Shown one piece after another: positions 1 through 35,355 of a stretch of 35,355 nucleotides of DNA. The notes under the pieces are model-generated. The model saw only the letters and a list, made by a program, of their open reading frames with translations. It was not told the DNA's origin and ran no database searches. The stretch spans positions 1 through 35,355 of the forward strand of contig CADADV010000019.1 in NCBI GenBank assembly GCA_902786815.1, given 5' to 3'. Numbering within the stretch: position 1 is the first letter of the stretch; each line of letters opens with the position of its first letter. Origin of the DNA: an uncultured Eubacteriales bacterium (GTDB taxonomy: Bacteria; Bacillota; Clostridia; Peptostreptococcales; Anaerovoracaceae). Made by a program: the position numbers and the translations under genes.

Positions 1-54
1 AATCATTGCCGGCGACGAGGACGTAGCGAAGGTAATATCTGCATCCCCTCCAAT

Positions 55-100
55 GAAAAGAGACTGTCACACTAATCACTTAGTGCAACAGCCCCTTTTC
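55..100 (-). terminator. 21-bp hairpin, probable minus-strand terminator or dispersed palindrome
   Basis: Arms 55-75 and 80-100 enclose a 4-base loop. On the plus strand the arms have four mismatches, but read as RNA from the minus strand each becomes a G-U wobble, so all 21 positions pair. This points to a minus-strand transcript ending here, with a UUUU run at the stem foot. The core GGGGCTGTTGCACTA recurs near the right end of the window at 35261-35275 in the opposite orientation, so it is also a dispersed repeat. No gene ending here can be identified in bases 1-54. Confidence 0.6.
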
Positions 101-105
101 ATGCA

Positions 106-180
106 GCGGACCTATTACTTGCTGCAGGCAGACATACAAATGCGGATTTGTCGGGGGGTGTGCACTTGCATTTGACACCC
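106..180. other. Non-coding stretch with no recognised feature
   Basis: Between the hairpin and the tandem array I see no plausible gene start, RNA gene or paired promoter elements. A TTGACA at 172-177 has no convincing -10 at a normal distance. Confidence 0.4.
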
Positions 181-556
181 TCAACCACTGACACAACGCA
201 GTATCAAGGGTTTCAGGAGGCGACCAGTGGTTGAGACAGAGTTAGTCGAGCAATCTAACCACCGGCCCGACGCAGTAACAGGGGTTTCAGGAGGCGACTA
301 GTGGTTGAGACAGGCATAGTCGAGTGATCTAACCACCGGCCCGACGTAGTATCAAGGGTTGCAGACGTCAACCAGTGGTTGCGACAGACATAGTCGAGCG
401 ATCTAACCACCGGTCCAACGCAGTATCAAGGGTTTCAGGAGACGACCAGTGGTTGAGACAGACATAGTCGAGCGATCTAACCACCGGCTTAACGCAGTAT
501 CAAGGGCTGTGGGCATCAACCGGTGGTTACATAGAAAGAGCCGACCCTAACCGCCC
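181..556. repeat. 74-bp tandem repeat array, five hairpin units
   Basis: The sequence TAACCACCGG recurs at 256, 330, 404 and 478, an exact 74-base period, with a diverged copy at 182 and a degenerate end near 548. Each unit holds an inverted repeat: a left arm of AACCACCGG type and a right arm of CCAGTGGTT type about 33-36 bases further on. The two outer units pair perfectly over 10 bases (181-190 with 225-234, and 478-487 with 520-529). Units 3 and 4 carry one mismatch that is a G-U pair only in minus-strand RNA, and unit 2 carries that wobble plus one true mismatch. The bases between the arms are also conserved, so this is not a CRISPR array. The period is not a multiple of three, and no reading frame runs through. 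Confidence 0.85.
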
Positions 557-570
557 CCACAAACCCCAGT

Positions 571-598
571 TTGTCGATACGTCTCCCCATGATATAAT
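571..598 (+). promoter_or_regulatory. Sigma-A type promoter of the AlkD-like gene
   Basis: A -35 element TTGTCG (571-576) and a -10 element TATAAT (593-598) are 16 bases apart. The -10 is extended by TGA directly upstream. The start codon is at 657, giving a leader of about 50 bases. Confidence 0.7.
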
Positions 599-656
599 CC
601 TATTAGAACTATATAAAGTGGGCGAGATAGAGTAGGTGTAGCAGGAGAGAAGCGAA

Positions 657-1352
657 ATGAACAAAGATAGAATCAGAGAAGAACTGTTCGCGATGCAGGA
701 CCGGAAATACCGGGATTTCCAGGCGAAGCTGATTCCGACGGTGGATCCGGAGACGGTGATCGGGGTGAGGACGCCTCAGATGCGGAAGCTGGCGAAGCGC
801 TTGTATAAGGAAACCGATCCGGAAGAACTGGAGACATTCCTGAATGAACTGCCGCACAAGTATTTCGACGAGAATCAGCTGCACGCGTTCCTTATCTCTG
901 AGGAGAAGGATTATGTACGGTGTGCTGCGCAGGTCAATGATTTCCTGCCGTACATCGACAACTGGGCGACGTGCGACCAGCTGTCCCCGAAGGTGTTCAA
1001 GAAGCATCGCAGGGAACTATTGAGCCATATCAGGAGATGGATCAACTCGGACAGCACGTACACGATCCGTTTCGGGATCGGGATGCTGATGCAGCACTAT
1101 CTGGATGACGACTTCGAGCCGGCGTATCCGGAAATGGTCGCGCAGGTACGGTCTGAAGAGTATTACGTGAACATGATGATCGCATGGTACTTCGCGACGG
1201 CCTTGGCAAAGCAGTATGAGACGGCAATCACATACATCGAAGAGCAAAAGCTTGACGTCTGGACTCACAACAAGGCGATCCAGAAAGCGAGGGAGAGCTA
1301 CCGCATCACGCCCGAGCAAAAGGAGTATCTCAAGACACTGAAGAGGAAGTGA
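657..1352 (+). CDS. DNA alkylation repair protein, AlkD-like
   Basis: The 231-residue protein matches the AlkD-type family of HEAT-repeat DNA glycosylases, which remove bulky or cationic alkylated bases such as 3- and 7-alkylpurines without flipping the base. W103 and D107 (NWATCD) sit where AlkD has its catalytic Trp and Asp, and W177 in an aromatic helix (MMIAWYF) fits the third binding residue. The length is normal for the family. The start is set by AGGAG at 643-647, nine bases before the ATG, and by the promoter at 571-598. It appears to be a single-gene unit; the next gene starts 119 bases downstream. Family assignment rests on motif memory, and the lesion range cannot be predicted. Confidence 0.85.
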   Translation: MNKDRIREELFAMQDRKYRDFQAKLIPTVDPETVIGVRTPQMRKLAKRLYKETDPEELETFLNELPHKYFDENQLHAFLISEEKDYVRCAAQVNDFLPYIDNWATCDQLSPKVFKKHRRELLSHIRRWINSDSTYTIRFGIGMLMQHYLDDDFEPAYPEMVAQVRSEEYYVNMMIAWYFATALAKQYETAITYIEEQKLDVWTHNKAIQKARESYRITPEQKEYLKTLKRK

Positions 1353-1471
1353 GCATACGAAGGACAGTATTTGCACAGAACAGTATTTGCCTAAAGGGTA
1401 GTTTTAGTATATAGTTTTTTCGGGTGGATGTATCGGGTGGATACATAACGAAAATAGATAGGAAATGCAGA

Positions 1472-2350
1472 ATGAAAACAAGAAAGAAGAGGTGGGGTGA
1501 CCGTAAGGACGGAAGGCGTTTGCGTACGCGCGAACCCATGAGTGTTGTAGAGACATTTATCCTTGTCGACAGAACCGGATCGACCAACTATATACAGGAC
1601 AAGGTTGAGATCTCAAAGGCAGAGGAATACATCAGGAGAAAGCGGAAAGAAGGCCTGAACGGCTTCGGTCTGATGCATGTGATGGTGGCAACCTATGTCC
1701 GGGTCGCATCGCAGATGCCGGCAGTAAACAGATTCGTCTCCGGGCAGAGGGTCTATGCCAGAAACAGGATCGAGGTGAACATCGACATCAAAAAAGAGAT
1801 GACGCTTCAGGCACCGAACACCTGCGTCAAAATCATTCTCAGCCCGGAAGATACCGCCGAAGATGTTTACCGCAAGATGAAAGCAGTGATCGACGAGGAA
1901 AAAGGCGGTGAAACGGACAGCAGCTTCGATGCGGTCGCTGGAACGCTGGCGAAGTTCCCGAAGCTGGTTTTCAAATTTTCTATTTGGTTTTTGAAACTGC
2001 TTGATTATTTCGGCCTTCTGCCGAAGTATCTTCTGGACGTGAGTCCGTTCCACGGCAGTTTCTTCATTACTTCCATGGGATCGCTGGGAATCCCGCCGAT
2101 TTTTCATCACCTGTACAATTTCGGGAATGTGCCGATTTTCTGCGCGATCGGACCGAAGCGAACGGAGTATGAAATCAACAGAAACGGGGAAACGGTCAAA
2201 AAGAAATATATGGATTACACATTCTCAACCGACGAGAGGATCGTGGATGGTTATTACTATGCGACGGCTTTCAGGATGATGAAGCTGTGCTTCAGTGATC
2301 CTGATAAGCTGGATCTTCCTCCGGAGAAGGTTGTAGAAGATATAGAATAG
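1472..2350 (+). CDS. 2-oxoacid dehydrogenase E2-like acyltransferase domain protein, catalytic His replaced
   Basis: The 292-residue protein resembles the CAT/E2 acyltransferase catalytic domain alone, without lipoyl or subunit-binding domains. It begins with a basic stretch containing WGDRKDGRRLR. The segment HGSFFITSMGSLGIPP (194-209) and the C-terminal DERIVDG (254-260) match E2 motifs, but the normal DHRxxDG has Glu255 in place of the catalytic His. Standard acyl transfer is therefore doubtful, and the protein may bind rather than transfer acyl groups, or use another base. A GTG at 1424 would add 16 residues; I prefer the ATG at 1472 because AGGA lies 8 bases upstream and the basic N-terminus is typical. 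No E1 or E3 genes are nearby. Confidence 0.75.
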   Translation: MKTRKKRWGDRKDGRRLRTREPMSVVETFILVDRTGSTNYIQDKVEISKAEEYIRRKRKEGLNGFGLMHVMVATYVRVASQMPAVNRFVSGQRVYARNRIEVNIDIKKEMTLQAPNTCVKIILSPEDTAEDVYRKMKAVIDEEKGGETDSSFDAVAGTLAKFPKLVFKFSIWFLKLLDYFGLLPKYLLDVSPFHGSFFITSMGSLGIPPIFHHLYNFGNVPIFCAIGPKRTEYEINRNGETVKKKYMDYTFSTDERIVDGYYYATAFRMMKLCFSDPDKLDLPPEKVVEDIE

Positions 2351-2356
2351 AAAATG

Positions 2357-2365
2357 TGGTATACT
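2357..2365 (+). promoter_or_regulatory. Extended -10 promoter of the acyl cluster
   Basis: TGG followed by TATACT (2360-2365) forms an extended -10 just after the E2-like gene. No good -35 is seen at 17 bases. It would drive the MaoC/ACP/LuxE-LuxC genes. Confidence 0.5.
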
Positions 2366-2394
2366 GATACGGAATAAGCCAAGAGGCAGGACCT

Positions 2395-2415
2395 ATGGTA
2401 AGTCAGGATGGATAA
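2395..2415 (+). other. Six-codon upstream reading frame overlapping the MaoC start
   Basis: ATG at 2395 has AGGCAGG (2384-2390) four bases upstream and runs MVSQDG to a stop at 2413-2415, which overlaps the MaoC start at 2408. The MaoC ATG itself has no well-spaced ribosome site, so the small frame could couple translation. This is an inference from spacing only. Confidence 0.3.
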
Positions 2416-2851
2416 TCAGAAAAAACGCAAACTGCACATCGGCGACAGCGCTGAAATCACAAAGAAGTTCACAGAAGAAGATATCGGGCAGTTCGCAGAA
2501 CTGACGATGGACGACAACGGGATCCACACAGATGCGGAACTGTCCCGCAGAGGCATCTTCCGGCGTCCGGTGGTGCACGGTGTTTTTGTCGGGAATCTGA
2601 TTTCCTCCGTCATGGGGACGAAGTTGCCGGGGCACGGCACGATCCTGCAGGAGATGAACTGCAGATATGTGAATCCGGTCTATCCCGGAGATACAGTCAC
2701 AGCCAGGGTGACTCTGACGGAAACGGAGGAGCAGCCGCGGTACTATACCGCCACACTAAAGGGAATCTGCGTCAATCAGGACGGGATCACGGTCGCAGAG
2801 GCGGACTGCAGGCAGCTGATGCTGAAACGGTTTTTCGAAGTAATAGGATAA
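2408..2851 (+). CDS. MaoC-like hotdog-fold (R)-hydratase/dehydratase
   Basis: The 147-residue protein has the length and motif of single-domain MaoC-type hydratases, which add or remove water at the 2,3 position of enoyl/3-hydroxyacyl thioesters. The hydratase motif is visible as DDNGIHTD (35-42), with Asp35 and His40 in the catalytic positions and Gly where Pro is usual, followed by RPVVHG (53-58). An in-frame stop at 2399-2401 fixes 2408 as the first possible ATG. It is the first gene of a cluster with a carrier protein, so its substrate may be an acyl-ACP. Whether it works on CoA or ACP thioesters cannot be told from sequence. Confidence 0.85.
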   Translation: MDNQKKRKLHIGDSAEITKKFTEEDIGQFAELTMDDNGIHTDAELSRRGIFRRPVVHGVFVGNLISSVMGTKLPGHGTILQEMNCRYVNPVYPGDTVTARVTLTETEEQPRYYTATLKGICVNQDGITVAEADCRQLMLKRFFEVIG

Positions 2852-2891
2852 GGATGCAAAAGCATATACACAGTATAAGAAAGGACATATC

Positions 2892-3137
2892 ATGACAAAT
2901 CTTGAACAGTACAACAGAGCATTTATGCTGAATTTCAGATTAAAGGAAGAAGACCTGCCGGGTCTTGAGTACATGGGAATCATCCAGTGGGATTCCGTGG
3001 GACACATGGATCTGATCGCAGATATCGAGTCGGCGTACGGAATCCAGATGGATATGAAGGACGTGCTGGATCTTTCAACCTATGAGAAGGGACTGAAGAT
3101 CCTGTCAGAGAAATACGGCGTCAATTTTGACGAGTAA
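2892..3137 (+). CDS. Acyl carrier protein
   Basis: The 81-residue acidic protein has the ACP size and the phosphopantetheine site in WDSVGHMDL, with Ser35 as the attachment residue. The usual DSL is DSV here and a Trp precedes it, which sets it apart from a housekeeping fatty-acid AcpP. GAAAGGA lies just upstream of the ATG. Its stop codon is one base from the ATG of the next gene, so the two are translationally linked. It presumably holds the acyl group passed between the ligase, LuxE-LuxC and MaoC proteins. An Sfp-type PPTase that could modify it is encoded at 26831-27379, but the pairing is inference. Confidence 0.85.
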   Translation: MTNLEQYNRAFMLNFRLKEEDLPGLEYMGIIQWDSVGHMDLIADIESAYGIQMDMKDVLDLSTYEKGLKILSEKYGVNFDE

Positions 3138-3138
3138 T

Positions 3139-3786
3139 ATGAACATCACGAAACTAACTTCGGTCAAAACGATCTGCAACAGCTACCTCATCGAGGAAGA
3201 CGGCTTTGTCGTGATCATCGATCCGGGTCAGGACGGCGTAGTGGAGGCGGAAATCGACAGCAAAGGTTATCAGCCCGAGTATATACTGCTGACCCACGAG
3301 CATTTTGATCACGTGCAGGATCTGGAAGCCGTGCGTGAAAAATACGGCGTTCCCGTGATTGCAAGCAGGACCTGCAGCGAGCGGCTGGGGGATCCGAGGA
3401 CAAACTTGTCGATCATCGAAGATATCCTTTCATACTATAAGACCGGCGTGGTCTCAGAGGAGAAATCGCCCCGGTTTGTTTGCCGGGAAGCGGAGATCAC
3501 CTATGAAGGGGAATATGATTTAGTCTGGAGAGGACACAGCTTCACGTTTATCGAAGCGCCTGGACATTCCCCGGGTTGTGTGCTGATCACATTGGACGGA
3601 GAATACTGCTTTACCGGTGATTACATGCTTTCAAACGAGGAGCCAACATTGAGGCTGCGCGGCGGAAACGAGGCGGATTACCGGAATATCACTGTGCCTA
3701 TCCTGGAAATGATTCCGGACGGAACGAAAATCTGTCCCGGACACGGCGTTTCTTATACTAAAGGCCATGAAACTGAAGCAGAATAA
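3139..3786 (+). CDS. Metallo-beta-lactamase fold hydrolase, glyoxalase II-like
   Basis: The 215-residue protein carries the binuclear metal motif THEHFDH (H53, H55, D57, H58), then H143 (PGHSPG), D161 (FTGDYM) and H202 (PGHG), a full ligand set for a GloB-type thioester hydrolase. A TTG at 3127 would add four residues, but the ATG at 3139 directly after the ACP stop is the simpler start and suggests coupled translation. In glyoxalase II the substrate is a glutathione thioester. Within this cluster an acyl-ACP or acyl-CoA thioesterase, or detoxification of an aldehyde adduct, is a reasonable inference. No C-terminal glutathione-binding domain is present. Confidence 0.85.
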   Translation: MNITKLTSVKTICNSYLIEEDGFVVIIDPGQDGVVEAEIDSKGYQPEYILLTHEHFDHVQDLEAVREKYGVPVIASRTCSERLGDPRTNLSIIEDILSYYKTGVVSEEKSPRFVCREAEITYEGEYDLVWRGHSFTFIEAPGHSPGCVLITLDGEYCFTGDYMLSNEEPTLRLRGGNEADYRNITVPILEMIPDGTKICPGHGVSYTKGHETEAE

Positions 3787-3818
3787 TACTGAAGCATAAC
3801 AATACAAAGGCAGAAATC

Positions 3819-6101
3819 ATGAAACGGGAAGAATTTCTGGAGCAGGAGCCTTTCAGTGTTTCACAGACTGACAAGGAAGTTCTGTACAGAGAACAACTGA
3901 AAGAACTGACTAAAAATCATCGTACAGCATGTAAAGCTTACGATGATATTTGCAATGGGCTGAATGAGGACGGGCCGTATCTGCCGGTTTCTCTGTTCAA
4001 GGATATCGACTTGAAGAGTGTGCCCGATGAGAAAATCGTCCGGCGCATCACGTCTTCAGGCACGACAGGCCAGCAGGTTTCCCGCATCTATCTCGATGCA
4101 GACACATCGGTCCTGCAGCAGAGAGCGCTCTGCACGATCACCGGTGATTTCATCGGGACGAAGCGCATTCCGATGCTCATCATCGACTCCCCGGACGTGC
4201 TCCGGGATCGAAGCAAATTCACGGCCAGGGGCGCAGGGATCCTGGGCTTCTCCATGATGGCGTCAAAGCGTATTTACGCCCTTGACGAAAACATGCGGCT
4301 CGACATGGAATCCCTGAAACAGTTCGAAGAACTTGCAAAAGCAGGACCGACATTCGCGTTCGGTTTTACGTATATGATCTGGGAGTATCTGTATGAGGCG
4401 CTGCGTGAGGAGGGAAAGACCATTGATCTCCCCGGCTGTCATCTGATCCACGGCGGAGGCTGGAAGAAACTGCAGAGCAGGAGCGTTTCGGATGAGGCGT
4501 TCCGGGTCGGGCTGAAAGAAGTCTGCGGCATCAGCAGCGTCAGCGATTACTACGGAATGGCAGAGCAGACAGGGAGCATCTTCATGCAGTGTGAAGAGGG
4601 ACATCTGCATGCAAGCATATATTCAGACATTTCGATTCTCGACCCGGAAGATTTTTCAGAATGCGGTGAAGGCCAGTGGGGCCTGATCGCACTGGATTCA
4701 CTCATTCCGGGTTCCTATCCTGGGCACCGGCTGCTTACAGAAGACTGGGGCAGGATACTGGGTACTGACAACTGCCCATGCGGCCGCAAAGGCAAGTATT
4801 TCGAGATCAGCGGCCGGATCAAAAAAGCCGAAGTCCGCGGCTGCAGCGATACCTTCGAGGGGACAGCTGCAAAGGCATTCCCGCAAGGGCGGCAAGAAAA
4901 CCTGCAGATCCTTGCCGGCACTTATCCGCCGGAAGAATCTGTGAAAGAACTGTTTGCGCCAACTGTAATGGATTTCCTGGAGGAACTTTCGAAACTCTTC
5001 ATGAAAGATCCGGCGTACCGCCGGTATCCGGAAATCTACGCCTTAGGCTTCTGGTGCCGAAGAGCCCATATTGAGAAGATCAGCAGCAGGTACAGCGCGG
5101 GCAGCCGCCGCGGCAAGGGATTGACCCTGCACATCGCGCCGTCGAATATGCCGACCATGTTTGCCTATTCATGGATCACATCGCTTCTGGCCGGCAATCC
5201 GAATGTCGTACGCCTGTCCGGCAGGGAATCCGAGATCACAGCGGCAACACTGCGCGGCATCGAGCAGGTGCTTGGTATACCGAGCTTCGAGCAGCTGCGC
5301 CTGCAGAACGTCTTTGTGACGTTCCCGCGGGGACACGCTGCGCTGGAGAAATTGTCCCTTCAGGCAAAAGCAAGAGTCGTTTGGGGCGGCGATGAGACAG
5401 TTCGAAGCATTTGCAGCATTCCGAAAGGGACAGACTGCATCGATATCACATTCCCGGACAAATACTCTGTGGCTTTGCTTAACGCAAGCGACCTCAGAGA
5501 CATCGATGAGAGAGAACTGAAGCATCTGGCGCATCTGTTCTTCAACGACACCTACGGAGCGGATCAGAATGCCTGCTCCAGCCCGCGGACCGTATTCTGG
5601 ATCCGCGAGAAGGTTGCGGACGATACGGAGCAGATCAAAGACAAATGGTGGAACGCTGTCGCAGAAGAAGCAAAGGCATACGATCTGCAGCCGTGGATGG
5701 CCACGGAGAAATACAGAATGCTCTGCAGATATTTCGCGCAGCAAGAAGGTCTGGGACCCGCCAGAAAATGGGGCAACCGGCTGTATGTCGTGCCGTGCGG
5801 CGCGTATAAGGGCGATCTGAGCGTGCTGGAGGCCCGGTTCGGTCTGTTCTATGAGAGGGAAATCGACAACATCGATGAAATGATCCCATTCATGGAGGCG
5901 AAGATCCAGACCGTCGTCAGCAGCGGCGATGATCAGGAAGAGATATATGAAGAGATACGCAGCGCGGACTGCCCGGGCGGCGACAGAGTCGTCGCAATCG
6001 GAGAGGCGCTGGATTTCAATGTTGTCTGGGATCGCAAGGACCTGGTGGAGTTATTATCATGTACTTTTTTGAACGAAGAGACGAATACAAAAACAGAATA
6101 G
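3819..6101 (+). CDS. LuxE-LuxC fusion: acyl-protein synthetase plus acyl-CoA/acyl-protein reductase
   Basis: The 760-residue protein joins two parts of the fatty acid reductase complex that are separate in luminous bacteria. Residues 1-355 are LuxE-like: an adenylate-forming core with SSGTTGQ (79-85), YYGMAEQTGS (244-253) and RGCSD (340-344). Cys342 lies where the acyl-accepting Cys of LuxE is expected. Residues 375-745 are LuxC-like, with TLHIAPSNMPTMFAYSW (436-452), VVWGGDETV (520-528) and the reductase nucleophile Cys586 in QNACSSPR. The expected reaction is ATP-dependent acyl activation, transfer to Cys342, then NADPH-dependent reduction to an aldehyde. AAAGGCAG precedes the ATG. The 3' end overlaps the ligase gene by 43 bases. 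No luxA, luxB or luxD is present. Confidence 0.88.
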   Translation: MKREEFLEQEPFSVSQTDKEVLYREQLKELTKNHRTACKAYDDICNGLNEDGPYLPVSLFKDIDLKSVPDEKIVRRITSSGTTGQQVSRIYLDADTSVLQQRALCTITGDFIGTKRIPMLIIDSPDVLRDRSKFTARGAGILGFSMMASKRIYALDENMRLDMESLKQFEELAKAGPTFAFGFTYMIWEYLYEALREEGKTIDLPGCHLIHGGGWKKLQSRSVSDEAFRVGLKEVCGISSVSDYYGMAEQTGSIFMQCEEGHLHASIYSDISILDPEDFSECGEGQWGLIALDSLIPGSYPGHRLLTEDWGRILGTDNCPCGRKGKYFEISGRIKKAEVRGCSDTFEGTAAKAFPQGRQENLQILAGTYPPEESVKELFAPTVMDFLEELSKLFMKDPAYRRYPEIYALGFWCRRAHIEKISSRYSAGSRRGKGLTLHIAPSNMPTMFAYSWITSLLAGNPNVVRLSGRESEITAATLRGIEQVLGIPSFEQLRLQNVFVTFPRGHAALEKLSLQAKARVVWGGDETVRSICSIPKGTDCIDITFPDKYSVALLNASDLRDIDERELKHLAHLFFNDTYGADQNACSSPRTVFWIREKVADDTEQIKDKWWNAVAEEAKAYDLQPWMATEKYRMLCRYFAQQEGLGPARKWGNRLYVVPCGAYKGDLSVLEARFGLFYEREIDNIDEMIPFMEAKIQTVVSSGDDQEEIYEEIRSADCPGGDRVVAIGEALDFNVVWDRKDLVELLSCTFLNEETNTKTE

Positions 6102-7333
6102 CCTGCATCGATGACGAGGGCAGGGAATATACCTACGCGGAGCTTTGGGACATGGGCGATGCGCTGACGGCTGACTGCAAAGGCGTTGTGGTTTTGGAAT
6201 GCGGAAATGACGCGGAGAGTCTCGCCCGATATCTGGCGCTTCTAAGAAAGGGATGCCCGGTCATTCTGATTGGCAAAACCCTGGAGGAAGAAGCCAAAAA
6301 AGCGTTCCGTGAAACATATGAAGGAGAGTATCCTGTCGATCCGGCACTGGGGCTTTTGCTGTCCACGTCCGGGAGCACAGGAGACAGGAAACTGGTCCGG
6401 CTAAGCTACGACAATATCCAGGCGAACTGTGATTCTATAGTGGTGTATCTTGGCATCACGCAGGATGAGAGACCGATCACGACCCTGCCCATGGAATACA
6501 CCTATGGTCTGTCGGTGCTCCATTCCCATTTAGAAGTGGGCGCAACAATTATATTGACGAACAAGACCCTGTTTGAAAGCGAGTTCTGGGACAAGGTGAG
6601 CAGATACGAGGTCACATCCATGGCAGGCGTGCCCTATACCTATGAAATGTTTGAGCGGCTTCGGCTGCGCAGTCAGGATCTGCCGCATCTCAAGACACTG
6701 ACCCAGGCCGGCGGGCACCTCAGCGAGGAACTGCAGAAGAAGTACGCCCAGTGGGCGGCTGAGACAGGAAGACGTTTCTTTGTCATGTACGGACAGACGG
6801 AGGCGACGGCCCGTATGAGCTACATTCCGCCGGAAAAATGCGCTGAGAAGATCGGCAGCATCGGAATCCCGATTCCGGGCGGGAGCATGATGATAGCTGA
6901 GGACGGAGAACTGATCTACTTCGGCGCCAACGTATCCATGGGCTACGCCAGATGCAGGGAAGACCTGGCGCTTGGTGATGTCAACGGTGGCTGTCTCAAA
7001 ACAGGAGACATGGCGCGTATGGATGAAGAAGGCTACTTCTACATCACCGGACGCAAGAAGCGTTTCGTCAAGATCCAGGGCAGAAGATTCAGCCTCGACC
7101 AGGTGCAGGAGATTTTGCAGGAGGCTTTTGCATGTGAAGAAATCATATGCACAGGAAACGACACCGATGGCATTACAGTGCATACAAGCAGCAGGCAGGT
7201 CGCGGACAGAGAGGACGAGATCCTGCAGCTGTTCATGGATAAATGGCAAGTCAGAGCAAGGCTTGTTACAGTCAGGTATCTGGAGGAGATCCCGAGAAAC
7301 TCTTCGGGGAAGGTTTTATATTCAAAACTGTAG
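6059..7333 (+). CDS. Short AMP-binding acyl/aryl ligase
   Basis: The 424-residue protein is a member of the ANL adenylating family and is about 80-100 residues shorter than usual at the N-terminus. Core motifs are present: STSGSTGDRK (102-111), YGQTEA (244-249), KTGDMARMDEEGYFYITGR (314-332) and the C-terminal catalytic Lys418 in RNSSGK. It should activate a carboxylic acid as an acyl-AMP and load it onto a thiol, plausibly the ACP encoded at 2892. GGTGGAG at about 6045 lies inside the LuxE-LuxC gene, and the 43-base overlap indicates coupled translation. The cluster thus has two acyl-adenylating proteins, this one and the LuxE domain. The substrate is unknown. Confidence 0.85.
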   Translation: MYFFERRDEYKNRIACIDDEGREYTYAELWDMGDALTADCKGVVVLECGNDAESLARYLALLRKGCPVILIGKTLEEEAKKAFRETYEGEYPVDPALGLLLSTSGSTGDRKLVRLSYDNIQANCDSIVVYLGITQDERPITTLPMEYTYGLSVLHSHLEVGATIILTNKTLFESEFWDKVSRYEVTSMAGVPYTYEMFERLRLRSQDLPHLKTLTQAGGHLSEELQKKYAQWAAETGRRFFVMYGQTEATARMSYIPPEKCAEKIGSIGIPIPGGSMMIAEDGELIYFGANVSMGYARCREDLALGDVNGGCLKTGDMARMDEEGYFYITGRKKRFVKIQGRRFSLDQVQEILQEAFACEEIICTGNDTDGITVHTSSRQVADREDEILQLFMDKWQVRARLVTVRYLEEIPRNSSGKVLYSKL

Positions 7334-7344
7334 AGGAGAGACAT

Positions 7345-8487
7345 ATGCAGTACAGAAAATTCAATGCAGAAGAAAGGGAAATATCGCTTCTTGGATTTGG
7401 TATCATGCGGCTTCCGAGGCTGGAGAACGGCAAGGCGGATGAAGAGCAAAGCATACGCATGATCCGGCATGCGATCGATCAGGGCGTCAATTATATTGAC
7501 ACTGCATATTCCTATCACGATGGGGACAGCGAACGAATTTTAGGCAAAGCCCTCAAGGACGGTTATAGAGAAAAAACTATGATCGCGGACAAGCTGCCTA
7601 CATGGCTTATCAAGAAAGAAGAAGATATCCAGCCGATCATTGAGGAACAGTTCAAACGGTTGGATGTAGATTTCATCGATTTTTATCTGGTCCACAACAT
7701 CATACCGGAAGTTTGGGAGATGATCCAGGAGACAAACATGTTCGATCATCTGCAGAAACTGAAGAATGAAGGACGTATCGGACACATTGGCTTCTCATTC
7801 CACGGGAATTACGATTTGTTTACGGAAGCGATCGATGCATACCCCTGGGAATTCTGCCAGATCCAGCTCAATTATCTGGACACGGAAATTCAGGCGGGAC
7901 TGAAGGGCCTCGAATATGCCCGTGAGCGCGGCATCGATGTGATCATCATGGAGCCGCTGAAGGGCGGACGGCTGTCTGATAAAGTACCGCCAGACATTCA
8001 GGAAATCTGGGATCGCGCAAAGGCAGAGGGCGTTGTATCTGCTGACAGATCGCCGGCAGAATGGGCGTTCAAATGGGTCGCAAGCCAACCCGGCGTATCG
8101 CTGATCCTCAGTGGAATGAGCACATTCGGACAGCTGGATGAGAATATAGAGATATTCTCAAAAGAGGACGTCGATCAGATGACGCAGGACGAACTTGCCG
8201 TCTGTGAGGAAGCTGCAAAGAAGTACAACAGCATGATCAAATACCAGTGCACAGCCTGCAGATACTGCATGCCGTGTCCGCAGGAACTGGATATCCATAT
8301 CGTGATACGGCATCTCAACAACTGGTACGCCTTCGACAAAAATCCAAGCAGCAAGCTGGAGTATACGGAATGGCTTGACAAGCACGGCTCGGACTGCGTC
8401 CACTGCCATGCCTGTGAGGCGAAGTGCCCGCAGCGGCTTCCGATTTCGGATATTATGACAGACGCCGAAGAACAGTTCGGTTTTTAG
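7345..8487 (+). CDS. Aldo/keto reductase with C-terminal 4Fe-4S ferredoxin-like domain
   Basis: The 380-residue protein has an aldo/keto reductase barrel with the catalytic tetrad D52, Y55, K83 and H117. Its C-terminal tail has two cysteine clusters, C302/C305/C308/C311 and C351/C354/C357/C361, each followed by Pro, typical of 4Fe-4S binding. This architecture is common in anaerobes and implies electron transfer through ferredoxin as well as or instead of NADPH. The frame is open upstream to 7243, inside the ligase gene, but the ATG at 7345 with GAGGAG at 7333-7338 is the natural start. It is 11 bases after the ligase stop. It could reduce the aldehyde made by the LuxC domain to an alcohol (inference). 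Confidence 0.88.
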   Translation: MQYRKFNAEEREISLLGFGIMRLPRLENGKADEEQSIRMIRHAIDQGVNYIDTAYSYHDGDSERILGKALKDGYREKTMIADKLPTWLIKKEEDIQPIIEEQFKRLDVDFIDFYLVHNIIPEVWEMIQETNMFDHLQKLKNEGRIGHIGFSFHGNYDLFTEAIDAYPWEFCQIQLNYLDTEIQAGLKGLEYARERGIDVIIMEPLKGGRLSDKVPPDIQEIWDRAKAEGVVSADRSPAEWAFKWVASQPGVSLILSGMSTFGQLDENIEIFSKEDVDQMTQDELAVCEEAAKKYNSMIKYQCTACRYCMPCPQELDIHIVIRHLNNWYAFDKNPSSKLEYTEWLDKHGSDCVHCHACEAKCPQRLPISDIMTDAEEQFGF

Positions 8488-8513
8488 AGGGAGCAACTAA
8501 GAAGGAGAAGATT

Positions 8514-9727
8514 ATGATTCTTCCGGAAGCAGTCAGGAAACTGGATATTCCAAAGATGGTGAAAATAACACAGCTTTTCCCGGATGATCATCTGGAGGAT
8601 ACGGCAGCGGCAGTCAGAGATGCTGCTGCTCCTTTTGCTGCTGAGATGAAAGAAGGAGCATCAGTCGCAGTACTCGCCGGAAGCCGCGGGATCCGGGTAT
8701 CGACCTGATCGTGAAAACGGTCGTGGAGGTTCTGCTGCAGGCGGGCTTGAAGCCGTTTATCGTTCCGGCCATGGGGAGCCACGGCGGCGGCACGTCGGAA
8801 GGGCAGGAGCAGATCCTCCGGGATTACGGCATCACCGAGGAGACCATGGGAGTTCCGATCAACTCCTCCATGGAGACAGAAATCATCGGACAGATGCCTG
8901 ATGGTATCCAGGTGCATTTTTCCAAGCCGGCCCTCGCGGCCGACTACGTGATTCCTGTGTGCCGTGTCAAACCGCATACGGATTTCTCCGGTCCGATCGA
9001 GAGCGGACTGTGTAAGATGCTGACCATTGGCGGCGGCAAGCACAACGGATGCTCCACGATCCACCGCCAGGGGTTCCCGGCGTTGGCGCATCTGATTCCG
9101 GACGCGGCGCGCGTGATACTTGACACCGTGAATGTGCCGTTCGGACTTGCCGTCATTGAGAACGCCTTTGATAAAACGCACACGATAGAGGCTGTTCCCG
9201 GCGGCGATATCCTCACCAGGGAACCGGAACTGCTGAAACTGGCAAAGAGCCTGATGCCGCGTATCCAGTTCGATGACATCGACGTACTGATCGTCAGCAG
9301 GATAGGCAAGGACATCAGCGGGACCGGCATGGACCCGAACATCACAGGAAGAGACTCTTACGGACAGATCCCCGGCGCAGTCCCGCGCATCAAACGGATC
9401 ATCATCGAGGATCTGACGGAAGGCGCGCACGGCAACGCCATCGGCTTCGGGGCGGCAGATTTCATTTTGCGCAGCGCCTTTGACAAGATCGATCTGGCTG
9501 CGACTTACACGAACGGCATGGCTTCAGGCAATCCGGAAGGAGCGAAGATCCCTGTGATCTGCGAGTCAGAAGAAGAGGCTGTCCGCGCAGCGATCCAGAC
9601 CTGCGCAGGGACGGATATCAACAATGTGAAAATCGTGAAAATCATAGATACGCTGCATTTATCCGAAATCGAAGTTTCCGAAAACATGCTGGAACTTTGC
9701 AGTGATGAAAAAGCCTTTTGTTTGTGA
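8514..9727 (+). pseudogene. LarA-like / DUF2088 family protein, interrupted by one frameshift near 8693
   Basis: Two adjacent frames belong to one protein. The first starts at ATG 8514, with AGGAG ten bases upstream, and ends at 8708 after SRGIRVST. The second continues from about 8696 as PGIDLIVKTVVEVLL and runs to 9727. One missing C in the run at 8693-8694 would give SRGIPGIDLI and a continuous protein of about 404 residues. The body has family signatures: VPAMGSHGGG, RVKPHTDFSGP, GLCKMLTIGGGKHNG and GKDISGTGMDPN. LarA itself is a nickel-pincer lactate racemase, but the role of this branch is unknown. A GTG at 8711 could start a shortened product lacking the N-terminus. Sequencing error and real mutation cannot be separated here. 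Confidence 0.8.
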
Positions 9728-9733
9728 TATAAT
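9725..9733 (+). promoter_or_regulatory. Extended -10 promoter of the crotonase gene
   Basis: TGA plus TATAAT (9728-9733), followed by CC, overlaps the end of the DUF2088 gene and repeats the same 11-mer TGATATAATCC found at 590-600. No good -35 is visible. The gene start is 42 bases downstream. Confidence 0.55.
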
Positions 9734-9774
9734 CCATTCAGATAGTAATTGCTCATAAGGAGGTATGATAGAAC

Positions 9775-10551
9775 ATGTATGAAACACTGAAATACGAAGT
9801 CAAAGACGGAATCGCTTATATCACGGTCAACAGACCGGAAGCGCTCAACGCGCTCAACAGCAAAGTCCTTGCAGAGCTCTATGATGCTTTTGCAGAATTC
9901 GATGCTGATGAGGCTGCGAGAGTTGCGATCCTGACAGGTGAGGGAAGATCCTTCGTTGCAGGTGCTGACATTGCAGAAATGGCAAAACTCAACACCATCG
10001 AGGCAAGAGTTTTCGCAAAGGCAGGACACCGGACGATGAACTTCATTGAGAACGTCAGCAAGCCGGTCATCGCTGCAGTGAATGGTTTTGCACTGGGCGG
10101 CGGCTGCGAGCTGTCCATGGCGTGCGATATCCGCATCGCATCCGCAAAGGCGAAGTTCGGACAGCCGGAAGTAGGCCTGGGCCTAATCCCGGGATTCGGC
10201 GGCACCCAGAGACTCTCCAGACTGGTCGGCAAAGGCATGGCCAAGTATCTGATCTATACGGCGGATGTCATCGGCGCAGAGGAAGCCGGACGCATCGGTC
10301 TTGTTGAGAAGGTCGTAGAGCCTGAAGAACTCATGCCGACCTGCGAAGAACTGGCGAAGAAGATCATGAGCAAGGCGCCGATCGCGGTCAGCATCGCTAA
10401 GCACGCGATCAACAACGGCTACGATATGGACATGAAGTCAGCGTCAGAACTCGAAGTCAACTCCTTCGGACTGTCCTTCTCATCAGAAGACATGAAAGAG
10501 GGAACGGCGGCGTTCCTGGAGAAGAGAGCGCCGGAGTTCAAGAACAAGTAA
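9775..10551 (+). CDS. Enoyl-CoA hydratase/isomerase family protein (crotonase, short-chain type)
   Basis: The 258-residue protein is a full-length crotonase. The oxyanion-hole segments AGADIAEM (62-69) and NGFALGGGCELSMACD (103-118) are present, and both catalytic acids of hydratases are kept: Glu112 and Glu132 (QPEVGLGLIPGFGGTQR). The expected reaction is reversible hydration of 2-enoyl-CoA, as in 3-hydroxybutyryl-CoA dehydratase of butyrate pathways. AAGGAGGT lies upstream of the ATG and the gene has its own promoter, so it may be regulated apart from the LuxE-LuxC cluster. No other butyrate genes (thiolase, hbd, bcd, etf) are in the window, so a pathway assignment is inference. Confidence 0.9.
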   Translation: MYETLKYEVKDGIAYITVNRPEALNALNSKVLAELYDAFAEFDADEAARVAILTGEGRSFVAGADIAEMAKLNTIEARVFAKAGHRTMNFIENVSKPVIAAVNGFALGGGCELSMACDIRIASAKAKFGQPEVGLGLIPGFGGTQRLSRLVGKGMAKYLIYTADVIGAEEAGRIGLVEKVVEPEELMPTCEELAKKIMSKAPIAVSIAKHAINNGYDMDMKSASELEVNSFGLSFSSEDMKEGTAAFLEKRAPEFKNK

Positions 10552-10553
10552 CC

Positions 10554-10746
10554 GGCGGCACGGACTGTGACGTGGCTAGGTCCTCGTCGCGAACAACCTC
10601 AACGGCTCACTCAAAAAGAAAAGAACCTCAGACAAACTCGAGCGTACGCTCTCAAACATGTCTGAGGTTTTTCTTTTCTTTCTTTTCGTTTCGCCTGTGA
10701 TTGTGATCGCTCCTGCGGAAAACGCCACGTCACAGTCCGTGCCGTC
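10554..10746. repeat. Nested inverted repeats between convergent genes
   Basis: Outer arms 10554-10576 and 10724-10746 match in 22 of 23 positions and share the core GCACGGACTGTGACGTGGC. They enclose an inner hairpin (10613-10634 with 10659-10678), and within that lies a 12-base palindrome, GAGCGTACGCTC, at 10640-10651. The block fills the gap between the crotonase and mgtE genes almost exactly. Confidence 0.85.
10613..10678. terminator. Bidirectional rho-independent terminator
   Basis: The stem has AACCTCAGACA on the left and TGTCTGAGGTT on the right. It is flanked by an A-rich run on the left and TTTTTCTTTTC on the right, so it can stop transcription from both the crotonase (plus) and mgtE (minus) sides. 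Confidence 0.8.
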
Positions 10747-10762
10747 GGATTCTGCTTTCTGA

Positions 10763-12274
10763 CTACAGGGCGACGCCGAGGAGTACGGAGGCGATGAGCA
10801 GGTAAATGCAGGATGATACCATGTCTGTCAGTGACGAGATCATCGGGGTCGCCATGAGGGCAGGGTCGACGCCGACTTTTTTGGCGAGCATCGGCAGCAT
10901 TCCGCCCAGCAGCTTGGCGAAGATGATGACCAGGATCATGGACATGGCTACGGTCAGGCCGATGAGAGGCGGCTGGCCGTCGATAAGGAAAATCTTCAGG
11001 AAGTTGAATGCGCTCAGGACCACCCCGAGGATGATGCTGACGCGGAACTCCTTCCAGAGGATCCGGCCTGCGTCTTTCAAATCGATTTCATCGACCGAGA
11101 GACCACGGATGATCAGGGTCGCAGCCTGTGTGCCGGTATTACCGCCGGTTCCCATGAGAAGCGGCAGGTAGGCGACCAGGATGATGACCTGTGAGAGCAC
11201 TTCCTCAAACTGGGCGATGAGCGATCCCGTGATCATGAGCATGACGGTCATGAACAGGAGCCAAGGGAGTCTGTTCCGCACATGGCGGAAGACGCCGATT
11301 TCCAGATATTCGTCGTCAGGCTCGTTACCGACGATACCTCCCATACGCTCGATATCCTCGGTAGCTTCTTCTTCCATGACTTCCATGATATCGTCTACGG
11401 TGACGATACCGACAAGTCTGTTCTCATTGTCAACGACGGGGACTGCCAGGAAGCCGTACTTTTTGAACACTTCGGCGACCTCTTCCTGGTCGTCATATAC
11501 GTTGACGTATACGTAGTCCGTGTGCATCAGGTCCGAAACGAGAGTATCGTCATCGGCTGAAACAAGGGCGCTGAGAGAGACGATGCCTTTCAGTTCCCGT
11601 CCTCCGTGCTTGACGTAACAGGTATATACTGTCTCACTGCCCATGCCTTGCCGTTTGATGTGGGCCATTGCCTCGGCAACGGTCATGGTTTCCTGCAGGC
11701 TGATGTAATCAGGCGTCATCAGACTGCCGGCACAGTCTTCCGGATAGTTGAGGAAGATATTGATCAGTTTTCGCTCTTCACGCGGCGTCTGGTCGAGGAT
11801 CTTATCAACAATGTTGGCAGGGAGCTCCTCCAGTACGTCGATCTTATCGTCGAAGTCCATCTCGTCCATAATGAAGGCGATTTCTTTATCGGTGATGCCG
11901 TCGATGATCTTGACCTGATCGTCACCGGAAAGATAGGAGAATACTTCGACTGCTACATTCTTTGGCAGCATGCGGAAGGCGATGATCGCCTTGTCGATGC
12001 TGACTTCATCGATGATTTCTCCCATGATATCGGCGATATCGACTTCGTTGTAGCTGAGAAGGAGGCTTCTGGTATCAAAATAATCGCCATTACGCAAAAG
12101 CTCGAGGGCCTTTTCGGTATCCTCATCGAACTGTTGGTTCTTCGTCTCCATATCCATAGCGTTTGGATTGGGCTCTGCGTTTTCTTCCGGCTCTTCGATC
12201 GGCAGCCCGTTTTCATCAAAGGCTTCGTCGAAGACTTCGTCAAAGACTTCACGAGTATTCTTTTCGTCAGTCAT
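10763..12274 (-). CDS. mgtE: Magnesium transporter MgtE
   Basis: The 503-residue protein has the standard MgtE plan: an acidic N-terminal tail (1-50) with FDE repeats, an MgtE N-domain (about 52-180), two CBS domains (about 185-300) and a five-helix membrane domain (about 335-503) with PLLMGTGGNTGTQ (371-383), the pore-family signature. MgtE channels import Mg2+ and are gated by Mg2+ binding to the cytosolic domains. The start is set by AGGAGG at 12283-12288 on the minus strand. It is transcribed away from gdhA and converges on the crotonase. The 5' leader is too short for an M-box riboswitch. Confidence 0.95.
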   Translation of the reverse strand: MTDEKNTREVFDEVFDEAFDENGLPIEEPEENAEPNPNAMDMETKNQQFDEDTEKALELLRNGDYFDTRSLLLSYNEVDIADIMGEIIDEVSIDKAIIAFRMLPKNVAVEVFSYLSGDDQVKIIDGITDKEIAFIMDEMDFDDKIDVLEELPANIVDKILDQTPREERKLINIFLNYPEDCAGSLMTPDYISLQETMTVAEAMAHIKRQGMGSETVYTCYVKHGGRELKGIVSLSALVSADDDTLVSDLMHTDYVYVNVYDDQEEVAEVFKKYGFLAVPVVDNENRLVGIVTVDDIMEVMEEEATEDIERMGGIVGNEPDDEYLEIGVFRHVRNRLPWLLFMTVMLMITGSLIAQFEEVLSQVIILVAYLPLLMGTGGNTGTQAATLIIRGLSVDEIDLKDAGRILWKEFRVSIILGVVLSAFNFLKIFLIDGQPPLIGLTVAMSMILVIIFAKLLGGMLPMLAKKVGVDPALMATPMISSLTDMVSSCIYLLIASVLLGVAL

Positions 12275-12345
12275 GATACACGTCCTCCTTTCCCTGAAAT
12301 GTCAGCATGGCGCGCCGCCCGGAAGCTGTGCTCCACACTTATTCA

Positions 12346-12373
12346 AGTATAACAAAAGCAAAGGCAAAATCAA
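12346..12373 (-). promoter_or_regulatory. Promoter of mgtE
   Basis: On the minus strand TTGATT (12368-12373) and TATACT (12346-12351) are 16 bases apart, with TGT extending the -10. The leader is about 65 bases. Confidence 0.6.
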
Positions 12374-12453
12374 AGATAATTCATGCACGTTTTTTTGGTA
12401 TGCGTTTTCGCATATTTAATAGTTCTAAAGGGTAAATACAAGCGTGATTTACG

Positions 12454-12482
12454 TTGACTGAAAATTAACAAAGTGTTATCAT
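12454..12482 (+). promoter_or_regulatory. Promoter of gdhA
   Basis: TTGACT (12454-12459) and TATCAT (12477-12482) are 17 bases apart in an AT-rich region 65 bases before the gdhA start. Confidence 0.6.
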
Positions 12483-12547
12483 AATTGGGCAAAGGACATT
12501 AAAATACTTTATAAATTAATTTAATTTAAAAGAAGGAGAAACGTAAA

Positions 12548-13915
12548 ATGTCAAACTATGTAGAAAGAGTCATTGAGCAGTGCAAGGCTAACAACCCTGG
12601 CGAAGTAGAATTCCATCAGACTGTAGAAGAAGTACTGACTTCACTGAAGCCTGTTGTAGAACAGCATCCTGAGTATGAAGAAGCAGCTCTTCTCGAAAGA
12701 CTGGTTGAGCCTGAAAGAGGCGTAACATTCAGAGTAGTATGGGTTGACGATGCCGGCAAGGTTCAGGTCAACAAGGGCTACAGATATCAGTTCAACAGCG
12801 CAATCGGACCTTACAAAGGCGGTCTGAGATTTGCTCCGAACGTATATCCTGGAATCATCAAGTTCCTCGGATTCGAACAGATCTTCAAGAACTCCCTGAC
12901 AGGTCTGCCAATCGGCGGCGGCAAGGGCGGTTCCGACTTCGATCCTAACGGAAAGAGCGACGCTGAAGTTATGAGATTCTGCCAGGCATTCATGACAGAA
13001 CTGTACAGACACATTGGTCCTAACACAGACGTTCCGGCTGGCGACCTCGGTGTAGGCGGCAGAGAAATCGGATATCTGTTCGGACAGTACAAGAGAATCG
13101 TTGACAGATATGAAGGTACACTGACAGGTAAGGGCCTCTCCTACGGCGGACTGCTCGGAAGAGCTGAAGCTACAGGTTTCGGTATCGTATGGTACGCAGA
13201 AGAAATGCTGAAGGCAAACGGCGAAGACTTCAAGGATAAGGTAGTTGGAATCTCCGGTTTCGGTAACGTAGCATGGGGTGCTGCTTGGAAGCTGAAAGAC
13301 CTGGGCGCTAAGTGCGTTACGATTTCAGGTCCGGACGGATACATCTATGATCCGGATGGCATCAGCACAGACGAAAAGGTTGCTTACCTCCTCGAGCTGA
13401 GATCCTCAGGAAAGAACATCTGCGCACCTTACGCAGAGAAGTTCCCGGGTGCTAAGTTCTATGAAGGAAAGAAGCCTTGGGGCGTACAGCAGGATGAAGG
13501 CATCAAGGTTGACATGTTCATTCCGTGCGCTATGCAGAATGACGTTCACATGGAGCATGCTAAGCAGATCGTAGAAGGCGGATGCAAGTTCTACTGCGAA
13601 GGCGCTAACATGCCTACAACAAACGATGCTCTCGAATATCTCATCGAGAACGAAACAGCAGTAGGTTCCGCTAAGGCAGCTAACGCTGGCGGCGTTGCTT
13701 GCTCCTGCATCGAGATGGGACAGAATGCTGGCCACACAGTATATCAGCACCAGGATGTATATGATCAGCTGCACCAGATCATGATCAACATCTACAAGAA
13801 CAGTGCTGCTGCTGCTGAGAAGTATTATGGCAACAAGAACCTGCTCGTACAGGGTGGTAACATCGCTGGATTCGAAAAGGTTGCTGCTGCAATGATGGAA
13901 CAGGGTCTTGTATAA
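12548..13915 (+). CDS. gdhA: Glutamate dehydrogenase, NADP-type family
   Basis: The 455-residue protein is a full-length hexameric-type glutamate dehydrogenase that interconverts 2-oxoglutarate plus ammonia and glutamate. Substrate-binding and catalytic segments are clear: GPYKGGLRF (87-95), GFEQIFKNSLTGLPIGGGKGG (split around 108-128, with Lys126 in the catalytic position) and PAGDLGVGGREIGYL, followed by a Rossmann segment GISGFGNVAWGAA. AAGGAG precedes the ATG. Codons are strongly biased (AGA for Arg, many GCT/GTA/GGT) compared with neighbours, consistent with high expression. It stands alone, ending at a GC-rich hairpin. Cofactor preference for NADPH is inferred from family resemblance. 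Confidence 0.95.
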   Translation: MSNYVERVIEQCKANNPGEVEFHQTVEEVLTSLKPVVEQHPEYEEAALLERLVEPERGVTFRVVWVDDAGKVQVNKGYRYQFNSAIGPYKGGLRFAPNVYPGIIKFLGFEQIFKNSLTGLPIGGGKGGSDFDPNGKSDAEVMRFCQAFMTELYRHIGPNTDVPAGDLGVGGREIGYLFGQYKRIVDRYEGTLTGKGLSYGGLLGRAEATGFGIVWYAEEMLKANGEDFKDKVVGISGFGNVAWGAAWKLKDLGAKCVTISGPDGYIYDPDGISTDEKVAYLLELRSSGKNICAPYAEKFPGAKFYEGKKPWGVQQDEGIKVDMFIPCAMQNDVHMEHAKQIVEGGCKFYCEGANMPTTNDALEYLIENETAVGSAKAANAGGVACSCIEMGQNAGHTVYQHQDVYDQLHQIMINIYKNSAAAAEKYYGNKNLLVQGGNIAGFEKVAAAMMEQGLV

Positions 13916-13955
13916 TCAAGGTCACTGCCAAACAGCATAACTGAATGACTTGACT

Positions 13956-13981
13956 GGGCCGCTGCCGATTGGCAGCGGCCC
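13956..13981 (+). terminator. Terminator hairpin of gdhA
   Basis: A perfect 11-bp stem, GGGCCGCTGCC with GGCAGCGGCCC, around a GATT loop. The tail is only weakly T-rich. Confidence 0.75.
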
Positions 13982-14068
13982 ATTGTATATCCAGATCTTG
14001 TGAATATTTATTTTTGCATTGTTTTTATTGTAGATACATTTAAAAACACACTATATTGCTTTAATGTG

Positions 14069-14077
14069 TGCTATAAT
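14069..14077 (+). promoter_or_regulatory. Extended -10 promoter of the TRAP operon
   Basis: TGC plus TATAAT (14072-14077) lies 86 bases before the SBP start. A good -35 is not visible. The leader holds a small hairpin AACTCT/AGAGTT (14122-14127 with 14131-14136), and CTGTTG (14096-14101) is complementary to CAACAG (14143-14148) next to the ribosome site. Confidence 0.55.
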
Positions 14078-14162
14078 AAAACCATCCTATAAGAGCTGTT
14101 GCGTTAAACCCCAAAAGCAGCAACTCTGCGAGAGTTATTATCCAACAGAGAAAGGAGATGCT

Positions 14163-15212
14163 ATGAAAAAGAAAATCTTACTGATCGGCTTGATGTGCGT
14201 TGTGTTTGCGGCATGCGGACTGATCATGACAGGCTGCGGCGGCGGCGGCGGTGATGATGAAGGCGGTTCCGCAGATCAGATCACCATGCGTCTTGCTTCC
14301 GATGCACCGGAAGATCATATCGCAACCGGAATCAACAACTGGCTCTGCGACGAAGTCGAGAAGAGAACAGAAGGAAGAGTCAAGATCGATTACTATCCAT
14401 CCAGCCAGCTGGGCGACTATGGTACAGTCTATGACGAAATCAAACAGGGTACCATCGACGCTGGTCAGATGACAGTACCGGATGAAAGTGACAAGAGACT
14501 GAGCATGCCGTACATTCCGTACTATGCAACGTCATTTGAAGAAGCGGCTATTCTGTATGGTCCGGATTCCTACATGACAAAGACCTTCGCTCAGGTTCTG
14601 CAGGATCAGGGCGTAACCTTTGAAGGATTCCTTCTGGAAGGATTCATCGGACTTGGTTCCACAGTAGAATGCCCGAAGGCTAAGGAATACGGCGAGAAGC
14701 AGGGTGTCAAGATCAGAGCAGCGGCTCCGTTCAACTTCAGTTTGACAGTTAAAGACTATGGCTTTGATGGCGTAACCATTGCTTATTCCGAAACACCGAC
14801 AGCTATCCAGACAAACGTTGTACAGGGCTGGATCGGCGGAACAGCTAACATGAACTATGCATGGGTAGCAGATACCATCAAGTATTTCTACTTCAACAAG
14901 GTTCATGCTGAAGCTACAAACTACATGATCAGCAACAAGACTCTCGAAAAACTGAGCGACGAAGATCGTGAGATCGTCGAAGCTACATTCCATGAAGCAA
15001 GTGAGATGAGCTTCACCAAGGCTGATGAAAACGAGCACGCTTACATGGACAAGATGAGAGATAAGGGCATCGAAGTCGTTGAATTCACCGATGAAGAAGT
15101 TCAGGCAAATGCTGAGAAGTGCAGAGAGATGACATGGCCTAAGATCGAAAAAGAATATGGCAAGGAAGTCATGGACGGTCTGAAGGCTGACATCGAAGCG
15201 CTGCAGAAATAA
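14163..15212 (+). CDS. dctP: TRAP transporter substrate-binding lipoprotein (DctP family)
   Basis: The 349-residue protein starts with a signal peptide and lipobox (IMTGC, Cys25) followed by a Gly/Asp-rich linker, so it should be anchored outside the membrane. The rest matches DctP-type binding proteins: a start such as ITMRLASDAPEDHIA, a GQMTVPDE segment and the helix ending in the conserved EVVEF/ADIEAL region. It captures a carboxylate and delivers it to the DctQM membrane subunits encoded next. The frame is open from 14064, but the ATG at 14163 with AAAGGAG upstream gives the proper signal peptide. The substrate is unknown; location after gdhA hints at a dicarboxylate or 2-oxo acid only weakly. 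Confidence 0.9.
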   Translation: MKKKILLIGLMCVVFAACGLIMTGCGGGGGDDEGGSADQITMRLASDAPEDHIATGINNWLCDEVEKRTEGRVKIDYYPSSQLGDYGTVYDEIKQGTIDAGQMTVPDESDKRLSMPYIPYYATSFEEAAILYGPDSYMTKTFAQVLQDQGVTFEGFLLEGFIGLGSTVECPKAKEYGEKQGVKIRAAAPFNFSLTVKDYGFDGVTIAYSETPTAIQTNVVQGWIGGTANMNYAWVADTIKYFYFNKVHAEATNYMISNKTLEKLSDEDREIVEATFHEASEMSFTKADENEHAYMDKMRDKGIEVVEFTDEEVQANAEKCREMTWPKIEKEYGKEVMDGLKADIEALQK

Positions 15213-15283
15213 GCTGACGAGTAAACACATTTACATGTGAATGAACGTGAAAAAGAAACTCAGCAGCACGAAACATTGAAGTG

Positions 15284-15325
15284 TAATCTGAAAGGCCCTT
15301 CGCAGTGCGGGGGGTCTTCAGATTA
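15284..15325 (+). promoter_or_regulatory. Intercistronic hairpin between dctP and dctQ
   Basis: TAATCTGAA (15284-15292) pairs perfectly with TTCAGATTA (15317-15325), with GGCCC/GGGGG-type pairing inside. There is no T-run, so partial termination or mRNA stabilisation that favours dctP over dctQM is more likely than full termination. Confidence 0.6.
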
Positions 15326-15340
15326 GAGGAGGAGTTAATT

Positions 15341-15928
15341 TTGAAGAGAAGAGAAGAAACGGCAATCTGGAAATTTGGAGACAAAGTCATGCGTGCCGCT
15401 ATTGTGGTTCTCATCTTCGGAACAGCTGCAATCCTTTGGGTGGAAGTTGCCGGTCGTATTATTCATCATAACTGGACAGGTTATGAAGAAATCCTTACCA
15501 TGACAGTTTTCTGGCTGTACATGTTCGGATGTGCGTACTGCAGCAGAGAGGACACCCATATCAAAGCTGATATTGTATCAGTGTTGATGAAGGAGTGCAT
15601 GGCGAAGAGAATCATCGAACTTTGCCGTTGGATACTGACAACAATATTGTGTTTCATATTGATGATCTGGGCAATCTCACTGATCCAGTGGGATATATCA
15701 CAGGGCAATGAAACCTATGTATACCGTCTTCCGGTTTGGATTGGTGACATTTCCATGGTATTCGGATTCGGTATATCGACAATTTATAACGTAATTTATA
15801 CATTTGATAGTTTCATGAGACTGATCGGCAAAGGCAGGACCCCTGAAGTGAAAGAGGATGAGTTGTCTGAAGTCGCTGCAGAGGTGGAAGAAGCTGCTGC
15901 AGAATTGGAAGGGGAGGTGACAGAATGA
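15341..15928 (+). CDS. dctQ: TRAP transporter small permease subunit (DctQ family)
   Basis: The 195-residue protein has about four hydrophobic segments, as expected for DctQ, and ends in an acidic Glu/Ala-rich tail (about 170-195). It pairs with DctM to form the membrane part of the TRAP transporter. The frame is open from an ATG at 15305, but this lies inside the hairpin region. The TTG at 15341 follows AGAGGAGGAG (15325-15334) at a good distance and gives a short basic N-terminus before the first helix, so I choose it. Its last bases overlap the dctM start (ATGA at 15925-15928). Confidence 0.85.
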   Translation: MKRREETAIWKFGDKVMRAAIVVLIFGTAAILWVEVAGRIIHHNWTGYEEILTMTVFWLYMFGCAYCSREDTHIKADIVSVLMKECMAKRIIELCRWILTTILCFILMIWAISLIQWDISQGNETYVYRLPVWIGDISMVFGFGISTIYNVIYTFDSFMRLIGKGRTPEVKEDELSEVAAEVEEAAAELEGEVTE

Positions 15929-17229
15929 GCTTAGCATGTATTGTATCAATCGTCGTTCTGGTACTTGTTCTCCTCATCGGAGCACCGATTCCATTCGCAT
16001 TTATGGGCGCGATCCTGTCGATCGTTATGATTGGAGGCTATGATTACAGCTTCCTGGTACCCTATGGCTATACACAGGCAGGAACGATACTGCTGATCGC
16101 GATTCCGATGTTTATTCTAGCCGGGTCGATCATGGAGAAGAGCGGTATCGGAGAAGCGATCGTTAACTTTGCAGACCTGTTTGTCGGAAGAATCAAAGGC
16201 GGACTCTGCATCGTTATGACAGTTGCATGCGCGCTGTTCGGATCCGTATCCGGTTCCGGTCTCGCGACACTGTCCTGCATCGGATCCATCATGCTGCCGA
16301 GAATGTATGCAGCAGGTTATCCGAGAGGCGTTGCCTCCGCGCTGATCTCCAGTGCGTCCCTCCTGGGACTGCTGATACCGCCGAGCATGAACATGATCCT
16401 GTTCGCGTTCGTCGGCGGACAGTCTGTACTGGCTTGCTTCCTGGCAACAGTACTTCCGGGAATCGTTCTGATCATCTTCCTTAGCCTGACATCGCTCTTT
16501 ATTCTGCGTAAGAATACGACCATTCAGCTGCCGCAGAGAATCGAGAAGGGCAAGCGCGGGAAGCATATTGCGAAAACAGTATGGGCAAGTGTTCCGGCGA
16601 TGCTGGCACCAGTCATCATTCTGGGCGGAATCTACGCCGGAATCATGACACCGACAGAAGCAGCGGCTGTAGCCGTTCTGTATTCCATCCCGGTAGGCTG
16701 GTTCGTCTATAAGGGCCTGAACCGCACAAGCCTGAAGGAAGGATTCATCTACGCCGGCAAGACAGCTGGTTCCGTACTCACGATGCTGTTCTGCGTTATG
16801 ATGCTGTCCAGACTGTATGTTATGGAGCAGCTGCCACGCGCAATCATTGACGGGCTGTTCTCCATCAGTGACAACCCGCAGATCCTGATCATATTCGTCA
16901 ACATCTTCCTGATCATCATCGGAATGCTGATGGATGACACCAGTGCCATCCTGCTGACGACACCGATCATGCTGCCGGTAGCTGTAGCGCTCGGAATCAA
17001 TCCGATCCACTACGCGGCGATCATGGCGATCAACCTGGGTCTGGGATGCGTTACCCCGCCGACTGCACCGTTCCTGTATTTCGGATCACGTGTTGGCGGA
17101 GCACCGATCAACGAGATGCTGAAACCGACCATGTACTACATCTTCATGGCTTGGATACCGACGCTGATCATCACGACATACATTCCGCAGCTGGCGCTGT
17201 TCCTGCCGACGATGTTCGGTTACGTATAA
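15925..17229 (+). CDS. dctM: TRAP transporter large permease subunit (DctM family)
   Basis: The 434-residue protein is almost entirely hydrophobic, with roughly a dozen membrane segments, and is the normal length for DctM. Characteristic stretches include IAIPMFILAGSIMEKSG, GSVSGSGLATLSCIGSIM and the late INLGLGCVTPPTAPFLY. It performs Na+-driven uptake of the ligand delivered by DctP. The ATG overlaps the dctQ stop by four bases, so expression is tightly coupled. The final residues are 27 bases before the GTG of an unrecognised gene that appears to share the transcript. Confidence 0.92.
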   Translation: MSLACIVSIVVLVLVLLIGAPIPFAFMGAILSIVMIGGYDYSFLVPYGYTQAGTILLIAIPMFILAGSIMEKSGIGEAIVNFADLFVGRIKGGLCIVMTVACALFGSVSGSGLATLSCIGSIMLPRMYAAGYPRGVASALISSASLLGLLIPPSMNMILFAFVGGQSVLACFLATVLPGIVLIIFLSLTSLFILRKNTTIQLPQRIEKGKRGKHIAKTVWASVPAMLAPVIILGGIYAGIMTPTEAAAVAVLYSIPVGWFVYKGLNRTSLKEGFIYAGKTAGSVLTMLFCVMMLSRLYVMEQLPRAIIDGLFSISDNPQILIIFVNIFLIIIGMLMDDTSAILLTTPIMLPVAVALGINPIHYAAIMAINLGLGCVTPPTAPFLYFGSRVGGAPINEMLKPTMYYIFMAWIPTLIITTYIPQLALFLPTMFGYV

Positions 17230-17256
17230 ACTCAGACATGGGAAGGCAGTATTCAC

Positions 17257-17745
17257 GTGGCAAATAGTGAAATACACACAGAGAACAGAACAGGCAGAAA
17301 AGAATGTGAACATCAGTACACATTCAAGAAAGAATATCTGTATCAGGATGTCAATGTGATCTTTTCACGGAAGATCTGCGAGAAGTGCGGCAAGGAAATC
17401 GTGCTCAGCAGAAAATCCAAGATCCGGATCATTCTGTTTGCAGTCATTCTGGTTCTTCTGATGTTCTTCTGCGAACTGCAGTTGAAGAATATCCTGCCGG
17501 ATGTGTCATATGCTGCGAAGGGACTGGTTCTGGTATTTCTGTTCTGCGCCGCATTGGGCGTAGGCTTGTACCAGCTGATGAACCGGGCGACCTATGTGAC
17601 ATATCAGGCACCTGAGCGCAAGTATCACGAGGCCTTTGAACAGGCACGCCGTGAAAACGATGAGCGAACAAGGGAAAGATATGAGCAGGCTGTCAGAAGA
17701 CGAGAAGAGAAAAGGGCTGCGAAAGAAGCAAAAAAACGGCATTGA
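17257..17745 (+). CDS. Unrecognised zinc-ribbon membrane protein at the end of the TRAP operon
   Basis: I do not recognise this 162-residue protein. Visible parts are an N-terminal CxH...CxxC set (C17, H19, C41, C44) that could bind zinc, two membrane helices (about 56-72 and 86-107) and a highly charged Arg/Glu-rich coiled coil (about 120-162). The N- and C-termini are probably both cytosolic. The start is GTG at 17257, with GGAAGG about 10 bases upstream. It follows dctM by 27 bases and ends before the terminator at 17784, so it is probably cotranscribed. A role in regulating or placing the transporter is possible but unsupported. Confidence 0.75.
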   Translation: MANSEIHTENRTGRKECEHQYTFKKEYLYQDVNVIFSRKICEKCGKEIVLSRKSKIRIILFAVILVLLMFFCELQLKNILPDVSYAAKGLVLVFLFCAALGVGLYQLMNRATYVTYQAPERKYHEAFEQARRENDERTRERYEQAVRRREEKRAAKEAKKRH

Positions 17746-17783
17746 CTCCGTTTGACCGGAATGCCTAAATAAAAAACATCAAG

Positions 17784-17808
17784 AGAAGCTGCTTCGGCAG
17801 CTTCTTTT
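17784..17808 (+). terminator. Terminator of the TRAP operon
   Basis: A 9-bp stem (AGAAGCTGC with GCAGCTTCT) is closed by a TTCG tetraloop and followed by TTTT. Confidence 0.85.
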
Positions 17809-17833
17809 GCATTTCGCAGTTATATGCTACAAT
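17807..17833 (+). promoter_or_regulatory. Promoter of nnrD
   Basis: TTGCAT (17807-17812) and TACAAT (17828-17833) are 15 bases apart, with TGC extending the -10. The element begins in the preceding terminator's T-run. Confidence 0.5.
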
Positions 17834-17888
17834 AACACGCAGGTAAGCAACAGCAAAAACATTCAAAAAACGAAAGCGCAGGAATCCA

Positions 17889-18752
17889 ATGGAACAAATC
17901 AAAACAGAACAGATCACAACAGATTATGTGCGGTCGATCATCACAGACAGACCTGCAGACATGCACAAGGGACAGGCCGGCAGGCTCCTGTTTATCGCAG
18001 GGTCAAAAGGGATGGCGGGCGCTGCTGTGCTGGCTGCCAGAGGGGCGCTATATTCAGGCGCCGGACTTGTCAAGGTGTCCATACCTGACGAACTGTTCCA
18101 CATCCTGCAGTGCTCTGTAACGGAAGCCATGTGCATCGACAGAGAGGAAGCTGCAAAAGCAGATTTGTCAGTCTATGACGCCATTTGCATGGGTCCGGGT
18201 CTGGGCACCGGGGAAGACGCCATGTCCCTGATCCACAGGGTGCTCACCGATTACAGCGGACCGCTTGTTATCGATGCAGACGGGATCAACTGTCTCTGTA
18301 AGTATGACGCGCTTGCGCAGGTGCGCGGCAGGCAGGGCGTGACAGTTTTCACGCCCCATCCGGGCGAAGCAGACAGGATGCTCAGGTCGCTTGCAATCGG
18401 GTCCTACAAGGTGCTGGGACGGCTCCGCACCGCGGCATCTCTGGCAGAAGCGACCGGAGCAATCATTCTTCTGAAAGGACATCAGACGCTGATCCAGGAG
18501 GGAAAAGCCGTGTATGAGAATCCGACTGGCAATCCGGGCATGGCTACAGGAGGCAGCGGTGATGTGCTCAGCGGCATCATCACATCGCTTCTGGGGCAGA
18601 AGCATCTCGACGCGGCGCCGATCGACAGAGTAAATGCAGCAGCGTTCCTCCATGGACTTGCCGGCGATATCGCCGCAGAGAACATAGGTGAATACGGTAT
18701 GACTGCTGCAGATATTGCGGACGCTGTCGCGGCCGCGTTCAACGCTTTGTAA
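17889..18752 (+). CDS. nnrD: ADP/ATP-dependent NAD(P)H-hydrate dehydratase
   Basis: The 287-residue protein corresponds to the C-terminal (YjeF-C, ribokinase-like) domain only, which repairs the hydrated forms of NADH and NADPH using ADP or ATP. Family segments are plain: GRLLFIAGSKGMAGAAVLAA, a GPGLGTGED loop, DADGINCL, TPHPGEADRM and the nucleotide-binding NPGMATGGSGDVLSG. The epimerase (YjeF-N) domain that is often fused in bacteria is absent here. AGGAA precedes the ATG. It has its own promoter and a hairpin follows, so it looks monocistronic. Confidence 0.92.
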   Translation: MEQIKTEQITTDYVRSIITDRPADMHKGQAGRLLFIAGSKGMAGAAVLAARGALYSGAGLVKVSIPDELFHILQCSVTEAMCIDREEAAKADLSVYDAICMGPGLGTGEDAMSLIHRVLTDYSGPLVIDADGINCLCKYDALAQVRGRQGVTVFTPHPGEADRMLRSLAIGSYKVLGRLRTAASLAEATGAIILLKGHQTLIQEGKAVYENPTGNPGMATGGSGDVLSGIITSLLGQKHLDAAPIDRVNAAAFLHGLAGDIAAENIGEYGMTAADIADAVAAAFNAL

Positions 18753-18800
18753 AAACCAAAATAAAAACCACTTACTAATGTGAAGTCTTTGTGTTTTTCG

Positions 18801-18828
18801 GGGAACTCTTATTGTAATAGGAGTTCCC
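18801..18828 (+). terminator. Hairpin after nnrD, overlapping the transketolase promoter
   Basis: GGGAACTC (18801-18808) pairs with GAGTTCCC (18821-18828), with extra A-T pairs inside. The tail is short of T, so it is a weak terminator or a regulatory hairpin. Confidence 0.5.
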
Positions 18829-18840
18829 TTCATGTATACT
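18812..18840 (+). promoter_or_regulatory. Promoter of the transketolase genes
   Basis: TTGTAA (18812-18817) and TATACT (18835-18840) are 17 bases apart. The -35 lies inside the preceding hairpin. Confidence 0.6.
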
Positions 18841-18903
18841 ATATATTGCGATGGAATGTGTATTTTCAGGAGTTAATAAACAATATTTGGAGGAAACCGG
18901 TAT

Positions 18904-19731
18904 ATGGATATCAAAGAACTGAAAAAGACTGCAGCAGATGTGCGCATCGGCGTCATCAAAGCGCTTCACAATGCGGGTTCAGGGCATCCGGGCGGATCCC
19001 TGTCCATCAGTGATGTTGTGACTGCACTGTATTTCAATGAAATGAACGTAGATCCTAAAAACCCTGATATGAAGGGCAGGGACAAGTGCGTGTTCTCTAA
19101 GGGTCACGCAGGACCGGCACAGCTGTCTGCTATGGGAATTGCAGGATATTTCGACATGGATGATTTCACAGAGAACCTGCGTAAGATTGGTTCGAAATTC
19201 CAGGGTCACCCGAACATGAAAATCCCGGGGATCGAAATGTCTACTGGCTCTCTCGGACAGGGCTTCAGCGTTGCTGCCGGTATGGCCATGGCTGGCAAGC
19301 TAAATAAGGATCCGGGCAGAGTTTATGCAGTATTGGGTGACGGCGAACTGCAGGAAGGTCTGGTATGGGAAGCAGCGATGTCGGCCTCTCATTACGGACT
19401 GGACAATCTGGTCGCGATCGTTGACCACAACGGTCTGCAGATCGACGGCAGAAACGATGACGTTATGAAGGTCAATCCGATCGGCGCCAAGTTTGAAGGT
19501 TTCGGCTGGAACGTCATAGAAATCGACGGACATGATATGCAGCAGATTCTGGATGCCTTTGCAAAGGCAAGAGAATGCAAAGGCAAGCCGACTGTCATCG
19601 TGGCGGAAACGACAAAGGGCAAGGGTGTTTCCTTTATGGAAGACCAGGCCGGATGGCACGGCAAGGCACCGAATGACGAACAGACCCAACAGGCAATTGA
19701 GGAACTGGAAGCAGCAAAGGCTGCGCTTTAA
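18904..19731 (+). CDS. Transketolase, N-terminal half
   Basis: The 275-residue protein is the thiamine-diphosphate binding half of a split transketolase, which moves two-carbon units in the non-oxidative pentose phosphate pathway. It contains HNAGSGHPGGSLS (22-34), SKGHAGPAQ (65-73) and the ThDP motif from GDGELQEG (145-152) to DHNG (174-177). GGAGG at 18889 fixes the ATG. The C-terminal half is encoded 15 bases downstream, so the two subunits should be made together and form one active enzyme. Split transketolases are common in Clostridia and in archaea. Confidence 0.95.
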   Translation: MDIKELKKTAADVRIGVIKALHNAGSGHPGGSLSISDVVTALYFNEMNVDPKNPDMKGRDKCVFSKGHAGPAQLSAMGIAGYFDMDDFTENLRKIGSKFQGHPNMKIPGIEMSTGSLGQGFSVAAGMAMAGKLNKDPGRVYAVLGDGELQEGLVWEAAMSASHYGLDNLVAIVDHNGLQIDGRNDDVMKVNPIGAKFEGFGWNVIEIDGHDMQQILDAFAKARECKGKPTVIVAETTKGKGVSFMEDQAGWHGKAPNDEQTQQAIEELEAAKAAL

Positions 19732-19746
19732 TGAAGGAGAAACAAT

Positions 19747-20676
19747 ATGGCTGATAAAATCGCAACAAGACAGGCTTACGGAGAAGGACTCGTAGAGCTT
19801 GGGAAAGAATATGAAAATCTTGTAGTCATGGATGCAGACCTTTCAGGATCAACCAAGACAGGAATGTTTGCCAAGGAGTATCCGGACAGGTTCTTCAACA
19901 TGGGAATTGCAGAACAGAATATGTACGGCGCGGCAACAGGTCTTGCTCTTTCCGGTAAGATCGTCTGCGCCAGCACATTCGCAATGTTTGCTTCAGGCAG
20001 GGCTTTTGAAATCGTCAGAAACTCCATCGGCTATACAGGCGCCAATGTGAAAATCTGCGCGTCCCATGCCGGTATCACAGTAGGCGAAGACGGTGCCAGC
20101 CACCAGACATTTGAGGATATCGCACTGATGAGAACAGTGCCGGGCATGACAGTTGTCAATCCGTCCGATGCAGTTGCCACCAAGAAACTGCTCCGGCAGA
20201 TCGTAGAGATGGAAGGTCCGTGTTACTTCAGAGTCGGAAGAGCTGCTGTACCGGTATTCTACAGTGAAAGCGATGAGATCACGCTGGGCAAGGGCAATCT
20301 CATCCGCGACGGAAAGGATGTTACGATCATCGCAACCGGAATCATGGTTAGTTCAGCATTCGAAGCAGCGGAAAAACTGGCAGCAGAGGGCATTGACGCC
20401 AGAGTGATCGATATCCATACGATCAAGCCCATCGATGAAGAAATCATCATCAAGGCTGCTGCCGAGACAGGTGCGATCGTTACAGCTGAAGAGCACGGGG
20501 TCATCGGAGGTCTCGGAGACGCTGTGGCGCAGGTCGTCGTGAAGAATCAGCCTTGCAGAATGGCTATGGTCGGCCAGCAGGACACCTTCGGCGAATCCGG
20601 AAAACCGGATCAGCTTCTTGAGAAATACCATATGACAGCAGATGATATAGCAGCAGCAGTGAAAAAAGTTCTTTAA
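19747..20676 (+). CDS. Transketolase, C-terminal half
   Basis: The 309-residue protein supplies the pyrimidine-binding and C-terminal domains. The Glu of GIAEQNMYGAATGLAL activates the thiamine cofactor, and the sequence continues with STFAMFASGRAFE and the C-terminal domain EEHGVIGGLGDAVA. GAAGGAG lies upstream of the ATG. The stop is 11 bases from ftsE, so read-through of transcription into the division genes is likely, though a promoter inside the gene cannot be excluded. Confidence 0.95.
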   Translation: MADKIATRQAYGEGLVELGKEYENLVVMDADLSGSTKTGMFAKEYPDRFFNMGIAEQNMYGAATGLALSGKIVCASTFAMFASGRAFEIVRNSIGYTGANVKICASHAGITVGEDGASHQTFEDIALMRTVPGMTVVNPSDAVATKKLLRQIVEMEGPCYFRVGRAAVPVFYSESDEITLGKGNLIRDGKDVTIIATGIMVSSAFEAAEKLAAEGIDARVIDIHTIKPIDEEIIIKAAAETGAIVTAEEHGVIGGLGDAVAQVVVKNQPCRMAMVGQQDTFGESGKPDQLLEKYHMTADDIAAAVKKVL

Positions 20677-20687
20677 GGGGTTAGTGG

Positions 20688-21458
20688 ATGATAGAATTCG
20701 ACCACGTAACGAAACGATATAAATCAAACATTGGTCTCAACGATGTCTCCATTAAAATCGACGAGGGTGATTTCGTGTTCCTCGTCGGACCGAGCGGCGC
20801 AGGAAAATCAACTTTTGTAAAACTCATTCTCAGAGAACTGGATGCAGACAGAGGTACTATCACAGTCAAAGGGAAAAATGTGACAAAAATGTCTGCCAGG
20901 GAGGTTCCGAAGCTCAGAAGGAATATCGGAATCGTATTCCAGGATTTCCGCCTTCTTCCGAAGAAGACCGTCTATGAGAATGTTGCCTTTGCAATGGAAA
21001 TCATCCATAAGCCGCGGAAATCCATCAAAAAGCATGTTCCGCAGGCACTTACGATGATGGGAATCGCCGACAAGGCGAAAAAGTACCCTGATGAGCTTTC
21101 GGCAGGCGAACAGCAGCGTGTGGCCATCGCCAGAGCGATCGTGAACCGACCGAAAATCCTCATTGCTGATGAGCCGACCGGCAATCTCGATCCGGATACG
21201 GCCTGGGAAATCATGCAGCTCCTGAATCAGATCAACCAGCTTGGCACGACCATCGTCATGGTCACTCACGCCAAGGACATTGTTGACAAGATGGAGAAGC
21301 GTGTCATCGCCATAGAGAAAGGCCGCATCGTCCGCGATGAAAAAGGCATGTACGGATACAAGGAGGCACTGGCAGACACGACCAACATGTTCGATACGGT
21401 GGCAGTCAAAAAACGCGATACCTTCCGTGCAGGCTTCCGGAGAGGAGGGCGTAAATGA
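20688..21458 (+). CDS. ftsE: Cell division ATP-binding protein FtsE
   Basis: The 256-residue ABC ATPase has Walker A GPSGAGKS (34-41), the signature LSAGEQQR and Walker B ILIADEPTGNLD. With FtsX it forms a membrane complex that does not transport but signals peptidoglycan hydrolases at the division site. The protein is about 25-30 residues longer than the E. coli form, with a basic C-terminal tail. The ATG follows the transketolase gene by 11 bases (AAGGGG upstream), and its stop overlaps the ftsX start by four bases. Confidence 0.95.
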   Translation: MIEFDHVTKRYKSNIGLNDVSIKIDEGDFVFLVGPSGAGKSTFVKLILRELDADRGTITVKGKNVTKMSAREVPKLRRNIGIVFQDFRLLPKKTVYENVAFAMEIIHKPRKSIKKHVPQALTMMGIADKAKKYPDELSAGEQQRVAIARAIVNRPKILIADEPTGNLDPDTAWEIMQLLNQINQLGTTIVMVTHAKDIVDKMEKRVIAIEKGRIVRDEKGMYGYKEALADTTNMFDTVAVKKRDTFRAGFRRGGRK

Positions 21459-22345
21459 AAACCTTCTTCTACACCCTCAAGCAGGCCTTCATCCAGTTCG
21501 GCAGGAACAGGAGCATGTCTCTGATTTCGATTTTTGCGATCACATGCATGCTTCTGATTCTCAGCCTCTTCTTTATCATGTTCATCAATGTCAATGCCGC
21601 AGCAGAGTCTGTAAAGGGTGACTATAACTCCATTGAGATATTCCTTCTCGACGAGACGACACCCGAGCAGGCTGATGTGATGGTCGAGGACATGAAACAG
21701 CAGAAGGGTGTTTCGGACGCATTTTACAAGACGAAGGATGAAGCCATGGCGGAGTTCAAGGCCAGATGGGGTGACAATGGATACCTGCTCGATGGTCTTG
21801 CGGACAATCCTCTTCCGAATTCCGTCGTAGTCATGATCAGCGATCTTGAGCAGGCTGACGCGCTTGCAGCCCATGCGGAAGAATACGAAGGGATCGAGGA
21901 CGTCAAATACTACAAGAGTACTGTAGATAAGCTTCTGAAAACGACGAAGTTCATCCAGATTTCGGCTATCATCCTCATGATATTCCTGATCATTGTTTCT
22001 ATTATCGTAGTATCCAATACGATCAAGCTGACTGTGTTCAACCGGTCTGAGGAAATCAGCATCATGAAGTATGTGGGAGCCACAAACTGGTTTATCCGCG
22101 GTCCGTTCCTGATTGAAGGCATCCTGATCGGCGTAATATCTGCCATTATAGCGTTAGCTATCACGCATCTTCTCTACGGACAGATCGTTGACATAATAGG
22201 TGATCAGGTATACCAGATGCTTTCCACGCCGATGGTTCCCGTGGGCTTTCTGATCTACAACTTCGCATGGATCTTCCTGGCGTTGGGCGTGAGTATCGGA
22301 TCCTGCGGCAGCATCATTTCCATGCGGAAGTTCCTCAATGCCTGA
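21455..22345 (+). CDS. ftsX: Cell division protein FtsX
   Basis: The 296-residue protein has the FtsX plan: a first membrane helix (about 22-44), an extracellular domain (about 50-165) that in this family contacts the hydrolase partner, and three further helices, with NTIKLTVFNRSEEISIMKYV between helices two and three. The ATG overlaps the end of ftsE, which indicates coupled translation. The gene for a secreted coiled-coil M23 protein follows directly, giving a complete FtsEX-hydrolase module. Confidence 0.95.
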   Translation: MKTFFYTLKQAFIQFGRNRSMSLISIFAITCMLLILSLFFIMFINVNAAAESVKGDYNSIEIFLLDETTPEQADVMVEDMKQQKGVSDAFYKTKDEAMAEFKARWGDNGYLLDGLADNPLPNSVVVMISDLEQADALAAHAEEYEGIEDVKYYKSTVDKLLKTTKFIQISAIILMIFLIIVSIIVVSNTIKLTVFNRSEEISIMKYVGATNWFIRGPFLIEGILIGVISAIIALAITHLLYGQIVDIIGDQVYQMLSTPMVPVGFLIYNFAWIFLALGVSIGSCGSIISMRKFLNA

Positions 22346-22369
22346 TCATAAGGAGGAAATACGCAGTTT

Positions 22370-23455
22370 ATGAAGAAACGATCATCGATCATTATCTCAA
22401 TTATGCTCATATTCTGCCTTTGCATCTGTACGTCGGGCGTTTATGCCAAGAGTCTGACAGAACTTCAGGATGAGATAGAGCAAAAGCAGGAAGAACTGGA
22501 AAAGGGCGAGCAAAAAGAAAAGAATCTTTCGAAACAGGTCAATTCTCTGGAAGGTGATATTTATGCCCTCAACGAACAGATCAAGGTTTCAGAGAAGCAG
22601 CTTAAGAAACTCAAGAAGGATCTTAAGAAGGCCCAGGCTAAGGTGGATAAGCAGAACGAAGACCTGAGCCTCCGCCTGCGCGCCATGTACAAGAACGGTT
22701 CCGTGGGGTTTCTTGATGTCCTGATGAATTCAAACAGTTTCTCCGAGTTCCTGACAAACATGGATCTGGTTGAGAAGATATATGCTTCGGACAAGGATGT
22801 GCTGGAAGAATTGCAGGATTCCCACGACAAAATAGAAAAAAAGAAAAACAAAGTTGAAAAACTGACCAAAGAACTGAAATCGTCCAAGCAGACTGCTGAA
22901 TCGAACATGCGGACCATTGAGGCGGAAAAACAGAAAATCGCCGCCGATAATGAGAAGACAGCAGCCATGCTGGATGATCTGGAAGGCGAAGCGGAGGCAG
23001 AAGCGGCAAGACTTGCTGCAGCAGCACAGAGCGGTCAGACGAGCAGCAGCAGCAGTTCCTCCTACGGCGGAGGAGCATTCGCCTGGCCTGTTCCCAGTTC
23101 TCATAACATTTCATCCGGATACGGATGGCGTATCTGTCCGTTCCACGGCAGGGAATTCCACGGTGCCATCGACATCGCTGCGAGCGGGGGTGCTCCAATT
23201 GTCGCATCGGCTGACGGTGAGGTCATCAGCGCCGGCTGGAATGGAGGGTTCGGCAATTCGATCCAGGTGGACCATGGCGGCGGATTGGTAACAATGTACA
23301 ATCACTGTTCCTCCTTCAATGCCTCAGTCGGACAGAAAGTTTCAAAGGGAGAGACGATTGCCTTCGTAGGTACGACAGGCTCTTCAACAGGAAACCATCT
23401 GGACTTCAGAGTCTTCCAGGACGGAACAACGAAGGATCCGAATTCATATCTTTAG
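22370..23455 (+). CDS. Coiled-coil M23 peptidase, EnvC-like partner of FtsEX
   Basis: The 361-residue secreted protein has a signal peptide (1-26), a long coiled coil (about 28-215), a Ser-rich linker (222-231) and a C-terminal LytM/M23 domain (about 240-361). Metal and catalytic residues H264 and D268 (FHGAID) and H312 (YNHC) are in place. In the last motif, usually HxH, the sequence is H343-L-D345, so the third zinc ligand His is Asp. The domain may be an altered hydrolase or an EnvC-like activator. AGGAGG lies 13 bases from the ATG, slightly far. FtsEX genes directly upstream support a role in cell separation. Confidence 0.88.
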   Translation: MKKRSSIIISIMLIFCLCICTSGVYAKSLTELQDEIEQKQEELEKGEQKEKNLSKQVNSLEGDIYALNEQIKVSEKQLKKLKKDLKKAQAKVDKQNEDLSLRLRAMYKNGSVGFLDVLMNSNSFSEFLTNMDLVEKIYASDKDVLEELQDSHDKIEKKKNKVEKLTKELKSSKQTAESNMRTIEAEKQKIAADNEKTAAMLDDLEGEAEAEAARLAAAAQSGQTSSSSSSSYGGGAFAWPVPSSHNISSGYGWRICPFHGREFHGAIDIAASGGAPIVASADGEVISAGWNGGFGNSIQVDHGGGLVTMYNHCSSFNASVGQKVSKGETIAFVGTTGSSTGNHLDFRVFQDGTTKDPNSYL

Positions 23456-23458
23456 AAG

Positions 23459-23506
23459 ATGCAGTTGAATTCGATGAAGAAGATAGATTATGAAGAAGAT
23501 AGATAG
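23459..23506 (+). other. Short frame created by a 16-bp duplication at the recJ start
   Basis: ATG at 23459 opens MQLNSMKKIDYEEDR and stops at 23504-23506, overlapping the recJ start. The 16 bases 23474-23489 (starting ATGAAGAAGATAGAT) are repeated from 23490. Since 16 is not a multiple of three, the upstream ATGs are out of frame with recJ. Confidence 0.5.
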
Positions 23507-25199
23507 AATACTGGATGAAATACTGAATAAACGCGGTATCATGTCCACTGAGGCAAGGAAGGAGTTTCTCGCCGAGAGGCCTGCCCGCACATACGATCCA
23601 TTCCTGCTGGACGGCATGAAGGCAGGAGTGGATTTGCTCATATCCACGGCGAGAAGCGGCGGATGCATCTGCATTTACGGCGATTATGACGCTGACGGCG
23701 TCACCGCATCGACGATCATGGCGCGGGGCGTATCCGAACTTACTGACAACTGGTTCTTTTATATTCCGTCGAGGTTTGAAGAGGGCTATGGACTGAACGT
23801 CTCCGCTATCGATAAAATCGTCGAGAAAGGAGCGGATCTGATCATTACCGTCGACTGCGGATGTGTCTCCGTAAACGAAGTAGCGTATGCAAAGTCAAAA
23901 GGACTCAAGGTCGTTGTGACTGATCACCACAATATCGAAGATACCATCGCTGAGGGCATCGTCATCGACCCCAAGAAACCGGTGAAATTCATGTCCGAAG
24001 AGGGCAAGGAACCATACCCCTGCCAGGATCTGGCCGGCTGCGGCGTTGCCTATAAGTTTATCCAGGCACTGCAGAGGAGTCTGGATCTTCCGAGAAATAT
24101 GCTGACTGAGGCGCTTGATATGGTGGCCGTGGGAACAATAGGTGATATCGTTCCGCTGCGTGATGAAAACAGGACGCTGGTGAAATACGGCATCATCCAG
24201 GCTAACAGCAGGCACAGGCCCTCACTTGACCATCTGGCCAAAGCAATTTCCGTCGACGAGATCACATCCTCGACAATCGCATTTGGAATCGTGCCCCATA
24301 TCAACGCCACAGGAAGAATGGCGTCTGCAATGCGTGCGGTGGAACTCTTCAACAGTGAGGATGAAAACGTCATCGATGAGAAAGTGCAGGAACTGGTCCG
24401 CTGCAACAGGGAGCGGAAACAAATCCAGGAAGCAGCCTTTCGGAAATGCAAAGATATGATCCAAGGCGATGAAAGTTTTATCGTTCTTTGTGTTGATGAT
24501 ATGCATGAGGGAATCGCAGGTATTGTCGCAGGAAAAATCAAGGATGAATACCAGCGTCCGGTCATCATAGTCACACCATCCGGGGAAAAGGGCCGTGCAG
24601 ACGAGAATGCAGTGCTCCTGAAGGGCACAGGCAGGAGCATCGAAGGCGTGGACATCTATGAGATGCTGAACAGGCACAGTGAACTGTTCCTGCGGTTCGG
24701 CGGGCACAGCAAGGCTTGCGGCTTTCTGATGGAAGCCGCCGGACTCGAGTTGCTTGAACAGTATTTGAACAGCGACGTGAATGAACTGCTGGCAGAAGAT
24801 CCAATGCTGTTCGAGAAAAAGCTGGATGTCGACGCTGTGATCACACCTGCAGATGTTACAGTGGATCTGGCGAAAGCGCTGGATGTACTGGCGCCGTTTG
24901 GCGAGGGAAACCCGGAGCCGCTGCTCCGCATGCGGAATGTCCGCATTCGGAGTGTCTCCTATATGGGATCAGATTTGACCCATGCCAGGTTCAGTGCCTG
25001 CGCGCCGGCAAACGAAACCAGCGGACCATCAGGCAGATATACATATGCGGAATGTGTCCTGTTCCGCAAAGCGAAGGATATGAAGCCTTTGCTTGAGGGA
25101 CCGGATCCCGTGGAAATCACCGGCAGTATCAATTTGCAGACCTGGAAGGGGCAGGAAAGGGTACAGTTTATCGTAGAGGATATCAAGAGAGAAAAATGA
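23490..25199 (+). CDS. recJ: Single-stranded-DNA exonuclease RecJ
   Basis: The 569-residue protein is a DHH-family 5'-3' exonuclease. It has the DHH-domain motifs DYDADG (65-70), DCGC (122-125) and DHH (145-147), and the DHHA1 motif GGHSKACGF later on, followed by an OB-like C-terminal region. RecJ trims single-stranded DNA in recombination and repair. Length is near the bacterial norm. The start at 23490 is forced by the frame, but it lies in the second copy of a 16-base duplication and has only a weak GAAGA ribosome site, so coupling to the short upstream frame is possible. Confidence 0.93.
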   Translation: MKKIDRILDEILNKRGIMSTEARKEFLAERPARTYDPFLLDGMKAGVDLLISTARSGGCICIYGDYDADGVTASTIMARGVSELTDNWFFYIPSRFEEGYGLNVSAIDKIVEKGADLIITVDCGCVSVNEVAYAKSKGLKVVVTDHHNIEDTIAEGIVIDPKKPVKFMSEEGKEPYPCQDLAGCGVAYKFIQALQRSLDLPRNMLTEALDMVAVGTIGDIVPLRDENRTLVKYGIIQANSRHRPSLDHLAKAISVDEITSSTIAFGIVPHINATGRMASAMRAVELFNSEDENVIDEKVQELVRCNRERKQIQEAAFRKCKDMIQGDESFIVLCVDDMHEGIAGIVAGKIKDEYQRPVIIVTPSGEKGRADENAVLLKGTGRSIEGVDIYEMLNRHSELFLRFGGHSKACGFLMEAAGLELLEQYLNSDVNELLAEDPMLFEKKLDVDAVITPADVTVDLAKALDVLAPFGEGNPEPLLRMRNVRIRSVSYMGSDLTHARFSACAPANETSGPSGRYTYAECVLFRKAKDMKPLLEGPDPVEITGSINLQTWKGQERVQFIVEDIKREK

Positions 25200-25206
25200 G
25201 GAAAGT

Positions 25207-26334
25207 ATGCAGCTGAAAAAGAGAACTTTATTACTGATAATGATCGGCATGTTTTTCGCCGGTGCGGTTATTATGGGCGCGGTGTGCGCAGGGATCATGC
25301 ACTCCCCGGGCACCTCGTTCAAAAGCGACGACAAGATGGCGGAGATCAAGAGTTACATAGATGCCTATTACCTGAATGATTACAAGGAACAGGATCTGAT
25401 CGATGGTGCCTATGAAGGATATGTTGCCGGACTCGGAGATCCGTATTCGTCCTATATGACAAAAGAAGCTTACGATTCCTGGATGGCATCTGCAACAGGC
25501 AACTATTCAGGTGTCGGCATCACGTTCTCAGAGAACGAGGACGGTGCGTTTGAGGTTCTGGAAGTGAATCCCGGCTCGCCTGCGGATAAAGCAGGCGTCG
25601 TTCCGCAGGATCTGATTCTTTCCGTTGACGGTAAGACCTACACGGATTCTGAGGTCATGGCATCGGCGATCAGGGGCAAAAAAGGAACCGAAGTCACACT
25701 CATGATCTACCATGACGGCAAAGAGAAAGAAATCAAGCTGATCCGCGATAAAATCATTCTTAAAAGTGTGACATGGGAAATGCTCGATGATGAAACAGGA
25801 TATATCAAAATCAGTTCATTCCTGGAGAATACAGGAGAGGATTTCGACAAAGCGCTCAAGGCTGTTGAAGCAAAGAATGCAAAAGGGCTGATTCTGGATC
25901 TCAGAAACAACGGCGGCGGACTTGTCGACCAGTGCGTGGAAGTGGCTGATGAATTCCTGGACGAGGGCGTCGTCTGCTATGTTGAAGACAAGAACGGGAA
26001 GACTGAGACCTATGACGCTGCAGACGGCAAAACCAATATCCCGACGGTCGTTCTGATCAATGAATCCTCGGCGTCTGCCTCAGAGATCCTGGCCGGAGCA
26101 TTGAAGGACAACGGGTTTGATATCGTCGGAACAAAATCCTTCGGCAAGGGAGTCATCCAGACCACGCTGACGATGAACGACGGATCTGCGCTGAAACTGA
26201 CGATCATGCAATACCTGTCGCCGGATAAGCATGTCATCCACGAGAAGGGAATCAAACCTACGGTCAAGGTGAAAGACAAGGAAGATACCGAAGAGGATGA
26301 ACAGCTTGAAAAGGCGGAAGATCTTCTGAAGTGA
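25207..26334 (+). CDS. S41 family C-terminal processing protease, CtpA-like
   Basis: The 375-residue protein has an N-terminal membrane anchor (about 8-30), a PDZ domain (about 100-180) and the S41 catalytic domain. The catalytic Ser288 (NESSASASEI) and Lys314 (SFGKGVIQ) are present, along with DLRNNGGG (231-238). Such proteases cut extracytoplasmic proteins from the C-terminal side and in several bacteria control cell-wall hydrolases, which fits its position after ftsEX and the M23 gene (inference). GAGGAAA lies upstream of the ATG, 8 bases after the recJ stop. No clear terminator follows. Confidence 0.93.
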   Translation: MQLKKRTLLLIMIGMFFAGAVIMGAVCAGIMHSPGTSFKSDDKMAEIKSYIDAYYLNDYKEQDLIDGAYEGYVAGLGDPYSSYMTKEAYDSWMASATGNYSGVGITFSENEDGAFEVLEVNPGSPADKAGVVPQDLILSVDGKTYTDSEVMASAIRGKKGTEVTLMIYHDGKEKEIKLIRDKIILKSVTWEMLDDETGYIKISSFLENTGEDFDKALKAVEAKNAKGLILDLRNNGGGLVDQCVEVADEFLDEGVVCYVEDKNGKTETYDAADGKTNIPTVVLINESSASASEILAGALKDNGFDIVGTKSFGKGVIQTTLTMNDGSALKLTIMQYLSPDKHVIHEKGIKPTVKVKDKEDTEEDEQLEKAEDLLK

Positions 26335-26382
26335 TAAATTGTTCTTAAATTGTGCAAAAGCCCTCCATGACTTTACCGCATA

Positions 26383-26411
26383 TTGACTTTACAGTGCGAA
26401 AGTGTTATAGT
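26383..26411 (+). promoter_or_regulatory. Promoter of the yerC-like gene
   Basis: TTGACT (26383-26388) and TATAGT (26406-26411) are 17 bases apart, 30 bases before the start codon. Confidence 0.7.
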
Positions 26412-26440
26412 GCAATCAAGGTAAGCAAGGAGGTGACATT

Positions 26441-26740
26441 ATGGCATATGAATCAAAATTCAAGAGAGATGACATAGACGAACTGTTCAAGGCTGTGTTG
26501 CTTTTGGAAGATGAGGAAGACTGCTACAGATTTTTTGAGGATATCTGCACGATCAATGAAATCCATGCCATTGCGCAGAGGCTGCAGGTAGCAAAGCTGC
26601 TGTCTGAGAATAAGACTTACAATGAAATCGAAGGTGTAACGAAAGCTTCAACGGCTACCATCAGCAGGATCAATAAGTGTCTTGTCTATGGAGCCGATGG
26701 TTATAAGAGAATCCTTGCGAGGATGAAAGAACAGGAGTAA
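26441..26740 (+). CDS. YerC/YecD family TrpR-related regulator
   Basis: The 99-residue protein matches the YerC/YecD branch of the TrpR superfamily. It has an N-terminal helical part (FKAVLLLEDEEDCYRFFEDI) and a helix-turn-helix, AQRLQVAKLLSENKTYNEIE then TKASTATISRINKCL, as recognition region. Unlike TrpR of enteric bacteria there is no tryptophan operon nearby and the ligand is unknown. AAGGAGGT lies upstream of the ATG. The gene stands between its own promoter and terminator, so it is monocistronic. Confidence 0.9.
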   Translation: MAYESKFKRDDIDELFKAVLLLEDEEDCYRFFEDICTINEIHAIAQRLQVAKLLSENKTYNEIEGVTKASTATISRINKCLVYGADGYKRILARMKEQE

Positions 26741-26769
26741 CTGCATAACAGGGTAGTTATTTGTGATGG

Positions 26770-26799
26770 GGCGTGTCATTTATTCTGTCACGCCTTTTT
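26770..26799 (+). terminator. Terminator of the yerC-like gene
   Basis: GGCGTG pairs with CACGCC (26770-26775 with 26789-26794), followed by TTTTT. Confidence 0.8.
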
Positions 26800-26812
26800 C
26801 TGTTTTGTTATA

Positions 26813-26821
26813 TGTTATAAT
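26813..26821 (+). promoter_or_regulatory. Extended -10 promoter of the sfp-deoB operon, nearly leaderless
   Basis: TGT plus TATAAT (26816-26821) lies only nine bases before the ATG at 26831. A normal start point would give a leader of about three bases and no ribosome binding site. Confidence 0.6.
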
Positions 26822-26830
26822 CGAGATACC

Positions 26831-27379
26831 ATGAAGCTGTACGTGATATTCGACTACAAAGATAAATATCCTGCCTTGTCCGGACGCGCACTGACGGATG
26901 CGCTGATCAGGGAGTGCCTCGGCAGAGAGGACCTCGTCATCAAAAGGAACGATAAGGGTAAGCCGTTTATTGCAGGTCCGGATTCCGCCGACTGCTGCAT
27001 TTCCGTATCACACAGCGAAGGAACTTTTGCTTTGCTTGTTTCAGACCGAAATGTAGGCTTGGATATCCAATACCACAGGGATGTGAAAGCCGACAGGATC
27101 GCCGCAAGATGCTTCCCGGAAGAGGAGGCGGCTTATGTGGCAGATGACCCTGAAGGAAGCAGGTTTTTCACTCTCTGGACACGCAAGGAAGCGTACAGTA
27201 AATACACAGGGTTGGGCATGGAACAGATCATGAAGAAGGAACCTGTACCGGATAACTGCGAGGTCCGGTTCACCGATCTGCGGCTGGAGGACGGATGCTA
27301 CTGTTCGATCTGTTCGGAGCATGCAGAAGAAAAAGGAGGTCAGAAGCCAGATGAAATTCAGATTTCTTATCGAAAATAA
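26831..27379 (+). CDS. 4'-phosphopantetheinyl transferase, Sfp-type
   Basis: The 182-residue protein moves phosphopantetheine from CoA to a Ser on carrier proteins. The family motifs VGLDIQ (75-80, metal-binding Asp78) and FTLWTRKEAYSKYTGLGM (113-130, with Glu120) are intact. It is shorter than B. subtilis Sfp at about 224 residues but in range for stand-alone clostridial forms. It probably heads an eight-gene operon and may be translated from an almost leaderless mRNA. A likely client is the ACP at 2892-3137, as no other carrier protein is in the window. The following gene overlaps its end by 29 bases. Confidence 0.9.
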   Translation: MKLYVIFDYKDKYPALSGRALTDALIRECLGREDLVIKRNDKGKPFIAGPDSADCCISVSHSEGTFALLVSDRNVGLDIQYHRDVKADRIAARCFPEEEAAYVADDPEGSRFFTLWTRKEAYSKYTGLGMEQIMKKEPVPDNCEVRFTDLRLEDGCYCSICSEHAEEKGGQKPDEIQISYRK

Positions 27380-28193
27380 AACCGAAAAAAAGGGTATTCT
27401 TGCTGAACACGGACTTTCGATATACATTGAAGCGCGCGGAAAGAAAATCCTCTTTGACGCAGGCGAAACCAATCTTTTCGCTGCGAATGCCGCCAAGATG
27501 AAGGTGGATCTGAGCGATGTGGATTTCGCTGTCGTGAGCCATGGGCATTCCGATCATACAGGCGGATTCCCCATGTTCCATCACATCAATCCGACTGCGC
27601 CGATCTACATCCACAGAAATGCGCTGCGAGTGTCCTACGGCACAGAGGGAGGACCTCTGGGAAGCGGGGGCGTTCTGGACAAGGAATCATGCGGGATCGC
27701 CTGGAGCGACAAAGAACTGAAGGAACTGGCAGATCAGCTGCTGTTCACGGACGGCCCGGTTACGATCACAGAGGACATCAAGATCACCGGCACGGTTCCC
27801 GTACCGGAAGACTTCAAACCGACAGAATACTTCTATCACTATGAAGGAGAGGATCTGGTCGTGGATGATATGTCCCACGAGCAGTGCCTGGTGATCCGCG
27901 AACCAGAGGGGCTGTATATCTTCTCCGGCTGCAGCCACAGGGGCGTGCTCAATGCGCTGCAGGCTGGCAAGAACATGTTTCCCGGCGAGAGAGTAGCCGT
28001 ACTGGTCGCAGGCATGCACCTCTATGCAGCGTCGAAGGAAGATCGGCAGAGAGTCATTGATGAGGTCGTCGCGGAGAACATGGATCAGATCATGCCGGTC
28101 CACTGCACCGGAATCGATGCGATCTGTGAGCTGAGAGCACGGCTCGGAGACAAGTGCACCGTTGTGACTGCCGGTGATGAATATCTGGTATAG
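27351..28193 (+). CDS. MBL-fold hydrolase, dihydropterin/RFAP-synthase-like family
   Basis: The 280-residue protein belongs to the MBL branch that includes the archaeal enzyme linking dihydropterin to ribofuranosyl-aminobenzene phosphate. Metal motifs are SHGHSDHTGG, FSGCSHRGVLNAL and GMHLY, with VHCTG near the end. The frame is open from 27321, but AAAGGAGGTC at 27330-27339 sits before the ATG at 27351, which also keeps the usual MKFRFLIENK start. It overlaps sfp by 29 bases. The bacterial function of this family is not established, and a methanopterin role is unlikely in this organism. Confidence 0.85.
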   Translation: MKFRFLIENKTEKKGILAEHGLSIYIEARGKKILFDAGETNLFAANAAKMKVDLSDVDFAVVSHGHSDHTGGFPMFHHINPTAPIYIHRNALRVSYGTEGGPLGSGGVLDKESCGIAWSDKELKELADQLLFTDGPVTITEDIKITGTVPVPEDFKPTEYFYHYEGEDLVVDDMSHEQCLVIREPEGLYIFSGCSHRGVLNALQAGKNMFPGERVAVLVAGMHLYAASKEDRQRVIDEVVAENMDQIMPVHCTGIDAICELRARLGDKCTVVTAGDEYLV

Positions 28194-28198
28194 GAACG

Positions 28199-28672
28199 AT
28201 GGACGCACTGGAGAGGGCAACTGCATACCTGAGTCGGAAACCGCATACAGAGCAGGAAGTGACGGACTATCTCCTGCGAAAGGAATACAGCCGGGAAGAG
28301 ACGGCTGCTGCTGTGGCGCGCCTGAAGGAGTATGGATACATCGATGATCTGGCTTATGCGAAGCTGTACTTCGAGTATGGATTCGAGAAAGCCAGAGGCA
28401 AGGACCGGATCGCGAGGGAGCTTGCAGGCAAAGGCGTTTCCCGGGATGTGATCGAACAAGCCTTCGAGCAGCTTGAGGATATTCCGGATGAAGAAGAAAC
28501 AGCCTTCCAACTGGCGCTGCAGATCGTCCGGGAGGCAGGCGCAGATCCCGAAGAAATGACGTATGAGGAAAAACAAAAGCTGCAGGCCCGGATCGTCAGA
28601 AGACTGGCTTCACGGGGCTTCAGCGGCGGCGTCTGTTACAGGGCGGCGCGGGAATCAGTGAAAAAAGTGTAA
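28199..28672 (+). CDS. recX: Regulatory protein RecX
   Basis: The 157-residue protein is made of three-helix RecX repeats: ALERATAYLSRKPHTEQEV, LKEYGYIDDLAYAKLYFE, and KDRIARELAGKGVSRDVIEQA. RecX binds inside the RecA filament and modulates RecA activity. recA itself is not in the window. AGGAACG lies directly upstream of the ATG, 5 bases after the MBL stop. The tail ends seven bases before the next gene, consistent with one transcript. Confidence 0.9.
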   Translation: MDALERATAYLSRKPHTEQEVTDYLLRKEYSREETAAAVARLKEYGYIDDLAYAKLYFEYGFEKARGKDRIARELAGKGVSRDVIEQAFEQLEDIPDEEETAFQLALQIVREAGADPEEMTYEEKQKLQARIVRRLASRGFSGGVCYRAARESVKKV

Positions 28673-28679
28673 TAACAGT

Positions 28680-29390
28680 ATGAAACAGCAATATGAGAGG
28701 ACAAGCAGGATCATCGGCGAAGAGGGCGTGGACAGGCTGCATGATTGCAGCGTTCTGGTGTTCGGCACAGGCGGCGTAGGAAGCTACGTCTGTGAAGGAC
28801 TGGCAAGAGCCGGAATCGGTTCGCTGACCATCGTGGATAAAGACGTGGTTGATGAAACCAATATCAACCGACAGATCATCGCGCTGCACTCGACCATCGG
28901 CCAGCCAAAGGCCAAGCTGATGGCTGACAGGATACAAGACATCGATCCTGACTGTCAGGTCACCGCCAGAGAGATGTTTTTCCTGCCGGGAGGTCAGCCG
29001 GACGATCTGGATTTTGCATCTTATGATTATGTCGTGGATGCTGTCGATACCGTGACGGCGAAGATCTATATCATTGAACGTGCCCGGCTGGCCTGCGTTC
29101 CCGTGATTTCCGCGATGGGGACAGGAAACAAACTGGACGGCAGCGCTTTTAAGATCACGACCATCGAAAAGACGAAAGTCTGCCCTCTGGCGAAGGTCAT
29201 GAGGAGAGAACTGAAGAAACGGGGCATCACAGGCGTTAAGGTGCTGTATTCTGAAGAGGAGCCAAAGTCTGTAGGCGGGAGTATCAGCTTTGTACCGTCG
29301 GTGGCGGGGCTGCTCATTGCAGGCGAAGTCGTGCGTGATTTACTCAGTACAGACGGTACGGTCAGTACAGGAGATACAGAAGGGAGATAA
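28680..29390 (+). CDS. tcdA: tRNA threonylcarbamoyladenosine dehydratase (ThiF/E1-like)
   Basis: The 236-residue protein has the E1-like nucleotide-binding motif GTGGVGSYV, the NRQ motif, DAVDTVTAK and MGTGNKLDGS, and a KVCPLAKVMRREL segment, all typical of TcdA. TcdA makes the cyclic form of the t6A base next to tRNA anticodons, using ATP. No strong ribosome site precedes the ATG, so translation is probably coupled to recX. Other ThiF-family roles such as sulfur carrier activation are less likely because no ThiS/MoaD partner is nearby. Confidence 0.9.
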   Translation: MKQQYERTSRIIGEEGVDRLHDCSVLVFGTGGVGSYVCEGLARAGIGSLTIVDKDVVDETNINRQIIALHSTIGQPKAKLMADRIQDIDPDCQVTAREMFFLPGGQPDDLDFASYDYVVDAVDTVTAKIYIIERARLACVPVISAMGTGNKLDGSAFKITTIEKTKVCPLAKVMRRELKKRGITGVKVLYSEEEPKSVGGSISFVPSVAGLLIAGEVVRDLLSTDGTVSTGDTEGR

Positions 29391-29392
29391 TA

Positions 29393-29899
29393 ATGGATTA
29401 CCGTACAGAGCTCATTAACATGATCAATAAGTTCAACATCGAATCAGTAGAGGAATTCAAAGAAGCAGAAATGCGTATCGTCAGAGATTCGAGATTTTCC
29501 AGTATCCGTAAGAAAAAGGACTACGACGGTCATGTGCGCATGTTGAGAACTGTCAAAAACAAGGCTCTGAAGCTCGATCCGAAGAATGTAACGATCCCGG
29601 AAACCGATCCGAATACGATAGAACTCAAGAAAGCATTTGAGCGGTGTCTGGTCGTGTTCAGCGGTGTCTGTGACAGCTACGTGCAGATGCAGCTGGCGCT
29701 GAAGGGAAAATCTGAAGGTGAAAAACTGAGCTACGGCCAGTATAAGGAAATCAACAACAAGGTCAAACATATGCGGTCCAGACTCAATGAGACGATGCAG
29801 GATCTGGATATCATGTATTCTGATTATGCCGAGTATTCCTCCATGGATGACAGTGAGGATCTGTCAGGCATCGCTTACAAGACATACGATCAGTTATAA
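29393..29899 (+). CDS. Unrecognised helical protein between tcdA and rmuC
   Basis: I do not recognise this 168-residue protein. It is soluble, with no signal peptide or membrane segment, mostly charged and probably helical, with a basic segment RKKKDYDGHVRMLRTVKNKA (about 40-59) and an acidic C-terminus (DDSEDLSG). Two Cys residues (about 84 and 92) do not form a metal motif. AAGGGAG lies upstream of the ATG, which starts 2 bases after the tcdA stop, so it is firmly in the operon. The neighbours (recX, rmuC) suggest a nucleic-acid context, but this is only association. Confidence 0.75.
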   Translation: MDYRTELINMINKFNIESVEEFKEAEMRIVRDSRFSSIRKKKDYDGHVRMLRTVKNKALKLDPKNVTIPETDPNTIELKKAFERCLVVFSGVCDSYVQMQLALKGKSEGEKLSYGQYKEINNKVKHMRSRLNETMQDLDIMYSDYAEYSSMDDSEDLSGIAYKTYDQL

Positions 29900-29920
29900 A
29901 AAGGAGAGAAGGGGAGAGAG

Positions 29921-30850
29921 ATGAATGCAGTACTGATAGCGGTCATTCTGTCATCGGTCGTCATCATTGCCGTACTGGTTGTAATGATACTGCTGATGCG
30001 CAGTACGATCAGAAATATGGGTGATCGGGTGAGCGAAGGACAGAGAGCGTCCGGCGCTGTCATCAACCAGCAGCTTTCCGACGCCATGGCACAGATCAAC
30101 CGCAGCATGGGAGAAATGAGGAACCTTTCATCGGGCATGGATGACCTCAGACGGATCATGACCAATGTGAAGACGAGAGGCATCGTCGGCGAGGTGCAGC
30201 TGGGCGCAATTCTGGAGGAGATCCTTTCGCCTCTCCAGTATGATGAAAATGTCGCTGTCAAAGGAGACAGCGCCCGCGTGGAATACGCGGTGAAGTTCCC
30301 GTCAGAAGACGGCAGATCCGTGTATCTTCCCATTGACTCCAAGTTCCCGGGGGACGCATATATGGAGCTCCTCGACGCCTACGATACCGGTGACAAAAGC
30401 ATGATCTACGCAGCAACAGACCATTTGAGGCGGGCTGTGATCAAGTCTGCGAAGGATATCAGAACCAAATACATCTATCCCCCGTATACCACTGAGTTCG
30501 CGATCATGTTTCTGCCGTTCGAAGGTCTCTACGCTGAAGTGCTGCGGCTCGATCTTGTTGAACTGCTGCAGAGAGAGTACAGGGTGACCATCGCAGGTCC
30601 GACGACCATGGCTGCGATCCTGAACAGTTTCCAGCTCGGGTTCCGCTCTCTGGCGCTGCAGCAAAGTTCCGGTGAGGTCTGGGAGACTCTCGAGAAAGTC
30701 AGGACGGAATTCGGCAAATTCAATGATGTTTTAGAGGATACGCAGCACAGACTGGATCAGGCGCAGCGGGATCTTGAGAATCTTGTGGGCGTCAGGACCA
30801 GAAGCATACAGAGAAGCCTGGACAAGGTTTCGGATTATATAGACGACTGA
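29921..30850 (+). CDS. rmuC: RmuC family DNA recombination protein
   Basis: The 309-residue protein has an N-terminal membrane helix (about 4-26), a short coiled coil and the RmuC nuclease-like domain, with TRGIVGEVQLGAILEEIL, SVYLPIDSKFPGDAY and FLPFEGLYAEVLR. In E. coli RmuC limits recombination at inverted repeats and short direct repeats, though its biochemical activity is poorly known. It is shorter than the enteric form, mainly in the coiled coil. Several GGAGAG motifs precede the ATG. Its stop is two bases from the next gene. Confidence 0.92.
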   Translation: MNAVLIAVILSSVVIIAVLVVMILLMRSTIRNMGDRVSEGQRASGAVINQQLSDAMAQINRSMGEMRNLSSGMDDLRRIMTNVKTRGIVGEVQLGAILEEILSPLQYDENVAVKGDSARVEYAVKFPSEDGRSVYLPIDSKFPGDAYMELLDAYDTGDKSMIYAATDHLRRAVIKSAKDIRTKYIYPPYTTEFAIMFLPFEGLYAEVLRLDLVELLQREYRVTIAGPTTMAAILNSFQLGFRSLALQQSSGEVWETLEKVRTEFGKFNDVLEDTQHRLDQAQRDLENLVGVRTRSIQRSLDKVSDYIDD

Positions 30851-30852
30851 AT

Positions 30853-31584
30853 ATGAGTGTATTTGCAATTGCGGATCTGCATCTTTCTTTTGCTCCGAAC
30901 AGCGATAAACCTATGGACATCTTCGGCAGCAGATGGAAGGACCATCCGGAACGGATCAAAGAGAACTGGTGCAGCAATGTAACTGAACAAGATACTGTCG
31001 TAGTGGCAGGCGATATTTCCTGGGCGCTGAAACTCGAGGATGCAGTGTATGACCTGGAGTGGCTCGACGCGCTCCCCGGTCATAAAGTCGTGCTCAAAGG
31101 CAATCACGATCTATGGTGGGCAGGGATCACCAAGCTGAACGCCATGTATGAGGACATGACATTCCTGCAGAACGACGCCTTTTTCGTGCCTGCTGATGGC
31201 GGCGGCGTCTGGATCTGCGGAAGCCGCGGATGGATCACGCCGGACGATGACGACTTCAAGGAAGCTGATGATAAGATCTACAAGCGTGAGATCCTGAGAC
31301 TCAGAGCATCGCTGGACTACGCGAAGAAGGCTGTGGTGCCGGCCGACTCTGAAGACAATTCTGTCGAGACGATCGGATTTCTTCACTATCCGCCGGTCGC
31401 AAAAGCAGGGAAATTTTCAGGGTTCATGCAGGCCTTTGAGGATTATGGAGTAAAAGAAGTGTACTACGGCCATATTCATGGCGAAGATGGATTCAGGAGT
31501 GCAGTGCAGGGAGAATACTACGGGACCAGATATCATCTGATCTCTGCGGATTACCTGAACTGCAGCTTGCTGAAGATCCGTTAG
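30853..31584 (+). CDS. Calcineurin-like metallophosphoesterase
   Basis: The 243-residue protein has a complete metallophosphoesterase metal set: DLHLS (8-12), GDISWA (54-59), GNHDLWW (about 83-89), LHYPP and GHIHG. This branch of cytosolic phosphoesterases has no defined substrate. The start codon lies two bases after rmuC, without a strong ribosome site, so translation is likely coupled. It is widely found in Firmicutes near DNA repair or nucleotide genes, and deoB follows here. Confidence 0.88.
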   Translation: MSVFAIADLHLSFAPNSDKPMDIFGSRWKDHPERIKENWCSNVTEQDTVVVAGDISWALKLEDAVYDLEWLDALPGHKVVLKGNHDLWWAGITKLNAMYEDMTFLQNDAFFVPADGGGVWICGSRGWITPDDDDFKEADDKIYKREILRLRASLDYAKKAVVPADSEDNSVETIGFLHYPPVAKAGKFSGFMQAFEDYGVKEVYYGHIHGEDGFRSAVQGEYYGTRYHLISADYLNCSLLKIR

Positions 31585-31614
31585 GAAAGTAAATGACGGG
31601 AAGGTGACTGGAAA

Positions 31615-32811
31615 ATGAGAGCGACGATCATAGTGTTGGACTCACTTGGTGTTGGGGAACTCCCCGATGCGGAAAAATACGGGGACAGAGGCGCTGATAC
31701 CCTTGGGCACATCCTTGACAATTACCCCCTTGATATTCCGAATCTGCGCAGTCTGGGACTGGGCAATATCGAGCGGCCGGAGGATCCGTCCGGAAAGGTC
31801 GCAGGCGGAAGACTCGCGGTTCCTGCTCCGGAAGGCGTATACGGACGACTGGCGGAAAAATCAGCAGGAAAGGATACGATCACGGGTCATTGGGAAATCG
31901 CCGGCATTGAAACGAAGGTGCCGTTCAAGACCTACCACAACGGTTTTCCGAAGGAACTGATGGATGAGTTCGAGAAACGGATCGGAAGGGGCTGGATCGG
32001 AAACTGTGTCGCTTCTGGGACCGAGATCATCGAACAGCTCGGCGCGGAGCACGAAGCAACAGGGAAGGTCATCGTCTACACTTCCGCCGACAGCGTGTTT
32101 CAGATCGCGGCGAATACGGCCGTCGTCCCCCTGGAAGAGCTCTATCGGATCTGCACGATCGCCAGGCAGCTTCTGGTGGGTGAGTACTCCTGCGGACGCG
32201 TGATCGCCCGGCCGTATATCATTGGTCCGGACGGGAAACGGACCCGGACTGCGGACCGGCATGACTACGCGGTCTCTCCGCCGGAAAAAACCATGCTCGA
32301 CATCGTCTCGGATGCCGGCCTGACCGTCTATTCCGTCGGCAAGATCAGGGATATCTTCAACGGACAGGGCGTAACAGAGGCGGTCCATACAGAAAGCAAC
32401 GATGACGGCGTTACAAAGACCATCGAAGCGCTGCATAAAGACTTCAGCGGTCTGATCTTCACGAATCTCGTGGATTTCGATTCCAAGTACGGACACAGAA
32501 GGGATCCCGCCGGCTACGGGAAGGCGATCGAAGAATTTGATGCTCGTCTGCCGGAGATCCGTTCCGCAATGAGGGAAGATGATATCCTGTTCCTCTGCGC
32601 CGACCATGGGAACGATCCGATCCACACCGGTTTCGACCATACGCGGGAGCATATTTTCTGTCTGGCCTGCGGCGGGACGCTGAAGAAGGGAATCGATCTG
32701 GGAACGAGAAATTCCTATGCGGACATCGGCGCGACGGTCACCGAATACCTGACCGGACAGAAAAACGCTACTGCGGTCGGGGAGAGCTTCCTCGGACAGA
32801 TCACACAGTAA
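31615..32811 (+). CDS. deoB: Phosphopentomutase
   Basis: The 398-residue protein interconverts ribose (or deoxyribose) 1-phosphate and 5-phosphate, linking nucleoside breakdown to the pentose phosphate pathway. Alkaline-phosphatase-superfamily metal residues are visible in VLDSLGVGELPDA, GADTLGH, the phosphothreonine segment AGKDTITGHWE, and later ADHGNDP and DHTREH. GGAAGGTGA lies upstream of the ATG. It ends the sfp operon, with a strong terminator 38 bases downstream. Transketolase at 18904-20676 would handle its pentose product. Confidence 0.96.
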   Translation: MRATIIVLDSLGVGELPDAEKYGDRGADTLGHILDNYPLDIPNLRSLGLGNIERPEDPSGKVAGGRLAVPAPEGVYGRLAEKSAGKDTITGHWEIAGIETKVPFKTYHNGFPKELMDEFEKRIGRGWIGNCVASGTEIIEQLGAEHEATGKVIVYTSADSVFQIAANTAVVPLEELYRICTIARQLLVGEYSCGRVIARPYIIGPDGKRTRTADRHDYAVSPPEKTMLDIVSDAGLTVYSVGKIRDIFNGQGVTEAVHTESNDDGVTKTIEALHKDFSGLIFTNLVDFDSKYGHRRDPAGYGKAIEEFDARLPEIRSAMREDDILFLCADHGNDPIHTGFDHTREHIFCLACGGTLKKGIDLGTRNSYADIGATVTEYLTGQKNATAVGESFLGQITQ

Positions 32812-32848
32812 TTCTGCTGCGTTTCATTAACAAATTTTAATAAACAAA

Positions 32849-32884
32849 AGCCCTCGAATCGTTGATGCAGAGGGCTCTTTTTTT
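32849..32884 (+). terminator. Terminator of the sfp-deoB operon
   Basis: AGCCCTC (32849-32855) pairs with GAGGGCT (32870-32876), followed by C and a run of seven T. Confidence 0.9.
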
Positions 32885-32926
32885 GTACAATTATTGTGTG
32901 TAATCATTGTTATCGGAGGAAGTGTT

Positions 32927-35080
32927 ATGAGAAAGAAAATCATATGCTTTGCCTTATCAGCCATGCTCATCCTGACATTTATCCCGCAGATCACATTTGC
33001 GGCTGAGGATGATGCTATCGATATGGCCGAGGGAGAAGAGATAACAACAGAGGCGCAGGAAGAGGAGCAGTCTGAAGATCCCGAAGAATATCTGGATGAA
33101 GAGTCTGACCTGGAAGAGTCTGAGATGGGGGAGTCTGAGATGGAAGAGTCTGAGATGGGGGAGTTCGATCAGGAAGATCCGGAGGAAGACCCTGAAGATA
33201 TGGATTCTGACGATGAGGATACAGACGAGGAAGCTTCAGAAAGTGAGTTCAGCGGGGTAATTACTGGTTTTGCGCCCCTGGAAACAGATGAATATTATTA
33301 CGAAGGAGATCCGGAAGAAGGAGAACTGACAATCAGTCTGCCAACGGACCTCGGTGTTTACCTGAACGAAAGCGACGAGATCACTGAGATCCCGGTTACC
33401 TGGGAAGCAGTTGAGGATTTTGACAATACGGATTTCTATTTCTATTCTATGAAGCCTGTCTGGGATGACAACATCGTTCTTTCCGAGGGCTTTGATGAAC
33501 TGGTTGACGTTCCGTGGATCACGGTCTACAGACAGGAACCTGAAAATACTGATATTGAGCCGATCATGACAGAAGATGAGCTTGATCCGATCTACACAGA
33601 AGAGGCCGGACCGGTCGATCCGGAAACGGGAGAACCTGTTGAGACTGTGGATGAAATTCCCTGTGACGAAGTTTCTGATGACACGGCTGATGACGTATCT
33701 GATGACGTTATAGATGACGTTGATACTGATGACGAAGTCGATGAAGTCGACGAAGCTGCAGATGTCTCTTTGAAGGCTTTTGTATGCGAAACAGCAGGGG
33801 ACGTAGTCGATGCAGTGACGGAAGATGCTTATGCTGATACAGCCTCCAATACTGAGGCGATCTACAAGTATCTGACCCAGACAATGGGGCTGAATACGGC
33901 AGCTGCCTGTGGCGTCATGACCAACATCAACGCCGAGAGCGCCATGAGCCCGACTAATCTTCAGAACACATATAATTCCAGATTCGGTCTGTCCGATTCA
34001 GAATATACGAAACGCGTTGACAAAGGTAAAGGCAGCTATAAAACAAGCGGCGGCTCATCTAAAAACTTCAAGACGGACAGCGGCGGCTATGGTTTATGCC
34101 AGTGGACATCTTCCGGAAGAAAGACAAAGCTTCTCAACAGAGCGCTTTCACAAAAGACATCCATCGGTAATATCAATATGCAGCTGGGGTACTTGAACAC
34201 AGAACTGAAGAGTTATCCATCTGTACTTGCGACCTTGAAGAACGTGCCGAACAATGCGGCAGGTGCTTATATCGCTGCTGCTGAGTTCTGTCTGGTATTT
34301 GAAGCACCGGCCAATACCATAAGCACTGCGGCCTCAAGAGGCAAGAACTGTCTGTCCAAGTACTGGAAGACTTACAGCGGGACTTCGGCAAGTGCTTCCG
34401 GAACGTCGTTCTTATCCCTGTGCGGTTATTCCTATCCGTCCGCAGTCAAAAAAGGCAAGGGAATGGACGTGACGGGATATGTCGTATCCAATTACAATGT
34501 CACATCTCTTACAGGGAAAATCATAAACAGCAGCGGCAAGGCTGTTTATTCCAAGACAGTGCATCCGGGTACGACCGCTTTCAGAATCGGTCATCTCGAC
34601 GAAGCGATGAAATTCGCCAAACTGAGCTCCGGAAACTACACCTACAAACTGACGGCAAAAGACTCTAAAGGAAAGACTGTGACAGCAACGCACAAGTTCA
34701 CTGTCGCTACTACGAACACCACCACAAAGGTTCTGGGTTTTGCGACCGTGTCCAAACCGGCCTCAACCGATGAGACAACCGTCAAGCCTGTTTCCACAAC
34801 GACAACAACCGCAAAACCTGCCGCGAAGGTGAAAAAAGGCTATACAGGTACATTTCCGAAGCTTCCGAAGCGCGGTTATTTCAAAAAAGGCGATAAGGGC
34901 AAACAGGTCAAGAGACTGCAAAAGTTCCTCAAATGGTACGGCTACAAGATCAGCGTCGACGGCAAGTGCGGAAAGAATACCATCAAGACCGTCAAGAAAT
35001 TCCAGAAAGCTGTCGGCATGAAGGCGACAGGACGTTTCGGTAAGAAAACCCTGGCTAAAGCAAAAGCCGTAAAGAAATAA
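32927..35080 (+). CDS. Secreted phage-tail-lysozyme-like protein with acidic region and peptidoglycan-binding domain
   Basis: The 717-residue protein starts with a signal peptide (about 1-26). A very acidic region (27-110) with ESEMG/ESEME pentapeptides follows, then a less clear segment with a second Asp-rich stretch (248-276). Residues 310-483 match the phage tail lysozyme fold: GVMTNINAESAMSP holds the likely catalytic Glu337, and GGYGLCQWT is a typical companion. A beta-rich Ig-like segment (about 500-595), a Thr/Pro-rich linker (595-635) and a C-terminal peptidoglycan-binding domain (648-717; KGDKGKQVKRLQKFL) complete it. GGAGGA at about 32915 marks the ATG at 32927. It is not in a prophage and is probably a cell-wall lytic or remodelling enzyme. 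Confidence 0.87.
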   Translation: MRKKIICFALSAMLILTFIPQITFAAEDDAIDMAEGEEITTEAQEEEQSEDPEEYLDEESDLEESEMGESEMEESEMGEFDQEDPEEDPEDMDSDDEDTDEEASESEFSGVITGFAPLETDEYYYEGDPEEGELTISLPTDLGVYLNESDEITEIPVTWEAVEDFDNTDFYFYSMKPVWDDNIVLSEGFDELVDVPWITVYRQEPENTDIEPIMTEDELDPIYTEEAGPVDPETGEPVETVDEIPCDEVSDDTADDVSDDVIDDVDTDDEVDEVDEAADVSLKAFVCETAGDVVDAVTEDAYADTASNTEAIYKYLTQTMGLNTAAACGVMTNINAESAMSPTNLQNTYNSRFGLSDSEYTKRVDKGKGSYKTSGGSSKNFKTDSGGYGLCQWTSSGRKTKLLNRALSQKTSIGNINMQLGYLNTELKSYPSVLATLKNVPNNAAGAYIAAAEFCLVFEAPANTISTAASRGKNCLSKYWKTYSGTSASASGTSFLSLCGYSYPSAVKKGKGMDVTGYVVSNYNVTSLTGKIINSSGKAVYSKTVHPGTTAFRIGHLDEAMKFAKLSSGNYTYKLTAKDSKGKTVTATHKFTVATTNTTTKVLGFATVSKPASTDETTVKPVSTTTTTAKPAAKVKKGYTGTFPKLPKRGYFKKGDKGKQVKRLQKFLKWYGYKISVDGKCGKNTIKTVKKFQKAVGMKATGRFGKKTLAKAKAVKK
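33101..33175 (+). repeat. 15-bp coding minisatellite, five units
   Basis: Five in-frame 15-base units of the type GAGTCTGAGATGGRR encode ESDLE, ESEMG, ESEME, ESEMG and EFDQE. The middle three differ at only two bases. Copy number changes would alter the length of the acidic region without breaking the frame. Confidence 0.85.
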
Positions 35081-35109
35081 TTCAAAATACAGTTCTGCAG
35101 AATTAGTCA

Positions 35110-35138
35110 TTGAAGTCCGGCGGGATTTAGGTTATACT
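35110..35138 (+). promoter_or_regulatory. tRNA-Ser promoter with flanking inverted repeat
   Basis: TTGAAG (35110-35115) and TATACT (35133-35138) are 17 bases apart. The perfect inverted repeat GCGGGATT/AATCCCGC (35120-35127 and 35140-35147) brackets the -10. It could instead be a weak terminator of the upstream lysozyme-like gene. Confidence 0.55.
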
Positions 35139-35164
35139 TAATCCCGCTGTTGATATTTATACCA

Positions 35165-35253
35165 GGAAGCGTATCGAAGTGGTCATAACGAGCCGCACTC
35201 GAAATGCGGTTGTCCTCCGGGGCACGTGGGTTCGAATCCCACCGCTTCCGCCA
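35165..35253 (+). tRNA. tRNA-Ser, anticodon CGA
   Basis: The 89-base class II tRNA folds with a 7-bp acceptor stem (GGAAGCG with CGCTTCC), a D arm, an anticodon stem CCGCA/TGCGG with loop CTCGAAA, a long serine-type variable arm and a T arm GTGGG-TTCGAAT-CCCAC. The anticodon CGA at 35200-35202 reads UCG. The discriminator G and 3' CCA are encoded. Confidence 0.97.
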
Positions 35254-35257
35254 AATG

Positions 35258-35311
35258 AAAGGGGCTGTTGCACTAGACATTTGAGAATGTTGAGGCCACA
35301 GCCCCTTTTTC
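35258..35311 (+). terminator. Terminator of tRNA-Ser, member of a dispersed palindrome family
   Basis: AAAGGGGCTGT (35258-35268) pairs with ACAGCCCCTTT (35298-35308), and a T-run of six ends at 35311. An inner hairpin ACATT/AATGT lies at 35277-35290. The left arm matches the minus-strand copy at 55-100 of the window. Confidence 0.85.
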
Positions 35312-35355
35312 ATGCCCTGACCCATATCAAACAGGGTAAAACCGATATCATATAC

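Follow-up and report, generated by a model that had tools for sequence, protein, structure and literature searches.

A LuxE-LuxC fusion with a dedicated acyl carrier protein and ligase: a candidate carrier-protein module for acid reduction in an uncultured Eubacteriales bacterium

Carboxylic acid reductases (CAR) and succinyl-CoA reductase (SucD) are established routes to semialdehydes, and known LuxE enzymes use a free acid and ATP. A set consisting of an acyl carrier protein (ACP), an AMP ligase, LuxE and LuxC, together with a 3-oxoacyl-ACP reductase, has been described in flagellin glycosylation islands of Aeromonas and enterobacteria (PMC7874193, PMC4875605). In the parts of these two papers available to us, the annotation given to the non-luminous LuxE and LuxC homologues is that of fatty acid enzymes, with no more than a suggestion as to their product. 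An earlier note on the DNA studied here, made from its letters alone, had stated that no described system has this gene set; as far as those parts of the papers go, the islands share the core, for which the statement is too strong.

The window, that is, the whole stretch of 35,355 nucleotides that was analysed, carries on its + strand a MaoC-like (R)-enoyl hydratase-type gene (2408..2851, 147 aa; PF01575, E 4.6e-18), a dedicated ACP gene (2892..3137, 81 aa; PF00550, E 0.0018 and 18.9 bits, below the Pfam cut-off of 20.8), a gene for a glyoxalase II-like MBL-fold hydrolase and possible thioesterase (3139..3786; PF00753, E 8.5e-23; GloB model TIGR03413, E 8.9e-17, under its cut-off), the gene of the LuxE-LuxC fusion (3819..6101, 760 aa; PF04443, E 3.6e-44, and PF05893, E 4.5e-20), a gene for a short AMP-forming acid ligase of the ANL superfamily, the presumed ACP loader (6059..7333; PF00501, E 2.5e-35), which overlaps the fusion gene by 43 bases, and a gene for an aldo/keto reductase with a C-terminal 4Fe-4S dicluster domain (7345..8487; PF00248, E 4.2e-46, and PF13187), for which a start at 7345 is more likely than one at 7243. 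The seven genes of the earlier note are indeed all on the + strand and six of them are intact, the seventh, a LarA-like gene, being interrupted by a change of frame at about position 8,700; position 2357, given there as the start of the cluster, is non-coding. The reported lack of luxAB agrees with the ten window proteins scanned, none of which matched Pfam families of luxAB or LuxD. There was no SDR among these ten proteins, and the remaining window ORFs were inspected by eye. That no elongation enzyme is present holds locally, but the same genome has an ACP grouped with two ketosynthases on contig C12, and the supposed absence of a transporter has to be qualified by the EamA transporter that adjoins the cluster in several relatives.

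In the fusion, PF04443 (LuxE) spans residues 7-346 and PF05893 (LuxC) residues 428-596, with a low-confidence linker at residues 347-359; the NCBIfam equivalog cut-offs for LuxE and LuxC were not reached (47.6 of 550 and 20 of 750 bits). The best PDB match of the fusion model (pLDDT 89.0, pTM 0.85) was 7xc6_A, from the LuxC-LuxE complex, the PaaK fold being matched as well, and LuxE and LuxC are the nearest solved relatives of the protein. Cys342, which had been proposed as the acyl-accepting cysteine of the LuxE domain, was aligned with the Cys of LuxE chain 7xc6_E, and Cys586 with the LuxC cysteine of the same structure. Both catalytic cysteines were present in 36/36 covered rows when 37 loci were aligned. 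Among the same loci, the predicted attachment site of the ACP, Ser35 (in WDSVGHM), was Ser in 34/34 covered rows, the ligase residues Gly105, Lys111, Glu248, Asp317 and Lys418 were found in 36/36 covered rows, and the seven metal-site residues of the MBL protein in 29/29 fully covered rows. In the MaoC protein, where we take Asp35 and His40 to be the equivalents of the PhaJ catalytic residues, His40 was present in 24/24 covered rows and Asp35 in 23/24, with Asn in L056; this is the single exception to the conservation of the predicted catalytic residues examined in the cluster proteins. The ligase model (pLDDT 90.9) had MenE and other ANL enzymes as nearest folds, with DltA among the first 50; reading the substrate off this model was considered and discarded, such a set of folds being non-diagnostic.

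Gene order was compared between the window and 17 loci of the same genus (L003-L019), 15 of this set, window included, being long enough to judge. The five core genes were found in the same order in 13 of the 15, the two exceptions (L004 and L005) being devoid of MaoC, and this order is more than chance. The conserved unit thus delimited comprises MaoC, ACP, the MBL-fold hydrolase, the LuxE-LuxC fusion and the AMP ligase, and the co-occurrence of fusion, ACP and ligase in other genomes, which the earlier note had asked about, is borne out. A separate ligase lies inside the cluster wherever the contig extends to its position. The aldo/keto reductase follows the ligase in 10/16 same-genus loci (in L015 only past an inserted ORF), which makes its proposed role as final step plausible. 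An iron alcohol dehydrogenase (FucO/AdhE-like) stands directly 3' of the ligase in L017, and in L009 such a dehydrogenase comes after a 37%-identical aldo/keto reductase. Altogether, 12/16 genus loci have an aldehyde-reducing enzyme of one of these two unrelated families after the ligase and 4/16 have neither locally; the aldo/keto reductase is a usual, not universal, companion of the core unit.

Four other genes, those for LarA, crotonase, EamA and the CAT-like protein, adjoin the unit and were all discarded as core parts. The LarA-like gene occupies two frames (8514..8708, NF052515, E 2e-07; and 8711..9727, the C-terminal piece, nickel-pincer isomerase group 22, NF052515, E 9.2e-138), both on the + strand, and the C-terminal piece alone scores 459 bits against a cut-off of 400; the break is a real frameshift or an assembly error. 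The gene was found in 9/41 same-genus genomes searched, the other eight having open frames of 398-430 aa. It adjoins the cluster in just 7/16 genus loci, lies on another contig in G017 and also occurs in the cluster-negative genome G012, and its inclusion in the set by the earlier note was not upheld; as a core part it was likewise rejected on finding it without the cluster in L101. A search for cofactor biosynthesis, covering LarC only, gave two matches to PF01969 in the window's genome, G000. The term 'group 22' does not appear in the available parts of two LarA papers (PMC12393405, a preprint, and PMC11770544). The crotonase-type short-chain enoyl-CoA hydratase gene (9775..10551, +; PF00378, E 7.3e-74) flanks the locus in the window's genus and has the same place in several cluster-negative genomes. 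Among the 12 cluster-negative same-genus loci compared, of which L107, L109 and L111 end too soon, EamA and crotonase are both kept at that place in L100 and L101 and crotonase comes directly after a 1167-aa oxidoreductase in L110, so that neither was retained as core; L102-L106 and L108 have assorted other genes after this oxidoreductase. Upstream, the CAT-like gene (2-oxoacid dehydrogenase acyltransferase catalytic domain; 1424..2350, +; PF00198, E 6.7e-08), a neighbour in the window's subclade only, was present in 9/20 genus loci, L011, L017, L029 and L031 of those 20 being too short. Transhydrogenase-like genes, presumed by us to have that function, also lie upstream in the genus. When the ORFs of the window, L004-L007, L009, L010, L013-L015 and L017 were read by eye, none beside the cluster was recognised as a glycosyltransferase.

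A second setting of the unit, with LuxE and LuxC unfused, was found divergent to a 4-hydroxybutyryl-CoA dehydratase-type gene (AbfD) in Clostridium cadaveris (L020) and in nine genomes of a family designated f80 (L055, L056, L072-L074, L076-L078, and L123 with L075), which, coming from one family, are not independent. Unit and AbfD share a contig in C. cadaveris and in eight of these nine genomes and are split between two in G467, whose island looks damaged, with the ligase in two ORFs and the MBL gene at the contig end by a transposase-like ORF. The order (MaoC)-ACP-MBL-LuxE-LuxC-ligase is common to these two distant groups, the genus and the dehydratase-linked islands. A sigma-54 -24/-12 site with at most one mismatch was located about 73-118 bp before AbfD in 10/10 cluster-linked loci, versus 0/6 unlinked AbfD copies even at up to two mismatches; a site of this type faces the LuxE/LuxC operon in 6/10 dehydratase-linked loci, and none with at most one mismatch occurs in the window. 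Within f80, 9/9 cluster-positive versus 2/8 cluster-negative genomes had a close AbfD (Fisher p 0.002), close meaning full length and at least 85%; cluster-negative G474, with a fragment at 89%, was not counted as having a full copy. Co-variation inside the window's genus was discarded, with AbfD in 14/19 cluster-positive versus 14/18 cluster-negative genomes (p = 1) among the 37 common to both searches, G458-G461 being left out; positives were called at E < 1e-30 for LuxE/LuxC and E <= 1e-10 for AbfD, fragments and the 56% match of G027 included. The window's own genome has AbfD on a separate contig (C33, L079).

Some f80 copies of AbfD stand apart from the cluster, namely those of L118-L120 and a second one in G462 (L124). 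The gene is accompanied by MaoC, NifU, a GGCN protein and GldA in L120 and by MaoC, NifU and GldA in L124, so the links of these four genes may belong to AbfD and not to LuxE/LuxC. An iron alcohol dehydrogenase (Fe-ADH) that lies no more than about 10 kb from AbfD in G463, G467, G471 and G473 is regarded by us as a putative 4-hydroxybutyrate dehydrogenase; it reached 79.9 of 500 bits with the NCBIfam model of that name, which was not its best match, and a close homologue is absent from G440 and from C. cadaveris (best about 30%). The NCBIfam matches behind the names AbfD and 4-hydroxybutyrate dehydrogenase were all under cut-offs, and both names are our own. A GABA transaminase-like gene is found in L076, and several dehydratase-linked loci have genes for a permease-like protein and for a dehydrogenase resembling GldA. 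Among open-licence PMC papers none was found with both '4-hydroxybutyryl-CoA dehydratase' and 'LuxC', and the dehydratase-linked setting was not found in the literature searched.

Seven other loci are those that we label glycan-type, with glycan genes annotated in L113 and L114, recognised by eye in L022, L052 and L053, and not seen at L021 and L112; no MaoC homologue was found in the seven. The ACP/ligase/LuxE/LuxC set is joined by an acetyltransferase in an exopolysaccharide locus of Deinococcus and by an acyltransferase plus a transketolase in a Rhizobium plasmid locus; in two Bacillota, L052 and L053, the genes next to it were judged by eye to be sialic-acid-like. The plasmid search gave 13 records, of which Ponticoccus, Deinococcus, one of ten Rhizobium and Nonomuraea (the last without annotation there) were examined. 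In unrooted trees, the genus and the AbfD-linked group each fell on one side of a branch with LuxE (99/100 and 96/96) and with LuxC (100/100 and 98/93). The LuxC tree, from which a length/stop filter had removed 6/29 rows (L010, L013, L014, L055, L078, L054), joined these two groups against the glycan-type rows at only 88/84; with LuxE, the rows linked to AbfD were placed with L021 (94/92) and not with the genus, and in the ligase tree, built without L054, C. cadaveris groups with glycan-type rows (96/94).

The earlier idea of an acid- or acyl-to-aldehyde system in which the LuxE-LuxC fusion has an ACP and a ligase of its own fits the conserved catalytic residues and the co-occurrence of the genes elsewhere. 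The reading that we favour, and to which we would give an even chance, is that of a stand-alone carrier-protein module that reduces a short (C4-type) carboxylic acid to the aldehyde and then the alcohol. The ligase would adenylate the acid and load the dedicated ACP; the LuxE domain would form an acyl thioester on Cys342, either from free acid and ATP, as in LuxE, or from acyl-ACP; and the LuxC domain would receive the acyl group on Cys586 and reduce it to the aldehyde with NAD(P)H, donor and acceptor being kept together by the fusion. The aldo/keto reductase or an iron alcohol dehydrogenase would turn the aldehyde into alcohol, the MBL protein could hydrolyse acyl-ACP for release or editing, in place of LuxD, and MaoC would hydrate an enoyl form. 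We infer all these reactions and their direction, the C4 substrate and the roles of MBL and MaoC from what was observed, i.e. family identities, conserved catalytic residues, gene order, linkage and promoter-like sites. We think that the substrate belongs to C4 metabolism (succinate, 4-hydroxybutyrate or 3-hydroxybutyrate-crotonate) because the sister clusters are divergent to an AbfD-type gene and share with it a sigma-54 control region.

Several further observations touch on the C4 assignment. On its side are the Fe-ADH near AbfD, the GABA transaminase-like gene, the crotonase flank and the aldehyde-reducing enzyme in 12/16 loci; on the other side are the location of the genus AbfD on another contig and its failure to co-vary with the cluster, the f80 copies of AbfD apart from the cluster, the window's lack of a sigma-54 site at up to one mismatch, the NCBIfam scores under cut-off, the missing close homologue of the Fe-ADH in G440 and C. 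cadaveris, the cost for a fermenting cell of ATP-to-AMP activation, the 4/16 genus loci devoid of a local aldehyde reductase, the tree groupings, the damage in G467 and the non-independence of f80. A bolder proposal, rather doubtful at present, is a new route between free C4 acids and 4-hydroxybutyrate/crotonyl-CoA fermentation, in which LuxE/LuxC with ACP and ligase would reduce the acid, co-expressed in some anaerobes with 4-hydroxybutyryl-CoA dehydratase under a sigma-54 regulator, and with a fused, stand-alone version in the rumen genus. Its simplest case would be succinate to succinate semialdehyde to 4-hydroxybutyrate. On this proposal, glycan islands would use such chemistry to produce omega-hydroxyacyl groups for sugars of the cell surface. 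That LuxE/LuxC make a 4-hydroxybutyryl group in glycans is speculation: '4-hydroxybutyryl' did not appear among the literature matches listed in one search (15 of 473), nor 'nonulosonic' among those listed in another (12 of 150), and a main-text term search of a paper on Clostridium flagellar glycosylation (PMC13317340) gave neither LuxE nor LuxC.

Other explanations were weighed against the C4 module. The cluster might provide a surface glycan with an uncommon N-acyl group, the role suggested for the flagellin glycosylation islands, with the glycan genes elsewhere in the genome. The parts of the papers describing the set in Aeromonas and enterobacterial islands (PMC7874193, PMC4875605), the Deinococcus and Rhizobium loci, the sialic-acid-like neighbours in L052 and L053, and the acyltransferase-type CAT-like gene upstream in the window's subclade are in line with it; we nevertheless consider it quite improbable, with no glycosyltransferase recognised by eye next to it in those genus loci that were read ORF by ORF and no MaoC homologue found in the seven glycan-type loci. 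Alternatively, a Lux-type enzyme could take long-chain acyl groups from fatty acid synthesis to fatty aldehyde or alcohol for lipids or a signal, with no luciferase. LuxE and LuxC as nearest solved relatives, an MBL hydrolase that could replace LuxD, and the ACP with two ketosynthases on contig C12 speak in its favour, but the equivalog scores are far below cut-off, the separate ligase is carried wherever the contig reaches its place, the dehydratase-linked setting resembles C4-CoA metabolism and no lipid gene was seen in the cluster, all of which makes this option decidedly unlikely.

The pathway might instead run in the oxidative direction, the reductase or alcohol dehydrogenase and LuxC oxidising alcohol or aldehyde to an acyl thioester, from which the adenylating enzymes would release the acid with recovery of ATP, feeding the catabolism of 4-hydroxybutyrate or crotonyl-CoA. 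The linkage to a dehydratase-type gene, the sigma-54-type control and the permease-like and GldA-like genes of several loci would suit such a process, and a fermenter can hardly pay the ATP cost of reduction. Nevertheless, adenylate-forming enzymes normally run toward the thioester, we know of no precedent for LuxE working in reverse, and the presumed transhydrogenase genes upstream in the genus suit reduction, so our estimate for oxidation is low. As for the seven-gene pathway of the earlier note, with LarA as a working step, the arrangement on one strand with small gaps is what it would call for, but LarA is broken in the window, adjoins the cluster in fewer than half of the genus loci (7/16) and exists in G012 without it, and we give this version very little credit.

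For the C4 module, the dehydratase linkage and the shared sigma-54-type control region offer a concrete, testable substrate class. The linkage would tie gut and rumen butyrate chemistry to an aldehyde-forming, ACP-based step, and the dehydratase-linked clusters hint at an unexpected use of enzymes otherwise associated chiefly with bioluminescence. In addition, nature has supplied with this fusion a candidate single-chain carboxylic acid reductase.

Compared with known systems, the dehydratase-linked islands have the same core order as the window, (MaoC)-ACP-MBL-LuxE-LuxC-ligase, but there LuxE and LuxC are separate, MaoC is fused to a GGCN domain, NifU is in the operon, a sigma-54 regulator is nearby, RpoN is found in most f80 loci and the AbfD-type gene is divergent; no GGCN domain, NifU, sigma-54 regulator, RpoN or AbfD-type gene adjoins the window's cluster. 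CAR and SucD routes also lead from carboxylate to aldehyde via an adenylate and/or a thioester; going by their general descriptions, they differ from the window in using other carriers and enzymes. The flagellin glycosylation islands (Aeromonas group II and enterobacterial), according to the available parts of their descriptions, share four of five members with the window, i.e. carrier protein, ligase, LuxE and LuxC, whereas the window has LuxE-LuxC as one protein, an aldo/keto reductase and no SDR reductase, MaoC and MBL in addition, and no adjoining glycan genes recognised. Finally, the LuxC-LuxE fatty acid reductase of luminous bacteria (PDB 7xc6) shares its folds, both catalytic cysteines and, presumably, the acyl relay with the window's protein, which differs from it in being a single chain with its own ACP and ligase and in having a LuxC part of about 395 aa versus a chain of 477 residues.

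The window (35 kb) opens contig C19 of a 2.2 Mb genome, and the gene cluster in it is a real, conserved module. As had been claimed in the earlier note, its genes lie on one strand with small gaps (1 to 40 bases, and one 43-base overlap): on the forward strand, a MaoC-like gene (2408-2851), an ACP gene (2892-3137), an MBL-fold gene (3139-3786), the LuxE-LuxC fusion (3819-6101), an AMP ligase gene (6059-7333) and an Fe-S aldo/keto reductase gene (7345-8487). Key residues were surveyed in 37 loci (20 same-genus, 10 dehydratase-linked and 7 glycan-type). Among readable rows, Ser35 of the ACP was kept in 34/34, Gly105, Lys111, Glu248, Asp317 and Lys418 of the ligase and both cysteines of the fusion in 36/36, and MaoC His40 and Asp35 in 24/24 and 23/24, respectively; all seven MBL metal-site residues were present in the 29 fully covered rows. 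Residues 7-346 of the fusion match LuxE (PF04443, 3.6e-44) and residues 428-596 LuxC (PF05893, 4.5e-20), and among solved structures it aligns, for instance, with chains E and A of 7xc6, the complex of LuxC and LuxE from Photobacterium. Cys342 (EVRGCS), previously proposed as the LuxE-domain cysteine, does align with the LuxE Cys of this structure (EQKGCS), and Cys586 (DQNACSS) likewise with that of LuxC (DQQACFS). The AlphaFold2 model of the fusion (pLDDT 89.0, pTM 0.85) has low confidence only in the linker (347-359) and at its C-terminal end (752-760), and Foldseek returned 7xc6 first, followed by PaaK-type ligases and aldehyde dehydrogenases.

The LarA-like gene is broken into two pieces in different frames (8514-8708 and 8711-9727), both matching the NCBIfam model for group 22 nickel-pincer isomerases. 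Eight other genomes of the genus, among 41 searched, have it as an open frame of 398-430 aa; the split gene of the window (8514-9727) is either a real pseudogene or the product of an assembly error. An Sfp-type phosphopantetheinyl transferase-like gene (26831-27379; AusB-like match, E 4.5e-13, under cut-off), 17 kb from the cluster, could activate its ACP. The catalytic domain of a CAT-like/E2 acyltransferase, with no lipoyl domain, is encoded at 1424-2350; its catalytic His seems to be replaced, since the motif, usually His-x-x-x-Asp-Gly, reads DERIVDG. The contig end carries a 74-base tandem repeat (183-506, 4.4 copies), in a stretch where every forward frame is interrupted by stop codons.

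A pattern-based scan of 84,980 species yielded 20 loci, and in a search of 61 relatives strong matches were confined to the genus of the window. The co-occurrence of fusion, ACP and ligase, which the earlier note had advised checking, was borne out: the order MaoC-ACP-MBL-LuxEC-ligase was present in 13 of the 15 judgeable genus loci (the window and L003-L019, with L011, L017 and L019 cut by contig ends). L004 and L005 have the cluster without MaoC, and two more genomes (L057, L062) hold all five core genes. Beyond the ligase, readable in 16 loci (the window and L004-L018), the aldo/keto reductase follows in 10 (in L015 past an inserted ORF) and LarA group 22 adjoins the cluster in 7; L009 has a 37%-identical reductase and then an iron alcohol dehydrogenase, L017 the latter alone, and L004, L005, L006 and L013 neither enzyme. 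This dehydrogenase is similar to lactaldehyde reductase and to the alcohol domain of AdhE. Upstream, many genus loci carry NuoE/NuoF-like genes and a 1167-aa oxidoreductase with GltD-like and NuoG/formate dehydrogenase-like parts, a set that we take to resemble NADPH-forming transhydrogenase complexes; the window's contig starts too late for this region. In some cluster-negative genomes other genes, or in L110 none, lie between the same flanking genes, so the cluster has the look of an exchangeable cassette, and crotonase and EamA are its flanks. At this position L100:7198-10159 and L101:3938-6879 instead hold a permease-like gene together with a FadX-like CoA-transferase.

In a phylum sample of 398 genomes, strong LuxE/LuxC matches were found in six, including the window's own. 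Two of the other five (L052, L053) adjoin sialic-acid-like glycan genes, as read by eye, one (L054) is a distant homologue, and two belong to a family, f80, in which a further search located the pair in 9/17 genomes. In these nine islands and in Clostridium cadaveris (L020), LuxE and LuxC are separate genes within a run of NifU, GGCN-MaoC fusion, ACP, MBL, LuxE, LuxC and ligase, divergent to a 4-hydroxybutyryl-CoA dehydratase-type gene of the HpaB family. We call it AbfD from its family match and setting; the only NCBIfam hits were to models for 4-hydroxyphenylacetate hydroxylase and scored below cut-off. RpoN is next in 8/9 f80 loci, a PrdR-like sigma-54 activator is present in 8/9 and in C. 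cadaveris, and a CoA-transferase follows AbfD in 9/10 linked loci (exception, L056). The G467 island is split between two contigs (L075 and L123), its MBL piece meeting a transposase-like ORF (by eye) at a contig end, and its ligase lies in two ORFs. A CGGCNxRY-motif domain with several cysteines and no Pfam match, fused to MaoC or alone (L056:11836-12537, L020:8297-9067; alone in L120:10966-11244), was seen only near AbfD among the loci read, and perhaps serves its Fe-S cluster. Downstream of the CoA-transferase, L055:15925-17427 and homologues encode a permease-like protein of 480-500 aa with no Pfam or NCBIfam match.

Of greatest interest is a feature beyond the window, the sigma-54-type link to this dehydratase-type gene. 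The sigma-54 -24/-12 consensus is TGGCAC-N5-TTGCW; allowing at most one mismatch, a site was present about 73-118 bp before AbfD in all ten linked loci, which are non-independent, nine being from one family. Another faces the LuxE/LuxC run in six (L020, L056, L072, L074, L076, L078) and none does in L055, L073, L077 and L123. Letter-shuffled controls of nine loci gave whole-locus means of 0.05 to 0.35 sites. Six unlinked AbfD copies (L079, L118-L121, L124; two from one genome) had no site within 600 bp even at two mismatches, and none was found in the window at one.

Does the module handle a C4 acid? In f80, a close full-length AbfD occurs in 9/9 cluster-positive vs 2/8 cluster-negative genomes, an Fe-ADH, presumably 4-hydroxybutyrate dehydrogenase, lies within about 10 kb of it in G463, G467, G471 and G473, and L076 has a GABA transaminase-like gene; on sequence grounds, these facts point to C4 chemistry. 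Other observations speak against it. For the Fe-ADH, the 4-hydroxybutyrate dehydrogenase model of NCBIfam reaches 79.9 of 500 and is not the best match, and G440 and C. cadaveris lack a close homologue. MaoC, NifU and GldA may belong first to AbfD rather than to the cluster, because cluster-free copies (L120, L124) carry them too, with GGCN in L120 only. Those copies sit in a second kind of operon (L120:3812-12359, L124:7904-16383; names partly by eye), with pyruvate:ferredoxin oxidoreductase-like, acyl-CoA dehydrogenase-like, MaoC, AbfD, NifU, GGCN (L120) and GldA genes. Within the genus of the window, AbfD sits on a separate contig, accompanied by NifU-like, CoA-transferase and Fe-ADH genes of its own (L079), and its presence shows no co-variation with that of the cluster (14/19 cluster-positive vs 14/18 cluster-negative genomes).

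Our direct observations concern genes, residues, gene order, linkage and promoter-like sites. By family chemistry, the ligase would adenylate an acid and load the ACP, the LuxE domain would form an acyl thioester on Cys342, and the acyl group would pass to Cys586 and be reduced to aldehyde and then to alcohol. Thioesterase activity for MBL, hydratase activity for MaoC and a C4 acid as substrate are guesses. That the module has both a ligase and LuxE, each an adenylating enzyme, would make most sense if the two used different acids, or if the ACP were loaded in one branch and the aldehyde formed in another.

A search for LuxC jointly with 4-hydroxybutyryl-CoA dehydratase, covering few subscription papers, returned no paper, and among the papers listed in related searches of similar coverage none was, judging by title and abstract opening, about LuxE/LuxC in fermentation. 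The earlier view that no described system has exactly this set is too strong for the core genes: according to the portions available of PMC7874193 and PMC4875605, Aeromonas group II flagellin glycosylation islands combine ACP, 3-oxoacyl-ACP reductase, AMP synthetase, LuxE and LuxC, enterobacterial ones contain ACPs, LuxE, LuxC, ligases and FabG, and a liposugar component has been suggested for both. The module is a variant of this known kind of gene set, whose function is putative. Similar sets also occur on Deinococcus, Rhizobium and Ponticoccus plasmids; in Ponticoccus, LuxC is encoded 2 kb away on the opposite strand.
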